Positions 1-64,000 of a stretch of 64,000 nucleotides of DNA are shown here, piece by piece. The DNA is from Sphingomonas oligophenolica (GTDB lineage Bacteria > Pseudomonadota > Alphaproteobacteria > Sphingomonadales > Sphingomonadaceae), in contig NZ_RCZK01000003.1 of assembly GCF_006438955.1 (NCBI RefSeq), positions 1 to 64,000 of the forward strand. Reading direction: 5' to 3'. Position numbers and translations under genes: made by a program. How positions within the stretch are numbered: position 1 is the first letter of the stretch; each line of letters begins with the position of its first letter. The notes under the pieces are model-generated. The model was not told where the DNA came from. It ran no database searches and worked only from the letters and a program-made list of their open reading frames with translations.

Positions 1-210
1 CACGTCGATCGCCGGTTCGCTCGCGGCCGGCTCCGATCCGAATACGTCCGCCGCGCCCTCCAGCAGCCGGGATCGCCACTGGTTGATGAGGTTTGGATGC
101 ACGTCATACTGCTGCGCCAACTCGGCCAGCGTCTTCTCACCCTTTACGGCAGCCAGAGCTACCTTGGCCTTAAACGCCGGGCTGTGATTCCGGCGGGGTC
201 GCTTGCTCAT
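1..210 (-). CDS. IS3-family transposase OrfA (partial)
   Basis: This is the N-terminal 70 codons of a helix-turn-helix transposase subunit; the rest lies beyond the window start. The protein begins MSKRPRRNHSPAFKAKVALA and continues with a typical OrfA helix-turn-helix (residues about 22-46, ending LINQWRSRLLEG). This is the HTH_Tnp_1 pattern that binds the IS ends. The ATG at 210 is preceded by a strong AGGAGG ribosome-binding site at 214-220. In this family OrfA is normally fused to the DDE-containing OrfB by programmed -1 frameshifting; that part cannot be seen here. Confidence 0.85.
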   Translation of the reverse strand, partial: MSKRPRRNHSPAFKAKVALAAVKGEKTLAELAQQYDVHPNLINQWRSRLLEGAADVFGSEPAASEPAIDV

Positions 211-277
211 CTTGCCTCCTGGGGCGGCCAACATGGCCGCGGTCAGATCGGCAATCCACTTATCCCCGCTGTTCAGA
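1..277 (-). mobile_element. IS3-family insertion sequence, left-end portion (cut by window edge)
   Basis: The window opens inside an IS3-family element. Its orfA starts at 210 on the minus strand. The likely terminal inverted repeat lies at about 258-277, reading TGAACAGCGGGG on the minus strand, that is a TG...CA-type end. The rest of the element, including orfB, lies outside the window. The exact end is inferred from the TG dinucleotide and its distance to orfA, because the opposite end cannot be seen. Confidence 0.6.
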
Positions 278-380
278 TTTCCCGAGCCACCTCTGATTTG
301 CGTGGCTGCGTGGGATCAGGCGAAATGACCGTTGAAAGCCAGGCTAGCGGCTCAACCGATCGTTGACCGGCAACCGCGAA

Positions 381-545
381 TCAGCGGCGGCCGCGGTGTC
401 CGATCGTCTGGATGAGCAGTTCGTAGAACGCCAGCGCCGATCGATCGGTGGGATCCGCATCCGGCGATAGGGCGGCAGCGCGCAACCGGTCGAGGTGCTG
501 GTCGAGGAGCGACACGGTCTCTGGCGATGTCGACGGAGCCGGCAG
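381..545 (-). pseudogene. C-terminal remnant of an unidentified protein
   Basis: On the minus strand a frame ending at TGA 381-383 reads SPETVSLLDQHLDRLRAAAL and then an amphipathic stretch ending YELLIQTIGHRGRR. Its composition looks like real protein, with leucine-rich helices and no arginine-serine shadow bias. The frame runs into a stop just upstream, with no start codon, where the IS6 transposase remnant begins. I therefore read it as the 3' end of a host gene broken by transposition. I do not recognise the family. Confidence 0.4.
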
Positions 546-560
546 GGGTCATCGGCAGCG

Positions 561-858
561 GCGATCACCACGGACGGACTGCGCTCGTATCGCGCGGCGA
601 TGAGGGATCTCGGCAACCATGAGAAGCAGGAGGTCGGCCGCTGGGCGAACGACCGGGTGGCGAACAGCCATCTGCCGTTCCGACAACGGGAGCGGGCAAT
701 GCTGCGGTTCAAGGCGAATGAAAACCTTACAGAAGTTCGCTTCGGTCCACGCCAACGTCCACAATCACTTTGACCTCGAACGCCATCTCGTCGGCCGCCA
801 GACCTACAAAGAACGACGCTCAGCCGCGCTGGCTGAGTGGCAACAACTGTCGAGCTAG
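561..858 (+). pseudogene. IS6-family transposase remnant, truncated and frameshifted
   Basis: The fragment matches the C-terminal half of IS6/IS26-type DDE transposases. It has TTDGLRSYRAAMRDLG, then GRWANDRVANSHLPFRQRER, then after a frame change MKTLQKFASVHANVHNHF and ALAEWQQLSS before the stop. In family members the 'GRWANNRAENSHLPFRRRERAM' and 'HNHF' motifs are contiguous in one frame. Here one extra G near 709-714 (aaggcgaatg where aagcgaatg is expected) shifts the frame. The catalytic N-terminal region is missing, so this is a dead remnant. Confidence 0.8.
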
Positions 859-923
859 GCGGCCGTGCTCAAAGCCCGACCCGTATCGTCGAGGGACTGG
901 TTCGCATTGGACTGACGGCACCC

Positions 924-1003
924 AGCGATCTGCCGTTCCGACGACGAGAGCGAGCGATGGTCAGATTCCGGCTGATGAAGACTCAATAGAAGTTCGCTGC
1001 CGT
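924..1003 (+). pseudogene. Second short IS6-family transposase fragment
   Basis: A short stretch reads SDLPFRRRERAMVRFRLMKT and hits a TAG at 985-987. It aligns with the same segment of the IS6-type remnant at 670-740, but with many substitutions, and the homology continues past the stop (EVRC versus the KFAS region). The two fragments are therefore separate, independently decayed copies rather than a recent duplication. Confidence 0.65.
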
Positions 1004-1017
1004 AATCCGGTCACGCT

Positions 1018-1407
1018 CTAGCTGAAATCGAACCAGCCGCGCTTGCGGTCGTCGGCGGCATAGGGACGCGCTGCGGCGCGGGGGCGCGGCGCGACCGTCT
1101 GCGCGGTCACTGGCGCTGCGGTGCGCAGCCGTTCGTTCTCGCGTTCAAGCTCGGCGATCCGGTCGCGATGGTCGGCCTCGCGGTCGTCGAGCCCGGTCTT
1201 GGCGGTCGCGATCCGTTCGTCAGTCTGCGCGGTCAGCGTCTTGTGCTCGGCGTCCCACGTCTTGCGGTTGGCGGCATGCGCGTCGCGTTCGGCGAGATAG
1301 CGTTCCTTCCACTTGCGCCCGCCCGGATGGCTCGCGAGCCCGAGGAACCAGCCGGCGATCAGCAGCAGCGCGAGCACCGCGAACTGGGTGGGAGTGGAAA
1401 ATAGCAT
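1018..1407 (-). CDS. Hypothetical membrane-anchored coiled-coil protein
   Basis: The 129-residue protein has one N-terminal membrane segment (residues about 7-25, FAVLALLLIAGWFLGLA). A long charged helix follows (about 35-95), rich in E, R, A and K with heptad-like spacing (READHRDRIAELERENERL), then a basic, proline-rich tail ending GWFDFS. The form fits a cytoplasmic coiled coil tethered to the inner membrane. It lies 54 bp downstream of tadC on the same strand, where a TadD-like TPR protein might be expected in Tad loci, so it may be co-transcribed. No family was recognised; a role in pilus assembly is only a guess from position. Confidence 0.7.
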   Translation of the reverse strand: MLFSTPTQFAVLALLLIAGWFLGLASHPGGRKWKERYLAERDAHAANRKTWDAEHKTLTAQTDERIATAKTGLDDREADHRDRIAELERENERLRTAAPVTAQTVAPRPRAAARPYAADDRKRGWFDFS

Positions 1408-1461
1408 CGTCGGTGTCTCCTGTTACGGAAGCTCAACGATCCTCAACGCCAGTGGTTGCGA

Positions 1462-2445
1462 TTAGAACGCGTCGCTGATCGAACACGCCGCCGGACCCAG
1501 AATGACGACGAACAACGTCGGCAGGATGAACAGGATCAGCGGGATGGTCATGATCGCGGGCAGCCGCGCGGCCTTTTCCTCGGCGCGCATCATGCGTTCG
1601 TTGCGGAATTCGGCGGACAGCACGCGCAGCGCGGAGGCGAGCGGGGTGCCATATTTCTCGGTCTGGATCATCGTCGTGACGACACCCTTCACCGCGTCCA
1701 GATTGACCCGCATCGCCAAGTTTTCGAACGCCTGGCGTCGCTCGGTCAGGAACCCAAGCTCGATCGCGGTCAGCGTGAACTCGTCGCCCAGTTCGGGATA
1801 GGCCCGGCCCAGCTCGCGCGCGACGCGCCCGAAGGCGGCATCGACCGTCAGCCCCGCCTCGGCGCAGATCACGAGCAGGTCGAGCGCATCGGGAAGCCCC
1901 TTGCGGATCGCGTTGCTGCGCTTGGTGATCTTGTTCTTGAGGAAAATATCGGGGGCTTTGTACGACAGGATGAAGGTGACCGCGACGATGCCGTATTTCT
2001 TCAACGGGCCATAGGCCGCGACCATGTCGGTGCCATAGACCAGGAACAGCGCCAGTCCGCCGAACACGATCGGCAAGACCAGCCGACCGAAGATCACCGC
2101 GACCGCCCACTCCTTCGACCGGATGCCCGCCTGCATCAACTTGGTCTGTACCGTCTTGACCTGGCTATCCTGGAGAACCTTCAAGGTCGACAGCAGCGTG
2201 CGCATCCGGTCGGCGGTGTCGTTGCGCTGGACCAGTTTGGCGCGGCGCTTGGTCGACGCGGTGATGCCCGCTTTCAGCTGTTCGCGGCGGTCGGTCAGCG
2301 CCTTGACGCGCTTGGCCATCGGATCCCTAACGGTGGTGACCGCATAGATGGCGATCACCACCGCGAAGGCGGCGATGCCCGACAGCATCGTCGCCACCCA
2401 CAGCACATCGATCCCCATGATCGTCGGTCCGGCCGTTGCGTTCAT
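1462..2445 (-). CDS. tadC: Tad pilus inner-membrane platform protein TadC
   Basis: A 327-residue type II secretion F-domain protein. TadC pairs with TadB to form the inner-membrane platform on which the assembly ATPase acts to polymerise Flp pilins. Membrane segments are visible at about residues 12-35, 110-130, 140-165 and near the C-terminus (PLILFILPTLFVVILGPAA). The conserved central F domain contains GLPDALDLLVICAEAGLTVD and a second half with EFRNERMMRAEEKAARLP. It follows tadB by 19 bp in the same operon. The length is normal for TadC. Confidence 0.93.
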   Translation of the reverse strand: MNATAGPTIMGIDVLWVATMLSGIAAFAVVIAIYAVTTVRDPMAKRVKALTDRREQLKAGITASTKRRAKLVQRNDTADRMRTLLSTLKVLQDSQVKTVQTKLMQAGIRSKEWAVAVIFGRLVLPIVFGGLALFLVYGTDMVAAYGPLKKYGIVAVTFILSYKAPDIFLKNKITKRSNAIRKGLPDALDLLVICAEAGLTVDAAFGRVARELGRAYPELGDEFTLTAIELGFLTERRQAFENLAMRVNLDAVKGVVTTMIQTEKYGTPLASALRVLSAEFRNERMMRAEEKAARLPAIMTIPLILFILPTLFVVILGPAACSISDAF

Positions 2446-2464
2446 GATCCGTCTCGCCCCGCCG

Positions 2465-3439
2465 TTAAATTTCGAAATTGACCATCTTGGCCATGATGAA
2501 CGCCCCGAGCCCCATCCAGATCAACCCGCCGATGCCGGCAATCATCAGCCGCTGATCGACGAAGAAATTCTGCATATAGCTCGAATTGATCACCCAGATC
2601 ATGGCGAACACGATGAACGGCAGCGATCCGACGATATAGGCCGAGGCCTTGGATTCGGACGACATCGCCTTGATCTTGAGCTTCATCTGCGCGCGCTGGC
2701 GCAGCACGGTGGCCAGGTTCGCGAGCGTTTCTGCAAGGTTGCCGCCGGTCTCGCGCTGGATCGCGATCGTGATCACGAAGAACTGGAATTCCGGAGTGCC
2801 GAGCCGATCCGCGGTATCCTGCAACGCCGAATCCATCGACTTGCCGATCTTCATCTTGTCGGTGATCATGCGAAATTCGTCGCCGACCGGACCCGCAACC
2901 TCGGTGCCCACGACCGAAATCGTCTCGGTCACCGGCAAGCCCGACCGAAGCCCACGGACGAGCAGCTCGATCGCGTCGGGAAATTTGTTGGTGAACTTGT
3001 TGATCCGCCGCTTGATCAGCATGCTCACCCACTTGTGCGGCAGGCCGATACCGACAAACAGACCCATGAAGATCGCGAGCAGGATGGGGGCGCCCTTGAT
3101 CGCCAGCAGCAGCGCGACGATCGCGAACAAACCCGCCGATATCATCGCGTAGCGGCCGACCGTCCACGATTTGCCGGTCATCGCTAGCCGCTTGGCCAGC
3201 TGGGCGGGATTGGGGAGCAGCCGTCCGAATGCCGCCTCGGTCTTGGAGGTGGATTTGGCGGTCGAAATGCTGCGTAACTGCGCCTCGGGGGAGAATGCCC
3301 GGTCGCCGTGACGCGATCGTACCGCGGTCAACCGACGCGCCTGCGCGCGTTGGGGGGAAGGGCCGACGAACGCGAACACTGCCATGGCGAGCACGACCAT
3401 CGCGCCGGTCGCGATCATGATAAAGGGCATCAGTTCCAT
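2465..3439 (-). CDS. tadB: Tad pilus inner-membrane platform protein TadB
   Basis: A 324-residue type II secretion F-domain protein and partner of TadC. An N-terminal membrane segment (about residues 6-25) is followed by a basic cytoplasmic linker, two hydrophobic segments near residues 105-140, and the F domain with FPDAIELLVRGLRSGLPVTE and ETGGNLAETLANLATVLRQR. Two C-terminal membrane helices end the protein. It lies 61 bp downstream of the CpaE/TadZ gene. In most Tad operons a CpaF/TadA ATPase gene sits between these two; here it is absent (see findings). Confidence 0.93.
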   Translation of the reverse strand: MELMPFIMIATGAMVVLAMAVFAFVGPSPQRAQARRLTAVRSRHGDRAFSPEAQLRSISTAKSTSKTEAAFGRLLPNPAQLAKRLAMTGKSWTVGRYAMISAGLFAIVALLLAIKGAPILLAIFMGLFVGIGLPHKWVSMLIKRRINKFTNKFPDAIELLVRGLRSGLPVTETISVVGTEVAGPVGDEFRMITDKMKIGKSMDSALQDTADRLGTPEFQFFVITIAIQRETGGNLAETLANLATVLRQRAQMKLKIKAMSSESKASAYIVGSLPFIVFAMIWVINSSYMQNFFVDQRLMIAGIGGLIWMGLGAFIMAKMVNFEI

Positions 3440-3500
3440 CGCGGTCGCTCGGCTCCCAATCTCTTGCCGTCAGGCGGGCCCCTGCGCGAGGCCGCCCGCG

Positions 3501-4790
3501 TCATTTCTTCGCACGCTTCGGGATTATCGACGAAAAGCCGCTCATCAGTGATTTACCCTTGGGAGCGGTATCGCCCTTGCGGGTCGCGCCCGTTGGCAGC
3601 GCGGCGTCGTCTTCGTCGGACAAATGCGAGAGGCCCCGGGCAAGTGCGAGCAATGGCGCGATCGTCTTCGAATTCTTGCCCGCCTCCGCGACGGTCTTCC
3701 CCAGTTTCGCGGACTGGGTCAGCAGCTTCTGGTCGAACGGTACGACCTGGTCGATCTTGCGTTCGATCGATCCCTCGAAATCCTTGCGGCTGATCTCGAG
3801 TTGCCCCGACGCGTGTACGCGGTTGGCGACGACGGTGACCGTGGTGCGCGGCGCGTTGGTCTTCAGCCACGACAGCAGGCGGATCGTGTCGCGCGCCGCC
3901 GCCAGCGTCAGTTCGGTGACGATGATCGCGGCCTGCACCTCGGTCATCAGGTGCGGATACTGGACCAGCATCCCACGCGGCAGATCAATGATCGTGCATT
4001 CGAACGCCGATCGCATTTCTTCCTGAAGCTGGAAGAAGGCGGTGCCGTCGGTGATCAGCGGGGTATTGATCGGGGCCTCCGCGCTCAGCACCGCGAGCTT
4101 TTCGGTCGCCCGAACCATCGCGCGTTCGATGAACAGGCCATCGATGCGACTGGGGTTCTCGATCGCATCGGTCAGCCCGCGGCCTGGCTCGAGATCGAGC
4201 GCCAGCGCGCCGGTGCCGAAATGGATGTCCAGATCGAGCAGTGCGGTCGAACGGCTTTCGCGTTCCGCCATGAGCCACGCCAGCGCAGCGGAGATTGTCG
4301 ATGCGCCGACGCCGCCACGCGCACCGATCACCGCGATCGCGCCGTGCGGCCGTTCCACCGCGGCTTCGGTCTGTTTGGGCGCGTTGAGCATCGTCTGCGC
4401 ATGGCCGAACGCTTCGCGCAGCATGTCCGGATGAAGTGGCTTCAGCAGATAATCCTGGATCCCGCTCGCGACCAGGTCGCGATACAGCCGGACATCGTTG
4501 ACCTGACCCGCCGCGATCACGACGGTGCCGGGTTCGCAGACTTCGGCCAGCGCGTTGATGTCGTTGAGCGGATCGCCCGATTCGGCGAGGTCGACGAACA
4601 GGATCATCGGGCTCGCGGAGACCGACAGCGACTGGATCGCGTTGCGCAAGCCCCCCTTGAAGATCTTGTCGATCGACCAACCAAGGTCGGTCGCGATCGG
4701 CCGGATCGTTTCGACCGTGGTATCGTCGCAGACATAGGCGGCAAAGGGATCGCGCGATCCGACACCGGCGGGTTTCCAGGGTGCGTTCAT
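3501..4790 (-). CDS. cpaE: Tad pilus localisation ATPase-like protein CpaE/TadZ
   Basis: The 429-residue protein has an N-terminal receiver-like (atypical response regulator) domain (about residues 15-135) and a C-terminal ParA/MinD-like domain. The deviant Walker A is seen as VIGARGGVGASTISAALAW (about residues 155-173), followed by LLDLDIHFG and CTIIDLPRG. CpaE/TadZ proteins place the Tad machine at the cell pole. A variable basic tail follows (GKSLMSGFSSIIPKRAKK). The gene is one base downstream of cpaD, indicating tight co-transcription. Confidence 0.92.
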   Translation of the reverse strand: MNAPWKPAGVGSRDPFAAYVCDDTTVETIRPIATDLGWSIDKIFKGGLRNAIQSLSVSASPMILFVDLAESGDPLNDINALAEVCEPGTVVIAAGQVNDVRLYRDLVASGIQDYLLKPLHPDMLREAFGHAQTMLNAPKQTEAAVERPHGAIAVIGARGGVGASTISAALAWLMAERESRSTALLDLDIHFGTGALALDLEPGRGLTDAIENPSRIDGLFIERAMVRATEKLAVLSAEAPINTPLITDGTAFFQLQEEMRSAFECTIIDLPRGMLVQYPHLMTEVQAAIIVTELTLAAARDTIRLLSWLKTNAPRTTVTVVANRVHASGQLEISRKDFEGSIERKIDQVVPFDQKLLTQSAKLGKTVAEAGKNSKTIAPLLALARGLSHLSDEDDAALPTGATRKGDTAPKGKSLMSGFSSIIPKRAKK

Positions 4791-4791
4791 C

Positions 4792-5427
4792 TTAGTTGCC
4801 CTTCGCGCTCTCGGTTTTCACCGTGTTGCCGTTCCCGGTGGGCGTCGCCTTGCGATAGGCGTCGATCGCCTTGGTCGAGGTCGCCGGATCGAGCGAGCTG
4901 TCGGCGGCGCGGCCGCGGACCAGGTCCTCGGGGCGCGCGATCATCGCGGCGAGCGTGGAATTGGTCGCACAGCCATAGTTGGACGACGCGTTGCCGTTGA
5001 ACTCATGGCTCGAATCGCGGCTGTAATCCGGGCATCCGGGTACGCTCGCGCGCATCCGGCTAACCACCACGCGGATCGTCCCAGGCGTGATCGGCGCGGC
5101 GGCGACCGGCGGCTCCTCGGCGAGCAGGAGGCCATAGCTTGCTACCACCGCGGCGACATCGCCGCGGGCGCCGGGGCCTTCATAGGCCGGATCGTCGATC
5201 GAGATCCGATCGCCGAACCCCAGTTTCATGACGTTCATCCAGCCGGTCAGCCGCTGACGCTCGCCGGTGGCGAGCGTACCGCCGCGAACCGCGAGATCGA
5301 TCGCATAGTCGGTGCGCGCGATAACCGGCTGATGGACCGATTCGAGGCCCCGGTTTTCGGTGCCCATGCACCCGCCGATCGCCATCGTCGGCGCCAGCGC
5401 GGCAAGGAGGAGCTTGTGCTTGATCAT
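4792..5427 (-). CDS. cpaD: Pilus assembly lipoprotein CpaD
   Basis: The gene encodes about 211 residues of the CpaD/TadG-associated outer-membrane lipoprotein family, which supports the CpaC secretin. A lipoprotein signal peptide is evident: MIKHKLLLAALAPTMAIGGC, where the lipobox cysteine follows IGG. The C-terminal half carries the family's conserved features, such as DYSRDSSHEFNGNASSNYGC and LAAMIARPEDLVRGR. I chose the ATG at 5427 because GAGG lies nine bases upstream; the in-frame ATG at 5436 has the same GAGG directly against it. The open frame extends much further upstream inside cpaC, but that part is a shadow. Confidence 0.9.
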   Translation of the reverse strand: MIKHKLLLAALAPTMAIGGCMGTENRGLESVHQPVIARTDYAIDLAVRGGTLATGERQRLTGWMNVMKLGFGDRISIDDPAYEGPGARGDVAAVVASYGLLLAEEPPVAAAPITPGTIRVVVSRMRASVPGCPDYSRDSSHEFNGNASSNYGCATNSTLAAMIARPEDLVRGRAADSSLDPATSTKAIDAYRKATPTGNGNTVKTESAKGN

Positions 5428-5438
5428 GACGGGCATCC

Positions 5439-7040
5439 TCAATTCGAAAAGCCGGGGGCGGGGATCGCGCCCTTTTTGGTGTTGATCGCCTTGGTCTCGG
5501 CGCGGCGCGCCGGGACGGGCTGGGGCGAGGGCATGGTCGGCACCGCCGCTGCGGCGCCGATTGTCGGCGTGACCGGCGCGGTGCCGGCCATGGTCGGGAC
5601 GGGACGCTGCGCGCCGCTCTGCCCGCTGCCAAGCTCGCCCAGGAACACGCGGCCGAGATCGGTCGGGGCGCGATAGCCGTCGGTCGGCAGCGCGATGTCG
5701 GCGGCGTTGTTGACCGGCTTCACCAGATACGGCGTGACGACGATGACGAGTTCGGTCTCGTTGCGCTGCCATCCGTTGGAGCGGAACAGCGCGCCAAGCA
5801 CAGGCACGTCGCCCAGCCCCGGGGTCTTCTCGATCGAATTCTGCGTGCTGTTCTGCAGCAGCCCGCCGATCATCATGCTCTGCCCCGATCCCAGTTCCAG
5901 CGTCGTTTCCGCGCGCCGCGTGGTCAACGCTGGGATGGTCGTACCGTTGATTTGGACCGCTCCTGCGGCGCTGAGTTGCGATACCTCGGGCCGAACCCGC
6001 AGCGAGATGCGGCCATCGGACAGCACCGTCGGGGTGTATGATAGGCTGATGCCATATTGCTTATATTCGACCGACACCGCCCCGAGCCCCTGGCTGATCG
6101 GGATCGGTATCTCGCCGCCCGCCAGGAACGAGGCGGTCTCGCCTGACAGCGCTGTGAGGTTGGGATTGGCGAGGGTCGAGACCTGCCCCAGCGTTTCGCC
6201 CAGATCGAGCGCACCGAGCAGGTTGAGACCCAGCAACTTGCCGATCCCCCCAAACGTGGTGGTCAGCGGACCCTTCTGGATCGACGAACCCGGTGCCGCG
6301 ATGATCTTCCCGTCGATCGGATTGATCGTGTAACCGGACACGGTGCCCGAACCGACGCCGAGCGGCAGATTAGGATCGGTCGTGAAGGTCGTTCCCGGCG
6401 CACGGCCTGTCGCCACGCCGAACTTGAAGCCGCCGGTGCCGTCGATCGTCGACAGGTTGCTGCCGATGTTCTTGGCGAAATTGCGGCTGACCTCGGCGAT
6501 CCGGACCTGCAGGTTGACCTGCAGCGGCGTCGCGGATTTCAGGCGGCTGAGCACTTTGGTCGCATCGCCGACATAGGCCTGGACCAGGCGCTCGGCTTCG
6601 GCGGCGTCCTCGGGCTGGGCGACGGTGCCGGTCAGCAGGACCAGGCCGTTCATCGGCGTCGCGACGATCTGCGCGTCGGGCATCGCCAGCCCCAGCATCG
6701 ACCCGATCGAATCGAAGTTGTTGCCGACCCGTACGGTGGACGAATAGACGACCGCGCCGCTGCGCGAGGTCGCCGAGATCGTCGTCTCGCCCGGCTTCTT
6801 GCCGAAGATGTAGATTTGCGTCGGCGATCGGACCTGCACGTCGGCGATCGCGTCGTCGGCGACGAAGACGTCGGTCATCGGCGTGGCGAGCGTCACCAAT
6901 CGGCCGCGGCCGGTGTTGACCTCGACCAGCGCGGGAGCGCTGGCGATCCTGGCCTGCGCCCCGAGCGGCGACGGAATCGTGGCGGCGGATGCAAGCGCGA
7001 CCGCCAGCGGCAGGCCGATTTGCGTCATCGAGATACGCAT
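5439..7040 (-). CDS. cpaC: Tad pilus outer-membrane secretin CpaC/RcpA
   Basis: A 533-residue secretin that forms the outer-membrane pore for the Flp pilus. After a signal peptide (residues 1-29, ending PLGAQA) comes a pilus/BON-type N-domain (about 35-175, with VFVADDAIADVQVRSPTQIYIFGKKPGETT as its typical core, written here only as landmarks). The secretin core (about 265-440) contains LSGETASFLAGGEIPIPI and LGDVPVLGALFR before ELVIVVTPYLVKPV. A proline- and alanine-rich tail ends the protein. It lies one base after cpaB and two bases before the cpaD region. Confidence 0.94.
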   Translation of the reverse strand: MRISMTQIGLPLAVALASAATIPSPLGAQARIASAPALVEVNTGRGRLVTLATPMTDVFVADDAIADVQVRSPTQIYIFGKKPGETTISATSRSGAVVYSSTVRVGNNFDSIGSMLGLAMPDAQIVATPMNGLVLLTGTVAQPEDAAEAERLVQAYVGDATKVLSRLKSATPLQVNLQVRIAEVSRNFAKNIGSNLSTIDGTGGFKFGVATGRAPGTTFTTDPNLPLGVGSGTVSGYTINPIDGKIIAAPGSSIQKGPLTTTFGGIGKLLGLNLLGALDLGETLGQVSTLANPNLTALSGETASFLAGGEIPIPISQGLGAVSVEYKQYGISLSYTPTVLSDGRISLRVRPEVSQLSAAGAVQINGTTIPALTTRRAETTLELGSGQSMMIGGLLQNSTQNSIEKTPGLGDVPVLGALFRSNGWQRNETELVIVVTPYLVKPVNNAADIALPTDGYRAPTDLGRVFLGELGSGQSGAQRPVPTMAGTAPVTPTIGAAAAVPTMPSPQPVPARRAETKAINTKKGAIPAPGFSN

Positions 7041-7041
7041 C

Positions 7042-8085
7042 TTAATTCTTCCCCCCGACCGGAACCACGGTCACGTTGTTGCCGCGCGCGACGCGCACGA
7101 CGGGTCCGACCGGTGCGACGGCGGAGGCCGTGCCGGACGGCGGTGTGTAGCCAGGCGCGCTCTGCATCGGCGCGCCCCCGAAACCAGCGTTCGTGGATGC
7201 CTTCCCGGGCACCGTGCTGCGCTGATAGCGCGATACGTCGGCGCCGGTCGCGAACGTGGTGTTGCCCGTCTGCGGCTGGCTGGCGAGCTGGATCAACATG
7301 TCCTTTTCCGCCTTGGGATCGCCGTCGGGAACCTTGACCGCGCCCGATGCGATCGCCTGTTCCAGCTCGGCCGAATTGTCCGCCAGGCTGCGCAGCGAGA
7401 GCGACAATGATCCCAGCGTCTGCGCGACCGCGATCTGTTCGGCGATTTTAGGGGTCGCTTCGACGGTGACGTTCGAAAAGGTGCGGACCTGGGTCTTGCC
7501 ATCTTCACCGACCAGATTGTCCGTGCGCTGGTCGGTCGCGAGTACGCGCAGGTTGCGCATGATCGTCTCCGATACCTTGAGTGGGGCACCTTCGCCGCCA
7601 CCGGTCACGGTCTGGGTCAGGACCAGATCGATCCGGTCGCCCGGAAAGACGAAGCCTGCGACCGCGGCCTGTGCCGACACCGGCACGGTGACCGCGCGCA
7701 TCCCCGGCCCGAGCGCGGCGGCCAGAAAGCCGCGATCGCCCGGCTTGACCAACGCGCCCTGCGTGATCGGCTGGCCCGCGGTGATTGCGTTGCGCACCAC
7801 CGTGCCTTGAAGCGACTGCACGTTGGTCTGCGCCTTCAGATAATAGGCGCCGTCGACCATTTCCTTGGGCCAGGGCTGAAACTTTAGCGCGGTGGCGTCC
7901 AGGATCGTGCCGACCGGCAGCGCCCGCGTGGCGACCAGCACCTCGGGGCCGTCGATGACGACCGGCTGACCCATCGCGGAGGCTTGCGGCGCCGCGCTGC
8001 CCGCGATCAGCGATCGCGCGAAGAACGCGGTCATCAATGCGACGACCAGGGCACCTGCCAACAGAGCGAGCTTGCGACTATCCAT
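7042..8085 (-). CDS. cpaB: Flp pilus assembly protein CpaB/RcpC
   Basis: The 347-residue protein has an N-terminal membrane anchor (residues about 6-28), then an SAF domain (about 48-115, VLVATRALPVGTILDATALKFQPWP) and the RcpC/CpaB region with VSAQAAVAGFVFPGDRIDLVL. CpaB is a periplasmic component of the Tad secretion channel. The C-terminus is low-complexity, Gly/Pro/Ser-rich. It is followed by cpaC after one base and preceded by cpaA after 49 bases, all on the minus strand. Confidence 0.93.
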   Translation of the reverse strand: MDSRKLALLAGALVVALMTAFFARSLIAGSAAPQASAMGQPVVIDGPEVLVATRALPVGTILDATALKFQPWPKEMVDGAYYLKAQTNVQSLQGTVVRNAITAGQPITQGALVKPGDRGFLAAALGPGMRAVTVPVSAQAAVAGFVFPGDRIDLVLTQTVTGGGEGAPLKVSETIMRNLRVLATDQRTDNLVGEDGKTQVRTFSNVTVEATPKIAEQIAVAQTLGSLSLSLRSLADNSAELEQAIASGAVKVPDGDPKAEKDMLIQLASQPQTGNTTFATGADVSRYQRSTVPGKASTNAGFGGAPMQSAPGYTPPSGTASAVAPVGPVVRVARGNNVTVVPVGGKN

Positions 8086-8134
8086 GTCTCATCCGGCCTT
8101 TCGGGGTGCGTAGGATTGCACCGGCGTTAATCAT

Positions 8135-8611
8135 CTACGAAAACTGGTTAAAAAGTGGTTCGCGCAATACGAGTAGTGCGGCGATCGCGATCGCGACGCC
8201 GTAAGGTACTTCGATTGCACGCGAACTCTTGCGGATCACGCTGTCGATCACCATGACCAGCGTCACCACGCCGCCCGCGATCGACATGATGATCATCATG
8301 TCGACGAACCTGACGAGTGGCATCCAGAGCGACAGCGCGGCGATCAGCTTCACGTCGCCGCCGCCCATCCAGCCCATCGCGAATACCCCGCAGAAGATCG
8401 CGAAAACGATCCCTGCGAACAGCAGCTGCACCGCCATGTCGGGCCACAGCGACAGCCCGCTGCTCCACCAGAACAGCGGCGCGGCGAGCGCGATCGCGGC
8501 GTTCTTCCAATTCGCGATCTCGCGGACGCGCACGTCCTCGATCCCCGCCGAGACCAGCATCAGCCCCAGCGCGACGACCAGCGCCACCGAAAGAAGATTT
8601 TCCCACCCCAT
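8135..8611 (-). CDS. cpaA: Prepilin peptidase CpaA (A24 family)
   Basis: A small (158 residues from the ATG at 8611) polytopic aspartic protease that cleaves and may methylate the Flp prepilin. The two catalytic aspartates are expected in SAGIEDVRVREIANWKN near the N-terminus and in the GxGD motif MGWMGGGDVKLIAALSLWMP. Five or so membrane helices fill the rest. A TTG at 8632 in the same frame could add seven residues, but it has no better ribosome-binding site. The gene heads the minus-strand Tad operon. No flp pilin gene is seen beside it. Confidence 0.88.
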   Translation of the reverse strand: MGWENLLSVALVVALGLMLVSAGIEDVRVREIANWKNAAIALAAPLFWWSSGLSLWPDMAVQLLFAGIVFAIFCGVFAMGWMGGGDVKLIAALSLWMPLVRFVDMMIIMSIAGGVVTLVMVIDSVIRKSSRAIEVPYGVAIAIAALLVLREPLFNQFS

Positions 8612-8631
8612 CGGGCAAACAGGTAGACGCA

Positions 8632-9600
8632 ATGGCTTTCGAAAAAGTAACCGTAGGCGCGATGACCGCCGATCCTTCCCTCGCCGTCCGCCGCGCGATC
8701 GCCGACGATGCCAGTTTTTCGACGTGGCGCGCGCGCGATGGCTGGGCGCATCGCCGGTTCGACTGGCCGGCTGCGACGCCGCGGGGGCGCGTGCTTGTCC
8801 TGGGCGGGCGCGGCGATATCGTCGAGAAATACCTCGAAATCCTCGGCCATCTTCATGCGGAAGGCTGGTCGGTCACGACGTTTGACTGGCGCGGCCAGGG
8901 TGGATCGGGGCGGTTGTCGCCCAATTCCCGCGTAGGCCATGCCGCCGATTTCGCGATCTTCGTGCGCGACCTTGCCGATTTCTGGGACGAGTGGACGCAG
9001 CAGGCGGACGGCCCCGCGATGCTCATCGCGCATTCGATGGGCGGCCACATCGCGCTTCGCGCGCTGGCCGAGCGCGCGATCGATCCGGCCGCGGTCGTCC
9101 TCGTCGCGCCGATGGTCGGCATCCGATCGCCGATCGGCGCATGGGCGGGCGCCTGGCTCGCCCGAATCATGGCGAGAATGGGCGACCCGGCGCGGGCGGC
9201 GTGGCGGGTCAGGCCGGACCAGCGCTCGGCGGGGCATCGCCAGCGGCTGCTGACGCATGATGTCGGGCGGTTCGAGGACGAGGCGTGGTGGTATGAACGA
9301 AAGCCCGACCTGCTCCTCGGCCCGCCGAGTTGGGCGTGGGTTGCCGAAGCGTTTCGTTCGGGCCGCGCGCTGGCGACCGATCCGCGGATCGCCACGATCA
9401 CCGTACGGATCCTGATGCTGGTCCCCGATGCCGACGGTCTGGTCGATTCACGCGCCGCGATCCGGCTGGCCGCGACATTGCCCGATGCGACCCTGATCCG
9501 GTTCGGCGACGAGGCCGCGCACGAGTTGCTGCGCGAATCGGACGCGGTGCGCGACCGGGTCTACGCCATGATCGACAGCTTTCTCAACCGCCACGCATGA
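8632..9600 (+). CDS. Alpha/beta hydrolase, lysophospholipase-like
   Basis: A serine hydrolase of the lysophospholipase/monoacylglycerol lipase type. It has an oxyanion-region motif after the first strand (RGRVLVLGGRGDIVEKY), a FDWRGQGGSGR segment, the nucleophile elbow AHSMGGH, and late acid and histidine candidates (VPDADGLVDS and GDEAAHELL). The ATG at 8632 has AGG eight bases upstream; the ATG at 8662 (MTADPSLAV...) is an equally plausible start and would leave more room for a promoter shared with the divergent cpaA. The gene ends in an ATGA overlap with the FAD oxidoreductase, so the two are translationally coupled. The substrate is unknown. Confidence 0.88.
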   Translation: MAFEKVTVGAMTADPSLAVRRAIADDASFSTWRARDGWAHRRFDWPAATPRGRVLVLGGRGDIVEKYLEILGHLHAEGWSVTTFDWRGQGGSGRLSPNSRVGHAADFAIFVRDLADFWDEWTQQADGPAMLIAHSMGGHIALRALAERAIDPAAVVLVAPMVGIRSPIGAWAGAWLARIMARMGDPARAAWRVRPDQRSAGHRQRLLTHDVGRFEDEAWWYERKPDLLLGPPSWAWVAEAFRSGRALATDPRIATITVRILMLVPDADGLVDSRAAIRLAATLPDATLIRFGDEAAHELLRESDAVRDRVYAMIDSFLNRHA

Positions 9601-10685
9601 CGACCTACGACATCGCGATCGTCGGCGCGGGGATCGCCGGCGCCAGCTTGGCGGCGGAACTCGCGCCCCATGCCCGAGTCGTTGTGCTCGAGGCGGAGGA
9701 GGTCGCGGGTTATCATGCGACCGGGCGATCGGCGGCATTCTGGTCCGAAACCTATGGTGGCCCGGGGATCCAGCCGCTCACCAGCGCGTCGGGCCCGCCG
9801 TTGCGCGACGGGGGGTTTCTCGAACCGCTCGGCTCGCTCCACATCGGCCGCGCGCAGGATCAGTCGCGAATCGACGCCTTCCTCGCCGCGTTCGCGGGCA
9901 CGCACGTCCCGCTCGAACGGGTCGATCCCGCCGCGCTCGTCCCCGGCCTGCGGCCCGAATGGACGCTGGGGGTGAGCGAACCGAGCTGCGCCTATATCGA
10001 TGTCGCGGGTCTCCACGCGGCCTGCCTCGCGCGGGTGCGGCGCGCCGGTGGCGATCTCGTGACGAGCGCCAGCGTCGAGCACGCCGAGCGCCACGACGGC
10101 GTATGGCGGATCGACACGAGCGCGGGGATTCACGCCGCGCGCGTCCTGGTCGACGCGGCGGGCGCCTGGGCGGACCCGGTCGCGATCCGGTGTGGGGTCG
10201 CGCCGCTTGGCATCCAGCCGTATCGCCGCACCGTCGTCCAGCTGCGCACCGATCCGCCGACGGCGCCGGGTATCCCGCATGTCGCCGACATCGCCGGTGG
10301 TTTCTATTTCAAGCCCGAAGCGGGCGGCAAGCTGTGGCTCAGCCCGCACGACGAGACCCCGACCGACCCGTGCGACGCGGCGGCGGAGGAGCTCGACGTC
10401 GCGATCGCGATCGACCGGTTCGAACAGGTCGTCGACTGGCGGGTGGTTGCGGTCGAGCGGCGCTGGGCGGGGCTCAGGAGCTTCGCGCCCGATCGGCATC
10501 CGGTCTATGGCTTCGACAACGCCGCGCCCGGGTTCTTCTGGTTCGCGGGGCAGGGCGGGTTCGGTATCCAGACCGCGCCCGCCGCCGCTTCGCTCGCCGC
10601 CGCGCTAATGCTGGGCACCGATCCGCCCGCAGGGCTCGACCCAAGTCGCTATGCGCCGGGCCGATTCGCGGGACCGGTCAGGTGA
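9597..10685 (+). CDS. FAD-dependent oxidoreductase, D-arginine dehydrogenase (DauA)-like
   Basis: A 362-residue DAO-family flavoprotein. The N-terminal Rossmann motif is DIAIVGAGIAGASLAAELA (dinucleotide-binding GxGxxG), followed by GYHATGRSAAFWSETYG, typical of the DauA subgroup. LVDAAGAWAD and the C-terminal WAGLRSFAPDRHPVYGFD and WFAGQGGFGIQTAPAA segments also match that subgroup. Members deaminate D-amino acids, passing electrons to the respiratory chain. Only the family is certain; the D-arginine assignment is by remembered similarity. The start overlaps the upstream hydrolase stop (ATGA). Confidence 0.88.
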   Translation: MTTYDIAIVGAGIAGASLAAELAPHARVVVLEAEEVAGYHATGRSAAFWSETYGGPGIQPLTSASGPPLRDGGFLEPLGSLHIGRAQDQSRIDAFLAAFAGTHVPLERVDPAALVPGLRPEWTLGVSEPSCAYIDVAGLHAACLARVRRAGGDLVTSASVEHAERHDGVWRIDTSAGIHAARVLVDAAGAWADPVAIRCGVAPLGIQPYRRTVVQLRTDPPTAPGIPHVADIAGGFYFKPEAGGKLWLSPHDETPTDPCDAAAEELDVAIAIDRFEQVVDWRVVAVERRWAGLRSFAPDRHPVYGFDNAAPGFFWFAGQGGFGIQTAPAAASLAAALMLGTDPPAGLDPSRYAPGRFAGPVR

Positions 10686-10695
10686 GTTCGTAGCG

Positions 10696-11136
10696 TCAGC
10701 CTGCCGCCGCGGCGACCGCGGCGGCGCTGGCCAGCTGGTCGGCGCGTTCGTTGTCGGGATGCCCGGCATGGCCCTTGACCCAGACCCATTCGATGTCGTG
10801 GGGCTCGGTCGCGGCGATCAGCGCGTGCCAGAGTTCCGCGTTCTTCACCGGCTTGTTGCTCGCGGTCAGCCAGCCGTTGCGCTTCCAGCCATGAATCCAC
10901 TTGGTCAGGCCATCCATGACATATTTGCTGTCGGTCGACAGCGTCACCTTGCATGGCCGAATCAGCGCGTTGAGCGCCTCGATCGCGGCGGTCAGCTCCA
11001 TCCGGTTGTTGGTGGTATGAGGCTCGCCCCCCGACAACAGCTTCTCACTGTCCCCGACCCGCAGGACCGCACCCCAGCCACCCGGCCCCGGATTGCCCTT
11101 GCACGCGCCATCGGTCGCGATCTCGACGATCGTCAT
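10696..11136 (-). CDS. rnhA: Ribonuclease HI
   Basis: A 146-residue RNase HI that removes RNA from RNA-DNA hybrids. All catalytic acidic residues are visible: the [14 protein letters not shown] motif near residue 10, E in [14 protein letters not shown] in [11 protein letters not shown], and the last Asp in [15 protein letters not shown]. The basic handle region [14 protein letters not shown] is present. An alanine-rich tail ends the protein. It is the last gene of an ispH-thrB-rnhA operon and overlaps thrB by ATGA. The convergent FAD oxidoreductase gene ends only 10 bp away. Confidence 0.97.
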
Positions 11137-12083
11137 GCGAAGAGATTCCTTTCCTCATAGGCGTCGAGCCGACGGCGATAGGCGAGCGGGTCCTTGCGGG
11201 TCACCAGCGCGTCGGCCGGGGTGTGGATCCAGTCATAGGCACGGGTCAGCAGGAATCGCAGGCACGCGCCGCGCGCCAACACCGGCAGTGCGCCGCGCTC
11301 GGCGTCGGACAGGCGACCGCGCGCGCAATATCCCGCGACGGCGGCCGCGCCGACGGCATCATCATAGCGGCGGCCGGTCGCGTCGAAAGCCCAGGAGGTG
11401 TGCATCACCGCGACATCGTAGGCGCGAATATCGGTGCACGCGAAGTAGAAATCGATCAGTCCGGTTACCGAATCGTCCAGCATCAGGACATTGTCGGGAA
11501 ACAGATCGGCGTGGATGATCGATCGCGGCAAGTCCGACGGCCAGCGCGCGACGATATCGGTCAGCGATCGATCGACCCGCGTGCGCAACCCCGGCTCGAT
11601 CGTGTCGAGCTGGTCCGCGCACGATGCGAACAGCGCCTGCCAGTCGGCGGGGCCCAGCGTATTGGGTCGCGCGAACGGCGCGTCCGCGACCGCAGCATGC
11701 ATGTCCGCCATCGCCGCGCCGACGGCGTGGGCCTGCGCGGGGGTGGGATGGCTGAGCGACACGCCCGGCAGGAATTCGATCAGGCAGGCGGGCCGGTCGG
11801 CGAGCGTCTGGATCGTCGTTGCGGTGCGGTCGGGCAGCATCCGCGGCACCGGGCATCCCGCCGCCGCGAGCCGGTCGAGCAGCGCCTGGAAGAAGGGCAG
11901 GTCCGCGCTCGCGACGCGCTTTTCGTACAGCGTCAGGAAATAGCGGCCTTGGGTGGTGTCGACCATATAGTTCGAATTTTCGACCCCCTCGGCGATCCCC
12001 TTGGCGGAGACCAGCGCACCGACATCGTAGCGCGACAGGAATGCGGCGAGCGATTCCGCGGAGACATGGGTGTAGACCGCCAC
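11133..12083 (-). CDS. thrB: Homoserine kinase (ThrB, APH-fold type)
   Basis: The 316-residue enzyme phosphorylates homoserine in threonine synthesis. It is the aminoglycoside-phosphotransferase-fold type used by alphaproteobacteria, not the GHMP type. It starts [20 protein letters not shown] and carries [11 protein letters not shown] (nucleotide loop), the catalytic [14 protein letters not shown] segment (H-x-D-x3-x-N) and the metal-binding [16 protein letters not shown]. The position between ispH and rnhA is the conserved order in this class. Confidence 0.95.
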
Positions 12084-12088
12084 CGCGC

Positions 12089-13045
12089 TCAGGCCGCGGC
12101 GTCGAGGCCGCGTGGCAATTTGAACGCGATCGTCTCGCGCTTGGTTTCGACCTCGCGCTCGATCACGTCGAACCGCGTCGAGAGATGATCGACCAGTTCG
12201 CGGACCAGCAGTTCGGGAGCCGACGCGCCCGCGGTGATGCCGAGCGTGCCGACGCCCTCAAGGAAGTCCCAGTCGAGCTCGTTCGCGCGCTGGATGAGCC
12301 GGGCGGGGGTACCCTCGCGCTGCGCGACCTCGACCAGCCTGACCGAATTGGACGAATTGGGCGCGCCGATGACGAGCATCGCGTCGCACGACGCCGCGAT
12401 CGCCTTGACCGCTTCCTGCCGGTTCGACGTCGCATAACAAATGTCTTCGCCGCGCGGCGGCTGCATCGCGGGGAACCGGCGTTGCAGCGTCGCGACGACC
12501 TCGGCGGTATCGTCGACCGACAGCGTCGTCTGGGTCAGGAAGGCAAGGTTGGCAGGGTCGGCGCACGCCAGCGCTTCGGCATCGGCCACCGTCTCGACCA
12601 AGGTCATCGATCCCTCAGGCACCTGGCCGAAGGTGCCGATCACCTCGGGATGCCCGGCATGCCCGATGAACACGATGTGCCGCCCCGCCGCGACCAGCCG
12701 TTCGGCCTGGCGGTGGACCTTGCTGACCAGCGGGCAGGTCGCATCGAGATAGTCGAGTCCGCGGCCCTGCGCCTCCGCGGGTACCGATTTGGGCACGCCG
12801 TGCGCGGAAAAGACCACCGGCGCGCCGTCGGGCACCTCGTCGAGCTCCTCGACGAACACCGCGCCTTGCGTACGCAGCGTATCGACGACGAACTTGTTGT
12901 GGACGATCTCGTGGCGGACATAGACCGGCGCGCCATGTTTCTCGATCGCGAGCTCGACGATCCGAATCGCGCGATCGACTCCCGCGCAAAAGCCGCGGGG
13001 GGCCGCGATCATGAGTTCGAGGACGGGTTTGTCGGGTGCAGCCAT
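12089..13045 (-). CDS. ispH: 4-hydroxy-3-methylbut-2-enyl diphosphate reductase
   Basis: IspH carries out the last step of the MEP pathway, making IPP and DMAPP with a [4Fe-4S] cluster. The cluster cysteines are seen in [13 protein letters not shown], in [12 protein letters not shown] and in [13 protein letters not shown], and the substrate-binding motif is NSSNSVRL. I chose the ATG at 13045 ([12 protein letters not shown]), which gives 318 residues, the normal length. An upstream extension of the open frame covers the divergent lipoprotein gene and is not coding. It is the first gene of the ispH-thrB-rnhA operon. Confidence 0.96.
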
Positions 13046-13166
13046 GATGCGGGTTTCACTACGCGATTGCTTGCGCGGGTGAAAGCCGGTTCCTATGGTG
13101 CCGCCCGATCGGCGCCCGCCCGTTCTCATCCCGGGCGCCCGCCCGCTTAAGAAGGTATGCGTTTTC

Positions 13167-13802
13167 GTGAAAACACCGCTTCTCGCCGCTTCGGCGCTCG
13201 TGTTCGTGCTCGGCGGCTGTGCCGGTAAGGGTGAAATCGAGGATGGCGGGATTACCGCGGTCCGTTCCGCCTGTCCGCAGGTCGCGGTGCCCGCGGGGAC
13301 TGGCGACATCACCTTGTTCGATCCCGCGACGAGCCGCGATTCGACCGCGATCGACGTCACCGCGACGATCACCGATGTCCGTTCGACCTGCGGCGATGCC
13401 GGTGATCAGGTCAATACCGCGGTGACGTTCGACGTGATCGCGCGGCGGACGCATACCGAAGCCGCGCGCGATGTCGTGTTGCCGTATTTCGTCACCGTCG
13501 TCCGCGGTGGCAGCGCGGTCGTCGCGAAGCGCGTCGGTAGCGTCACGGTCCATTTCGATGCGGGTCGCGACCGGGCGCAGGCATCGGCCGCTGGCTCGGC
13601 GCAGATCGCGCGCGCCGCCGCGACCCTGCCCGACGATGTTCGCGCCGAGCTCACCCGTCGCCGCAAACCGGGGGATCAGGATGCCGCGGTCGATCCGCTC
13701 AGCAAGCCCGAAATCCGCCAGGCGGTGCTCCGCGTTACGTTCGAGGCACTGGTCGGATTCCAGCTGACCGACGACCAGCTGAAATATAACGCCCAGCGGT
13801 AA
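13167..13802 (+). CDS. Hypothetical lipoprotein
   Basis: The 211-residue protein has a clear lipoprotein signal: the GTG start gives (M)[17 protein letters not shown], with the lipobox LGGC at residues about 16-19. The mature part is mostly beta-rich ([18 protein letters not shown]..., [32 protein letters not shown]). It resembles conserved sphingomonad lipoproteins of unknown role. The GTG at 13167 is preferred because GAAGG lies 11 bases upstream and the signal peptide then starts with its basic residue. It is transcribed divergently from ispH and lies upstream of the glycine riboswitch. Confidence 0.78.
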
Positions 13803-13875
13803 CACGTCGCGATTGACTCGGTTTCGGCGCGCGGCCACAGCATGGCGCGTCGGTCGCGGGCAACCGTGACGGGCA

Positions 13876-14072
13876 CGCGCGGGAGAGAGCGTTCCTCCAA
13901 GGACGCCGCCGAAGGAGCAACCACCCCGGAATCTCTCAGGCACACGGGACCGCGCGCGCCACCGACACTCTGGAAAGCGTCCTCGTTTCGGCGAGGGCCA
14001 CCGAAGGGGTAAGCGCGGCCTGATCAGCAGGGGTCTCGCGAAAGCTCTCAGGTCCCGTGACAGAGGGGGTAA
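13876..14072 (+). promoter_or_regulatory. Tandem glycine riboswitch (gcvT leader)
   Basis: Two glycine aptamers in series precede gcvT. The first (about 13879-13952) shows GCGGGAGAG, then GCCGCCGAAGGAGCAA, then ATCTCTCAGGCA. The second (about 13966-14068) shows CTCTGGAAAGCG, CACCGAAGGGGTAA and AAGCTCTCAGGT. These are the conserved P1/P3 junction sequences of both aptamers. In known cases glycine binding turns on expression of the glycine cleavage genes. No obvious intrinsic terminator was seen between the second aptamer and gcvT (48 bp), so control may be translational. Confidence 0.93.
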
Positions 14073-14121
14073 CGGTCGGCACGCGGGAACCCTCGCGCGC
14101 CCCGCCCTTTGGAGACGGACC

Positions 14122-15294
14122 ATGAGTGAGCCAGTCCATGATATCGCGGCCGAGATCGCGGCGCGCGACGATGCGGAGGTCGAGGCAGCGGTCATCGATC
14201 TGCTCCCGCTCGACGCCTGGCATCGCGCGCATGGCGCGCGGATGGTCCCGTTTGCGGGCTATGAAATGCCGGTCCAATATGACGGCATCATGGCCGAACA
14301 CCTGTGGACGCGCGAAAGCGCCGGGCTGTTCGACGTCAGCCATATGGGTCAGATCTTCCTGTCCGGCGAGGGGCTTGATGAGGCGCTCGAAACGCTGATT
14401 CCCGCCGACGTGAAGGGCGTGAAGCCCAACGCGCAGAAATATTCGCTGCTGCTCGACGAGGGTGGTGGTATCCTCGATGACCTGATGTTCACGCGCTGGG
14501 ACGACGGGCTCTACATGGTCGTCAACGGTGCGGTGAAGTACGAGGATATCGGGCATCTGCGGATGGAATTGCCCGACGACATCACGTTGAACCACATGGA
14601 CGACCACGCGCTGCTCGCGCTCCAGGGGCCGAAGGCGGTCGATGCGCTGGCGCGGCTAGTGCCGGGGGTCGAGGCGCTGGTGTTCATGACCGGCGACCAT
14701 TTCGACTGGAACGGTACGCAGCTGTGGATCAGCCGATCGGGCTATACCGGCGAGGACGGCTTCGAGATGTCGGTGCCCGGCGAACACGCCGTATTGCTCG
14801 CCGATGCGCTCGTCGCCGAGCCCGAGGTCAAGCCGATCGGCCTCGGCGCGCGCGATTCGCTCAGGCTCGAGGCGGATTTGCCGCTCTACGGCCATGACCT
14901 CGATACCGAGACGACTCCGATCATGGCCGCGCTCAATTTCGCGGTCGGCAGCAAGCGCCGCCGCGAGGAAGCCAATTTCCCGGGCGCGGCGCGCATCCTG
15001 ATGGAGCGCGAAAACGGCGCGATCGTCCGTCGCGTCGGCCTCGTCATCGAGGGCCGCCAGCCGGTGCGCGAAGGCGCCGCGGTGATCGACGCCGACGAAA
15101 CCACCGTTGGCAGGGTGACCAGCGGCGGCTTCGCGCCGACGCTCGGCGCGCCGATCGCGATGGCCTATGTTCCCACCGCGATGGCAGAGGTCGGCACCCG
15201 GGTGCAGATCGTCCAGCGCGGCAAGATCCACACCGGGATCGTTACCGCGATGCCCTTCGTTCCCCACCGCTATGTCCGTGCAGGAGGCAAGTGA
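14122..15294 (+). CDS. gcvT: Glycine cleavage system T protein (aminomethyltransferase)
   Basis: The 390-residue T protein transfers the methylene unit from lipoyl-GcvH to tetrahydrofolate, releasing ammonia. Folate-binding features include [29 protein letters not shown] and the [12 protein letters not shown] segment, with the C-terminal barrel ending [15 protein letters not shown]-like. An acidic extension of about 28 residues precedes the usual LLPLDAWHR start. The ATG at 14122 has GGAGA six bases upstream, so the extension is probably translated. It is the first gene of the riboswitch-controlled operon and overlaps gcvH. Confidence 0.96.
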
Positions 15295-15665
15295 TGAGCC
15301 GTTACTTTACCGAAGATCATGAATGGGTCGATGTCGATGGCGAGATCGGTACCGTCGGGATCAGCGATTACGCGCAAGGCCAACTCGGCGACATCGTGTT
15401 CGTCGACGTGCCCGAAGAGGGCAAGTCGCTGACCAAGGGTGACGAGGCCGCGGTCGTCGAATCGGTCAAGGCCGCGTCCGATGTCTATTCGCCGGTCTCG
15501 GGCACCGTCATCGAGGGCAACCCCGCGCTTGCCGACGAACCTGCGCTGGTGAACAGCGACGCCGAGGGCGACGGCTGGTTCTTCAAGATCGGGATCAGCG
15601 ACGCGAGCGAGCTCGACGAGCTGATGGACGAAGGTGCTTACGAGGCGTTCGTCGCGAAGCTGTAA
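15294..15665 (+). CDS. gcvH: Glycine cleavage system H protein
   Basis: The 123-residue lipoyl carrier shuttles the aminomethyl group between the P, T and L proteins. The lipoylated lysine is K59 in [18 protein letters not shown]. The conserved start [22 protein letters not shown] and tail [17 protein letters not shown] are present. The ATG at 15294 overlaps the gcvT stop (TGATG) and has AGGAGG at 15282-15287. A GTG at 15291 could add one residue but is closer to the ribosome-binding site. Confidence 0.97.
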
Positions 15666-15666
15666 T

Positions 15667-15763
15667 CCCCATCCCGCTTGCGGGAGGGGCTAGGGGAGGG
15701 CCTGTCCTCCTGATTTCTCTCTCGACAAGCCCTCCCCCGACCCCTCCCGCAAGCGGGAGGGGA
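15667..15763. repeat. Intergenic inverted repeat between gcvH and gcvPA
   Basis: A long imperfect inverted repeat fills the gap between gcvH and gcvPA. The left arm (about 15667-15706) contains ATCCCGCTTGCGGGAGGGGC, and the right arm (about 15724-15762) its complement around CCCTCCCGCAAGCGGGAGGG. Each arm is itself a small palindrome (CCCGC TTGCGGG). This is a REP/RUP-like non-coding repeat of the kind scattered in sphingomonad genomes. It ends 10 bp before the gcvPA start and would form a strong hairpin in the operon mRNA. Confidence 0.8.
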
Positions 15764-15773
15764 GGAGCCAATC

Positions 15774-17135
15774 ATGCGCTACCTGCCTCTTACCGGCCAC
15801 GACCGTGTCGACATGCTCGCGGTGATCGGCGCATCGTCGATCGACGACCTGTTCGTCGACGTGCCCGACGTCGCCCGCCTCGATGGCCCGATCCACGACC
15901 TGCCGATGCACGCCAGCGAAATGGCGGTCGAACGCCATATGTCGGCCTTGGCGCGCAAGAACCTGACCGCGGGGGATGCACCGTTTTTCCTCGGCTGCGG
16001 CGCGTACAAGCATCACGTTCCCGCCAGCGTCGATCATTTGATCCAGCGCGGTGAGTTCCTGACCGCCTACACACCCTACCAGCCCGAGATCGCGCAGGGC
16101 ACGCTCCAGATGCTGTTCGAATTCCAGACCCAGGTCGCCCGTCTGCTCGGGACCGATGTCGCCAACGCGTCGATGTATGATGGCTCGACCGCGTGCTGGG
16201 AAGCGATCGGGATGGCGCGGCGGATCACGCGCCGCGGCAAGGCGATCCTGTCGGCGGGGCTCCACCCGCATTATGTCTCGGTCGCCAGGACGATGGCCAA
16301 ATATACCGGCGACGTGCTCGACACCGCGGCCCCGCGGCTCACCGCGGACACCGATTTCGAGGAGCGTCTGATCGCGAAGATCGACGATGATACCAGCTGC
16401 GTCGTCGTGCAGTATCCCGACATCCTCGGCCGGATTGCCGACCTGAAGCCGCTCGCCGACGCCTGCCACGCCAAAAAGGCGCTGTTGATCGCGGTCGTCA
16501 CCGAACCCGTCGCGCTCGGCGCGATCACATCGCCCGGCGAGATGGACGCCGACATCGTCGTCGGCGAAGGCCAGTCGATCGGCGTCGGGCTTCAGTTCGG
16601 CGGACCGTATGTCGGCCTGTTCGGCTGCAAGGAAAAATACGTCCGTCAGATGCCCGGGCGGCTGTGCGGCGAGACCGTCGACGCCGACGGCCGCCGTGGT
16701 TTCGTGCTGACGCTTTCGACCCGCGAACAGCATATCCGCCGTGAAAAGGCGACGAGCAATATCTGCACCAACAGCGGCCTGTGCGCGCTGGCATTCTCGG
16801 TCCACATGACCTTGCTTGGCGAAGCGGGGTTGCGGAGGCTCGCGGCGATCAACCACGCAGGCGCATGCCGCGCTGCTGACCGTCTCGCGACAATTCCTGG
16901 CGTCCGCCTCGTCAACGACAGCTTCTTCAACGAATTCACGCTCGACCTCGGCCAGGAAGCGCGCCCGATCGTCCGCACGCTCGCCGACCGCGGGATCCTC
17001 GCGGGGGTATCACTCGGGCGGCTCTATCCGTCCGAAGGCGCGCTCGCGAACGGGCTGGTCGTCGCGGTTACCGAGACCACGAGCGAGGCGGATGTCGAAA
17101 CCCTCGCCGTCGCGCTCGAGGAGGCACTGGCATGA
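15774..17135 (+). CDS. gcvPA: Glycine dehydrogenase (decarboxylating) subunit 1
   Basis: A 453-residue alpha subunit of the split P protein, which decarboxylates glycine. Landmarks are [19 protein letters not shown] at the start, [53 protein letters not shown] and the later [21 protein letters not shown]. The catalytic PLP lysine is in subunit 2, as normal for the two-chain form. The ribosome-binding site GGAGGGGAGGAG is supplied by the end of the upstream inverted repeat. The stop overlaps a small ORF that leads to gcvPB. Confidence 0.96.
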
Positions 17136-17245
17136 GCTTCATCCATTCTACCACCGTTCGTGCTGAGCTTGTCGAAGCACGCTTGGCGCCAACGCCCTTC
17201 GACACGCTCAGGGCGAACGGTAGCTTTTCGGGAGCCCTTCGATGA
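17132..17245 (+). CDS. Small repeat-derived ORF bridging gcvPA and gcvPB
   Basis: A 37-codon frame begins with an ATG that overlaps the gcvPA stop (ATGA at 17132-17135) and ends with a TGA that overlaps the gcvPB ATG (ATGA at 17242-17245). Most of it is a translated REP-like repeat ([20 protein letters not shown] is typical of such repeats). The peptide is unlikely to have a function of its own. Its translation could couple gcvPA to gcvPB across the inserted repeat. Whether it is translated is not known. Confidence 0.4.
17153..17221. repeat. REP-like inverted repeat (ACCGTTCG family), copy 1
   Basis: The arms are ACCGTTCGTGCTGAGCTTGT and the complementary segment ending CTCAGGGCGAACGGT. The core GAGCTTGTCGAAG / CTTCGACACGCTC is the widely scattered GTTCGCCCTGAGCTTGTCGAAGGG-type repeat of sphingomonads. 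A second copy lies at 63510-63577. Here it sits inside the gcv operon between gcvPA and gcvPB. Confidence 0.88.
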
Positions 17246-18804
17246 CCATCAACCAGTCCGGCTGGCGCCCCACCGCCCCCGCGAGCGGCGCCGCCGCCGC
17301 GCCGACGTTTACGGGTAACAAGGCGCTCATGCTCGAAGAGCCGCTGATTTTCGAGATCGGCGATGCCCACACCACCGGTGTCGATTTCGCCGAGGGCGAT
17401 GTCGCGGGCTCGCGGCTCGGCGATCTGACGCGCAAAACCCCGATCGGCCTCCCCGGCCTGTCGGAGCCAGAGACGGTGCGCCATTACACCCGACTCAGCC
17501 GCCAGAACTACGCGATCGACCTCGGCCTGTTCCCGCTCGGCAGCTGCACGATGAAGCACAACCCGCGGCTCAACGAGAAGATGGCGCGGCTGCCAGGGTT
17601 TGCCGATGTCCACCCGCTTCAGCCGACCGACACCGTCCAGGGCGCGCTCGAGGTGATCCACCAGCTCGCGCATTGGCTGGTCACGCTGACCGGCATGGCC
17701 TCGGTCGCGATGAGCCCGAAGGCGGGCGCGCATGGCGAACTGTGCGGCATCCTCGCGATCAAGGCGGCGCTCGCCAAGCGCGGCGATACTGACCGCAAGG
17801 TCATCCTCGTCCCCGAATCGGCGCACGGCACCAATCCCGCCACCGCCGCCTTCGCGGGCTTCAGCGTCGAGGATATCCCGGCGACGGCGGAGGGCCGCGT
17901 CGATACCGCGGCGCTCACCGCACGGCTCGGCCCCGATGTCGCGGGGGTGATGATCACCAACCCCAACACCTGCGGGCTGTTCGAACGCGACCTCAAGGCG
18001 ATCAGCGACGCGGTCCACGCCGCGGGCGGCTATGTCTATTGCGACGGCGCGAACTTCAACGCGATCGTGGGGCGCGTCCGGCCCGGCGATCTCGGCATCG
18101 ATGCGATGCACATCAACCTCCACAAAACCTTCTCGACCCCGCACGGCGGCGGCGGGCCGGGCTCGGGGCCGGTGGTGTTCTCCGACGCGCTGACCCCGTT
18201 CGCGCCGCTCCCCTTCGTCGAAAAGCAGGGCGACCATTTCGCGCTGGTCGAGGAAGAAACCGCGGGCGATCACCATGCGTCGAGCTTCGGGCGCATGGTC
18301 GCGTTCCACGGGCAAATGGGGATGTTTACGCGAGCCCTCACCTACATGCTCAGCCACGGCGCCGACGGACTGCGCCAAGTCGCCGAGGACGCGGTGCTTA
18401 ACGCCAATTACATCCTCCGCAGTCTCAACGACACGCTCGACGCGCCATTCGGCGGCAGCGGCCCGTGCATGCACGAGGCGCTGTTCAGCGACGATGGCCT
18501 CGCCGACGGTTTCTCGACGATTGATATCGCCAAGGGGCTGATCGACGAAGGCTATCACCCGATGACGATGTACTTCCCGCTCGTCGTTCACGGAGCCATG
18601 CTGGTCGAGCCGACCGAAACCGAATCGAAGGCCGCGCTCGACCAGTTCATCGGTGCGCTGCGTTCGGTCGCCGAGCGCGCCAAGGCGGGCGATGCCAGCC
18701 TCAAGACCGCACCGCACTTCGCGCCGCGCAGCCGCCTCGATGAGACGCTCGCGGCAAGAAAGCCGGTGCTGGTCTGGAAGGAACCCGGGCTGGCGGTAAC
18801 CTAG
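17242..18804 (+). CDS. gcvPB: Glycine dehydrogenase (decarboxylating) subunit 2
   Basis: The 520-residue beta subunit carries the PLP-binding lysine in MHINLHKTFSTPHGGGGPG. Other conserved segments are FPLGSCTMKHNPRLNEKM, SPKAGAHGELCGILAI, ESAHGTNPATAAFAGF and TNPNTCGLFERD. With GcvPA it releases CO2 from glycine and loads the aminomethyl group onto GcvH. The ATG at 17242 lacks a strong ribosome-binding site (weak GGGAG at about 17230) and overlaps the stop of the small ORF before it, so translational coupling is likely. Confidence 0.96.
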   Translation: MTINQSGWRPTAPASGAAAAPTFTGNKALMLEEPLIFEIGDAHTTGVDFAEGDVAGSRLGDLTRKTPIGLPGLSEPETVRHYTRLSRQNYAIDLGLFPLGSCTMKHNPRLNEKMARLPGFADVHPLQPTDTVQGALEVIHQLAHWLVTLTGMASVAMSPKAGAHGELCGILAIKAALAKRGDTDRKVILVPESAHGTNPATAAFAGFSVEDIPATAEGRVDTAALTARLGPDVAGVMITNPNTCGLFERDLKAISDAVHAAGGYVYCDGANFNAIVGRVRPGDLGIDAMHINLHKTFSTPHGGGGPGSGPVVFSDALTPFAPLPFVEKQGDHFALVEEETAGDHHASSFGRMVAFHGQMGMFTRALTYMLSHGADGLRQVAEDAVLNANYILRSLNDTLDAPFGGSGPCMHEALFSDDGLADGFSTIDIAKGLIDEGYHPMTMYFPLVVHGAMLVEPTETESKAALDQFIGALRSVAERAKAGDASLKTAPHFAPRSRLDETLAARKPVLVWKEPGLAVT

Positions 18805-19139
18805 CCCACACTCCCGCCAAACGGGTGCTCGCCATTCGCCAATAAGAGCGGCGACGTTGCCAGCGCGAGACTAACCCTGCTTGCGGCAAAGATAGAGGCG
18901 AGTCGCGCGCTTATCGACCTCGTGACGGCCCACGATTGCTTTTCCACGTCGAGGGTGAGGATTCGCTGTCCCTTCGATGACACTTTGCCCGTCCAGCGGC
19001 CACGCCCATTCGTGTTCGATAGCCGCCACGCCAGCACCTTGCGGCTGGCGCAGGCGTGCCAAAAGGGCGCCCGGATCGCTCCGGACGCCCTTCTGCTGTC
19101 CCCGCGCGGAATGCGCGGAACGGGGAGGCGGTACGAGGA
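18805..19139. other. Non-coding gap between gcvPB and glnA
   Basis: The 335 bp between the convergent gcvPB and glnA genes hold the glnA terminator (19063-19092). I see no convincing gene: the open frames here on the minus strand lack ribosome-binding sites and recognisable protein features. Confidence 0.6.
19063..19092 (-). terminator. Intrinsic terminator of glnBA
   Basis: The minus strand folds AAGGGCGTCCGGA / TCCGGGCGCCCTT into a 12-13 bp stem with a four-base loop, followed by TTTTGG. It lies 48 bp after the glnA stop. The stem is nearly symmetrical and could also stop convergent gcvPB transcripts, though the plus-strand T-run is weak. Confidence 0.85.
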
Positions 19140-20552
19140 TTACAGCGAATAGTACATATCATATTCGACCGGACTGGGGGTCATTTCCCAGCGCACGACG
19201 TCTTCCATCTTCAGCTCGACATAGCTGTCGATCTGATCCTTGGTGAACACGTCGCCCTTCAGCAGGAAGTCGTGATCCGCCGACAGGCAATCGAGCGCTT
19301 CGCGGAGCGATGCGCAGACGGTGGGTACCTCGGCGAGCTCCGCGGGCGGCAGGTCGTACAGGTTCTTGTCCATCGCCTCGCCGGGATGAATCTTGTTCTG
19401 GATGCCGTCGAGCCCCGCCATCATCAACGCCGCATAGGCGAGATAGGGATTGGCCATCGCATCGGGGAACCGCACTTCGACGCGCTTCGCCTTCGGTCCG
19501 GTGCCATAGGGAATCCGGCACGATGCCGACCGGTTGCGCGCCGAATAGGCGAGCAGCACGGGGGCTTCGTATCCGGGCACCAGCCGCTTGTAGCTATTGG
19601 TGGTCGGGTTGGTGAACGCGTTGACCGCCTTGGCGTGTTTGATGATGCCGCCGATGAAGAACAGGCACATCTCGGAGAGCCCGGCATAGCCGTTGCCCGC
19701 GAACAGCGGCTCCTTGCCGTTCCAGATCGAGAAATGGGTGTGCATCCCCGACCCGTTATCTTCCTTGATCGGCTTGGGCATGAAGGTCGCCGATTTGCCA
19801 TAGGCGTGTGCGACCTGGTGGACGACGTATTTGTAGATCTGCATCCGGTCCGCGGTCTGGGTCAGCGTGCCGAAGGTGAGGCCGAGTTCGTGCTGCGCGG
19901 CGGCGACCTCGTGGTGATGCTTGTCGCAGGGCAGGCCCATCTCGATCATCGTCGAGACCATCTCACCGCGGATGTCGACCGCGCTGTCGACCGGCGCGAC
20001 CGGGAAATAGCCGCCCTTGGCGCGTGGCCGGTGAGCGAGGTTCCCGCCCTCATATTCGCGACCGGTGTTGGTCGGCAGTTCGATGTCGTCGATCTTGAAA
20101 TACGACGTGTTATACGCGTTTTCGAACCGGACATCGTCGAACATGAAGAATTCGGCTTCGGGGCCGACATAGACGGTGTCGCCGATCCCGGTTTCCTTGA
20201 GATACGCCTCGGCGCGCTTGGCGGTGGTGCGCGGGTCGCGGCTATAGCCTTCGCCGGTCGACGGTTCGACGATGTCGCAGAACAGGATCATCATCGGCGT
20301 CGCCGAGAACGGATCGATATAGGCGGCATCGAGATCGGGCATCAGCGTCATGTCCGATTCGTTGATCGCCTTCCACCCCGCGATCGACGATCCGTCGAAC
20401 ATCAGCCCGTCGGTCAGTTCGTCCTCGCCGATCAGCGAAGCGACCATCGTCAGATGCTGCCATTTGCCCTTGGGATCGGTGAAGCGCAGATCGACCCACT
20501 CGATCTCCTCGTCCTTGATCTGCTTCAGGATGTCGTTCGGCTTGATCGCCAT
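19140..20552 (-). CDS. glnA: Glutamine synthetase type I
   Basis: The 470-residue dodecameric GS makes glutamine from glutamate, ammonia and ATP. Conserved segments are [42 protein letters not shown], the ATP-loop region [12 protein letters not shown], and the adenylylation site tyrosine in [11 protein letters not shown]. The length is right for the GlnE-regulated class. It follows glnB by 34 bp in the classic alphaproteobacterial glnBA operon; the adenylylation tyrosine shows it is open to GlnE control. Confidence 0.98.
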
Positions 20553-20586
20553 TGTCGTTTCTCTCTTTTTCTGACGGAATTCTAAT

Positions 20587-20940
<354 letters not shown>

Positions 20941-20972
20941 TCACTCGTTTAACCCTCGCCCAAGGGGCGTCT

Positions 20973-20989
20973 TGCACCAAACGTGCCAG
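20973..20989 (-). promoter_or_regulatory. Probable sigma-54 promoter of glnBA
   Basis: The minus strand reads CTGGCACGTTTGGTGCA, which fits the -24/-12 consensus (TGGCAC-N5-TTGCA) with the invariant GG and GC ten bases apart. One base of the -12 box differs. It lies 48 bp before the glnB start, giving a leader of about 37 nt. In alphaproteobacteria glnBA is classically RpoN/NtrC-dependent. I did not find a clear NtrC palindrome upstream. Confidence 0.75.
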
Positions 20990-21014
20990 CAGCCGCGCCT
21001 GCGGGCAACCGCCT

Positions 21015-22001
21015 TTATCGCGGTGCGGCTGCCCGGAAATCGGGCAGATCGCCAGCGCATGCCTGCTTCGGGGGCAGGTCCGCGGCGAATACCCGCCCGA
21101 CATGCGCCTCGCCACGCGCCGCCGCCAGCGTGGCCTGGCGATGCCGCTCCGCATAGCTCTCGCGTTGCGCCTCGGTGCGAGTCGCGTGGCACCGCGGACA
21201 ACCGATGCCTTCTTCGTACAGTGGAGAGACCTGGTCGTCAGGGGACACCGGCATGCGACACGCGCGGCACAACGCGTGGGTGCCGGGGCTGAGCCCCTGG
21301 CCGACCGCGACGCGCTCGTCGAACACGAAGCATTCGCCCTGCCAGCGGCTCTCCGTGGCAGGCACCGTCTCGAGATAGTTCAGGATCCCTCCCCTGAGGT
21401 GGAACACGTCTTCGACCCCTTCGGATCGCAACAACGCGGTCGCCTTCTCGCAGCGGATGCCCCCGGTGCAGAACATTGCGACCCGCGTCTTGCCCGCGAG
21501 CAGCGCGTCGCGGTGGTCGCGAAACCACGCGGGGAAATCGCCGAACGCGCGCGTCGCGGGATCGACCGCGCCCGCAAATGTCCCGACCGCGACCTCGTAA
21601 TCGTTGCGGGTGTCGATCACCACCGTCGTAGGATCGTCGATCAGCGCGTTCCAGTCGGCGGGATCGACATAGGTTCCCGCGTGCGCCGGATCGGCGGCGG
21701 GTTCGCCCATTGTCACGATCTCGCGCTTCAGCCGCACCTTGGTCCGGTGGAACGGCAGCGCATCGGCCGCGGCATATTTGACGTCGAGATCGGCGCAGCC
21801 GGGCAGCGCGCGGATCTGCGCGATCACCGCCGCGACGCCGTCGGGCGACCCCGCGATCGTCCCGTTGATCCCCTCGGTCGCGAGCAGCAGCGTGCCCCTG
21901 ACCCCGTTCGCGGCGCACGCGGCGAGCAGCGGATCGCGCAACCCCGCGGGGTCGGCGAAGGCGGTGAAGCGATACAGCGCGGCGATACGAATGTCAGTCA
22001 T
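21015..22001 (-). CDS. trhO: tRNA uridine hydroxylase TrhO (UPF0176, rhodanese domain)
   Basis: The 328-residue protein has an N-terminal UPF0176 acylphosphatase-like domain (residues 1-100, LLLATEGINGTIAGSPDGV) and a rhodanese domain with the active cysteine in VAMFCTGGIRCEKATALL. A cysteine-rich tail follows (ALCRACRMPVSPDD and GCPRCHATR), probably binding zinc. TrhO hydroxylates U34 of certain tRNAs using O2 in characterised bacteria. The ATG at 22001 overlaps the end of glpD by 8 bp; the longer open frame upstream runs inside glpD. Confidence 0.9.
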   Translation of the reverse strand: MTDIRIAALYRFTAFADPAGLRDPLLAACAANGVRGTLLLATEGINGTIAGSPDGVAAVIAQIRALPGCADLDVKYAAADALPFHRTKVRLKREIVTMGEPAADPAHAGTYVDPADWNALIDDPTTVVIDTRNDYEVAVGTFAGAVDPATRAFGDFPAWFRDHRDALLAGKTRVAMFCTGGIRCEKATALLRSEGVEDVFHLRGGILNYLETVPATESRWQGECFVFDERVAVGQGLSPGTHALCRACRMPVSPDDQVSPLYEEGIGCPRCHATRTEAQRESYAERHRQATLAAARGEAHVGRVFAADLPPKQACAGDLPDFRAAAPR

Positions 22002-23439
22002 GCGCGGCCCACCATTGCTCGACGCGCGCGCGCTGCGCTTCGTCAAGCACCAGCCCGATCTTGCTCCGGCGCGCGAGCGCGTCCTCGACCGTGGTCGCCC
22101 ATTCGTGGGTGCGCATCCAGTCGAGCTCGACCGCGGTGAGCCCGGCGCCGAAATGCTCGCCCATATCGGTTTCCGAGACGACCGCGCTGAGCATCGCGAA
22201 CAGCGTCTCGCCATAGGCGTGCGTCATCCGCGCGGCGCGCGCGTCGCCCAGGAACGGCCAGCGCCGCGCCACCCGCGCGAGCAATGCGTCATATCCATCG
22301 GCGGGCGCGCCGGGGAAGCGCCGGTCGCGCGTGACGGGGCGCGCGGCGTTGCCGAGCAATTTTTCGCACGCCTCTTCGGCCAGGTGGCGCGCGGTGGTGA
22401 TCTTGCCGCCGAACACCGACAGCAGCGGCGCACCGTTGGTGTCGAGTTCGAGCACATAATCGCGTGTCACCGCCTTCGCGTCGGTCGCGCCGTCGTCATA
22501 AAGCGGGCGGACGCCGGACCAGGTTGAGGTAACGTCGGCGGCGGTGATCTGCGTCGTGAAATGGCGGTTCACCGCCTCGCAGAGATACGCGATCTCGCCG
22601 TCGTCGATCCGCGCATCCTCGGGCGCGTCGACGGGGATGTCGGTCGTCCCGATCTCGGTGAAATCGCGCTGATAGGGGATCGCGAACACGACGCGGCGGT
22701 CGGGCTGCTGGAGGATATAGGCGTGATCGCCGTCGTAGAGCCGCGGCACGACGATGTGGCTGCCCTTGACCAGCCGGACCTGCGCGGCGCTGTTGACCCC
22801 GACCCGGCCGAGCGCCTCGCCGACCCACGGCCCGGCAGCGTTGACGAGCATCCGCGCGGTGACGTCGCGCCCGTCCGAAAGCGTCGCGCTCCACCCGTCG
22901 CCGGACCGGCGTGCGCCGACCAGCGCGGTGCGGGTCGCGATTTCGGCACCGTTGGCGGCGGCGTCGAGCGCATTGGCGAGGGTGAGGCGACTGTCGTCAA
23001 CGAACGCATCCGAATAGACGAAGCCGCGCCCGTTTCCCTGCAGCGGCGCGCGGAACGCGGCGTCGCTCTTGCGCAGGCCGCGCGAGCGTTTGAGCGAGCT
23101 TCTGCCGCCGAGCAAGTCGTAGAGGATCAGTCCCGCACGCACCATCCACCATGGGCGCACCGCATGCTCATGCGGCAGGACGAAGCGCATCGGGCGGATC
23201 AGGTGCGGCGCGGCCTTTAGTAGCCGTTCGCGCTCGTGGAGCGCCTCCGAGACCAGCCCGAAGTCGTAATATTCGAGGTAGCGCAAGCCCCCGTGGATCA
23301 GCTTTGTCGAGGCCGACGAGGTGTGGCTGGCGAGATCGTCGCGCTCGATGAGCAGCACGCGCTGGCCAAGCAACGCCGCCTCGCGTGCGATCGCACAGCC
23401 GTTGATGCCGCCACCGATGATGAGAAGATCGTAGGTCAT
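21994..23439 (-). CDS. glpD: Glycerol-3-phosphate dehydrogenase (aerobic)
   Basis: The 481-residue membrane-associated FAD enzyme oxidises glycerol-3-phosphate to DHAP and feeds quinones. It has the GxGxxG motif DLLIIGGGINGCAIAREAA, the glpD signature STKLIHGGLRYLEYYDFGLV, VNAAGPWVGEAL, SHIVVPRLY and TWSGVRPLYDD. I chose the ATG at 23439 (MTYDLLIIGG). The open frame goes 40 codons further, but that stretch is the translated repeat at 23448-23511 and not conserved protein. The ribosome-binding site is weak (GGAAT), just at the edge of the repeat. Confidence 0.95.
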   Translation of the reverse strand: MTYDLLIIGGGINGCAIAREAALLGQRVLLIERDDLASHTSSASTKLIHGGLRYLEYYDFGLVSEALHERERLLKAAPHLIRPMRFVLPHEHAVRPWWMVRAGLILYDLLGGRSSLKRSRGLRKSDAAFRAPLQGNGRGFVYSDAFVDDSRLTLANALDAAANGAEIATRTALVGARRSGDGWSATLSDGRDVTARMLVNAAGPWVGEALGRVGVNSAAQVRLVKGSHIVVPRLYDGDHAYILQQPDRRVVFAIPYQRDFTEIGTTDIPVDAPEDARIDDGEIAYLCEAVNRHFTTQITAADVTSTWSGVRPLYDDGATDAKAVTRDYVLELDTNGAPLLSVFGGKITTARHLAEEACEKLLGNAARPVTRDRRFPGAPADGYDALLARVARRWPFLGDARAARMTHAYGETLFAMLSAVVSETDMGEHFGAGLTAVELDWMRTHEWATTVEDALARRSKIGLVLDEAQRARVEQWWAAHD

Positions 23440-23447
23440 ATCGATTC

Positions 23448-23511
23448 CGTCATGCCAGCGAAGGCTGGCATCTTCCAGCGGCTTGAGACCCCAGCCTTCG
23501 CTGGGGTGACG
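23448..23511. repeat. Intergenic inverted repeat between glpD and rnr
   Basis: The arms read CGTCATGCCAGCGAAGGCTG at the left and the complement CCAGCCTTCGCTGGGGTGACG at the right. This is the CGTCATnCCnGCGAAGGC-type repeat common in alphaproteobacteria. It starts nine bases upstream of the glpD start codon and 30 bp before the rnr start, so it becomes part of the glpD leader. Confidence 0.85.
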
Positions 23512-23540
23512 AAGCGGGACGGAGCGCCTAACTGTCCACC

Positions 23541-25748
23541 GTGCCAAAGAAACCAACACCCGGCTTGCCGACCCACGAGCAGATCCTCGGCTTCATCGCG
23601 CAGTCCGCGACCCCCGCGGGCAAGCGCGAGATCGCCAAGGCGTTCGGCCTTTCCGCGCAGGAGAAGATCGGGCTGAAATCGTTGCTCAAGGACATGGCCG
23701 ACGAGGGGCTGATCGACAGCGCGCCCGGCCGCGCGTTCCACAAGATGGGCGGGCTGCCCAAGGTCACGGTGCTGCGCGTGGTCGATGTCGACGATGGCGG
23801 CAATGTGTGGGCGGTGCCCGATCGCTGGGAAGCGGAAACCCCCGCGCCGCGGCTACGCATCCGCGAACGCAAGCGCGGCGCGCTCGGCGTCGGCGAACGT
23901 GTCCTCGCGCGCACCGAGGAAGCGGGGAACGGCTGGATCGCGCACCCGATGAAATTGCTCGAAAAGGCCGCCGACCAGCTGCTCGGCGTGCTGCGCGAGG
24001 AGGGTGGGCGGTTCTGGCTGACCGGAGTCGACAAGAAGGAACGCCGCGAATTCGCGGTCAGCGACGCGGGCGGTGCCGAAGCCGGCGACCTCGTCCTCGC
24101 CGAACGCGCGGGCCGCCCGCCGCGGATCACCGCGCGCGTCGTCGAGAAACTCGGCGATCCGTTCGCGCCGCGCAGCTTCTCGCTGATCGCGATCCACAAA
24201 CTCGGCATCCCCGATGTCTTTGCGCCCGAGACGATCGAGGAAGCCGAACGCGTTGCGCGCCAGCCGCTCGGCGACGATCGTGAGGATCTCACCCATCTCC
24301 CGATCGTCGCGATCGACCCCGCCGACGCGCGCGATCACGACGATGCGGTGTGGGCGGCGCCCGACGACGATCCCGCCAACCCCGGCGGCTGGCAGGCGAT
24401 CGTCGCGATCGCGGATGTCAGCTTCTACGTCCGCCCCGGCTCTCCGCTCGACAAGGACGCGCGGCGGCGCGGCAATTCGGTCTATTTCCCCGATCGCGTC
24501 GTGCCGATGCTCCCCGAAATCCTGTCGGCGAACGTGTGTTCGCTGAAACAGGGCGAGGATCGCGCCGCGCTCGCGTGTCACCTCACCATCGACAAGGGCG
24601 GCGCGCTCACCGCGTGGCGCTTCACCCGCGCGGTCGTCCGCATCGCCGCGAACATTGCGTACGAAGATGCGCAGGCGACCTTCGACGCAGGGCAGGGGGT
24701 GATGATCGACGCGCTCAAACCCCTCTGGGCCTGCTGGCGCGCACTCGCGAAGGCACGCGATGCCCGCGCGCCGCTCGACCTCGACCTGCCCGAACGCCGC
24801 GTCGTGCTCGACGAGAAGGGCCGGATCATGTCGGTCGCGCCGCGCGAACGGCTCGATTCGATGCGGCTGATCGAGGATTACATGATCGCTGCCAACGTCG
24901 CCGCGGCCAAGGCGCTCGAAGCGAAGAAGGCGCCGGTGATGTACCGCGTCCACGAACCGCCAAGCCGCGAAAAGCTGGTCGCGATGAAGGACTATCTCGA
25001 AACCTTCGACGTGCCTTTCGCGCTCGGCCAGGTGATTCGCCCCGCGACCTTCAATCACATCCTCGATCGCGTCGGGGACGCCGATTTCCGCCCGCAGATC
25101 ATGGAACAGATCCTCCGTACCCAGACCCAGGCCTATTACGCCCCAGCCAACCACGGCCATTTCGGGCTGGCGCTGGGGAGCTACGGTCATTTCACCTCGC
25201 CGATCCGGCGCTATGCCGACCTGATCGTCCACCGCTCGCTGGTGTCGGCGTACAAGCTGGGGCCGGGCGGGCTCACCGCCGGCGAGGCCGCGGCGATGGA
25301 GGCGATCGGCACCGGGATCAGCGCGCTCGAACGCCGCGCGATGGAGGCCGAACGCGACACCGTCGACCGCTATGTCGCCGCCTATCTGTCCGAACGCGTC
25401 GGCGAGGTGCTCGATGCGCGGATCACCGGGGTCACCAATTTCGGTTTCTTCGCGACGATCGAGGGGATCGGCGGCGACGGATTGATGCCGGTCCGCGACA
25501 TCGGCGGCGATTACTACAAGTTCGACGAGGCGGCGCGGACGCTGACCGGCGAGCACAATGGCGAGACCTTCGCGATGGGGCAGGTGCTCCAGCTCAAGCT
25601 CGCCGAAGCGAACCCGGTGTCGGGCGCGCTGCGCTTCGAAATGCCCGAGGGCAAGGGCGCGGCCCCGGCTGGCGGCACGCGGACGAACCGGGTCGTGAAA
25701 CGGCGCGGGCGGCCCGCGAACATCCGGCATCAGGGCAAGCGGCGATGA
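23541..25748 (+). CDS. rnr: Ribonuclease R
   Basis: A 735-residue RNB-family 3'-5' exoribonuclease that degrades structured RNA. There is an N-terminal winged-helix region (PTHEQILGFIAQSATPAGKREIA), then cold-shock domains, then the RNB domain with the catalytic acid cluster in VAIDPADARDHDDAVWA, and later HFTSPIRRYADLIVHR. An S1 domain (about residues 620-705, VGEVLDARITGVTNFGFFATI) and a short basic tail (RTNRVVKRRGRPANIRHQGKRR-like) finish the protein. It starts with GTG; the ribosome-binding site is poor (GGAG is 17 bases away). Confidence 0.96.
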   Translation: MPKKPTPGLPTHEQILGFIAQSATPAGKREIAKAFGLSAQEKIGLKSLLKDMADEGLIDSAPGRAFHKMGGLPKVTVLRVVDVDDGGNVWAVPDRWEAETPAPRLRIRERKRGALGVGERVLARTEEAGNGWIAHPMKLLEKAADQLLGVLREEGGRFWLTGVDKKERREFAVSDAGGAEAGDLVLAERAGRPPRITARVVEKLGDPFAPRSFSLIAIHKLGIPDVFAPETIEEAERVARQPLGDDREDLTHLPIVAIDPADARDHDDAVWAAPDDDPANPGGWQAIVAIADVSFYVRPGSPLDKDARRRGNSVYFPDRVVPMLPEILSANVCSLKQGEDRAALACHLTIDKGGALTAWRFTRAVVRIAANIAYEDAQATFDAGQGVMIDALKPLWACWRALAKARDARAPLDLDLPERRVVLDEKGRIMSVAPRERLDSMRLIEDYMIAANVAAAKALEAKKAPVMYRVHEPPSREKLVAMKDYLETFDVPFALGQVIRPATFNHILDRVGDADFRPQIMEQILRTQTQAYYAPANHGHFGLALGSYGHFTSPIRRYADLIVHRSLVSAYKLGPGGLTAGEAAAMEAIGTGISALERRAMEAERDTVDRYVAAYLSERVGEVLDARITGVTNFGFFATIEGIGGDGLMPVRDIGGDYYKFDEAARTLTGEHNGETFAMGQVLQLKLAEANPVSGALRFEMPEGKGAAPAGGTRTNRVVKRRGRPANIRHQGKRR

Positions 25749-25810
25749 CCATCTTGCCGCGATCGGTGCCGCATGCCAGCATGAGCTGAAACCAGGCGGA
25801 GGAACGGGAG

Positions 25811-26110
25811 ATGGCGACGGCGGCGGCAGCGATCATGGCCAGGGCGCGACGCGAGGTCGTGTCGCACTTCATGGCCAACAACGCGGTATCCGCGGCCAAC
25901 GCGGTGGCGTTCGAGCCGAACCGCCGAGTGAAGCGTCGCCAGTTCGAGCGGATGCGCGATGCCGGGGTGATTCACGCGACGGGGATGGATCGTTACTGGC
26001 TCGACGTGCCGCGCTACGACGAATGGCAGCGCAGCCGACGGCGCCGCGCGGGCTTGGCGGTGGGTGCCGCGGCGCTGATCGGCGCGACGATCGCACTGCT
26101 CGCGGGCTAA
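25811..26110 (+). CDS. Hypothetical small membrane protein
   Basis: The 99-residue protein has a basic, helical first part (residues 1-75, with VKRRQFERMRDAGVIHATGMD) and a single C-terminal membrane helix (about 80-98, AGLAVGAAALIGATIALLAG), so it is tail-anchored. A GGAGG ribosome-binding site at about 25798-25802 with an ATG at 25811 supports it. The phrase 'RMRDAGVIHATGMDRYWLDVPRYDEW' (residues about 49-74) looks like a small winged-helix wing. It lies 62 bp after rnr on the same strand. No known family. Confidence 0.72.
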   Translation: MATAAAAIMARARREVVSHFMANNAVSAANAVAFEPNRRVKRRQFERMRDAGVIHATGMDRYWLDVPRYDEWQRSRRRRAGLAVGAAALIGATIALLAG

Positions 26111-26120
26111 CCGCGGCCGG

Positions 26121-27290
26121 TCACCCCGCCGTAAACGTCAGCCCGGCGTGGGCCTTGAGCCGGGTGCGCAGTTCCGGCCCCATCAGCGCGCCCGGCGTCC
26201 AAATGCCGCCGTCGCCCGCGACATCCTCGACCAGGCACAGCGCGCTTTCGGCGATCATCTTGCTGGTCGAGCCATAGCCGGGATCGCGATCGCCGGTGAC
26301 GACCGCGTCGATCCGCGTGCCGTCGGGCATCAGCCCCGCGAACAGGATGTCGTAATGGCCGGCGTCGCGGTCCGCCTTGCTGGGGCCTTCGCCGGGCTTG
26401 GGGCCGCCTTCGCTGCCGAACGGATTATACTTGGCGATCGCGTCCGCCGCGGCCTTGCCGATCTCGCCCAATCCAGGCGCGACCATCATCTCGTCATAGA
26501 CGAAGTCGTCGCCATAGCGATTGCCGAGCAGAAAGTTGGTGCGGTGGACGTTCTTGGTGTTGATCGGCGCCATCACGAACGGCGCGACCCAGGCACCGAT
26601 CGTCGAATCATATTCGGGGATCAGCCCGGTCGGCTGGTGCGCCCCCTTGAACCCCGGGGTGAGCGCGAACGAACTCGTCAGCAGCTTCACCAGGCTGGGA
26701 TCGCGCGCCGCGGCGGCGAGCGTCGCCTTCAGGCTCGCGGCGGTGCCCCCTGAGAACCCGCCCTGCATCTGGCGGACCCGGCCTTTTACGCGCGGCGCGG
26801 GACGCCCGAACTTCGCCAGCGCGCATTCCTGTAGCGTCAGCACGCCAAGATCGAACGGGATCGAATCGAACCCGCACGAAAACACGATCCGCGCGCCCGT
26901 CCGCTTGGCCTCGTCGTGATGCGCGTCGATCATGTGGCGCATCCACGCGGGCTCGCCGCACAGGTCGACATAGCCGGTGCCGCTCGCGGCGCAGGCGGCG
27001 ACGAGCGCGGTGCCGTAGAGCTGGTACGGACCGACGGTGGTGAGGACGACCCGCGTGCGCGCGCACATCGTGGCGAGCGTCGCGGGGTCGTCGGCATCAG
27101 CGACCACCAGCGGGGTATCGGCGGGTGCGCCGATCAGGTCGCGCACCTCCTCCAGCTTGGTGAGGCTGCGCCCCGCCATCGCCCAGCGGGGCGTGCGCTT
27201 GCCGACCAGATATTCGGCGACGAGCCGCCCGGTGAAGCCGGTCGCGCCATAGACGATGACGTCGAAATCGCGGGTCTGGTCCTGGGGCAT
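26121..27290 (-). CDS. Saccharopine dehydrogenase-like / trans-acting enoyl reductase family protein
   Basis: A 389-residue NAD(P)-binding protein. The N-terminal Rossmann motif VIVYGATGFTGRLVAEYLVG and the segments WAMAGRSLTKLEEV, VVLTTVGPYQLYGTALVAAC and GTGYVDLCGEPAWMRHMID match the family that includes mycobacterial trans-acting enoyl reductases and eukaryotic SCCPDH. FSCGFDSIPFDLGV is another family landmark. The exact substrate is unknown. The neighbouring ABC exporter gene lies 29 bp upstream on the same strand and may be co-transcribed. Confidence 0.88.
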   Translation of the reverse strand: MPQDQTRDFDVIVYGATGFTGRLVAEYLVGKRTPRWAMAGRSLTKLEEVRDLIGAPADTPLVVADADDPATLATMCARTRVVLTTVGPYQLYGTALVAACAASGTGYVDLCGEPAWMRHMIDAHHDEAKRTGARIVFSCGFDSIPFDLGVLTLQECALAKFGRPAPRVKGRVRQMQGGFSGGTAASLKATLAAAARDPSLVKLLTSSFALTPGFKGAHQPTGLIPEYDSTIGAWVAPFVMAPINTKNVHRTNFLLGNRYGDDFVYDEMMVAPGLGEIGKAAADAIAKYNPFGSEGGPKPGEGPSKADRDAGHYDILFAGLMPDGTRIDAVVTGDRDPGYGSTSKMIAESALCLVEDVAGDGGIWTPGALMGPELRTRLKAHAGLTFTAG

Positions 27291-27319
27291 GCTCGAGTCT
27301 CCTTTCGAGGGCGTCGCGG

Positions 27320-29098
27320 TCAGGCGGCTTCGCTGAATTGCAGGCTGGCGAGGTGCGCGTAAAGCCCGCTGCGCGCGATCAGCATCGCGTGGCTACCCTC
27401 TTCGACGATCCGGCCCTCGTCCATCACCACGATCCGCCCCGCGGCGCGCACGGTGGCGAGGCGGTGCGCGATGACCAGCGTGGTGCGCGTTTCCATCAAC
27501 CGTTCGAGCGCCTCCTGGACGAGGCGTTCGCTCTCGGCGTCGAGCGCACTGGTCGCCTCGTCGAGCAGCAGGATCGGCGAATCGCGCAGCAACGCGCGCG
27601 CGATCGCGACCCGCTGGCGCTGGCCCCCCGACAGCCGCGCGCCGCCCTCGCCCAGAAAGGTGTCGAGCCCCTCGGGCAGGCGGGTGAGGAAATCGGCGGC
27701 GTTCGCGGCTTCTGCTGCGGCCCACAGCGCGTCGTCGGTCGCGGTCCAGTCGCCGTAGCGCAGATTATCGCGCGCGCTGGCGCCGAAGATCACCGTCTCC
27801 TGCGGCACCATCGCGATCTGTGCGCGGATCGCGGCGGGATCGGCCTCGCGCAGGTCGACGCCGTCGAGCGTCACCCGGCCCGCGGCGGGATCGTAGAACC
27901 GCTCGGCGAGCTGGAACAACGTCGTCTTGCCCGCGCCCGACGGCCCGACCACCGCGACGGTCTCCCCCGGTGCGACGTGCAATGAGAAATCGCGGAGCGC
28001 GGCGACGTCGGGCCGGGTCGGGTAATGGAACCGGACATGATCGAACGCGAGCGCGCCGCGGACCGGTACGGGCAGCGGCACCGGCGTCGCCGGGCGCGTG
28101 ATCTCGGGGCGCTCGCGGAGCAGTTCGGATAACCGACCCGCCGCGCCCGCGCCGCGGAGCAGATCGCCATACACTTCGGTCAGCGCGCCGAACGCCCCCG
28201 CGACGATCCCGCCGGTGAAGACGAAGGCGAACATCGCGCCCCCGGTGATCCGCCCCGCGGCGACGTCGCTCGCGCCCTCCCACATCACCAGCGTGATCGA
28301 CCCGAAGATCAGCGCGATCATGATCGCGGTCAGGATCGCGCGCACCGTGATCCGGCGCTTGGCCGCGGCGAAGGTCGCCTCGACCGCGCTGGCGAAGCGC
28401 CCCGCCTCGCGATCCTCCTGGTTGAACGCCTGGACGATCTTCATCGCGCCGAGCGTTTCGGTGACGAGGCTGCCGACATCGGCGATTCGATCCTGCGACG
28501 CGCGCGACAGGTTGCGAATACGGCGGCCCAGCACCGCGATCGGCAGGATGATCAGCGGGATCCCGACCAGCAACAGCCCGGCGAGTTTGGGCGATAGCGT
28601 GAACAGATAGATCAGCCCGCCGATCCCGGTGAAGCAATTGCGCAACGCCACCGACACGGTCGTGCCGACGACGGTCTCGATCAGCGTCGTGTCGGAGGTC
28701 AGCCGCGAGGCGATCTCCGACGGGCGGTTTTCCTCGAAGAACCGCGGGGTGAGGCTGAGCAGGTGGCGCTGAACCTTGAGGCGGATGTCGGCGACGACGC
28801 GCTCGCCCAGCCACGACACGAAGTAGAAGCGGATTGCGGTCGCGATCGCGAGCACCACGACGATCATCAGCAAATAGTGGAACGACGCATTGACGTCGGC
28901 GCGGGAGCCCGCGGCGAAACCGCGGTCGATCACGCGCTTGAACCCGGCGGGGATCGCGATCGTCGCCGCCGATGTGGTCATCAGCGCCAGCAGCGCGATT
29001 ACCAGATGGCGGGGGTATGCCAGCACCCGTTCCCAGACCAGGGTGAGATCGCCCAGGCTGCGGCGGGAACTGGGTTTCGCTGGTGTGGGGTCGGTCAT
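27320..29098 (-). CDS. ABC transporter, fused permease and ATP-binding protein (MsbA/ABCB-like exporter)
   Basis: The half-transporter has about 592 residues. The N-terminal part has six membrane helices starting near residue 28 (HLVIALLALMTTSAATIAIP). The ATPase domain has Walker A (VVGPSGAGKTTLFQLAERF), the signature LSGGQRQRVAIARALL, Walker B (SPILLLDEATSALD) and the H-loop (TLVIAHRLATVRAA). It resembles the MsbA/ABCB exporter group. The substrate cannot be told from sequence. I preferred the ATG at 29098 (MTDPTPAK); a TTG at 29125 lies in the same frame. Confidence 0.92.
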   Translation of the reverse strand: MTDPTPAKPSSRRSLGDLTLVWERVLAYPRHLVIALLALMTTSAATIAIPAGFKRVIDRGFAAGSRADVNASFHYLLMIVVVLAIATAIRFYFVSWLGERVVADIRLKVQRHLLSLTPRFFEENRPSEIASRLTSDTTLIETVVGTTVSVALRNCFTGIGGLIYLFTLSPKLAGLLLVGIPLIILPIAVLGRRIRNLSRASQDRIADVGSLVTETLGAMKIVQAFNQEDREAGRFASAVEATFAAAKRRITVRAILTAIMIALIFGSITLVMWEGASDVAAGRITGGAMFAFVFTGGIVAGAFGALTEVYGDLLRGAGAAGRLSELLRERPEITRPATPVPLPVPVRGALAFDHVRFHYPTRPDVAALRDFSLHVAPGETVAVVGPSGAGKTTLFQLAERFYDPAAGRVTLDGVDLREADPAAIRAQIAMVPQETVIFGASARDNLRYGDWTATDDALWAAAEAANAADFLTRLPEGLDTFLGEGGARLSGGQRQRVAIARALLRDSPILLLDEATSALDAESERLVQEALERLMETRTTLVIAHRLATVRAAGRIVVMDEGRIVEEGSHAMLIARSGLYAHLASLQFSEAA

Positions 29099-29230
29099 CG
29101 CGCGGGTGTCTATCAGTCGCGGCAATCACCCTCAACGGCGAAGCTGTCTCGGGCGGGATGCTGCATTGCACCATCAATGCTTTGCGATAGCGCGCTTTTG
29201 GAGTAGCACGGCGGACCCCATGTCGGGGAC

Positions 29231-30475
29231 ATGGGATACCCAATGCTCTATAACGCGTATGAAATGCAGCGCTCGATGCTGGCGGGGGCCAGCGCCATGG
29301 CCGGTTTCGGCGCGGATTTCTTCACCAACCCGGTAAACCCGATTTCCTATATGGGCGGCAGCGCGCTGATCGGATCGGCGCTCGACGTGTTCGCGCATGC
29401 CGCAGCGCCCCGTGGCAAACCCGCCTTCGGCCTCGACCGCACGACGGTCGACGGGCGCGAGGTCGTGGTGACCGAAGAGATCGTGCTGCAGAAGCCGTTC
29501 GGGCAGCTCAAGCGGTTTCGCCGCGAGGGCGTCGAGGGTGGGCCCAAGCTGCTGATCGTCGCGCCGATGTCGGGCCATTATGCGACGCTGCTGCGTGGCA
29601 CGGTCGAACGGATGCTGCCCTCGGCGGACGTCTACGTCACCGACTGGCGCGATGCGAAGCTCGTCCCGCTGAGCGAAGGGACATTCGACCTCGACGATTA
29701 TGTCGATTACCTGATCGAATTCATGGAAGCGATCGGCCCCAACAAAGGCGCGGGCGGGAGCCACATGCTCGCGGTCTGCCAGCCGTCGGTGCCGTGCTAC
29801 GCCGCGGTCGCGCTGATGAGCGGCGACAAGAACCCTGCGCTGCCGAAGACGCTGACGATGATGGGCGGCCCGGTCGATACGCGGAAAGCGCCGACCGCAG
29901 TCAACATGCTGGCGACCGAACGCCCGTTCAGCTGGTTCGAACAGAATGTCATCGCGACGGTGCCGATCGGTTATCCCGGCGTGGGGCGGAAGGTGTATCC
30001 GGGGTTCCTGCAGCTCGCCGGGTTCTTGTCGATGAACCTGGGGAACCACATGCAGAGCCACTGGGAGATGTTCAAGCATCTGGTCGAGGGCGACGACGAG
30101 AGCGCGGACGCGACCAAGGATTTCTACGAGGAATATCGCTCGGTCTGCGACATGACCGCCGAATTCTATCTCCAGACGATCGATGTCGTGTTCCAGGATC
30201 ATGCGCTGCCGAAGGGCACGATGACGCACCTCGGTCGGCGGGTCGATCCGGCGGCGATCACCGATGTCGCGATCCTCGCGATCGAGGGTGAGCGCGACGA
30301 TATTTCGGGGCTCGGCCAGACCAAGGCGGCGCTCGACATCGCGACCAAGCTCGGCGCGGACAAAAAGAAGTATCTCGTCGCCATGGGCGCGGGCCATTAC
30401 GGCATCTTCAACGGATCGAAATGGCGCGACCAGATCGCGCCCGTCGTCGAGGACTGGATCGCCGCGCACGGGTAA
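29231..30475 (+). CDS. phaZ: Intracellular polyhydroxyalkanoate depolymerase
   Basis: The 414-residue PhaZ-type enzyme breaks down stored PHA. It starts MGYPMLYNAYEMQRSMLAGA, as the family does, and has an alpha/beta hydrolase core with the nucleophile (a cysteine in this class) in LAVCQPSVPCYAAVALMSG, a downstream MTMMGGPVDTRKAPT and the C-terminal histidine candidate in MGAGHYGIFNGSKW. It has no signal peptide, fitting an intracellular role. The ATG at 29243 (MLYNAYEM) is an alternative start with better spacing to a GGGA. Confidence 0.93.
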   Translation: MGYPMLYNAYEMQRSMLAGASAMAGFGADFFTNPVNPISYMGGSALIGSALDVFAHAAAPRGKPAFGLDRTTVDGREVVVTEEIVLQKPFGQLKRFRREGVEGGPKLLIVAPMSGHYATLLRGTVERMLPSADVYVTDWRDAKLVPLSEGTFDLDDYVDYLIEFMEAIGPNKGAGGSHMLAVCQPSVPCYAAVALMSGDKNPALPKTLTMMGGPVDTRKAPTAVNMLATERPFSWFEQNVIATVPIGYPGVGRKVYPGFLQLAGFLSMNLGNHMQSHWEMFKHLVEGDDESADATKDFYEEYRSVCDMTAEFYLQTIDVVFQDHALPKGTMTHLGRRVDPAAITDVAILAIEGERDDISGLGQTKAALDIATKLGADKKKYLVAMGAGHYGIFNGSKWRDQIAPVVEDWIAAHG

Positions 30476-30910
30476 TTCGTGAGGCGTGACGCCCCGTAGG
30501 TCACCCAGCGTAGCTGGTCGCGCGATGGCATTTTTGCTGTACCATGGCGACAGTCCGATGCGCGCGATCATGCGTACCGATGTGGCGAAACCATCAAACT
30601 GAATCGCCTTTCGCCTGGCTTGAGCGACCTGTTGTCGATCCGGTCGCCAATCGCGTGCGCTCTCCGCGCCCGGGTATTCCGCCCTCTCATGGCGCCCCTG
30701 TCGACGACGGTGATCGCGTCGGGGTCGCGACGTGGGGTCGCTCAGCGGTCGTTATGGACGGGACGATTTTTGCAACAGTTCGAGGCCGTTTTGGGTCTCT
30801 TTTGCCGAAACCAGCTGGATCAACCCGGACGGTTGCCAGCGATCGCGATGAAATTGTGCTTTGAAACCAGCCGCTTGCTGGACGTCCCCGGACGAATCCG
30901 GGGAGAACAA
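30476..30910. other. Non-coding gap between phaZ and the island boundary
   Basis: The 435 bp between phaZ and the left attachment site contain no gene I can support. The open frames here (up to 106 codons) overlap each other, lack ribosome-binding sites and have shadow-like composition. The stretch is probably chromosomal sequence that, before integration, adjoined the end of tRNA-Leu. Confidence 0.5.
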
Positions 30911-30932
30911 ATGGTGCCAGAAGAGGACTCGA
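30911..30932. repeat. Island attachment site, distal copy (attL)
   Basis: ATGGTGCC-AGAAGAGGACTCGA here matches ATGGTGCCCAGAAGAGGACTCGA at the tRNA-Leu 3' end (49822-49844) except for one missing C. The match then ends sharply (TACTGG here, ACCTCC in the tRNA). This marks the far end of the integrated element. Confidence 0.88.
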
Positions 30933-30986
30933 TACTGGTAGCTATATATCTGATAGATACAGTCATTATGAAATCTGATGATTTCA

Positions 30987-31008
30987 GGCCCCCATTTAGG
31001 CCCCCAAT
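30987..31008. repeat. AGGCCCCCA repeats at left island end (candidate integrase arm sites)
   Basis: The nine-base word AGGCCCCCA occurs twice, at 30987-30995 and 30999-31007, in direct orientation, about 60 bp inside the left attachment site. The same word occurs twice near the right end (49638-49698). This symmetric placement fits arm-type binding sites of a tyrosine integrase, but binding is inferred. Confidence 0.6.
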
Positions 31009-31121
31009 CCATAAGTTAGACCGGCCGGTCCGGCTCTGCGCCTCAAAATGGGTTATGCGCCTGTTCTGTTCGCGATCCCGAAAGCCGCCAATCGACTATT
31101 TGGCGCTCCCTTCATAGGTAT

Positions 31122-32486
31122 TCAGTTCGAAATCGGTCGGCCGCGACGCGGGTTGCGAGAGCCAAGCGTCCTGTCCTCGGCGCTGGCGAGGGCGGCAAAG
31201 TCAATGACAAGTGTAAGCGGGACCCCATCCAACCAGATCTTGGCGTCGCCAAGGAGATCCACCAGCCCGGCCTGCTCCGCCGCATATTCGTCCAGGGGGC
31301 CGGCCGGGAGCGCCACCTTCATCACACTGGAGCCGGCGACTTCCGCGTCAACCACGAAGCGATCGAACAACTCGCCGAACACGGCGCGCGCGAGGACCAG
31401 ATAACGGATGAGCGGCATGACCGTATCCCGAATTTCCTCGTCGGAGACCGGCTTCGCCTCGACAGGCACGGTCACGAAGCACGTCTTGTGCTCGGTGTTG
31501 AATGCGACACTGGTGCAGGGGATGTCGCGCTCGGCGCATTGCAGGAACAAGATCTTGCCCAGCAGGTCGAGACGCTCCGCCTGAGGGATAGTCTCGATCG
31601 TCTGGAGTTGCTTCAGCTTGCCGCCGAGCGACGCGCCCAGCGCCAGCCGCTGCTCGCGATTGAGCACATGATAGACGAACCGATCCGTGACTTCGCGCTC
31701 GCTCGCCAGGTCGACGCTGTCGATCCCGAAGATCTCGATGGCGGCATCGATCGACATCACCAGCTCGATCAGGGCGATGACGTGGCTGTGCAGGTCATCG
31801 TGACTCCACCGCCGTGATTCCACGATCGGTGTCGGTCCGCGCTTGATATTGCGGAACAGGATCGAACCGGGCTCGTAAAGCACGCCGTCGCTGCCGGCAT
31901 GAGACAGCGCATTGCGGACGATCGGGTCATAGCCTTCGAGCAAATTCGCCGGTCCGCCCGATTGCCGGATCCGCGATTCCACGACCTCGGCCTTGCTGCG
32001 CTCCTGGGCGCCGAGATTGCTGGTCTCGATATCGACGAACGTGCCCTCGGTGAAGGCGTAGGTCGCGATGAGCAGCGTCATGTAAGGGTCGAACACATCC
32101 GACACCAGTGGCCGGTACACCTTGGTTGCGATGTGCGCGGCATCTTCCGCCGAATACGCTTCGATCTCGTTGGTTCGCGCAATGTCGTCGATGATGCGCA
32201 TCACCTGGTCGTGCAGCCGCCGCTTGATGCCGATCCAGGGGAAGAAGACCTTCGTCAGATAGGCTGCGCGCTCCTGCTCGCAGGCCTGGTGCATGATCAG
32301 CAGCAGATATTCGACCGTCGCGAGCCGGCGTGGCGGATCGTAGGAGAAGGCGACTTTCCGCCACAGCGCTTTCTGCGTTTCCTGGTCGAGTCCCGTCTCG
32401 TCGCGCACCAGCAAGAGGCTGTCCGGGTGCAGGCGCTCTAGGATCGAAAGGATTTCGTTCGGCGTAATCGTGATCGGGTATTGCAT
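31122..32486 (-). CDS. Unknown island protein with HEPN-type RX4H motif
   Basis: The protein has about 454 residues from the ATG at 32486 (MQYPITITPNEILSIL). It is largely helical. Residues 191-196, in the context GYDPIVRNALSHAGSDG, read R-N-A-L-S-H. This R-N-x3-H arrangement is the catalytic RX4H motif of HEPN ribonucleases found in toxins and abortive-infection proteins. The region before and after it is helix-rich (RRWSHDDLHSHVIALIELVM), as HEPN folds require. The rest is unrecognised. The open frame extends 59 codons further upstream, overlapping the previous gene; no start in that stretch has a good ribosome-binding site. It lies 112 bp downstream of the nuclease-like gene and probably shares its transcript. 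Confidence 0.72.
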   Translation of the reverse strand: MQYPITITPNEILSILERLHPDSLLLVRDETGLDQETQKALWRKVAFSYDPPRRLATVEYLLLIMHQACEQERAAYLTKVFFPWIGIKRRLHDQVMRIIDDIARTNEIEAYSAEDAAHIATKVYRPLVSDVFDPYMTLLIATYAFTEGTFVDIETSNLGAQERSKAEVVESRIRQSGGPANLLEGYDPIVRNALSHAGSDGVLYEPGSILFRNIKRGPTPIVESRRWSHDDLHSHVIALIELVMSIDAAIEIFGIDSVDLASEREVTDRFVYHVLNREQRLALGASLGGKLKQLQTIETIPQAERLDLLGKILFLQCAERDIPCTSVAFNTEHKTCFVTVPVEAKPVSDEEIRDTVMPLIRYLVLARAVFGELFDRFVVDAEVAGSSVMKVALPAGPLDEYAAEQAGLVDLLGDAKIWLDGVPLTLVIDFAALASAEDRTLGSRNPRRGRPISN

Positions 32487-32598
32487 CGGTTGGAACTCGC
32501 TTCGCCGCCGGAAATGAGCTTGGCCCCGACAAAGCGCAAGGAAAACGAAGTGCACCACCGGCAACCGCGGAGAAGACGCCCGGCCGCAGAGCGCCGCG

Positions 32599-34146
32599 TT
32601 ATGCCTCGCCCGCCAGATGCAGCAGCATATTGTCGATCGCAAAGGCGCCGGGACGGGTTGCATGGCGGGTATAGTCAGCCGTCAGACGCTCGAACATCGT
32701 GAGGTCGCTGGTCGGAAAGACATAGGTCTCCAGCAGCGTCGCCTGGCCGAAAGTCACGCGCAGGCTGGTGTCGCCACGCTTGATCGACCGTAGCAGCAGC
32801 CGGATCAACGTCCCGAATGCCCAGTCGCCAACCGACAGGAGCGCGAAGGAAATCGCATGATCAAACGTCGGAAAGTCGGCGTCGCGGGCGACGTTAGCGT
32901 TGAGCGTCGTTTCGGTGGAGGCGACCACGCTGTGAAGATTGTCGAGCCACTCGACCTTGAGTACTTGGTCGATCGAGATCAGCGGCACGACCGTCTTCGC
33001 GCCTTCCGCGATCCGCGCGAGCGTCCCGAGCGGACCGGCCAGGCGGCGCCATCCCGGTGCATCCCGAAACGCATCCATGCTGCCCATTCCGCCGAACAGC
33101 CGGTCATCGCCAACGGTGACCATGACGTCGATCTCGCCCATGCCGCCCCAGCCTATGAACTTGGCCAGCTTCTCGAGCTCGGTGGGCGGGCGTAGCGTGG
33201 CGGTGTCGAACTGCGACTGGAATTTGGCGGCGCTTCCCGTCCAGATCAGGTCGAAGATCGCGGTGCGGACACGGTACTTCATCTGATCCTCGGCCAGGCC
33301 GGGGATGACCGGGACGAGCAGCTCGCCCTCGAGTGTAAAACTGTCGCCATCGGGCCCGCGCACACGCACGTCGCAGATCGCGGCAGGGTTGGCGTGCATG
33401 CGGGCAAAGATCGGCGGGCCGTCGGGAATCGGAAATGGAAGCTCGACATCGAATCGGCGGTGGTTGATCGCGAATTTCCGCATCTCGATCGATGGCGTGA
33501 GGCCGAGTTGGTGATCGACGAGCTCTTCGATCGAGGCATTGGGGGCGAAGGTAATCGACCCCGTTATCTCCTTCGCGTCGAAGCCAAGGCTTTCCCGGAG
33601 CAGTGCCTTGGTGACGGTATAGTCCCGGCCGAATTGACGCACAGTGGCTTTCATCCAGCCGATCAGGGCAGCGCCATCGTGCGCGTCGGCCTCGCGCATC
33701 GTGAAGCTGATTTCATATTTGTGGAGCTCCTCCTCGCTGACGCCGTCGCGGTGCAGCTCGCGGACCCGCCTGAGCGTCCGCGTCATCAGCACATCCCACC
33801 AATGGACCGCGTGGAATTGTACGGGCTCGCCGGCTGGAGCGCTCACGATCACGACGAAGCAGGGATTGTTGTACCGAGTGAAGGCTAGCGCATTGCTCAG
33901 CTTCATCGTAGCCTTGAGATTGCCGTAGCGCAGCCGCGTTTTGGTCTGGACGAAGCAGGCCGGGAGCGCCGTAGCGAGGTCGGCGGGCAGTCCGCGCAGC
34001 GGCCGGTGGTCGAATTCGACGACATGGTCCCAGCCATGTTCGTCTTCTTCGCTCGCGTTGCACGTCGCACCCGGCTCATAGACCGAGACGAGCGCCGCAA
34101 AAATCCTTTCCCCCAATTTTCCGACCTTTCGTGCCATCGGTCTCAT
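32599..34146 (-). CDS. Unknown island protein with N-terminal DUF4365-like PD-(D/E)XK nuclease domain
   Basis: A 515-residue protein. Its first ~130 residues resemble the DUF4365 nuclease-like fold: GKLGERIFAALVSVYEP (helix with E13), EHGWDHVVEFDHRP (D40 and E44) and ACFVQTKTRLRYG (Q67-T-K69), followed by NPCFVVIVS. This is the D...(E/Q)xK order of PD-(D/E)XK enzymes, with Q in place of E as in several members. The remaining ~380 residues are unrecognised, with strand-rich segments. Starts at 34146 and 34137 are both possible (MRPMARK or MARK). It is the first gene of a minus-strand pair with the HEPN-motif gene. Confidence 0.72.
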   Translation of the reverse strand: MRPMARKVGKLGERIFAALVSVYEPGATCNASEEDEHGWDHVVEFDHRPLRGLPADLATALPACFVQTKTRLRYGNLKATMKLSNALAFTRYNNPCFVVIVSAPAGEPVQFHAVHWWDVLMTRTLRRVRELHRDGVSEEELHKYEISFTMREADAHDGAALIGWMKATVRQFGRDYTVTKALLRESLGFDAKEITGSITFAPNASIEELVDHQLGLTPSIEMRKFAINHRRFDVELPFPIPDGPPIFARMHANPAAICDVRVRGPDGDSFTLEGELLVPVIPGLAEDQMKYRVRTAIFDLIWTGSAAKFQSQFDTATLRPPTELEKLAKFIGWGGMGEIDVMVTVGDDRLFGGMGSMDAFRDAPGWRRLAGPLGTLARIAEGAKTVVPLISIDQVLKVEWLDNLHSVVASTETTLNANVARDADFPTFDHAISFALLSVGDWAFGTLIRLLLRSIKRGDTSLRVTFGQATLLETYVFPTSDLTMFERLTADYTRHATRPGAFAIDNMLLHLAGEA

Positions 34147-34467
34147 ATAGGGCGCGATCCATCGGTACGCGAACTTGCAGAAGCTTACGCTACGGACTAA
34201 TTGATCTCAGTGCCCCAATCAGGGCGACGGAATTGGTGTTACTCTAATTCGGGCCTGAGCCGTTCGCGGTGGAAGCCCACTGGCCCGAGGGTTCTTCCCT
34301 AGGGCCATGTTGTCGAGGGCCATTCGAGCCCATGGAAACCGGGTAGCCCTTGCCATCGAGCCGGGGGACTTTGGGGACCGTGCAGTTGGCACGCCAACTG
34401 ATCGGTGGAAAATGAAGGTAACGCATGCGTGTATCGGGCGGGCAGCAATGTCCGCCCCTTACTTTTT
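34147..34467. other. Structured non-coding gap between two unknown minus-strand operons
   Basis: These 321 bp separate the two minus-strand gene pairs. They hold a perfect 18-bp palindrome (34383-34400, CAGTTGGCACGCCAACTG) and a plus-strand intrinsic terminator (34436-34466). I found no convincing protein gene; a 59-codon minus-strand frame (MRYLHFPPISWRANC...) has no good ribosome-binding site. A promoter for the downstream minus-strand pair must lie here. Confidence 0.5.
34436..34466 (+). terminator. Plus-strand intrinsic terminator without an upstream gene
   Basis: GGGCGGGCA / TGTCCGCCC makes a 9-bp stem (one G-T pair) with a GCAA tetraloop, followed by CTTACTTTTTC. The T-tract is on the plus strand only. 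No plus-strand coding gene precedes it within the 320-bp gap, so a short RNA could end here. The gene on the minus strand ends at 34468, right beside it. Confidence 0.6.
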
Positions 34468-35478
34468 CTAGCCCTGGGTTCCCGTCACAACGTCGCTGGG
34501 GAACACATTGACATGGTCCCCGCTGAACGGGACCCGCTCCTTGGTCACGCAATCGAACAGCTCGCCGTTGAACGGTACGTTCTTTTCGCGCTGGGCGTCG
34601 TGCTGGAAGCCGTCGGGCACGAGCGGCGTACCGAACCGGTAGCGGGACTCGAGCGCGCGCTGCAGCAACGCCGCGTCGATGGGGGCATCGGCCGGGATCT
34701 CGTGAACGCCGCCATCCTGCCCGTGATTGGCCTTGGCGAAGACGATGTCACGGGCGTCGATTGCGAACTTTTTCCGGGTCCCGCCCATCCGATTGTAGAA
34801 GTTGCTCAGCCGCTCGTAGGCGAACCGTTCGACGCGAACGCCCGCCTCGATGGCGGCAACCTCCAGATGGCCGTTCATGAAGCCGCGGAACCGCTCGACG
34901 AGGCGGTGCTCCGCATCGAGATGGAAGTTGCGGCCCGGCAACAGCAAGGCATCGTCCGACCGGTGCGCCTCGAGCCGCAGACGAAGCGCTTCCGCGGAAT
35001 CAGCCTCGGCTTGCGCGATCGCGCGCCTGACCAGGAGGTTCACGATCTCGATATCGTGCCGCCAGTGACGGCCCTTGGGCCAATCCCAATCGGGATGGCT
35101 GAGCGGCATCGGCAGCACCGCGTGCCCGAAGACATCCCAAAGCCGCTCGAACCCGGCCACATCGACATAGGCGACCGCGATCCTGCTCGGCGTCGGAATC
35201 CCTTCGTCATCCCGCTTTCCCGCCATCGCGAATTCGCAGGCGAGCCGGCCAAGCTCGACGATCGCCTTCGAATCGCCGTAGAATCCGGCATCCTGATTGG
35301 GGAAGGCAGCAGCGACCGCACGCCAGCGCGTGTCGCGATCGTTGTTGATCGTCGCCGCGGCGGGCTCGGCGGTGACCTTGGGCAGGCCGGCTATCACCAG
35401 CAGCGGCGAGGGACCTGGCGGCCCTCGCTTCTCGGGCCGCGATGCCTCGGCCACGCCTTGCTTCCAGTTACCCGCCAT
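34468..35478 (-). CDS. Unknown island protein (336 aa)
   Basis: No family was recognised. The protein is soluble, with no signal peptide or membrane segment. It is rich in aromatic and charged residues in the middle (HPDWDWPKGRHWRHDIEIVN, about residues 128-147) and has an alpha-helical stretch (LLVRRAIAQAEADSAEALRL). A conserved-looking C-terminal part (NFYNRMGGTRKKFAIDARDI and PFNGELFDCVTKERVPFSGD) suggests a small strand-rich domain. It lies three bases after the 224-residue gene, so the two are co-translated. Its composition and low arginine-serine content fit real coding sequence. A part in defence is inferred only from location. Confidence 0.72.
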   Translation of the reverse strand: MAGNWKQGVAEASRPEKRGPPGPSPLLVIAGLPKVTAEPAAATINNDRDTRWRAVAAAFPNQDAGFYGDSKAIVELGRLACEFAMAGKRDDEGIPTPSRIAVAYVDVAGFERLWDVFGHAVLPMPLSHPDWDWPKGRHWRHDIEIVNLLVRRAIAQAEADSAEALRLRLEAHRSDDALLLPGRNFHLDAEHRLVERFRGFMNGHLEVAAIEAGVRVERFAYERLSNFYNRMGGTRKKFAIDARDIVFAKANHGQDGGVHEIPADAPIDAALLQRALESRYRFGTPLVPDGFQHDAQREKNVPFNGELFDCVTKERVPFSGDHVNVFPSDVVTGTQG

Positions 35479-35481
35479 CGG

Positions 35482-36156
35482 TCAGGAATGCTTGAGCAGG
35501 ATCTGGGCGATGTCTGCGGGGATGATCAGGCGGGGAATGATATCGGCGGGCTGGGCCGCGATCAGGCGGGCGAGCGCTGTTGTCGCCTCGCCTTGCTGGA
35601 AGGTGTTGGGTTCGATGCCCGTGGCTTCCGCCCAGCTGATCAAATTGCGCCAAAGGGCCTCGCGCTCGGTGACCGAGGCTGTACGCAGCGTCAGTCCCGG
35701 CCGCCGATACTCTTCGCCGATGATCCGCTGGGTCGGACGGATCAGCTCGGGGGTCGTGACCTTGGTGAACCGGAAGGGGCGGACGGTGTCGATCGCGACC
35801 TGTTCGCCGGCTTCGGTCCGCACGCAGAAGGCGAGCTTCACCGCAGCTGGCAGGCAGTCGAACAGGTTGGCGTCGCGTCGTTGACTAGCGGTGTCGGTCT
35901 GGATCTGCTGCTGCAGCGTCGTGGCGATCGAGGCCGGCGCCACTGCTTCGCGTCCGCTGGTCGCATCGACGACCCGGATATTGTCCTCGCCCGCCGCGCG
36001 CACCGCCGCCATTAGCGATCCGAACTCCGCCTTCAGGTCGGCAAGCAGCGGCTTGTTTCTTTGCCCGAAGCTCGACAACAACAGCGGCGTTGGATTGGGG
36101 GCATCGTAGTGGGCTCCAACCGCCGCAATCAGCCTTTCCAGTGCGGTGTCGGCCAC
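35482..36156 (-). CDS. Unknown island protein (224 aa), possible LOTUS/OST-HTH-like N-terminus
   Basis: The first ~75 residues (ALERLIAAVGAHYDAPNPTP, then LLLSSFGQRNKPLLADLKAE and a strand IRVVDATSGREAVAP) loosely resemble the OST-HTH/LOTUS winged helix, an RNA- or protein-binding module. This is a weak, by-eye match. The middle (LFDCLPAAVKLAFCVRTEAG followed by VAIDTVRPFRFTKV) and the leucine-rich tail are unrecognised. It is the first gene of a two-gene minus-strand operon and is divergent, across 143 bp, from the operon at 36300. Confidence 0.7.
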   Translation of the reverse strand: MADTALERLIAAVGAHYDAPNPTPLLLSSFGQRNKPLLADLKAEFGSLMAAVRAAGEDNIRVVDATSGREAVAPASIATTLQQQIQTDTASQRRDANLFDCLPAAVKLAFCVRTEAGEQVAIDTVRPFRFTKVTTPELIRPTQRIIGEEYRRPGLTLRTASVTEREALWRNLISWAEATGIEPNTFQQGEATTALARLIAAQPADIIPRLIIPADIAQILLKHS

Positions 36157-36299
36157 CCGATAGATCCTCTCAAAGTCTCAGCTACGGACCCAGCCTAGGT
36201 CACGCCTTGGATAGTGTCCATGCGGGTGGCGTCCGCGCCATTGCTACCATCCGGCATCAAATAGACTTGTGTTGCGCCGTGGCGTGATTGAGATGGGAT

Positions 36300-36776
36300 A
36301 TGGCCGAGATCGACCCGCGACTGAACGCAATCATCGGGACGGCACTGGGTTCGCCGCTCGCGCCCCTGGTCGTACGCGCCTTGGCCCGGATCGAGGCGCT
36401 GGACACGCAGCCGCGAAGGATCGACGAGGATCACGACCCGTTCGCGCCCGTCGAAGAAGAGGTGCCCGAGGATCGCGCGCTTCGCCAGCTCGGGCTGCTG
36501 GATTTTGTGGTCGCGCGAGAGCTAAAGCTCGAACTCGAATTGATGGATCGCAACGGTGAGCTGATCGCGGAACTCGGCAATGCCATCGCCGAGTTCCGGA
36601 CGGGCGCTGCCATGTCAGTGGTCGTGTTAGATCCAGCAGACGCCGATGGGCGCGAGAGACGCGCTCCGGAAGACTTGCTGTCCGGCGAGCGCCGGCGTGC
36701 GATCGAGGAGACACTCGAGGCATGGAGGGATGCGGTCGAGAATCTCGGCAGTGCGATCCGCGGCACGGAGGCCTGA
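36300..36776 (+). CDS. Unknown island protein (158 aa), partner of the downstream nuclease-like gene
   Basis: An acidic, helix-rich small protein (MAEIDPRLNAIIGTALGSPL, then HDPFAPVEEEVPEDRALRQL and a coiled stretch FVVARELKLELELMDRNGEL). There are no membrane segments. The ATG at 36300 is chosen over an in-frame TTG at 36288 because GAGA lies seven bases before it. It ends two bases before the start of the nuclease-like gene, so the two are probably translated together and may form a complex. Function unknown. Confidence 0.7.
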   Translation: MAEIDPRLNAIIGTALGSPLAPLVVRALARIEALDTQPRRIDEDHDPFAPVEEEVPEDRALRQLGLLDFVVARELKLELELMDRNGELIAELGNAIAEFRTGAAMSVVVLDPADADGRERRAPEDLLSGERRRAIEETLEAWRDAVENLGSAIRGTEA

Positions 36777-36778
36777 TC

Positions 36779-37519
36779 GTGCCGATCGTGAATCTTCTCG
36801 GGAAGCTGCAGGCCGCCGCGACGGCGCTTGGTATTGTGGCGCCCAGCATCGGCGCCTCCAAGGGCAAGGCCTATGAGGTCTGGATCATGCTCGAGATCGC
36901 GGCGCGGCTGAAGCGACGCGGCGTCAAAGTCTATCCGCTGAATCAGAACAACCAGATGGAGACAAACCTCCGCGTGAATGGGGCTCCCGCGAACATGCCG
37001 GGCGTCGATCCGAGCGGGTCCGGCGCTTGCCACTTCTTGTTCGTGAGAGATGCAAATTTTGTCGAACTCCATCTCGGCTTGAACCATCTCGGACTCAGCG
37101 GTGCCACGCACGAAATCGACTTGTCGGTCCTGCCGGCGGCGCAGGGATGGGAACTGAGGCAGAAGGGAGGAGGGCCGTTCGACGGTCACGTCCGTGTCGG
37201 CCTCGAGCTCAAGGCGCACAGCGACCAGTACAAGCTCGACCATAGCATTCCCCGAGCGTTACTCGGGGTCGCCATGGACCTCGATCCAAGCTGGCCGATC
37301 CAGGGCTGGACATTTCACACATCAGGCGGCGGCAGCGGCCACCGAATGGATCGCACGTCGAAAATGAGATTGGCGGTCATGACGACGACGCAACTTTTCG
37401 ACAGCTCGCGCCAGTATCTCGAACACCACGGCGCGGGTGCGCACGCCGATGTCACGCCAGGCGGCAACACGGCTGCCATCGACGCCGTTGTCGTTTGGAT
37501 CGACGACCTTTTGGCCTGA
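36779..37519 (+). CDS. Predicted PD-(D/E)XK nuclease-like island protein
   Basis: About 246 residues from a GTG start that has GGAGG seven bases upstream. The active-site pattern of a restriction-type nuclease is visible: a helix with E33/E39 (GKAYEVWIMLEIAARLKRRG), D114 in SGATHEIDLSVLP, and E143-L-K145 in VRVGLELKAHSD, spaced as in PD-(D/E)XK folds. The assignment is by motif, not by family match. An N-terminal helix (PIVNLLGKLQAAATALGIVA) precedes it. The longer open frame starting at 36722 lies inside the upstream gene and lacks a ribosome-binding site. It is the second gene of the plus-strand pair. Confidence 0.72.
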   Translation: MPIVNLLGKLQAAATALGIVAPSIGASKGKAYEVWIMLEIAARLKRRGVKVYPLNQNNQMETNLRVNGAPANMPGVDPSGSGACHFLFVRDANFVELHLGLNHLGLSGATHEIDLSVLPAAQGWELRQKGGGPFDGHVRVGLELKAHSDQYKLDHSIPRALLGVAMDLDPSWPIQGWTFHTSGGGSGHRMDRTSKMRLAVMTTTQLFDSSRQYLEHHGAGAHADVTPGGNTAAIDAVVVWIDDLLA

Positions 37520-37555
37520 TTTGAGCAACTGCCTTCGGGAGAGGAGAATGGCGGC

Positions 37556-37753
37556 ATGAATGACCAAGATCGGTCTTCGCGGCATGCAAGGCAGTGCAAC
37601 GAACAGTCGATTCTCGTCTTAAGTCGCCTGAAAGCAGCCGGTCCGCAATCGGCCCAGCTGCGGACGTTTCGTCCGCTATTCAAGCCAACAAAAGTCCACA
37701 ATTCGTGCGCGATAAAGCTTAATAGAAGGCGAATATTAACCTCATCGCGCTAG
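37556..37753 (+). CDS. Small hypothetical ORF in the island (65 aa)
   Basis: A 65-codon frame starts with ATG at 37556, preceded by GGAGAGGAG about nine bases upstream, a good ribosome-binding site. The sequence includes SILVLSRLKAAGPQSAQLRT, which loosely resembles the small winged-helix proteins found beside integrase or primase genes in mobile elements. There is no confirming homology, and an AT-rich stretch follows. It is listed with low confidence. Confidence 0.3.
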   Translation: MNDQDRSSRHARQCNEQSILVLSRLKAAGPQSAQLRTFRPLFKPTKVHNSCAIKLNRRRILTSSR

Positions 37754-37793
37754 ATTTTATGGTAATATTTTTGTGTTTTGGAGCCTGTTATTG

Positions 37794-38261
37794 ATGTATA
37801 AGGATCGGGACTTTGATGGTAGCGTCGACGCTCTGCTAGCACGCGCTATTGCCAACGACCGAGATGCCGCGGAACTAATCTGGAGCGATATCGCGCAGGG
37901 CGGAACTGCATTCGTAAATGACCATCGGTGGATCCGGCACGTAGCCAGAAAAATTGCCCGGATGCTTATTGACGATAATCCGGAGAGCAAGGCGCGCGCG
38001 CAGCTCGCTCTTCAAGCGCTCGGGATGGTTGGCCGGTCGAGCCGCGACGAAGACCTGTATCGTGAGCTTGTCGCGTCTCGAACGTTTCGGAATTGGGATG
38101 CGCCTGTTGTTGATGATCAGGACGAGCCAGCTCCGATGAGCCGAACTGCGATCGCTCGGGATTTTATAAGAGCGAAGCTTATTCCACCGACGTTGAATGT
38201 TCGAGCGGCCGCCAAACGCCTCGATCGGATTGCGGGAAAGTTTGACCGGACAGACAAATAG
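37794..38261 (+). CDS. Hypothetical island protein
   Basis: A 155-residue soluble protein, acidic in the first half (DFDGSVDALLARAIANDRDA) and basic at the end (AAAKRLDRIAGKFDRTDK). The ATG at 37794 has GGAG ten bases upstream. An AT-rich segment with the inverted repeat AATATTAACC/GGTAATATT (37732-37769) lies just before it and is a likely promoter or operator. It sits upstream of the AlpA-like regulator and the primase, so it may belong to the replication or excision module. No family was recognised. Confidence 0.65.
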   Translation: MYKDRDFDGSVDALLARAIANDRDAAELIWSDIAQGGTAFVNDHRWIRHVARKIARMLIDDNPESKARAQLALQALGMVGRSSRDEDLYRELVASRTFRNWDAPVVDDQDEPAPMSRTAIARDFIRAKLIPPTLNVRAAAKRLDRIAGKFDRTDK

Positions 38262-38337
38262 GGTGTCCCGCAAAGTCCGGTCGTATCGGGACATTGGCTA
38301 GACCTATCCCTCCGTCGTGATGAACGGAGACATTCAA

Positions 38338-38565
38338 ATGAACGCGAACAAGTCCTTACCAGAGACGGGGTATGTCCGTCTCGCGACCATCATCGGCGAT
38401 CGCAGGTCGGGTCAACAGGGGCTCATCCCGGTAGGTGCTACCACATGGTGGAACGGCGTGAAGTCGGGTCGCTTCCCACCGCCGGTTAAACTCGGGCCTC
38501 GGATTACCGCTTGGCGGGTCGAAGACATCCGACGGTTGTTGCAGGAGATTTCAGGTGTCGCGTAG
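38338..38565 (+). CDS. AlpA-family / MerR-like helix-turn-helix regulator
   Basis: A 75-residue DNA-binding protein. The segment GYVRLATIIGDRRSGQQGLI then VGATTWWNGVKSGRFPPPVK and GPRITAWRVEDIRRLLQEIS is the standard AlpA / prophage regulatory pattern (helix-turn-helix, then the K.G.FP.P.KLG.R wing). AlpA-type proteins activate integrase or excision genes in P4-like islands. The ATG at 38338 has GGAGA eight bases upstream. It overlaps the primase start by 11 bp. Confidence 0.85.
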   Translation: MNANKSLPETGYVRLATIIGDRRSGQQGLIPVGATTWWNGVKSGRFPPPVKLGPRITAWRVEDIRRLLQEISGVA

Positions 38566-39127
38566 CAGAGCGGAGGGGGAGCGTTATGGCGCGTCGGTAG
38601 CCGAGTGGGAGCATTTCTCGAAGCGTTATCGCGACCGCCTTCAAACCGTGGTGTCAAATCCTACCGCTCGCATCAGTCCGAAATCATCGCTCCGAACGCT
38701 GGGGAAGGTTCCCAGCCGATACAATCGAGATCGAGAGGTGATCGGCATTCCTGATTGGCCGCGACGAAGCCTTACCGATCGCGAGCTACGAACCGCCAGT
38801 ACTGAGCCCGATTACGGGATTTCCGTAAGACTGGGCCAAGGGCTCGCAGCGTTTGACGTTGATGTAGAGGACGAAGATCTTGCGAACCTTTTCGAGAACA
38901 CTGCCTACAAAAAGGGGTTTCGCGGACTCTGTGTCCGATACCGGAAAAACAGCCCAAGGCGGCTCATCCTTTTTAGGATCGCTGACAGCCTTGGGAAAAG
39001 CGTGCTCCGATCTAACATCGACGGTGCAGGCTGCGTCGAAATCCTTGGAGATGGGCAACAGTTCGTTGCAGCCGGCGCTCACCCGTCGGGCGCCCGATAC
39101 GCTTGGCGAGAAATTCGAGCGTGGTAG
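38555..39127 (+). CDS. Primase-polymerase domain protein (N-terminal half of a split primase-helicase)
   Basis: A 190-residue bifunctional DNA primase/polymerase (prim-pol) domain. It has the expected GISVRLGQGLAAFDVDVED (metal-binding D-x-D) and the late motif GAGCVEILGDGQQFVAAGAHPSG. In intact relatives the frame continues into a helicase domain; here it stops at 39127 with TAG while the continuation lies one base out of frame (see the next feature). The GTG start has AGGAG eight bases upstream. Either a frameshift mutation or programmed +1 shifting would explain this. Confidence 0.8.
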   Translation: MSRSRAEGERYGASVAEWEHFSKRYRDRLQTVVSNPTARISPKSSLRTLGKVPSRYNRDREVIGIPDWPRRSLTDRELRTASTEPDYGISVRLGQGLAAFDVDVEDEDLANLFENTAYKKGFRGLCVRYRKNSPRRLILFRIADSLGKSVLRSNIDGAGCVEILGDGQQFVAAGAHPSGARYAWREIRAW

Positions 39128-40976
39128 CTTGCCTGATTTCCCCAAGCGCCTTCGGCGCTTAAGGGCTGATGAACTCGAAGATCTATTGGACGAGGTAGGT
39201 AAGCGGTGCGGCTTTGCATCGCCCCACACCAGCGCCCCAAAAGCTGGAAGTGATGATCCGAATCTCAACCGTGAGATCAACGCGGCGATCGAACAGGATC
39301 ATCGCGCCCAGTGGCTGATCGACGGTCAACTGATGCTGGACACCGGTCGCCGAGGTCAGCTCTACCTGGAGTGCCCATTCAAGGACGGACATAGTTCGGA
39401 TAGCGGCCACACAGAGACCGCGTATTTTCCTGCTGAAACAGGCGGCTTCTACCATGGCCATTATAAATGCATGCACGCCACCTGCGCGGAGCGATCGTGC
39501 GAGGATTTCGATCGAGCACTCGGTTATCCTGGTCCGGATCTCGGCGAGCTTTTCGACGCGCATGATAGCGATTCTGAAGTTGTCATCGATCCACGCGATC
39601 CGATGAGCACCGCCCGGCAGGTGTATAGCCGGCGGTTCTCGAGAAACGACCAACCCGTGCTGATCCGAAGTGGCGGATCTTGGTATGAGTATGCAAACTC
39701 GTATTATCGGGAGCGAGACGAGGAAGTCGTCCGCTCAGCAGTATGGCAGCTTCTCGAAACAGCGCTGACGGTCGATAAACTAGGCAAGAAGGTGCCAGCT
39801 CGTGTCACGTCCGCACAGATTAGCGCGGGGATGGATGCGCTGAAATCGGTGACGCGCCGGCTGGAGCAGCCAGAACCGTGTTGGCTTGATGGGAGGGAAG
39901 GGCCCGCGCCGGCGGATCTGGTCTCGCTTCGTGATGGTCTGTTCGATCTGACATCTCGGAAGTTACTTCCGCACACCCCGGCATTCTTCAGTTTGCACGC
40001 GCTGCCGTTCGACGCTCCGAAGAAGGGCGATCGCGCACCCCGTTGGATCGCGTTCTTGGAAGAGGTTTGGCCAAGCGATTCGGCAGCTCAGCAGACATTG
40101 CAGGAGGTGATGGGATTATTCCTCACAGCGGATACCTCACTGCAAAAGGCATTCCTGATGGTCGGGCCGCGCCGGTCCGGTAAGGGCGTCATCGCGCGGG
40201 TTATCCGTATGTTGCTCGGAGAGCATAACGTCGTCGGCCCGACGATGAGCAGCCTGTCCGGCAATTTTGGCCTGCAGCCGCTTATCGGCAAACTGGCTGC
40301 TCTGATTTCGGACGCGCGTTTTCGACACGGGCAATACTCACATGCCGCCGTCGAGCGCCTGCTGCTCCTAACCGGCGAAGACACGGTCACGGTCGATCGA
40401 AAGAACAAAGAGGCCTGGACTGGCAAGATGAGCGTTCGCATCATGATCACATCGAACGAGGTACCGAAGCTAAGCGATGCGTCCGGCGCGATCGCTAGCC
40501 GCTTCATCACACTTAAGATGTCTCAGACCTTCTACGGGAAGGAAGATCCCGGTCTCACCGATAAGCTAAGATGCGAGCTACCGGGGATTTTCGAGTGGGC
40601 GCTCGAAGGGCGTGATCGGCTGATGGAGCGCGGATACTTCCTCCAGCCCAAATCGGGTCACGATTTGGCAGAGCGCCTTTCAGAGCTCGGCAATCCTGTC
40701 GGGAATTTCATTGATGAGTGCTGCGCGCTCGACAAGCGTGGCTCAGAGACGATTGACGCTCTGTATCAGGTCTACCGCGAATGGTGCGCCGCGAATGGCC
40801 ATCACCCGACGGCGAAGAATCAATTCAGCCAGGATATGGAGACGGCGTGCGCGTCAATTAGCCGGCATCAGCCACGGGTAGGCCAAGGCGGAAAGCAGGT
40901 CAAATCGTTCAAAGGCATTCGCCTCCAGCGTGATTCAGGCGCTGGCTCTGACGACGATGACGACGGCTACATCTAG
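39111..40976 (+). CDS. P4-type primase-helicase, C-terminal part (D5/SF3 helicase)
   Basis: This frame carries GSLPDFPKRLRRLRADELED, which normally follows the prim-pol domain, then a Cys/His-containing region (HYKCMHATCAERSC) and the SF3 helicase with Walker A in VGPRRSGKGVIARVIRMLLG, Walker B-like LAALISDARF and the sensor MITSNEVPKLSDASGAIASR. A basic tail ends DDDDDGYI. Replicative helicase-primase of a P4/phage-type island is the likely role. The frame is open from 38880, but codons before about 39111 overlap the prim-pol frame and are not conserved. It is probably the second half of a single ancestral gene. Confidence 0.75.
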   Translation, partial: KFERGSLPDFPKRLRRLRADELEDLLDEVGKRCGFASPHTSAPKAGSDDPNLNREINAAIEQDHRAQWLIDGQLMLDTGRRGQLYLECPFKDGHSSDSGHTETAYFPAETGGFYHGHYKCMHATCAERSCEDFDRALGYPGPDLGELFDAHDSDSEVVIDPRDPMSTARQVYSRRFSRNDQPVLIRSGGSWYEYANSYYRERDEEVVRSAVWQLLETALTVDKLGKKVPARVTSAQISAGMDALKSVTRRLEQPEPCWLDGREGPAPADLVSLRDGLFDLTSRKLLPHTPAFFSLHALPFDAPKKGDRAPRWIAFLEEVWPSDSAAQQTLQEVMGLFLTADTSLQKAFLMVGPRRSGKGVIARVIRMLLGEHNVVGPTMSSLSGNFGLQPLIGKLAALISDARFRHGQYSHAAVERLLLLTGEDTVTVDRKNKEAWTGKMSVRIMITSNEVPKLSDASGAIASRFITLKMSQTFYGKEDPGLTDKLRCELPGIFEWALEGRDRLMERGYFLQPKSGHDLAERLSELGNPVGNFIDECCALDKRGSETIDALYQVYREWCAANGHHPTAKNQFSQDMETACASISRHQPRVGQGGKQVKSFKGIRLQRDSGAGSDDDDDGYI

Positions 40977-41235
40977 ATCTTGGAGAGATTGCTGACTGAA
41001 ATGACTGGGGTAGGCTAGGAATTGAAAGTGTCGTCGTCATCGTCGTCTACGGGTCCTTACCCACCGGTCGATTGTCCGTGCGGGGGCGCTGAGCCGCGTT
41101 GCGCGATTTTATCGGGGATCCTGCATGGCCCCGGTAGTATCGGAACATTCGGAAGTGAGATTGCGATCGTCAGACGGCTTAAAATCAAAGGCTTAGCCAA
41201 CCGACAGGCGTCTTACGATATGCGCTCCGGTTAGC

Positions 41236-42153
41236 TCACGAATTTTGATACGACTGATCAAACAGCGGCTTGGCCTTTTCGAGATCGGCCACCGTCTGGA
41301 TCGTGATCTCCAGGTCGCCCGTGCCGAAATGCCCGATGCCGCGCACGTCGCGGGTGAAGCCGGGCTCGAGCGCGATCGTGTCCGGATTGACCTTCGCGAA
41401 GACCAGCAGCTTCTTCATCTGATTGCGGATCTCGACGCAGGCAAAGTTCTTGATGCGGCGGAAGGCGACATAATAATCCGTCGTCTTCACCTGCACATCG
41501 TCGCCCACCGCGGTCAGATAGTCGGTGAGCAGGTGATAGAGATCGAGCAGATCGGCGGGCGCCTCGGCAATCTGGCTGCTGATCGTCTTGTATTTGCCCT
41601 TCACCACCAAACCCGCCGGTGCGGACGGCTGCACGGGCCCGACGGTGCCAGGCTTGGCGCTCGCGGCGGTGAGCTGTTCGAGCAGCAGCAGATCGCCTTC
41701 GAACTTGCGATAGCGGATCAGCGCGATGTTGCGGTTCATCTGCTTGACCGCGTGCTCGTCATATCTGCCGAAATCACCGGCGATGCAGATCAGCCGCGAT
41801 CCCGACCAGTCGACCGCCTTGGCCGCCTCCGCACCCAGCGTCTCCAGCACCAGCCATTCGAAATCCTTGCGATGGCCCATCAGCCAATCGAGGTAGAACA
41901 GCCCCTGATTGATCACATTTTCGTTAGACGATCGCTTGTATTCCATCACCACCGGCGCGTTATTCTCGTCTATCCCCAGCGTATCGATCCGCCCCTCGGT
42001 GATGACGAATTCGGAGGCGAGGAAGCGGACGCCGAGCAACTGCTCCAGATTGGCCTCGAACAGTGTCTGCAGCGATTTCTCCAGCGCGACCGTGCCGCCG
42101 GAGAGCTCGCTGACGACGTTGCCGGCGGTACGGAAAAGCTTGATGTCGCTCAT
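41236..42153 (-). CDS. PD-(D/E)XK nuclease-like protein with C-terminal DUF5655
   Basis: A 305-residue protein. The N-terminal half resembles NucS/DUF91-type nucleases: EKSLQTLFEANLEQLLGV (E34/E37), EGRIDTLGID (D57) and APVVMEYKRSSNENV (E71-Y-K73). The C-terminal ~110 residues (DLYHLLTDYLTAVGDDVQVK, then YYVAFRRIKNFACVEIRNQM) match the DUF5655 domain. It overlaps the hsdS stop (ATGA) as the last gene of the type I restriction operon. It may be an accessory nuclease in host defence; that role is inferred. Confidence 0.8.
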   Translation of the reverse strand: MSDIKLFRTAGNVVSELSGGTVALEKSLQTLFEANLEQLLGVRFLASEFVITEGRIDTLGIDENNAPVVMEYKRSSNENVINQGLFYLDWLMGHRKDFEWLVLETLGAEAAKAVDWSGSRLICIAGDFGRYDEHAVKQMNRNIALIRYRKFEGDLLLLEQLTAASAKPGTVGPVQPSAPAGLVVKGKYKTISSQIAEAPADLLDLYHLLTDYLTAVGDDVQVKTTDYYVAFRRIKNFACVEIRNQMKKLLVFAKVNPDTIALEPGFTRDVRGIGHFGTGDLEITIQTVADLEKAKPLFDQSYQNS

Positions 42154-43493
42154 GCGGATGCCTTCGCGGCGCGGCCACGTTTCGGTTTGGGCGCGGTGGC
42201 ACGCTCGGCGCGGATGCGGTCGAGCAGCACGCTGGCGGGCTCGTCATTCGGGTCCTGCGGAACCAGTTCGCCGCGGAATGCCTTGGCGAGGATTGCGGCT
42301 TCAAGCCGGTCGATCAGCGCGCGGGCGCGGGCGGCTTCGGCTTCGAGGCGGTCGGCGCGGGCGAAGGCGTTGTCGATCGCAGTCAGAAGCGGTTGCTGCT
42401 GCTCGACAGGTGGCACGGGGATTACGGTCTTTGCCAGCCCAGCCTTGCCGATATGAATGATATTCACCCCCTTGGTATTCGCAATGAACTGGCCGCTTTT
42501 TGCCATATACAAAAGCGCATAGCGCAGGAGGTCTGGCAGGTACTTTGTAGGGCGAACGCGAAGTAGTGTGTTTTGAAAACAAGCGCCTTCGATCTCGCCG
42601 TGCCAGACCGCTGGCTTTCCAACTTCCTTAGCGCTGCCCGATCCTTCGTTGAGAAGCACGTCGCCTTTCTCAAGAACAAAAACCGGAAACTCTGTGGGGC
42701 TGAAGTTCATCTCTTTGACGTCCGAAAGATCCCAGCCGTCCCAGGTTACATTCGCAGAGCGGACATAGGGTCGCATATGCGCGCCATGATGATCCTTGGG
42801 CGATCGCTGCCTACCGAGTTGAACGGAACCGACCTCGTCGATGCGCTGTCGGGTCCAGCAGCGTGGCAGTTCGTCCGCGTCCCAATGAAATACCTCACGC
42901 AACGCAGTAGCGCGAAGGCTTTCCGCCAACACCGGCACCCGATCCAGTTCCGCCCGCGCGCGGGCGAGGCGGGCGGTCAGCGCGTCTAGCTTCGCGACGA
43001 TACGGTGTTGTTCGGCAGCGGGTGGAACAGGAAAAGGAAAGGCGCGGCACTGAGAGAGGGATATGTTGACCTGCCCTGCAATTCCGCGGGTAGCGTTGAT
43101 AACACTTTGAACACTTCTACCGCCCCGCAAATACCAATAAATCCATCGCGATCCTAATACCTCGCTCGGCCGAAATATTGTAATAGCTTGGTTGACGTTC
43201 CACTCATCCGAGTAGTTGGGTACGATGGCGATTTTCCCAAGTGGCGGCCCAACAATGTTCATCAGAACATCACCAGGATATACTCTCGATTTAGAGAGCT
43301 CGCCTTGGTGGATTCCTGGAGAGATCCACTGTGGCCGATATGAAAAGGCCACCTGCTGATTGACGAGATTGTAAACTTTCAAGAACGGTATCCCGGGATG
43401 GTCGAGGAACCCTTTCTTTGGCGTCCCTCCACTTTGAACGATCGCGCAGACCTCTCCTGCCTCGGCAATTGCCCACCCCTTCGGCAACGTCAT
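42150..43493 (-). CDS. hsdS: Type I restriction-modification specificity subunit HsdS
   Basis: The 447-residue DNA-recognition subunit has two target recognition domains, each followed by a conserved helical region. The first (about residues 1-160) ends in LSQCRAFPFPVPPAAEQHRI and the helix KLDALTARLARARAELDRVP. The second (about 215-360) ends in VIPVPPVEQQQPLLTAIDNA, then AEAARARALIDRLEAAILAK and the tail AFRGELVPQDPNDEPA. These repeats set the length of the central spacer of the bipartite target. It overlaps hsdM (ATGA) and the nuclease gene (ATGA). Confidence 0.95.
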   Translation of the reverse strand: MTLPKGWAIAEAGEVCAIVQSGGTPKKGFLDHPGIPFLKVYNLVNQQVAFSYRPQWISPGIHQGELSKSRVYPGDVLMNIVGPPLGKIAIVPNYSDEWNVNQAITIFRPSEVLGSRWIYWYLRGGRSVQSVINATRGIAGQVNISLSQCRAFPFPVPPAAEQHRIVAKLDALTARLARARAELDRVPVLAESLRATALREVFHWDADELPRCWTRQRIDEVGSVQLGRQRSPKDHHGAHMRPYVRSANVTWDGWDLSDVKEMNFSPTEFPVFVLEKGDVLLNEGSGSAKEVGKPAVWHGEIEGACFQNTLLRVRPTKYLPDLLRYALLYMAKSGQFIANTKGVNIIHIGKAGLAKTVIPVPPVEQQQPLLTAIDNAFARADRLEAEAARARALIDRLEAAILAKAFRGELVPQDPNDEPASVLLDRIRAERATAPKPKRGRAAKASA

Positions 43494-44971
43494 TCCGCCG
43501 CCTCCGCCGACTCCGCCTCGCCGGTATCCCCCTCCAGCTCCGCCACAAGCGCCGCAATCTCCTCCAGCGCCACCTTCAGATGCCCCTGGATCGCCGCGGC
43601 GATGTCCTCGGGCGTGTCGAGGCCATCTTCGGCGTCGGCGCTGGTGTCCTTGAGCCAGCTGATGTCGAGATTGTCGCCGCGCGCGGCGATCTCTTCGCGG
43701 GTGAAGCGGCGGAAGCGGCCTTCCTCGCCCTGATACAAGCGCGCCGCGCCGCCCAGCGGATCGTCGCCGAACGCCGCCACGAAATCGGCGAGGTCGGCGG
43801 CCTTGAACGGGTTGGTCTTGCCATAGGAGGGGGCGCCCGATCGCGCGTCATAGATCCACACTTCGAGCGTCGCGTCCTGCGTCGGCGCTTCGTCGTCGGC
43901 GCGGGTGAAGAACAGGACGTTGGTCTTCACTCCCTGCGCATAGAAGATGCCGGTCGGCAGGCGCAGGATGGTGTGGAGGTTGCACCAGCTCATCAACCGT
44001 TGCCGCAGCGCCTTGCCGCGCCCGTCGTCGAACAGGACATTGTCCGGCACCACCACCGCCGCGCGCCCGCCCAGCCGCAGCGCGCGGATGACATGCTCAA
44101 CGAACGGCAGCTGATAGGAGGAAACGCGATCGGTGATCGTCAGGTCATCGCGCGTCGGCGGACCGCCCGCCGGGCCGAAGGGCGGGTTGGTAAGGATCAG
44201 ATCGGCATGTTTGAACTGCGCGCGCTGACCGGCGGGGCTCAGCGTATCGGCCAGATCGATATGATCCGGGTCGATCGCGTGCAGATGCAGGTTCATCAGC
44301 AGCAGGCGGAACGTGTCGGGCACATTCTCGATCCCGCGCAACGCCTCGCGTAATTGGAATGCCTGCTGCTTGGGGCTCAGCTCGTAATAGTCGTCGCTGC
44401 GCGCCTTCATATAGCTGTTTGCCGCGATCAGAAAGCCGCCGGTGCCGGTCGCCGGATCCTGGATCACTTCGCCGGGCTGCGGCTGCATCAGATCGACCAT
44501 CACTTCGATCAGCGTGCGCGGCGTGAAATATTGCCCAGCGCCGCGCTTGGTCTCCTCCGCCATGCGCTGGAGCAGGCCTTCATAGGCATCGCCGAACGCG
44601 TCGCGTTCCTCGCTAAACCAATGTAACCCGTCGATCGCGTCGATCAGCTGGCGCAAATTAGCTGGGGTGCGGATGATCGTGGCCGCATTCTGGAAGATGG
44701 CGACGACCGAGCGGTCCTTCACCTTCTCGCCATCACCCAGATCGATCAGCGCCTGCTTGTAGCGTTGCAGTACCTCGGTCTCGCTCGCTCCCTTGAGTGC
44801 GGACCAGCGATATTGCTCGGGGATGCGGCTCTCGTCCTTCTGTTCCGAGGCCATCTTGAGGAACAGCAGATAGGTGAGCTCGGTGACATATTGGTGATAG
44901 GTCACGCCATCCTTGCGGAGCAGCGCGCACAGGCGCCAGAGCTTGTTCACCAGATCGGCGGAAGGATTCAT
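43490..44971 (-). CDS. hsdM: Type I restriction-modification methyltransferase HsdM
   Basis: The 493-residue N6-adenine methyltransferase subunit. The N-terminal HsdM_N domain (LVNKLWRLCALLRKDGVTYH) precedes the SAM-binding motif DPATGTGGFLIAAN (residues about 172-185) and the catalytic NPPF motif (262-265, ADLILTNPPFGPAGG). It methylates the site chosen by HsdS and protects host DNA. Its stop overlaps hsdS; its start is 13 bp after hsdR. Confidence 0.97.
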   Translation of the reverse strand: MNPSADLVNKLWRLCALLRKDGVTYHQYVTELTYLLFLKMASEQKDESRIPEQYRWSALKGASETEVLQRYKQALIDLGDGEKVKDRSVVAIFQNAATIIRTPANLRQLIDAIDGLHWFSEERDAFGDAYEGLLQRMAEETKRGAGQYFTPRTLIEVMVDLMQPQPGEVIQDPATGTGGFLIAANSYMKARSDDYYELSPKQQAFQLREALRGIENVPDTFRLLLMNLHLHAIDPDHIDLADTLSPAGQRAQFKHADLILTNPPFGPAGGPPTRDDLTITDRVSSYQLPFVEHVIRALRLGGRAAVVVPDNVLFDDGRGKALRQRLMSWCNLHTILRLPTGIFYAQGVKTNVLFFTRADDEAPTQDATLEVWIYDARSGAPSYGKTNPFKAADLADFVAAFGDDPLGGAARLYQGEEGRFRRFTREEIAARGDNLDISWLKDTSADAEDGLDTPEDIAAAIQGHLKVALEEIAALVAELEGDTGEAESAEAAE

Positions 44972-44984
44972 CGGTTCGCTTTCG

Positions 44985-47900
44985 TCAGGCGGCCTGATCG
45001 TCGCCCCAGATGGCGGCGTTCAGGTCCTTGAGGACATTCCGTAGCCCGGAATCGAACTCGCGGTCGACCATGTCGAAGCCACCAGCCTGGGCGAACAGCG
45101 GATCGGAGAGGATTTCGGGATCGCCAACCGGCTGCGCCTTCAGTGCGCGGCCGATGCGGGTAAGCCATTGCTTCTGCTTCGTCGACCAGGCGCGGCTGGC
45201 GAGGATCTTCTGCACGCCATTTTCGACGCGCGTCTCATAAGGGACGAGCGGATCGCCGATCGCGGCCTGGCGGACGAAGCCGATGATATGCGCAGCGATA
45301 TCGGCGTTGCGGGCGCTGCCATAGGCGCGACGCAGGCTCGCCTCCGAGAAGCCGTTGCCATCAAGCAGGATGGCAAGCTCCTTCAACTCCTTGCGAGTCA
45401 GCTCACGCGGGCGCTGGATTGCCGCAACCAGCGCGGGTACGGCATTCATGTTGGCGCGGACGAACGCCTCGAAGCTTTCGATATAGTCGGCGGGGCTCGC
45501 CTTCTCACCAAAATCGTCGACGACATCGATCAGTTCGTCGTCATGCTCGGAGATGAGCATGCCGTCGCCCTTCTTCGCCGGATTTGCGGCATCAAGCGCC
45601 GCGGCTAGCGCGGGATGATCGCGAAACAGGGCCAGTGTGTCCGATGGCGGCGCGGACTTCAGCCGGTCGGCCAGATCAGGCAGCGGCCCCAGCACGGTCT
45701 CAAGCAGCGAACGGCGCTCCGCATCGATATATTTGATCCGCTGCCGCAGCTTCACGACGATCTGGTCGCGGACGAAGGCGCGATCTTCGTCAGAGGCCGC
45801 GCGCTCCAGATCGGCGGTCAGCGTGGCGAAGGACAGCGCCGGATCGACCACCACCGGGCGCATGTCGCTGACTTCCTGCAGATTCGCGTAGATATCGACG
45901 GCGTCGAAGATGCGGAAATATTCCTTGCCGATCTCGTCGCAGCGCCGCGTCGCGCGACCGATCATCTGGTCATACAGGATGCGGCTGTTGACGCGCCGCA
46001 CGAACACAAGGTTGGTGATCGCGGGCACGTCGATCCCGGTGGTCAGCAGGTCGACGGTGACGACATATTTGGGGCGGGGGTCGTTCTTGAACGCCTTGAT
46101 CCGGTCGAGCGGTTTGTCGACCGACCCGGTGATCTTGTCGACCAGATCATGCGCCTGCGGCCCATATTCCTCGGTCAGCGCGGCGCGCAGTTCTTCGACC
46201 AGGATATCGGCATGGTCGTCGCGCGCGGCGAACAGAAGGGTCTTACCCGACTGATCGGGCGGGCATTCCAGTGCGATCGCCTGCGCCACCGCCCGATTGA
46301 AGGCGCGGGTGTAAACCTTCTTGTTGAACTCGGAGACTTCGAAATCGACCTGATCGTCGAGATTGAACAGATCGATCTGGCCCGTTCGCGGATCGAGGAT
46401 GTTGACCTCCTCGTCCTTCTCGAAATGGATTCCGGTCTGGCTGAGCGCGGTAGTGATCCGACGCGGCGGGCGGTGGTCGATCAGATAGCCGTCGATCACG
46501 GCTTGCCGGTAGCCATAATGGAACGCCGGTGCCCCGAAGATTTCCCGCGTATGTAGCGCCGGCGTCGCGGTGAGCGCGATACGCGTTGCGTCGAAATAAT
46601 CGAGCACACGACGATAAGCCGAAAGATAATCGTCGAGATTTCGGAAGCCGAGATCATCCTCACGCAGCTCGGCATCCAGCGTATAGCCGCGATGCGCTTC
46701 GTCGACGATGATCAGGTCATAGGTGCCAGGCGTGGGCCGTTCCGCCGCGGGATCGTCGAAGACCCTCCGGATCATTGCTTGCACCGTGGCGACCTGTACT
46801 CGATCGGTCGCCTCGGGAAACTTGCGGGCCAGGTCGGCGACCGGGAACACCTGATCGAACTTGAGAAACCCGCTTGTGTCAGTGGTGCTCATCGCATCGA
46901 GCGTCTGCCGACCCAACGCGTTGCGATCCACAAGGAACAGAATCCGACGAAACCGCTTGCGGCGCAGCAGTTCGTACATCAGCGCAATCGCAAGCCGGGT
47001 CTTGCCGGTCCCTGTGGCCATCGCGAGCAGGATGCTGCGCTGGTCACGAGCGACGGCGGCCTCAACAGCCTTGATGGCGTCATTCTGATAGGGCCTGAGG
47101 CCGGTAACGCCGAGCTCGCGTTCGGCAACGGAAGTTACTTCCTCGATTTCCTGTTCCAGACGCTCGGTCAGGTCACGCGGCGAAAACCATTCCGGCAAAG
47201 CGCGAGGCTCGCCACCACCAGGACGACCATCCCAGAACCAAATCCCCGATTTGGTCGCGAGTTGCTTTACATACGGACGGCCGTTCGTGACGAAGAGAAA
47301 CGGCACCCGAAAGCGATCATCTCCTTGAACCCAAGGGCCCCCGCCGGGCACTTCGTCGGGGGTCAGCGTAATGTCCTTCGCATAGCGCTTGGCCTGCCCC
47401 AGGCGTCCGGGCACGTCCTTCAGGCCACGCTTTGCCTCGACGACGCCAATACAGCGACCGTCTACGAAAAGCGCATAATCTACAGGCCCGCTTTTTGTCG
47501 GCCACTCGGCGATCGCCATCGACTTCCCATATTCGGGTCGAGCGCCGGCCGCGTGGCGCAGCACGACACTGTCGACGATCCACCCAGCCGAGCGAAGCTG
47601 CTCGTCGATCAGAACGCGCGTCGTCGCTTCGTCCAGCTCGAGGTTCTGCGCCTGTTGGGTGCCGATCTGGGCAAGCAGATCGAGCTGAGGCTGAGGGGTC
47701 GCTTGTGCGGCGGCCTGGGCTTCTCTCAACGCAGCCTCGGTTTGGCGCAGGCCCTCTTCCGTTTCCGCTGCGCACTTCTCCCATAATGCGCGCTCCTGCT
47801 GATGCTCCTGCACTTCCTGAGTAGCCGCCAGACGAGCCGCCTCGGCCTCCTGCCACGCCAGCCGCGCCTTCGCCTCACTGTCGGCGCTCGTGCGGACAAT

Positions 47901-48371
47901 TTTGCGAAGGTCTTCCAGCTCAGAGGCCAACGCAGCAGTCGCGTCGATCGGTGGCGCTGGGGGAACGAATGGCCCAGCCTTGAAGCCAGGCGCATTGCCG
48001 TAGCTCTGATGAAACCAGATTGCCGCCGCGCGCGCTACCTTGAGCGCGGCCAACGCTTCGGTCGAGCTGCCAGCATCCTCGTGAGCCGCGGCATTGCCCA
48101 ACCGTTTCAAATGGAAAAACAGATCGGCGATCTCGCGCGGCAACACAGATCGCAGCTTCAAGGTACGCAGAACCTCGTCGAAGGAAACAGAGGTTGCGGG
48201 GAGCAATGCGTGCCTAGCGGCAACATCTTTCGCGATGAACTCGCCAAGCTGGCGCAGCTTGATGAGAGCCCCCGGCGCGTCATCGAAAAAATAGCGCTCG
48301 GCCAAGGCGCCCAGCCTTGCCAACCGGGCATCATGTTGCGTGAGAAAATCGAAGTTGCTGGCTCCCCCCAT
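44985..48371 (-). CDS. hsdR: Type I restriction endonuclease subunit HsdR (EcoEI-like)
   Basis: The 1128-residue motor nuclease. An N-terminal DUF4145-like region (about 30-125, FHLKRLGNAAAHEDA) and a coiled stretch (about 150-225) precede the nuclease domain, with the acidic-lysine motif in DYALFVDGRCIGVVEAKRG (D298, E312, K314). The helicase has Walker A MATGTGKTRLAIAL (about 451) and DEAH in IIVDEAHRGYTLD (about 557), then helicase-C motifs (LLTTGIDVPAITNLVFVRRV). The C-terminal EcoEI_R_C-like part ends the protein. It is the first gene of the operon. Confidence 0.97.
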   Translation of the reverse strand: MGGASNFDFLTQHDARLARLGALAERYFFDDAPGALIKLRQLGEFIAKDVAARHALLPATSVSFDEVLRTLKLRSVLPREIADLFFHLKRLGNAAAHEDAGSSTEALAALKVARAAAIWFHQSYGNAPGFKAGPFVPPAPPIDATAALASELEDLRKIVRTSADSEAKARLAWQEAEAARLAATQEVQEHQQERALWEKCAAETEEGLRQTEAALREAQAAAQATPQPQLDLLAQIGTQQAQNLELDEATTRVLIDEQLRSAGWIVDSVVLRHAAGARPEYGKSMAIAEWPTKSGPVDYALFVDGRCIGVVEAKRGLKDVPGRLGQAKRYAKDITLTPDEVPGGGPWVQGDDRFRVPFLFVTNGRPYVKQLATKSGIWFWDGRPGGGEPRALPEWFSPRDLTERLEQEIEEVTSVAERELGVTGLRPYQNDAIKAVEAAVARDQRSILLAMATGTGKTRLAIALMYELLRRKRFRRILFLVDRNALGRQTLDAMSTTDTSGFLKFDQVFPVADLARKFPEATDRVQVATVQAMIRRVFDDPAAERPTPGTYDLIIVDEAHRGYTLDAELREDDLGFRNLDDYLSAYRRVLDYFDATRIALTATPALHTREIFGAPAFHYGYRQAVIDGYLIDHRPPRRITTALSQTGIHFEKDEEVNILDPRTGQIDLFNLDDQVDFEVSEFNKKVYTRAFNRAVAQAIALECPPDQSGKTLLFAARDDHADILVEELRAALTEEYGPQAHDLVDKITGSVDKPLDRIKAFKNDPRPKYVVTVDLLTTGIDVPAITNLVFVRRVNSRILYDQMIGRATRRCDEIGKEYFRIFDAVDIYANLQEVSDMRPVVVDPALSFATLTADLERAASDEDRAFVRDQIVVKLRQRIKYIDAERRSLLETVLGPLPDLADRLKSAPPSDTLALFRDHPALAAALDAANPAKKGDGMLISEHDDELIDVVDDFGEKASPADYIESFEAFVRANMNAVPALVAAIQRPRELTRKELKELAILLDGNGFSEASLRRAYGSARNADIAAHIIGFVRQAAIGDPLVPYETRVENGVQKILASRAWSTKQKQWLTRIGRALKAQPVGDPEILSDPLFAQAGGFDMVDREFDSGLRNVLKDLNAAIWGDDQAA

Positions 48372-48430
48372 ATCCCAATACTAGCGGGGCGCAGCCGAAG
48401 CTCAAGCAAATGACCGATCGCTGGTTTCGA

Positions 48431-49636
48431 TTATCCTCGGCTCAGAGCACCGCCTTCCAGACTGTCGAGATAGTCGCTCCACCACTGAGCCATTTTAACG
48501 CGCTCATCCCAGTGCAGGCCGCGGTGATAGGCCCCGCGCGTCGCGTTGCTCTCGCCATGGGCCAGGGCTCGCTCAATCGCATCCGGATTCCAGAGGCCAC
48601 TTTCATTGAGCATCGTTGACGCCGTGGCACGCAACCCATGCGCTGTAATCTCGTCCCGATCGAATCCCATACGGCGAAAGGAGGCATTAAGCGTGTTTTC
48701 GCTCATCGGACGGCTGCCGCCATAGGCAGAAGGAAACACATAGACACCGCGTCCGGTATGCTCTCGCAGCCCTACCAGAATCGCCATTGATTGCCGAGAG
48801 AGAGGAACCGCATGGGGCCGCCGGGCCTTCATCTTCGCAGCCGGTAAGTTCCAAATGCTCCGCTCGAAATCGAACTCGGTCCATTCGGCGTGGCGCAGTT
48901 CACCCGGCCGGACGAAGACGTGAGGTGCTATCTTCAGCGCCGACTTTGTGACGGGGCTGCCGGCGAAAGAGTCGATCGCGCGCAGTAACTCGCCTAGCTT
49001 AGACGGTTCCAAGATTGCCGCATAGTGACGAGCTTTTGGCGTAATGAGGGCGCCTTGAAGCAAGGAGGCGGGGTCAGCATTGCATCGGCCTGTCGCAACG
49101 ATGTAGCGGAACACCCGACTTGCGAAGGATCGGCATTTCTTAGCGGTCTCGTGACGGCCCTTCGCCTCCAGCCGCTTCAGTGCCGCGAGAAGCATCTGCG
49201 GATCTACATCCGTGATCGGCATTGAGCCAATGGCTGGCGCGAGCTGCTCAAGAAACCATTTCGCCTTTGAGACGGTCGCAACTGCGCGGTCTTCGTTCAC
49301 CATTTTCACATCGATATATTCGCGAGCTACATCACCGAACGACGTCGCCGCACTCAATCTCGCAGATAGTTTGGCCTTCTTTCGCTCCAGCGCGGGATCG
49401 ACCCCGGTAACAAGGATTGACCGCGCAGCATCACGCTGCGATCGGGCGTCCTTCAAGCTGATCTCGGGATAAGCCCCCAGGGATAACTTCTTTTCGCGGC
49501 CATGGTGGCGAAATTTGACCCGCCAGAGCTTTGATCCAGCCGGCGTGATCAGCAGATAAAGCCCCTTCTCATCCGCCAATTTCCATTCGCGTTCCAATGG
49601 CTTAGCTGCGCGTATAAGTTTGTCATTCAAAGGCAT
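48431..49636 (-). CDS. int: P4-type tyrosine integrase
   Basis: A 401-residue site-specific recombinase. The N-terminal DUF4102 arm-binding domain (MPLNDKLIRAAKPLEREWKL, then LYLLITPAGSKLWRVKFRHH) is followed by the SAM-like core-binding region and catalytic domain. Catalytic residues are R243 (FVRPGELRHAEW), H333 and R336 (ITAHGLRATAS), H360 (ALAHGE) and Y370 (GAYHRGL). It lies next to tRNA-Leu, its target, with the start facing it. It should catalyse both integration and excision. Confidence 0.96.
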   Translation of the reverse strand: MPLNDKLIRAAKPLEREWKLADEKGLYLLITPAGSKLWRVKFRHHGREKKLSLGAYPEISLKDARSQRDAARSILVTGVDPALERKKAKLSARLSAATSFGDVAREYIDVKMVNEDRAVATVSKAKWFLEQLAPAIGSMPITDVDPQMLLAALKRLEAKGRHETAKKCRSFASRVFRYIVATGRCNADPASLLQGALITPKARHYAAILEPSKLGELLRAIDSFAGSPVTKSALKIAPHVFVRPGELRHAEWTEFDFERSIWNLPAAKMKARRPHAVPLSRQSMAILVGLREHTGRGVYVFPSAYGGSRPMSENTLNASFRRMGFDRDEITAHGLRATASTMLNESGLWNPDAIERALAHGESNATRGAYHRGLHWDERVKMAQWWSDYLDSLEGGALSRG

Positions 49637-49637
49637 G

Positions 49638-49698
49638 TGGGGGCCTTCCCAGCAGCGCAGATGCCGAATTGCAGCCCATGCGAAAGAAAGGCCCCCAA
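49638..49698. repeat. AGGCCCCCA repeats at right island end (candidate integrase arm sites)
   Basis: The word occurs inverted at 49638-49646 (TGGGGGCCT) and direct at 49689-49697, between the integrase start and tRNA-Leu. It matches the pair at 30987-31007 near the left end. Their position supports an arm-site role. Confidence 0.6.
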
Positions 49699-49822
49699 CA
49701 GGGCCCCACCTTGTCTGTGATCAGTGGCGAACATGCGTGAACATCCCCGAACGACGAAACGTAATTTTTCGCAGATTTTCGGGGATTTTTCAACCGTCAG
49801 CGAACGACGCTGAACAGGGGAA

Positions 49823-49909
49823 TGGTGCCCAGAAGAGGACTCGAACCTCCACGGCCTTGCGACCGCCAGCACCTGAAGCTGGTGCGTCTACCAATTCCGC
49901 CATCTGGGC
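49823..49909 (-). tRNA. tRNA-Leu (CAG anticodon)
   Basis: An 87-nt tRNA with CCA encoded. The acceptor stem is GCCCAGA / TCTGGGC, the anticodon stem-loop CCAGC-TTCAGGT-GCTGG puts CAG in the anticodon, a long leucine-type variable arm is present (TGGCGGTCGCAAGGCCGT region), and the T-arm is GAGGTTCGAGTCCTC. The last 20 bases and CCA are the integration target of the island. The tRNA sequence remains intact after integration. Confidence 0.97.
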
Positions 49910-50031
49910 CCCAGAAGACTTGTTCGTCAGGTAGGCGGCGGGCTTTAGGGGGCGTTCGTCGCGCTTGTCAATCGAGGTATGGGTGAGGCAAGGGGCTCGG
50001 CGACGATTTCTTTCGACATGAAGGCCGCGCG

Positions 50032-50970
50032 ATGAGGGACAGACTGGTAACGGTATTCGGCGGCGGCGGGTTCGTCGGGCGCTATGTCGTCCAGGCGCTG
50101 CTGCGCGGCGGCGCGCGGGTACGGATCGCGCAGCGCGACCCGCGGCAGGCGTGGTTCCTGAAGCCGCTCGGCGGGCTGGGGCAGACCCAGTTCGTCGCCG
50201 CCGACGTCACCCGGCCCGATACCGTCGCCAACGCGGTGGCGGGGGCCGATGCGGTCGTGAACCTCGTCGGGGTGCTGTCGGGCAAGTTCGACGCGATCCA
50301 TGTCGCGGGCGCGCGCACCGTGGCACACGCAGCGGGCGCGGCGGGGGTCGGCACGCTGATCCATTTGTCCGCGATCGGTGCCGATCCCGACTCCGCATCC
50401 AACTATGGGCGGTCGAAGGGGGCAGGCGAGGCGGCGGTGCGCGCGGCGTTTCCGGGGGCGATCGTGGTCCGCCCGTCGATCATCTTCGGGCGCGAGGATG
50501 CGTTCATCAACCGGTTCGCGGGGATGATCGAAAAGGCACCGGTGGTCCCGGTGGTACGATCGGACACCAAGTTCCAGCCGGTCTTCGTCGCCGACGTCGG
50601 CGATGCGGTCGCCGCGCTGGTCGATGGGGGGCACGCGGGCGAGACCTTCGACCTGGCCGGCCCGGACATCATGACGATGGGCGAGATCATCCGCTGGATC
50701 GCGACGACGATCCGGCGCGACCCCGCGATCGTGGCGCTGCCCGATATCGCGGGGGCGCTGATCGCGCGCGCGGGCTTCCTGCCCGGCGCCCCGATCACCT
50801 GGGATCAGTGGCTGATGCTCCAGCACGACAATGTCGCCGCGCCCGGTGCGAAGGGGCTGGCCGATCTCGGCATCACCGCGACCCCGCTTGCCGCGGTCGC
50901 GCCCGATTGGCTCGTCCGCTTCCGGCGGCAGGGCCGGTTCGCGGGTCGCGTCGACGATCTCGCCGCCTGA
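50032..50970 (+). CDS. NAD-binding complex I NDUFA9-like protein
   Basis: The 312-residue Rossmann-fold protein has the N-terminal motif VTVFGGGGFVGRYVVQALLR and the SDR-like YGRSKGAGEAAVRAAFP with VVRPSIIFGREDAFINRFA. This matches the complex I NDUFA9-subunit family of alphaproteobacteria, which binds NAD(P)H and may stabilise or assemble complex I. It starts at the ATG 50032, 123 bp after the tRNA gene on the opposite strand, and lies 73 bp upstream of uppP on the same strand. Confidence 0.9.
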   Translation: MRDRLVTVFGGGGFVGRYVVQALLRGGARVRIAQRDPRQAWFLKPLGGLGQTQFVAADVTRPDTVANAVAGADAVVNLVGVLSGKFDAIHVAGARTVAHAAGAAGVGTLIHLSAIGADPDSASNYGRSKGAGEAAVRAAFPGAIVVRPSIIFGREDAFINRFAGMIEKAPVVPVVRSDTKFQPVFVADVGDAVAALVDGGHAGETFDLAGPDIMTMGEIIRWIATTIRRDPAIVALPDIAGALIARAGFLPGAPITWDQWLMLQHDNVAAPGAKGLADLGITATPLAAVAPDWLVRFRRQGRFAGRVDDLAA

Positions 50971-50993
50971 CTACCCCGCGCGCCGGGAGCCGC

Positions 50994-51038
50994 GCTCGAT
51001 TTAAGCCCCGCTCGATTCAAGCCTGCTCGATTCAAGGA
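50994..51038. repeat. Short tandem repeat upstream of uppP
   Basis: Three near-identical units of 14-16 bp (GCTCGATTTAAGCCCC, GCTCGATTCAAGCCT, GCTCGATTCAAGGA) end six bases before the uppP start. The last unit supplies the ribosome-binding site AAGGA. Such repeats can vary by slippage and change spacing or expression. Confidence 0.75.
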
Positions 51039-51043
51039 CCGCC

Positions 51044-51850
51044 ATGGACATCCTCACCGTCATCCTGCTCGGCATCGTCGAGGGGGTCACCGAATTCCTG
51101 CCGGTCTCCTCGACCGGGCATCTGATCCTCGCGAGCGCGCTGCTCGGCTATGATTCCGAGACGTGGGCGGTGTTCAACATCGTCATCCAGCTCGGCGCGA
51201 TCCTGGCGATCGTCGTACTGTATTGGCGGACGTTCTGGGTGGTGCTGGTCGGATTGTTCAAGCGCGACGCGCTCGCGATCCGGTTCGTCCGCAACATCCT
51301 GGTCGCGTTCATCCCCGCCGCGGTGATCGGGTTTGCGCTCCACAAAAAGATCGAGGCGCTGCTGGGCCAGCCGATCGTCGTGGCGGTCGCGCTGGTGGTC
51401 GGCGGGATCGCGATCATCGGAATCGAGCGCATCACCAAGCCCGGCGAGGTGCGCGGCGTCGCCGAGGTGCCGCTGGGCACCGTGATCGGCATCGGCTTCA
51501 TCCAGTGCCTGGCGATGGTGCCCGGGGTCAGCCGGTCGGGCGCGACGATCCTCGGTGCGCTCGCGCTGGGGGTCGAACGGCGCACCGCCGCCGAATTCAG
51601 CTTCTTCTTGGCAATCCCGACGATGCTCGGCGCGACAACGTTGGAGCTGGTAGCCAACCGTCATGCGCTGGCGGGTGGCGCGGGGGTCGGACTTGGCGCG
51701 ATCGCGCTGGGCACGCTGGTCGCGTTTGTGGTGGCGCTGGTCGTGGTGCGCTGGTTTGTGACGCTCGTCGGTCGCACCGGTTTCTCGCCCTTTGGCTGGT
51801 ACCGAATCGTCGTCGGCGCGGCAGCGTTCATCTGGCTGATCAGCAAGTAG
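51044..51850 (+). CDS. uppP: Undecaprenyl-diphosphatase (BacA family)
   Basis: The 268-residue polytopic enzyme recycles undecaprenyl diphosphate to the monophosphate for peptidoglycan synthesis and gives bacitracin resistance. The two conserved motifs are GVTEFLPVSSTGHLIL near the N-terminus and MVPGVSRSGATILGAL in the middle. About eight membrane helices are visible. The stop codon overlaps the first of two inverted repeats that precede gltD. Confidence 0.96.
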   Translation: MDILTVILLGIVEGVTEFLPVSSTGHLILASALLGYDSETWAVFNIVIQLGAILAIVVLYWRTFWVVLVGLFKRDALAIRFVRNILVAFIPAAVIGFALHKKIEALLGQPIVVAVALVVGGIAIIGIERITKPGEVRGVAEVPLGTVIGIGFIQCLAMVPGVSRSGATILGALALGVERRTAAEFSFFLAIPTMLGATTLELVANRHALAGGAGVGLGAIALGTLVAFVVALVVVRWFVTLVGRTGFSPFGWYRIVVGAAAFIWLISK

Positions 51851-51867
51851 GTCCGTGAATTGACCTA
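51848..51867. promoter_or_regulatory. Operator-like inverted repeat 1 upstream of gltD
   Basis: TAGGTC-CGTGAATT-GACCTA is a perfect six-base inverted repeat with an eight-base spacer. A second site of the same form lies 73 bp downstream, about seven helical turns away. Together they look like a binding pair for a dimeric regulator. Confidence 0.6.
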
Positions 51868-51920
51868 AAAAAGAGAAGTGACAGTCGGCGCCTGGGCATA
51901 AGTGTATTTCAAGAGAAAAA

Positions 51921-51940
51921 TAGGTCCGTAATATGGCCTA
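51921..51940. promoter_or_regulatory. Operator-like inverted repeat 2 upstream of gltD
   Basis: TAGGTC-CGTAATAT-GGCCTA repeats the form of the site at 51848-51867, with one mismatch between the arms; the first eleven bases (TAGGTCCGT...) are shared. It lies 63 bp before the gltD start, in a normal place for control of the gltDB operon. Confidence 0.6.
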
Positions 51941-52003
51941 TTGGTCGTTTAGATCGTGACTCAGGGGGATTGACGCAATATGCGCACCCTCGGAGGTCGC
52001 ATC

Positions 52004-53437
52004 ATGGCGAATGATCACATGCTGAAGTTCGTCGATCGCGGGCAGGCGTATCCGGTCAAACGGGCGGCAGACGAACGCGCCGACGATTTTCGCGAGATCG
52101 CGGATCGCTATGCGGTGCCGACCGCGGAGGACCAGGCGGGGCGATGCTCGCAGTGCGGCGTGCCCTATTGCTCGGTCCATTGCCCGCTCCACAACCATAT
52201 TCCCGACTGGCTGCGGCTGACCGCCGAGGGGCGGCTGCGTGAGGCGTATGAGCTCAGCAACGCGACCTCGACGATGCCCGAAATCTGCGGGCGGATCTGT
52301 CCGCAGGACCGGCTGTGTGAAGGCAATTGCGTCATCGAATTCAGCGGCCACGGCGCGGTGACGATCGGGTCGGTCGAGAAGTTCATCACCGACACCGCGT
52401 GGGAAGAGGGCTGGGTCGAACCGCTCGTCCCCGGTCCCGCGCGCGGCCAATCGGTCGCGGTGATCGGTGCCGGCCCCGCGGGGCTCAGCGCCGCCGAATA
52501 TCTGCGCGGCAACGGCTATGACGTCCACGTCTACGACCGCCATGACCGTGCGGGCGGATTGCTGACCTATGGTATCCCCGGCTTCAAGCTCGAAAAGCCG
52601 GTGGTGATGCGTAGGGTCGATCGCTTGAAAGCAGGGGGCATCGTGTTCCACCACGGCTTTGCGGTCGGCGAGGACGCAACGCTCGACGCGCTGCGCCAGC
52701 GCCACGATGCGGTGCTGATCGCCACCGGCGTGTATCGCGCCCGCGCGCTGGATGTGCCGGGCGCGGCGGACAGCGGAACGCTCGCGGCGCTCGATTACCT
52801 GACGGCGTCGAATCGCAAGGGGTTCGGCGATGCTGTGCCGGCGTTCGACGACGGCAGCCTCGATGCCGCGGGCAAGCATGTCGTGGTGATCGGCGGCGGC
52901 GACACCGCGATGGATTGTGTCCGCACCGCGATCCGTCAGGGTGCGGCGAGCGTGAAGTGCCTCTACCGCCGCGATCGCGGCAACATGCCGGGCTCGCAAC
53001 GCGAGGTCGGGCACGCCGAGGAAGAGGGCGTCGAGTTCATCTGGCTCTCCGCCCCCGCCGCGTTCGAGGATGGCGGCGTGGTGCGGGCACGGAAAATGCG
53101 GCTCGGTCAGCCCGATGCGAGCGGTCGCCGCGCGCCCGAGCCCGATCCTGCGGGCGATTTCACGCTGCAGGCCGATCTCGTCATCAAGGCGCTCGGCTTC
53201 GATGCCGAGGATTTGCCGACCTTGTGGGGCGCGCCCGAACTCGGCGTCAGCCGCTGGGGGACGGTACTGGTCGACGGCAAGACGCTGATGACCAGCCTCG
53301 ACGGCGTGTTCGCGGCGGGCGACATCGTCCGCGGCGCGAGCCTGGTGGTCTGGGCGATCCGCGACGGCCGCGATGTCGCCGCGACGATGCATCGGTGGCT
53401 TAAGGCCAAGGCAACGAGCGGAAGGGTGGCCGCGTGA
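52004..53437 (+). CDS. gltD: Glutamate synthase (NADPH) small subunit
   Basis: The 477-residue beta subunit passes electrons from NADPH to GltB. Two cysteine clusters (CSQCGVPYCSVHCPLHNHIP and CGRICPQDRLCEGNC) bind [4Fe-4S] centres; the FAD motif is VAVIGAGPAGLSAAEYL and the NADPH motif VVVIGGGDTAMDCVRTAI. The ATG at 52004 has GGAGG seven bases upstream and is preferred to the ATG at 51980. Its stop overlaps the gltB start (GTGA). It comes before gltB here, the reverse of E. coli. Confidence 0.96.
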   Translation: MANDHMLKFVDRGQAYPVKRAADERADDFREIADRYAVPTAEDQAGRCSQCGVPYCSVHCPLHNHIPDWLRLTAEGRLREAYELSNATSTMPEICGRICPQDRLCEGNCVIEFSGHGAVTIGSVEKFITDTAWEEGWVEPLVPGPARGQSVAVIGAGPAGLSAAEYLRGNGYDVHVYDRHDRAGGLLTYGIPGFKLEKPVVMRRVDRLKAGGIVFHHGFAVGEDATLDALRQRHDAVLIATGVYRARALDVPGAADSGTLAALDYLTASNRKGFGDAVPAFDDGSLDAAGKHVVVIGGGDTAMDCVRTAIRQGAASVKCLYRRDRGNMPGSQREVGHAEEEGVEFIWLSAPAAFEDGGVVRARKMRLGQPDASGRRAPEPDPAGDFTLQADLVIKALGFDAEDLPTLWGAPELGVSRWGTVLVDGKTLMTSLDGVFAAGDIVRGASLVVWAIRDGRDVAATMHRWLKAKATSGRVAA

Positions 53438-56400
53438 AGGACCAGCGCGACCGGCTCGCCGCCGAGGGGATGTACCGTCCCGACATGGAGTCCGACGCGT
53501 GCGGCGTCGGACTCGTCGCAGCGACCGACGGCAAGGCCTCGCGCCGCGTCGTCCAGTGCGCGATCGATGCGCTGAAGGCGGTGTGGCATCGCGGCGCAGT
53601 CGATGCCGACGGCAAGACCGGGGATGGCGCGGGAATCCACGTCGACCTGCCGCTCCGCTTCTTCGACGACGCGATCGTCGCGTCTGGGCATAAAGTGCTG
53701 CCCAACCGGCTCGCGGTGGGCATGATCTTCCTGCCACGGACCGACCTTGGCGCACAGGAGACGTGCCGCACGATCGTCGAAAGCGCGATCATCGAGGCGG
53801 GGTATACGATCTACGGCTGGCGCCAGGTGCCGGTCGACGTGTCCGTCATCGGGCTGAAGGCGCAATCACTGCGCCCCGAGATCGAACAGATCATGATCGC
53901 GGGGCCCCCCTTGCCGCAAAGCGGCAAAGAAGAACAGGCGCCCGATGATGTTACCGCTGCCGAGTTCGAGAAGAACCTGTATCTCGTTCGCCGCCGGATC
54001 GAAAAGCGCGTGATCGCCGCGCAGATCCAGGGCTTCTACGTCTGTTCGCTGTCATGCCGCTCGATCATCTACAAGGGGCTGTTCCTCGCGGAGAGCCTGT
54101 CGGTGTTCTATCCCGATTTGCAGGACCAGCGGTTCGAATCGCGCGTCGCGATCTTTCACCAGCGCTATTCGACCAACACCTTCCCGCAATGGTGGCTCGC
54201 GCAGCCATTCCGCTGTCTCGCGCACAATGGCGAGATCAACACGATCCGCGGCAACAAGAACTGGATGCTGAGCCACGAGATCCGGATGGCGAGCCTCGCG
54301 TTCGGCGAGCATTCGGAGGACATCAAGCCGGTGATCCCGGCGGGCGCGTCCGACACCGCGGCGCTTGATGCGGTGTTCGAGACGATCTGCCGGTCGGGCC
54401 GCGACGCGCCGACCGCCAAGCTGATGCTGGTGCCCGAGGCGTGGCAGAAGCGTGGTGACGTGCCCGACAACCATGCCGCGATGTACAGCTATCTCGCCAG
54501 CGTCATGGAGCCGTGGGACGGCCCCGCCGCCCTGGCGATGACCGATGGACGCTGGGCGGTCGGCGCGGTCGATCGCAACGCGCTGCGCCCGTTGCGCTAC
54601 ACCCGGACCAGCGACGGGCTGCTGATCGTCGGGTCCGAAAGCGGGATGGTGGTCGTCCCCGAATCGACCGTGATCGCCAAGGGGCGGCTGGGGCCGGGGC
54701 AGATGATCGCGGTCGACCTCGACAGCGGCGAATTCCTCGAGGATCGCGCGGTCAAGGATCGGATCGCCGCCGAACAGGATTACGCCGCGATGATCGGCGA
54801 ATTCCATACGATGGACGATTTGCCGAGCGTCGAGAACGCGGTCACCCGCTACGATCGCGCCGACCTCGCGCGGCGCCAGGTCGCGGCCGGGCAGACGCTT
54901 GAGGATATGGAACTGATCTTGAGCCCCATGGTCGAGGGCGCGAAGGAAGCGATCGGATCGATGGGGGACGACACCCCGCTCGCCGTGATCAGCGACAAGC
55001 CTCGCCTGATCAGCCAGTTCTTCCGCCAGAATTTCAGCCAGGTCACCAATCCGCCGATCGATTCATTGCGCGAACGTTATGTGATGAGTCTGCGCACCCG
55101 GTTCGGCAATCTCGCCAACATTCTCGATACCGAGGATCAGCGCGATCGCGTGCTCGTGCTCGATTCGCCGGTGCTGACGGGCGCGCATTGGGCGCGGCTC
55201 AAGGCGCATTTCGGCGCGACCGCGGCGACGATCGACTGCACCTTCGAAACCGGCGGCGGGCCGGAGACGCTGCGCGCCGCGATCCAGCGCATCCGCAGCC
55301 AGGCCGAACAGGCGATCCGCGAGGGCAAGAGCGAATTGTTCCTGACCGACGAGGCGATCGGGCCGGAACGCGTCGGGATCGCGGGGGTGCTCGCCGCGGC
55401 GGCGGTCCACACCCACCTCGTCCGTTGCGGCCTGCGCTCCTACGCCAGCATCAACATCCGCACCGCCGAATGCCTCGATACCCATTATTATGCGGTGCTG
55501 ATCGGGGTCGGCGCGACGACGGTGAACGCCTATCTCGCTGAAGCCGCGATCGCGGACCGTCAGGCGCGCGGGCTGTTCGGAGACCTCAGCCTCGACGAGT
55601 GTCTCATGCGCCACCGCACCGCGATCGAGGAGGGCTTGCTCAAGATCATGTCGAAGATGGGGATCGCGGTGATCTCCAGCTATCGCGGCGGGTATAATTT
55701 CGAGGCGGTGGGGCTCAGCCGCAGTCTGGTCAACGACCTGTTCCCCGGGATGCCCGCCAAGATCAGCGGCGAGGGTTATGCCTCGCTCCACGTCAACGCG
55801 GTCGAGCGCCACGAGGCGGCGTATGACGAGGCCGTCGTCACGCTCCCGATCGGTGGTTTCTACCGCCAGCGTGCGGGCAGCGAAACCCACGCCTATTCGG
55901 CGCAGCTGATGCACCTGCTCCAGACCGCGGTCGCGACCGACAGCTATACCAGCTACCTGCAGTTCAGCCGCGGCGTCGCCGATTTGCCACCGGTGTATCT
56001 GCGTGACCTGCTCCAGTTCAATTTTCCCGCCGATGGCGTCCCGGTTGATCAGGTCGAGGCGATCACCGAAATCCGCAAGCGCTTCGTCACGCCCGGCATG
56101 AGCCTGGGTGCGCTGTCGCCCGAGGCGCACGAAACGCTGGCGATCGCGATGAACCGGATCGGGGCGAAGGCGGTGTCGGGGGAGGGCGGCGAGGACCGCG
56201 CGCGGTACCAACCTTACGCCAACGGCGACAACGCCAATTCGACGATCAAGCAGATCGCGTCCGGGCGGTTTGGCGTGACCGCGGAATATCTCAACGCCTG
56301 CGACGAGATCGAGATCAAGGTCGCACAAGGTGCCAAGCCCGGCGAGGGCGGGCAGCTGCCCGGCTTCAAGGTCACCGAATTCATCGCCAAGCTGCGTCAC

Positions 56401-57972
56401 GCCACGCCCGGCGTCACGCTGATCAGCCCTCCGCCGCACCACGATATCTACTCGATTGAGGATCTGGCGCAGCTGATCTACGACCTGAAGCAGATCAACC
56501 CGCGCGCGCGGGTCTGCGTGAAGCTGGTCAGTTCGGCGGGGATCGGCACCGTTGCGGCGGGTGTCGCCAAGGCGCACGCCGACGTCATCCTCGTCGCGGG
56601 CCACGTCGGCGGCACCGGCGCGTCGCCGCTCACCAGCATCAAATATGCGGGTACGCCGTGGGAAATGGGGCTCAGCGAGGTCAACCAGGTGCTGACCCTT
56701 AACGGGCTGCGCGGGCGGGTGCGGTTGCGCACCGATGGCGGCTTGAAGACCGGGCGCGACATCGTCGTCGCCGCGATCCTGGGCGCGGAGGAATTCGGGA
56801 TCGGCACGCTCAGCCTGGTGGCGATGGGCTGCATCATGGTGCGCCAATGTCATTCGAACACCTGCCCGGTCGGGGTCTGCACCCAGGATGAAAAGCTGCG
56901 CGCGAAATTCGTCGGCACGCCCGAAAAGGTCATCAATCTGATGACCTTCATCGCCGAGGAGGTGCGCGATATCCTCGCGCGGCTCGGCGTGCGCAGCCTC
57001 GACGACATCATCGGGCGCACCGAATTGCTGCGTCAGGTCAGCCGCGGGGCCGAGCATCTCGACGATCTTGATCTCAACCCGATTCTCGCCAAGGTCGACG
57101 CGACTGACGCCGAGCGGCGCTTTTCGCTCAGCACCTTCCGCAACGAGGTGCCCGACAGCCTCGATGCGCAGATCATCAAGGATGCCGCCGCGGTCTTCAG
57201 CCGGGGCGAGAAGATGCAGCTGACCTATTCGGTCAGGAACACCCACCGCGCGGTCGGCACCCGGCTGTCGAGCGAGATCACGCGGACATTCGGGATGAGC
57301 AAACTCGCCGACGGCCACGTCACGATCCGGCTGCGCGGGTCTGCGGGGCAGAGCCTCGGCGCCTTCCTGTGCAAGGGCATCACGCTCGAAGTGTTCGGCG
57401 ACGCCAACGACTATGTCGGCAAGGGGTTGTCCGGGGGCATGATCATCGTCCGCCCCGCGGTGTCCTCGCCGCTGGCGAGCCAGGATAATACCATCATCGG
57501 CAACACCGTCCTCTACGGCGCGACCTCGGGCACATTGCTCGCGGCGGGGCAGGCGGGCGAGCGCTTCGCGGTGCGCAATTCCGGCGCGACCGTCGTCGTT
57601 GAAGGCTGCGGCGCGAACGGCTGCGAATATATGACCGGGGGTGTCGCGGTGTTGCTCGGCGCGGTGGGCCAGAATTTCGGCGCGGGGATGACTGGTGGAA
57701 TGGCGTTCGTCTACGATCCCGACGACCTGTTCGGCACCCGCGCCAACCCCGACAGCATCGTGTGGCAACGCGTCGCAACGCCGCATTGGGAGGGGGTTCT
57801 CCACGATCTTGTCGCGCGGCATGCCGATGCCACCGACAGCACATGGTCGCGCGGGCTGATCGAGGATTGGCCGCGGATGATCGGCGATTTCTGGCAGGTC
57901 GTGCCCAAGGAAATGCTCACCCGCTTGCCTTACCCGCTCGACGAGGAGCTCGAGGCCCAGGCCGCCGAATGA
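53434..57972 (+). CDS. gltB: Glutamate synthase (NADPH) large subunit
   Basis: The 1512-residue alpha subunit makes two glutamates from glutamine and 2-oxoglutarate. The N-terminal class II amidotransferase nucleophile is the cysteine of MESDACGVGLVAATDGK, exposed after propeptide removal. The central and FMN domains include the flavin/2-oxoglutarate region (LAQLIYDLKQINPRARVCVK, HVGGTGASPLTSIKYAG), and the [3Fe-4S] ligands are in MGCIMVRQCHSNTCPVGVC. The C-terminal glycine-rich beta-helix (GGMIIVRP..., GGVAVLLGAVGQNFGAGMTG) is complete. The GTG start overlaps gltD; the ATG at 53470 is an alternative. Confidence 0.97.
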   Translation: MKDQRDRLAAEGMYRPDMESDACGVGLVAATDGKASRRVVQCAIDALKAVWHRGAVDADGKTGDGAGIHVDLPLRFFDDAIVASGHKVLPNRLAVGMIFLPRTDLGAQETCRTIVESAIIEAGYTIYGWRQVPVDVSVIGLKAQSLRPEIEQIMIAGPPLPQSGKEEQAPDDVTAAEFEKNLYLVRRRIEKRVIAAQIQGFYVCSLSCRSIIYKGLFLAESLSVFYPDLQDQRFESRVAIFHQRYSTNTFPQWWLAQPFRCLAHNGEINTIRGNKNWMLSHEIRMASLAFGEHSEDIKPVIPAGASDTAALDAVFETICRSGRDAPTAKLMLVPEAWQKRGDVPDNHAAMYSYLASVMEPWDGPAALAMTDGRWAVGAVDRNALRPLRYTRTSDGLLIVGSESGMVVVPESTVIAKGRLGPGQMIAVDLDSGEFLEDRAVKDRIAAEQDYAAMIGEFHTMDDLPSVENAVTRYDRADLARRQVAAGQTLEDMELILSPMVEGAKEAIGSMGDDTPLAVISDKPRLISQFFRQNFSQVTNPPIDSLRERYVMSLRTRFGNLANILDTEDQRDRVLVLDSPVLTGAHWARLKAHFGATAATIDCTFETGGGPETLRAAIQRIRSQAEQAIREGKSELFLTDEAIGPERVGIAGVLAAAAVHTHLVRCGLRSYASINIRTAECLDTHYYAVLIGVGATTVNAYLAEAAIADRQARGLFGDLSLDECLMRHRTAIEEGLLKIMSKMGIAVISSYRGGYNFEAVGLSRSLVNDLFPGMPAKISGEGYASLHVNAVERHEAAYDEAVVTLPIGGFYRQRAGSETHAYSAQLMHLLQTAVATDSYTSYLQFSRGVADLPPVYLRDLLQFNFPADGVPVDQVEAITEIRKRFVTPGMSLGALSPEAHETLAIAMNRIGAKAVSGEGGEDRARYQPYANGDNANSTIKQIASGRFGVTAEYLNACDEIEIKVAQGAKPGEGGQLPGFKVTEFIAKLRHATPGVTLISPPPHHDIYSIEDLAQLIYDLKQINPRARVCVKLVSSAGIGTVAAGVAKAHADVILVAGHVGGTGASPLTSIKYAGTPWEMGLSEVNQVLTLNGLRGRVRLRTDGGLKTGRDIVVAAILGAEEFGIGTLSLVAMGCIMVRQCHSNTCPVGVCTQDEKLRAKFVGTPEKVINLMTFIAEEVRDILARLGVRSLDDIIGRTELLRQVSRGAEHLDDLDLNPILAKVDATDAERRFSLSTFRNEVPDSLDAQIIKDAAAVFSRGEKMQLTYSVRNTHRAVGTRLSSEITRTFGMSKLADGHVTIRLRGSAGQSLGAFLCKGITLEVFGDANDYVGKGLSGGMIIVRPAVSSPLASQDNTIIGNTVLYGATSGTLLAAGQAGERFAVRNSGATVVVEGCGANGCEYMTGGVAVLLGAVGQNFGAGMTGGMAFVYDPDDLFGTRANPDSIVWQRVATPHWEGVLHDLVARHADATDSTWSRGLIEDWPRMIGDFWQVVPKEMLTRLPYPLDEELEAQAAE

Positions 57973-58050
57973 CATCGCGAGACACTGGCGACCAGGCCGG
58001 TTCTGGTGTAAAGTGCGCAACTTAGCCTCGATTCCCGAAGGACCCGAGTC

Positions 58051-58512
58051 ATGCGTATCGTGCCACCAGCAAGCCTTGCCGCCCTCCTCGTCGTCACCGC
58101 GCTGCCCGCCGCTGCGGTCGCCGCTCCGCCCGAGGCGGATCGCGCCGCACAAGCTGCCGCCGCGCTTCAGAACCCGCTCGTTCAGGACGGCGTCGCGCAG
58201 ACGCTGACGACGCTCGCCGGAATCATTCTCGACACGCGCGTCGGCCCGATCGCGGCGCTCGCCGATCCCGCGGCGGGCGTCCGTCCCGGCGATACGCTGC
58301 GCGATGTCGCGCATCGTGACGATCCGCAGTTCGAACGCCATCTCTACGAGAAAACCCGCCGCTCGGTCGCCACGGTTGGTGTGGTTGCAGGTGGGGTGAC
58401 GCAGCAGGTCGCCGAGATCGACCGCACCGCCGATCGGCTCAAGATCGCGCTGGCGCCGTTGATGGCCGCGTTGGCACCGCATCGCGACGCGGAGCCCGCC
58501 GCCGATTATTGA
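58051..58512 (+). CDS. Hypothetical exported protein
   Basis: A 153-residue protein with a signal peptide (MRIVPPASLAALLVVTALPA...AVAAPP, cleavage probably after residue 25). The mature part is helix-rich, with QNPLVQDGVAQTLTTLAGII and GDTLRDVAHRDDPQFERHLY. It resembles small periplasmic proteins of unknown role in sphingomonads. It lies 78 bp after gltB and just before the CMD-family gene. No enzymatic motif is visible. Confidence 0.75.
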   Translation: MRIVPPASLAALLVVTALPAAAVAAPPEADRAAQAAAALQNPLVQDGVAQTLTTLAGIILDTRVGPIAALADPAAGVRPGDTLRDVAHRDDPQFERHLYEKTRRSVATVGVVAGGVTQQVAEIDRTADRLKIALAPLMAALAPHRDAEPAADY

Positions 58513-58580
58513 GCAACGTGCGGGTTGACCCGCTCGCGGTGATTGACGACGGGCAGTTCTTTCGCCGTTCGGAGCTCCGT

Positions 58581-59165
58581 ATGCGTTTGCGTTATCCTCG
58601 GATCGAACCCCTCGACGACGACGAGTTGAACGACGAACAGCGCGAGGTGCTGAAACCGTTCGGCGATCGCGTGCTCAACATCTTCCGCACGCTGGCGCAC
58701 GCGCCCAAGGCGCTGAAGCGATTCAACGTCTGGGGCGGCTACATATTGTCGGATCGCAATGCGCTCACCCCCCGCGAGCGCGAGATCGCGATCCTGCGCA
58801 CCGGCTGGCTGTGCGGCGCGGGGTATGAATGGACCCAGCACGTCACCCTCGCCAAGGAGGCCGGGCTCAGCGACGGCGAAATCTGGGCGATCGGGCGCGG
58901 GCCGAAGGCGCCGGGGTGGAGTTCGCTCGATGCCGCGATCCTGACCGCCGCGGACGAACTGGTAAAGGATCATTTCATCACCGACGCGACCTGGGCCGCG
59001 CTCGCGCCGCTGGGGCACAAGGCGCGGATGGACGTGGTCTTCACGGTCGGCCAGTACACCCAGGTCTCGATGTTCCTCAACACCTTCGGGGTCCAGCTCG
59101 ACCTTGGCCAGACGCTCGACCCCGCATTTCCCAAACGTCCACCGAAAGCGCCCGAGTTGCGATGA
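58581..59165 (+). CDS. Carboxymuconolactone decarboxylase (CMD) family protein
   Basis: A 194-residue protein with the CMD/AhpD-like helical fold: FGDRVLNIFRTLAHAPKALK, then LTPREREIAILRTGWLCGAG and YEWTQHVTLAKEAGLSDGEI. The usual CxxC is absent (only the single Cys of WLCGAGYEW), so it is not an AhpD-type redox relay. The ATG at 58581 has GGAG six bases before it. The frame extends to a TTG at 58509 overlapping the previous gene, which is less likely. Substrate unknown. Confidence 0.85.
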   Translation: MRLRYPRIEPLDDDELNDEQREVLKPFGDRVLNIFRTLAHAPKALKRFNVWGGYILSDRNALTPREREIAILRTGWLCGAGYEWTQHVTLAKEAGLSDGEIWAIGRGPKAPGWSSLDAAILTAADELVKDHFITDATWAALAPLGHKARMDVVFTVGQYTQVSMFLNTFGVQLDLGQTLDPAFPKRPPKAPELR

Positions 59166-59219
59166 TCGGGCGCTTCGGCGCTTGCCGCGGCTTGTGGCCC
59201 GCCGCTACAGCCTGACACC

Positions 59220-59897
59220 ATGTGGCAGCTTTACCAATTCCCCTTGTGTCCCTTCAGCCGCAAGGTGCGCCTGCTGCTCGGTGAGAAGGGCGTCGGCTAC
59301 GAACTGGTCCGTGAATCGCCGTGGGATCGTCGTGACGAATTCGTCGACATGAACCCCGCGGGGGCGACCCCGGTGATGGTCGATTCGGCGCGCGGCGGCG
59401 CGCCGTTGATCGATTCGATGGCGATCTGCGAATATTTCGAAGAGACGGTCGACAAGTCGGCAATGATCAACGGCACCGCCATCAACCGCGCCGAGATTCG
59501 GCGGCTGGTCGCGTGGTTCGACACGCATTTCTATCGCGACGTCACCAGCCTGCTGCTCCACGAGCGCGTCGTGAAGCGGATCGCGCACCGCGCCGCGCCC
59601 GATGCCAAGGGGCTGCGTGAGGCGATGAAGGCGGCGGTCAGCCACCTCGATTATACCGATTATCTGCTCGATCACCGCAACTGGCTGGGCGGCGCGACGA
59701 TGAGCCTCGCCGACCTCGCCGCTGCGGCGCAGATATCGGTCGCGGACTATCTCGGCGGGATCGACTGGAAAAGCCACCAGCAGACCGCACGCTGGTATGG
59801 CGGTCTCAAGAGTCGTCCGAGCTTCCGGCCATTGCTCTCCGAACGGATGGAACTCGTCGGCCCACCGCCGGTGCATTACGACAATGTCGATTTCTGA
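59220..59897 (+). CDS. Glutathione S-transferase family protein
   Basis: A 225-residue protein with a thioredoxin-like N-terminal domain (WQLYQFPLCPFSRKVRLLLG, the CPFS motif at the glutathione site, and the conserved MNPAGATPVMVDSARGGAPL with DSMAICEYFEE) and an all-helical C-terminal domain (ATMSLADLAAAAQISVADYL). It probably belongs to the beta-like or a cysteine-type GST group. Substrate unknown. It lies 54 bp after the CMD gene on the same strand. Confidence 0.92.
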   Translation: MWQLYQFPLCPFSRKVRLLLGEKGVGYELVRESPWDRRDEFVDMNPAGATPVMVDSARGGAPLIDSMAICEYFEETVDKSAMINGTAINRAEIRRLVAWFDTHFYRDVTSLLLHERVVKRIAHRAAPDAKGLREAMKAAVSHLDYTDYLLDHRNWLGGATMSLADLAAAAQISVADYLGGIDWKSHQQTARWYGGLKSRPSFRPLLSERMELVGPPPVHYDNVDF

Positions 59898-59991
59898 TCG
59901 GGCGCCCGGGATCGCTTACCGGGATGTTCGATGAGCAACCCGATAGTCTCGCGCCGAGGCAACCACCCGACGGACCATACGTTGTTGCGGG

Positions 59992-60498
59992 ATGAAAACG
60001 ATTCCGATCGTCGCCGGGCTGCTACTGCTCACCGCGTGCAACAAGCACGACGCCGTAGCTGACAACGACCAAACCGCGACCGCGGCGTTCGTGCCGCCCA
60101 AAACCCAGGCGCCCGCGCCGCTGCCAGGGCAGGCGCATCAGGTGCCGCTCGCCGCCTATATCGGCAAATATCCGACCGACACGGTCGGTGGGGTCACGTT
60201 CTTCGACCGCACCGAGGTCGCCAATGCACTCATCGCAGCGGTCGGCGACGACAAATTGCGGCGGATGATCACCGCGCGCGACGGGGTGACAGTCCCGATC
60301 TTCGCGTATCAGAACAAGATCGCGGCGCACGGGTGCGAGCCGCACAATTGCAGCGCGCACAGTTGGACGTTCGTGATGAACCCGGACGCGAGCGGGGCGG
60401 TCGCGTGTTTCCACGATGAGGCGGCGATGGGCGATACTAGCCGATGGGTGGCCAATGACGAGCCGGTGACCCGTCCCGGCGATTGTCCGCAAGCCTGA
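59992..60498 (+). CDS. Hypothetical lipoprotein
   Basis: A 168-residue protein with a lipoprotein signal (MKTIPIVAGLLLLTACNKHD, lipobox LTAC). The mature part has four more cysteines, among them CEPHNCSAHSW, possibly forming disulfides, and a domain with TDTVGGVTFFDRTEVANALI. Its proline-rich linker (PPKTQAPAPLPGQ) joins the anchor to the domain. Similar lipoproteins occur in sphingomonads with unknown roles. An inhibitor-like fold is possible. Confidence 0.75.
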   Translation: MKTIPIVAGLLLLTACNKHDAVADNDQTATAAFVPPKTQAPAPLPGQAHQVPLAAYIGKYPTDTVGGVTFFDRTEVANALIAAVGDDKLRRMITARDGVTVPIFAYQNKIAAHGCEPHNCSAHSWTFVMNPDASGAVACFHDEAAMGDTSRWVANDEPVTRPGDCPQA

Positions 60499-60603
60499 CA
60501 TAGTGGATGATTGCGGTGGTGCGGCGGCGATCGGGTCGGTGCGGGCGCTGCCCCCGCCTGAGGTCCCCGTGGGAGGTGCTTAGCCTCGTACGACGGCGGC
60601 CTC

Positions 60604-60726
60604 TCAGGCGAAAAGTGCGTTGCCGTGGCGTGCCAGGACGAGCGCGGTGGTGGCGAACGACGCCATGCTCAGCAAGACGCTGCGGATCAGCGGGGAAGCC
60701 GCCGCGCGGCGGCCGAACCCGGTCAT
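60604..60726 (-). CDS. Tiny membrane protein, second of a coupled pair (40 aa)
   Basis: The frame reads MTGFGRRAAASPLIRSVLLS then a hydrophobic stretch MASFATTALVLARHGNALFA before the stop. It has one probable membrane helix with a basic N-terminus. Its ATG overlaps the stop of the upstream 36-residue ORF (ATGA at 60723-60726), so it should be translated by coupling. It is too short for most gene finders. The tight pairing and membrane form suggest a real two-gene unit, but function is unknown. Confidence 0.55.
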   Translation of the reverse strand: MTGFGRRAAASPLIRSVLLSMASFATTALVLARHGNALFA

Positions 60727-60833
60727 GCGATCGGCATCACGGGGACCGCGGCACCGACGAACAGCGCGGCGAAGAAGACGGCGCCGACAAACGAAACGGC
60801 AACGCGCTGGACGGTATCGATACGAGCGAACAT
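60723..60833 (-). CDS. Tiny membrane protein, first of a coupled pair (36 aa)
   Basis: The frame reads MFARIDTVQRVAVSFVGAVF followed by FAALFVGAAVPVMPIA. It has a single membrane helix. GGGAG lies seven bases before the ATG at 60833, a good ribosome-binding site. It overlaps the next tiny gene by ATGA. Nothing else occupies this 500-bp region, which supports it as a real small gene. Function unknown. Confidence 0.6.
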   Translation of the reverse strand: MFARIDTVQRVAVSFVGAVFFAALFVGAAVPVMPIA

Positions 60834-60999
60834 GGATAAACTCCCTGGTGTCTGTCCGACCGGACGATCCGGCGGAACATCGGGAGCTTTGCATCGCGCG
60901 TGCCAGTTTCGGTAAGACATTGAAATGATATGGGAGGACCCGAATCGCCCGACCCTTATGGCGCATTGCGCCATCCGGCAGCGGTGCAAAACACCACTA

Positions 61000-62016
61000 T
61001 CAGGCGGCGCTTACCTGGTCGCGGCCATTGGCCTTTGCGGTATAGAGGAGCCGATCGGCGCGGTCTAAAGCGGCTTCCGCCTCCTCGCCCTCGCGTACCG
61101 CGGTAACCCCGATCGACACGGTGATCTGTCCGAGCGGATGGTCAGTCTCGCGGTTGCGAAAGCGCTTGCCTGCGATCCCGGCACAGGCGGCTTGCAGCTT
61201 GGCGGTCGCGGAGATCAGGTCGGTTGCGGTCAACAGGATCGCAAATTCCTCGCCGCCGTGACGGACAACCAGATCGCCAGCGCACAGTTCGACCAGCGCG
61301 CGGCCGATCGCGCTGAGCACGCGATCGCCCACCGAATGCCCGTATTCGTCGTTGACACGCTTGAATCGGTCGATGTCGCACAGCGCTAGACAATAGGGGC
61401 CGGTCGCCAGATCGCGGGCCTGAAACGCCTCTTCGAACGCGCGGCGATTGGGCAGTCCGGTCAGGGCGTCGCGGCGCGCGCTGTCGTTCGCCTCGGCCAA
61501 TTCGGAGCGCAGCGCCTCGGCCTCGCTGGTCGCCTGCGCCAATCGCGACTCGGCATCGCGGACGCGGCCGAGCATCGTGCCGGTGATACGGGCGATGTCG
61601 ACGAGTCCGGCGGCACCCGGCGCGCGCTCGATCGCCGCCGCGCTCTGCTCGAGATCGCGTCCGAACCCGCGGGTTTCATCCCGAAGCGCGCGCATGATCG
61701 AAGCGAACCCGTCGACCTGGGCTTTGGTTTCGGCCACGAGTTGGTGTGCCCGATCTTCGGGATCGGCCGTCGTGCCGACCGCCACGGTGCAGCCGAATTC
61801 TTCGACGTCCTTGCTCTGCAGCCGGACGCCGCCATCGGTGAGCCGCGCCACCGCCCGCGCCACCTCGCTACCGGGGTTGCCCAGCACATGGTGAGCGAAC
61901 GCGTAGTTGACGGGATCGACGCTCAGGCTCTGGTCGGCCAGAAACGCGCCGATCCTGTCGTACAGATCGTCGCCTTTCCGTTTTTGCCGTGTTGCCGCTG
62001 ACCCGAACATGGCCAT
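61000..62016 (-). CDS. GGDEF-domain diguanylate cyclase
   Basis: A 338-residue protein. The N-terminal ~175 residues are soluble and helical with no known sensor domain, including a coiled stretch (RVRDAESRLAQATSEAEALR). The C-terminal GGDEF domain (about 175-335) has DALTGLPNRRAFEEAF, the substrate-side DIDRFKRVNDEYGHSVGD and the active-site GGEEF (254-258). The allosteric inhibitory RxxD normally found just before it is replaced by CAGD. It should make c-di-GMP without ordinary feedback inhibition. No membrane segment is visible. Confidence 0.93.
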   Translation of the reverse strand: MAMFGSAATRQKRKGDDLYDRIGAFLADQSLSVDPVNYAFAHHVLGNPGSEVARAVARLTDGGVRLQSKDVEEFGCTVAVGTTADPEDRAHQLVAETKAQVDGFASIMRALRDETRGFGRDLEQSAAAIERAPGAAGLVDIARITGTMLGRVRDAESRLAQATSEAEALRSELAEANDSARRDALTGLPNRRAFEEAFQARDLATGPYCLALCDIDRFKRVNDEYGHSVGDRVLSAIGRALVELCAGDLVVRHGGEEFAILLTATDLISATAKLQAACAGIAGKRFRNRETDHPLGQITVSIGVTAVREGEEAEAALDRADRLLYTAKANGRDQVSAA

Positions 62017-62073
62017 CCCCGAAATGAGTACGGGGGGTTTAGCGCCGAATCGTTAGGATCGGGTTGCCGGTTC

Positions 62074-62607
62074 CTAGCCGCCGTGCAAATTCTTGACCGC
62101 GGCGAGCGTCAGCTCGACATGGTGATCGGCATTGAGGTCGTCATGGACATATTTGATCCGCCCGTCCTGACCGATGACGTAGCTGGTCCGCCGGGTCGCG
62201 TTGTTGCCGTTGACGACATGATGGAGGTCGACATCATATCCGGCGACGACCTTCGGTCCGGCGCTGGCCACCGCGAATTTGCCCGCGCATTTTTCCTGGC
62301 TGAACCGCTGGAGCGTCGGGATATCGTCCGCGGACATGCCGATGACGGTCGCGCCAGCCGCCTTGAACTGATCAATCGCCTCGGCGAAGGCATGCGCTTC
62401 GGCGTTGCAGCCGCCGGTGAACGCCGCGGGGAAGAAATAGAGCACGACCGGGCCTTTCTTGAGCTGGTCGGCGAGATGCACCGTGAACACCTTGCCCGCG
62501 ATCGCGCCGCGGGTGGTGAAATCGGGTGCCTTGGCGCCGGGAGCGAGCGCGGCGGCGGCGGGGGCGGCGGCCAGTGCGATGGCGGCGAGGGCGGGGACGA
62601 AACGCAT
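62074..62607 (-). CDS. Peroxiredoxin (Bcp/AhpC-TSA family), exported
   Basis: A 177-residue thiol peroxidase with a signal peptide (MRFVPALAAIALAAAPAAAA). The peroxidatic cysteine lies in LYFFPAAFTGGCNAEAHAFA (P-x3-T-x2-C), where GG replaces the more usual PG. A second cysteine in SQEKCAGKFAVAS can act as the resolving cysteine. It is Bcp-like by length and by ATRRTSYVIGQDGRIKYVHD. Its export implies defence against periplasmic peroxides. Confidence 0.88.
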   Translation of the reverse strand: MRFVPALAAIALAAAPAAAALAPGAKAPDFTTRGAIAGKVFTVHLADQLKKGPVVLYFFPAAFTGGCNAEAHAFAEAIDQFKAAGATVIGMSADDIPTLQRFSQEKCAGKFAVASAGPKVVAGYDVDLHHVVNGNNATRRTSYVIGQDGRIKYVHDDLNADHHVELTLAAVKNLHGG

Positions 62608-62675
62608 GCTGGTCTCCTGAAAGCTAATCGACGCCGACTCCTAGCCTGGATCGCGTCGGCGCGATAGGCAGGCCC

Positions 62676-63488
62676 ATGCCCGTCACCCAAGCCGATATCG
62701 ACCTCGCCCACCGTCTCGCCGACGCCGCCGGCACTGCGATCCGCCCCTATTTCCGCAGCGCCCACGGTGTGGAACTGAAGGCGGATCATTCCCCCGTCAC
62801 CCGCGCCGATCGCGAAGCGGAGGCGGTGATGCGCAAGCTGATCGAAGCGGAACGATCGGGCGACGGCATCGTCGGGGAGGAATATGGTATCAAGGACGGG
62901 GTGACGGCGCGCCAATGGGTGCTCGACCCAATCGATGGGACGCGCAGCTTTACCGTCGGGCGCGCGATCTTCGGCACCCTGATCGCGCTGGTCGAGGATG
63001 GCTGGCCGGTGCTGGGCGTCATCGACCAGCCGATCCAGCGCGAACGCTGGGTCGGTATCGCGGGGCGTCCTACCACATTTAATGGCGCCCCCATCCGTAC
63101 GCGCGCGTGTCCCGCGGTGGCGGGCGCGATCCTTGCGACGACCAGCCCGCACCTGTTCGCCGATGACGACGTCCCGCATTATCTCGGACTCGTCGCCGCC
63201 GTCTCGGGTGGCCATGCGCGGCAGGGACCGGTGTATGGCGGCGACTGTTATAATTACGGGCTGCTCGCGTCGGGCCACCTCGACATCGTCTGCGAAAGCG
63301 GGCTCCAGTTGTACGACTATGCCGCGCTCGTTCCCGTGGTCGAGGGTGCAGGGGGGCGGATGTGCGACTGGAACGGTGACCCCCTGACCGCCACCAGCGC
63401 GGGGCACGTTCTGGCGATCGGCGACCCCGCGCGCACCGATGACGTGCTAGAGGCGCTGCACGGGACTACCGAGATTCACGACCGTTAG
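62676..63488 (+). CDS. hisN: Histidinol-phosphatase / inositol monophosphatase family (HisN-like)
   Basis: A 270-residue Mg2+-dependent phosphatase. Metal-binding motifs are seen: GDGIVGEEYG (first acidic site), WVLDPIDGTRSFTVG (DPIDGT, second site) and the late GLQLYDYAALVPVVEGAGGR (D with metal). The HisN type catalyses histidinol-phosphate dephosphorylation in alphaproteobacteria; sequence alone does not exclude another IMPase substrate. It is divergent from the peroxiredoxin gene. Its stop codon lies inside an inverted repeat. Confidence 0.88.
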   Translation: MPVTQADIDLAHRLADAAGTAIRPYFRSAHGVELKADHSPVTRADREAEAVMRKLIEAERSGDGIVGEEYGIKDGVTARQWVLDPIDGTRSFTVGRAIFGTLIALVEDGWPVLGVIDQPIQRERWVGIAGRPTTFNGAPIRTRACPAVAGAILATTSPHLFADDDVPHYLGLVAAVSGGHARQGPVYGGDCYNYGLLASGHLDIVCESGLQLYDYAALVPVVEGAGGRMCDWNGDPLTATSAGHVLAIGDPARTDDVLEALHGTTEIHDR

Positions 63489-63612
63489 AGCGCGATGACT
63501 TCACATAAACCCGTTCGTGCAGAGCTTGTCGAAGCATGGTGAGTCTCACGGCCCTTCGACAAGCTCAGGGCGAACGGTTCAGATCTGATCGATCTAATGT
63601 CATCGCGCTCTA
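63486..63612. repeat. Nested inverted repeat between hisN and the AsmA-like gene, with REP copy 2
   Basis: An outer 14-bp pair, TAGAGCGCGATGAC (63486-63499) and GTCATCGCGCTCTA (63599-63612), encloses an inner REP-like repeat (63510-63577, CCCGTTCGTGCAGAGCTTGT ... CTCAGGGCGAACGG) of the same family as the one at 17153-17221. It lies between two convergent genes, and the hisN stop TAG is the first base triplet of the outer arm. It probably acts as a bidirectional terminator. Confidence 0.8.
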
Positions 63613-63625
63613 AGCCGGGGTCGCG

Positions 63626-64000
63626 TCAGAAAATCCCTAGAAATTTCTTTCGCTGCCCCTTCTTCTCCGAAGCCGACTTCTTGCCATTCTCCTCCTTCGC
63701 GGTCGTGCCCTTGCCGACATCGTCGCGCGGCTTGCCCTTCGTCGTGCGTTGCGCCTTGGCGGTGGCGCCCGCCAGCACTGGCCCACACGCCGCCGACTTC
63801 GCGTCCCCGACATCGACGAACGCCAGGATGCCCGCTAGCGGGGTCGCGACGATCGCGAGGCCCAGCCCGACGCCGGCGCGGGCGAGCAACTGATCGCTGA
63901 CCACATCGATAGCTGGATGCGCGAAACTGCCGCCGAGCCCGACCGGCGACTGGCCTGAAAACAGGCTGAACTTCTTGCCGTCGGCGCGGAACGCCATGTC
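63626..64000 (-). CDS. AsmA-family protein, C-terminal part (cut by window end)
   Basis: The visible part ends a long envelope protein whose start is outside the window. The segment FSLFSGQSPVGLGGSFAHPA, then VGLGLAIVATPLAGILAFVD and the cysteine AACGPVLAGA, is the common C-terminus of AsmA/TamB-like proteins. A lysine-rich tail (TAKEENGKKSASEKKGQRKK) ends at 63626. An internal ATG at 63997 is not a real start. AsmA-like proteins work in lipid transport to the outer membrane. Confidence 0.78.
   Translation of the reverse strand, partial: DMAFRADGKKFSLFSGQSPVGLGGSFAHPAIDVVSDQLLARAGVGLGLAIVATPLAGILAFVDVGDAKSAACGPVLAGATAKAQRTTKGKPRDDVGKGTTAKEENGKKSASEKKGQRKKFLGIF

Follow-up and report, generated by a model that had tools for sequence, protein, structure and literature searches.

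How has an imperfect palindromic repeat come to be kept between gcvPA and gcvPB of Sphingomonas oligophenolica, genes for two subunits of one enzyme? In the window, by which we mean the whole 64,000-nucleotide stretch of DNA that was analysed, both genes lie on the forward strand: gcvPA (glycine dehydrogenase subunit 1; positions 15774–17135; NCBIfam NF001696, E = 2.1e−179) ends with a TGA stop codon at 17133–17135, and gcvPB (glycine dehydrogenase subunit 2; 17242–18804; NCBIfam NF003346, E = 1e−206) begins 106 nt further on, the distance being due to the insert. The list of open reading frames (ORFs) contained a forward-strand ORF of 37 codons (17132–17245) that crosses this insert. Its start overlaps the gcvPA stop in one ATGA (17132–17135) and its stop overlaps the gcvPB start in another (17242–17245), and the coordinates of this bridging ORF in the original prediction proved exact. 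The stop-to-start spacing is −4 both from gcvPA to the small ORF and from the small ORF to gcvPB, and both steps lie within the range of about −8 to +10 nt used to recognize termination–reinitiation. The encoded peptide had no NCBIfam match at E 0.001. Inside gcvPA, a Shine–Dalgarno sequence, GAGGAGG (17118–17124, forward strand; duplex energy −11.8 kcal/mol), occupies the position that serves gcvPB at direct junctions and here precedes the small ORF, and gcvPB is preceded by a weaker Shine–Dalgarno-like GGGAG (17230–17234, forward strand; −6.6 kcal/mol).

The repeat itself (17154–17220, forward strand, 67 nt) runs from CCGTTCG to CGAACGG and belongs to a family with at least 40 copies genome-wide (40 scored out of 107 candidates); a second copy of the same family lies within the window at 63511–63578. 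The junction (positions 17120–17260) folded at −62.4 kcal/mol, against a mean of −42.4 for shuffled sequences (z = −5.2). The description of the repeat as REP-like holds for its palindromic shape and for its dispersal over at least 40 places; it does not extend to the transposase, because the Y1 (RAYT) family PF01797 had no match in the own genome, compared with matches in 5 of 14 control genomes. The acting transposase could be encoded elsewhere. Nor was the REP tag, GTAG or CGTC at the foot of a palindrome of 20–40 bp, recovered, since the palindrome here is 67 nt long and begins with CCGTTCG; the letters GTAG straddle the right end of the window copy, whereas the 39 further matches mostly stop at query base 71–73, so that the tag is incomplete in those. 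No tandem repeat was found at 17132–17245. REP and BIME elements of the GTAG and CGTC classes are dispersed palindromes, often between co-directional genes and sometimes within genes (PMC3733652, in excerpt). The window repeat is likewise a dispersed palindrome between co-directional genes, but it differs from them in its length of 67 nt, its CCGTTCG/CGAACGG ends, and an own genome without a Y1 transposase match. The word “sphingo” is absent from the text of PMC3733652.

The gcvPA–gcvPB junction was compared across relatives, as the original prediction had proposed; the matches retrieved as relatives were sphingomonads. The genus set consisted of 295 genomes, and the junction was determined in 285 of them (59 by sequence in a first set, 221 by coordinates, and 5 further by sequence), that is, in all but G007, G035, G066, G251, G276, G278, G286, G288, G289, and G290. 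For the coordinate set, 222 genomes were searched, one of which (G066) gave no match, and distances were taken manually from coordinate listings. The two genes met directly at 250 of the 285 junctions, 64 of which were seen as sequence, and the remaining 35 held inserts of 61–369 nt. The wider family was sampled through named genomes, a set that shares some strains with the genus set; of the 79 junctions determined there, 77 were direct or within 12 nt (1 of 80 loci had no junction). These counts indicate that the ATGA overlap of gcvPA and gcvPB is the common state and that the inserts are additions.

A frame running from the gcvPA stop through the insert and ending near the gcvPB start was present in 31 of the 35 genus inserts. 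All ten inserts of the first set bridged in this way, with ATG or GTG lying over the gcvPA stop and the frame ending −5 to +3 nt from the gcvPB start. In the second set, 21 of 25 bridged, including one (L092) that ended at +9; the accepted end range of −6 to +9 nt was widened to +9 after this insert had been seen, and the count without it is 30 of 35. Both inserts in the named genomes, from a Sphingobium MAG (L150) and a Proteobacteria MAG (L190), also bridged, bringing the total to 33 of 37. The four non-bridging inserts (L096, L102, L103, and L111) follow gcvPA stops of the form TAG, CTGA, CTGA, and CTAA, respectively, and in none of them does ATG, GTG, or TTG overlap the gcvPA stop; CTG, a rare start, is found there in two. 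The set thereby contains an internal control: where ATG or GTG overlapped the gcvPA stop, 31 of 31 inserts bridged, and where neither did, 0 of 4. Thirteen of the bridging inserts, counted from the listed junctions, end at a gcvPB start of ATGG or ATGT. By our own count, 17 of the 19 inserts ending at an ATGA start have a length of 1 modulo 3; of the two others, L042 bridges all the same, but L096 does not. These 17 inserts (61–160 nt) derive from unlike repeats.

The 35 inserts are not independent samples, because they fall into 12 clusters by loose sequence similarity; 10 of these clusters were wholly bridging, against 3.1 expected by shuffling. When the presence of an insert was mapped onto a gene tree (99 rows, built by a quick method, with 24 open forks), the label changed 20 times, by gain or by loss, and 13 of these changes were forced by the starred branches for the direct group. 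Comparison of insertion sites supported the proposal, with bridging in most inserts over repeated changes of state. By eye, inserts L018 and L107 were alike although located in distant branches of the tree, as were L029, L097, L106, and L116, with direct-overlap rows between them. Such similar inserts in distant rows could mean transfer of the junction, precise excision, or repeated insertion.

Some features of the inserted sequences were observed separately. Among the long inserts (304–369 nt), those of L034, L044, and L095 encode peptide stretches in common, such as LQxLEKxxF...LNFLNIRFLQSS, and that of L092 has DNA like that of these three but in another frame. No Rfam match to a structured RNA was obtained in ten loci (L001, L013, L016, L034, L039, L092, L095, L099, L112, and L113), which take in the long inserts of L034, L092, and L095. 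The gcvPB gene of some relatives contains other palindromic repeats near codon 53 that are in frame and do not break it; such repeats, at about codons 50–100, were present in L051, L052, L053, L057, L058, L059, L060, and L027, and encode peptides such as SPSPRRGEGRGEG...PHPTLSPEGRGL. The gcv operon tolerates repeats in this second manner, too. The palindromic elements of Rickettsia occur inside protein genes, where they are tolerated because the reading frames stay open. The sphingomonad repeats resemble them as palindromes tolerated through open frames, but the window repeat differs in making a separate bridging ORF between genes.

The gap between gcvH and gcvPA, in the same operon, served as a control junction. 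The two genes show no ATGA overlap in the window; as judged by eye, palindromic sequences of another kind are frequent in this gap. The sample comprised 72 determined junctions from the named wider-family genomes and the window, the main gcvPA–gcvPB count being drawn from the genus set. None of the 28 gaps of 60–300 nt bridged; NTG was present at the gcvH stop in 10 of them, none of which bridged, and in 2 of the 28 a frame was open to the place but lacked a start codon. The limit of 60–300 nt was set after the data had been seen: the unrestricted count over gaps of at least 60 nt gave 8 of 46 as “bridging”, all 8 in gaps of 433–782 nt, where we read the long frames as probable genes between gcvH and gcvPA. 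In the window, this gap (15666–15773) contains a different palindromic repeat, whose arms contain CCCGCTTGCGGGAGGGG and CCCGCAAGCGGGAGGGG and whose end supplies the strong GGAGG Shine–Dalgarno sequence of gcvPA (−11.2 kcal/mol).

Another own-genome copy of the repeat lies between nuoL and nuoM, genes named from NCBIfam matches, and contains a frame of 40 codons that runs from GTGA to ATGA (L078). For this junction, 75 genomes were searched, 71 of which matched; distances were taken by hand, and 20 junctions were fetched. All ten inserts of at least 34 nt, the own genome's copy included, bridged, one of them (L218) only if NuoM starts at an ATG 6 nt upstream of the TTG first taken. Shuffles that kept the length were expected to bridge in 5.6 of 10 cases, and 9 of the 10 inserts have a length of 1 modulo 3; length thus carries much of the nuoL–nuoM signal. 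Two pairs of these inserts, counted without a tree, look related (L216 with L217, and L219 with L220). The overlap is not universal at this junction, since among the 11 fetched junctions without a long insert, the spacing was −4 in two, −1 in two, and +4 to +16 in seven. Hardly any Shine–Dalgarno sequence precedes the small ORF in 9 of the 10 inserts (−3.7 to +0.5 kcal/mol; L218 is not among them), which suggests that ribosomes enter it by reinitiation.

We also surveyed 30 fetched copies of the repeat in the own genome, 11 of which were placed by a simple ORF finder between close co-directional ORFs; inspection by eye had excluded L073 and L087 for their wider gaps and L088 for a repeat that lies within an ORF. 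ATG or GTG was present at the upstream stop in three of the 11 copies, and all three have a bridging frame: those at gcvPA–gcvPB, at nuoL–nuoM, and between the genes for 3-mercaptopyruvate sulfurtransferase and cystathionine beta-lyase, where a 32-codon frame started by ATGA ends −10 from the next ATG (L071). Two further copies, with TTGA at the upstream stop, do not bridge. Three of the other six (L080, L084, and L085) contain frames whose start lies at another place close to the stop and whose end is close to a possible start, indicating that bridging-like frames arise also without an overlap.

The strength of the Shine–Dalgarno sequences was then compared among junction types. At the small-ORF start, the duplex energy had a median of −10.8 kcal/mol in the 31 bridging inserts and of −3.6 at the same site in the four non-bridging ones. 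For gcvPB, the median was −11.6 at the 64 direct junctions and, after an insert, −5.9 in bridging cases and −6.45 in the four exceptions. The ribosome-binding site of gcvPB in the window had been called weak, which is correct relative to the small-ORF start and to the direct junctions, although GGGAG is still there. As the four exceptions have no clearly stronger gcvPB site, there is no visible compensation for the loss of bridging. Furthermore, gcvPB keeps a modest Shine–Dalgarno sequence, supplied in 13 of the 37 inserts by a near copy of the segment preceding the first ATGA, so that direct initiation on gcvPB is possible.

Taken from these sequence patterns, the probable explanation is that the small ORF acts as a relay, linking gcvPA to gcvPB across the repeat by two-step reinitiation, and that the insert was kept for it. 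Published work on such overlaps leads us to expect translational coupling of gcvPA to gcvPB at the direct ATGA, where a ribosome ending gcvPA would restart at once on gcvPB. A palindromic repeat would then have arrived at the overlap and parted the genes by 106 nt. In termination–reinitiation reporters in Escherichia coli and Haloferax, a spacing of about 20 nt almost abolished reinitiation (PMC10666635, in excerpt), and a hairpin insert of 106 nt should therefore break the link. What would have favored its retention is the former gcvPB start: together with the strong Shine–Dalgarno sequence preceding it, this codon now begins a frame that extends through the repeat as far as a second ATGA, located at gcvPB. 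After finishing gcvPA, a ribosome would reinitiate at the relay ORF, unfold the hairpin, and reinitiate once more at gcvPB, and the −4 spacing at both ends would mend the link in two steps. Selection would act on three features of the frame, namely that it begins at the gcvPA stop, is unbroken, and ends at the gcvPB start, with the peptide probably no more than a by-product. From the pattern and its recurrence, we infer that the ORF is translated and that it affects GcvPB. The proposal that the repeat was accepted here because its ORF links the two genes is well supported as a rule of selection, at this junction and at nuoL–nuoM (31 of 35 and 10 of 10, against 0 of 28 at gcvH–gcvPA).

The main rival is that the ORF merely holds ribosomes across the repeat and thereby prevents Rho- or hairpin-linked termination, gcvPB initiating on its own Shine–Dalgarno sequence. 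The site that gcvPB retains after an insert (median −5.9; window −6.6) and the strong folding of the junction agree with this explanation, and a frame in register stops by itself wherever gcvPB starts with ATGA, so that the place of the stop adds little in those cases. Protection from termination, however, needs no stop at the gcvPB start, and yet 31 of the 35 frames stop there, 13 of them at ATGG or ATGT starts; moreover, nothing of the kind is seen in the 28 gcvH–gcvPA gaps of 60–300 nt of the same operon. We regard this explanation as unlikely.

The bridging frame might also be a mechanical by-product, arising without selection when an element inserts at NTGA with duplication of its target, so that ATGA...ATGA frames follow. 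In 13 of the 37 inserts, the sequence before gcvPB matches that before the first ATGA at 10–13 of 16 nt, and in L104, L106, L109, and L116, the sequence before gcvPB fits the variant of its own genome over at least the last 11 nt. This looks like a target duplication that includes the Shine–Dalgarno sequence and ATGA. In the window copy, 9 of 14 nt after the ATGA are in common (p = 0.002 by shuffling, for one of 74 comparisons), and here, less surely, a duplication may have taken in the first gcvPB codons. Duplication, however, sets neither the frame nor its openness. When 29 other repeat copies of the own genome (the window copy being excluded) were inserted in silico between two ATGA words, in both orientations and with varied flanks, only 15% bridged, and of the insertions in the right frame, 32% stayed open to the ATGA. 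The 17 inserts whose length is 1 modulo 3 are of dissimilar repeat origin, and the 13 inserts ending at ATGG or ATGT bridge as well, which makes an origin by duplication without selection quite improbable.

Chance open frames of no consequence in a GC-rich genome are a very improbable account of the set. Taken alone, the window copy would fit this account, because 58% of its length-keeping shuffles bridge; the single case is therefore weak evidence, and the set of 35 is strong. Across that set, dinucleotide shuffles keeping the insert length were expected to bridge in 9.0 of 35 cases, against the 31 observed. The other two frames ended in the same range in only 2 and 8 of the 35 inserts, and the bridging frame was open past −6 in 32 inserts, compared with 19 and 12 inserts for the remaining two. 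As a complete explanation, chance was ruled out by these shuffles and control frames, by the in-silico insertions, and by the gcvH–gcvPA control, the result of 10 of 10 at nuoL–nuoM also standing against it. Finally, that the small ORF encodes a peptide with a function of its own is hardly credible: the frame is open in 31 of 35 inserts, but these come from unlike repeats and encode peptides of 22–122 aa that are unlike one another, and the window peptide matches no NCBIfam family.

Mycobacterial interspersed repetitive units (MIRUs), reportedly described by Supply et al. in 1997, are the closest precedent for a relay ORF of this kind; the way of working appears to be alike, and membership of the MIRUs is not claimed. 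A 2025 review describes MIRUs as short and apparently mobile elements that integrate at start codons; the ORF that they contain is coupled to the next gene at −4, which is thought to soften the effect of the insertion (PMC12548453, in excerpt). Like them, the window insert occupies an NTGA coupling site with co-directional genes on either side, and its ORF overlaps the neighboring stop and start at its two ends. MIRUs form direct tandem units of 53–77 bp (PMC4213456, in excerpt), whereas, compared by description, the sphingomonad elements are several unlike palindromes without a tandem array at the junction. The sphingomonad rule also differs in having been traced through 20 gains or losses of an insert, 13 of them forced, and in appearing again at nuoL–nuoM. 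In known termination–reinitiation systems, as far as the excerpted source goes, overlapping gene pairs often encode subunits of one complex, and the points of likeness are an ATGA shared by the genes for the subunits of a heteromeric enzyme and the requirement for very short spacing (PMC10666635); the difference is that here, two successive ATGA overlaps flank a relay ORF. The enterobacterial RU elements are small mobile repeats carrying ORFs, but the opening of the abstract does not mention bridging from ATGA to ATGA (PMC2759123). A search of the open-licence literature returned no report of bridging ORFs in sphingomonad repeats.

We tentatively suggest, as a wider reading that may or may not prove correct, that sphingomonads harbor a guild of unrelated palindromic mobile repeats that settle at ATGA-coupled junctions, that insertion often copies the Shine–Dalgarno–ATGA segment, that only insertions forming a relay ORF survive, and that coupled operons are habitats for such repeats genome-wide. 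If this were true, dependence on coupling could be read from those junctions that hold repeats only when bridged. The inserts observed here amount to a natural experiment, many times repeated, on whether start–stop overlaps matter: where the overlap was split, a relay ORF was nearly always kept, and where the start had been lost, the bridging frame was lost too. The importance of translational coupling can in this way be tested for each gene pair from genomes alone, and a class of tiny “hypothetical” ORFs would be explained as relays rather than as protein genes.
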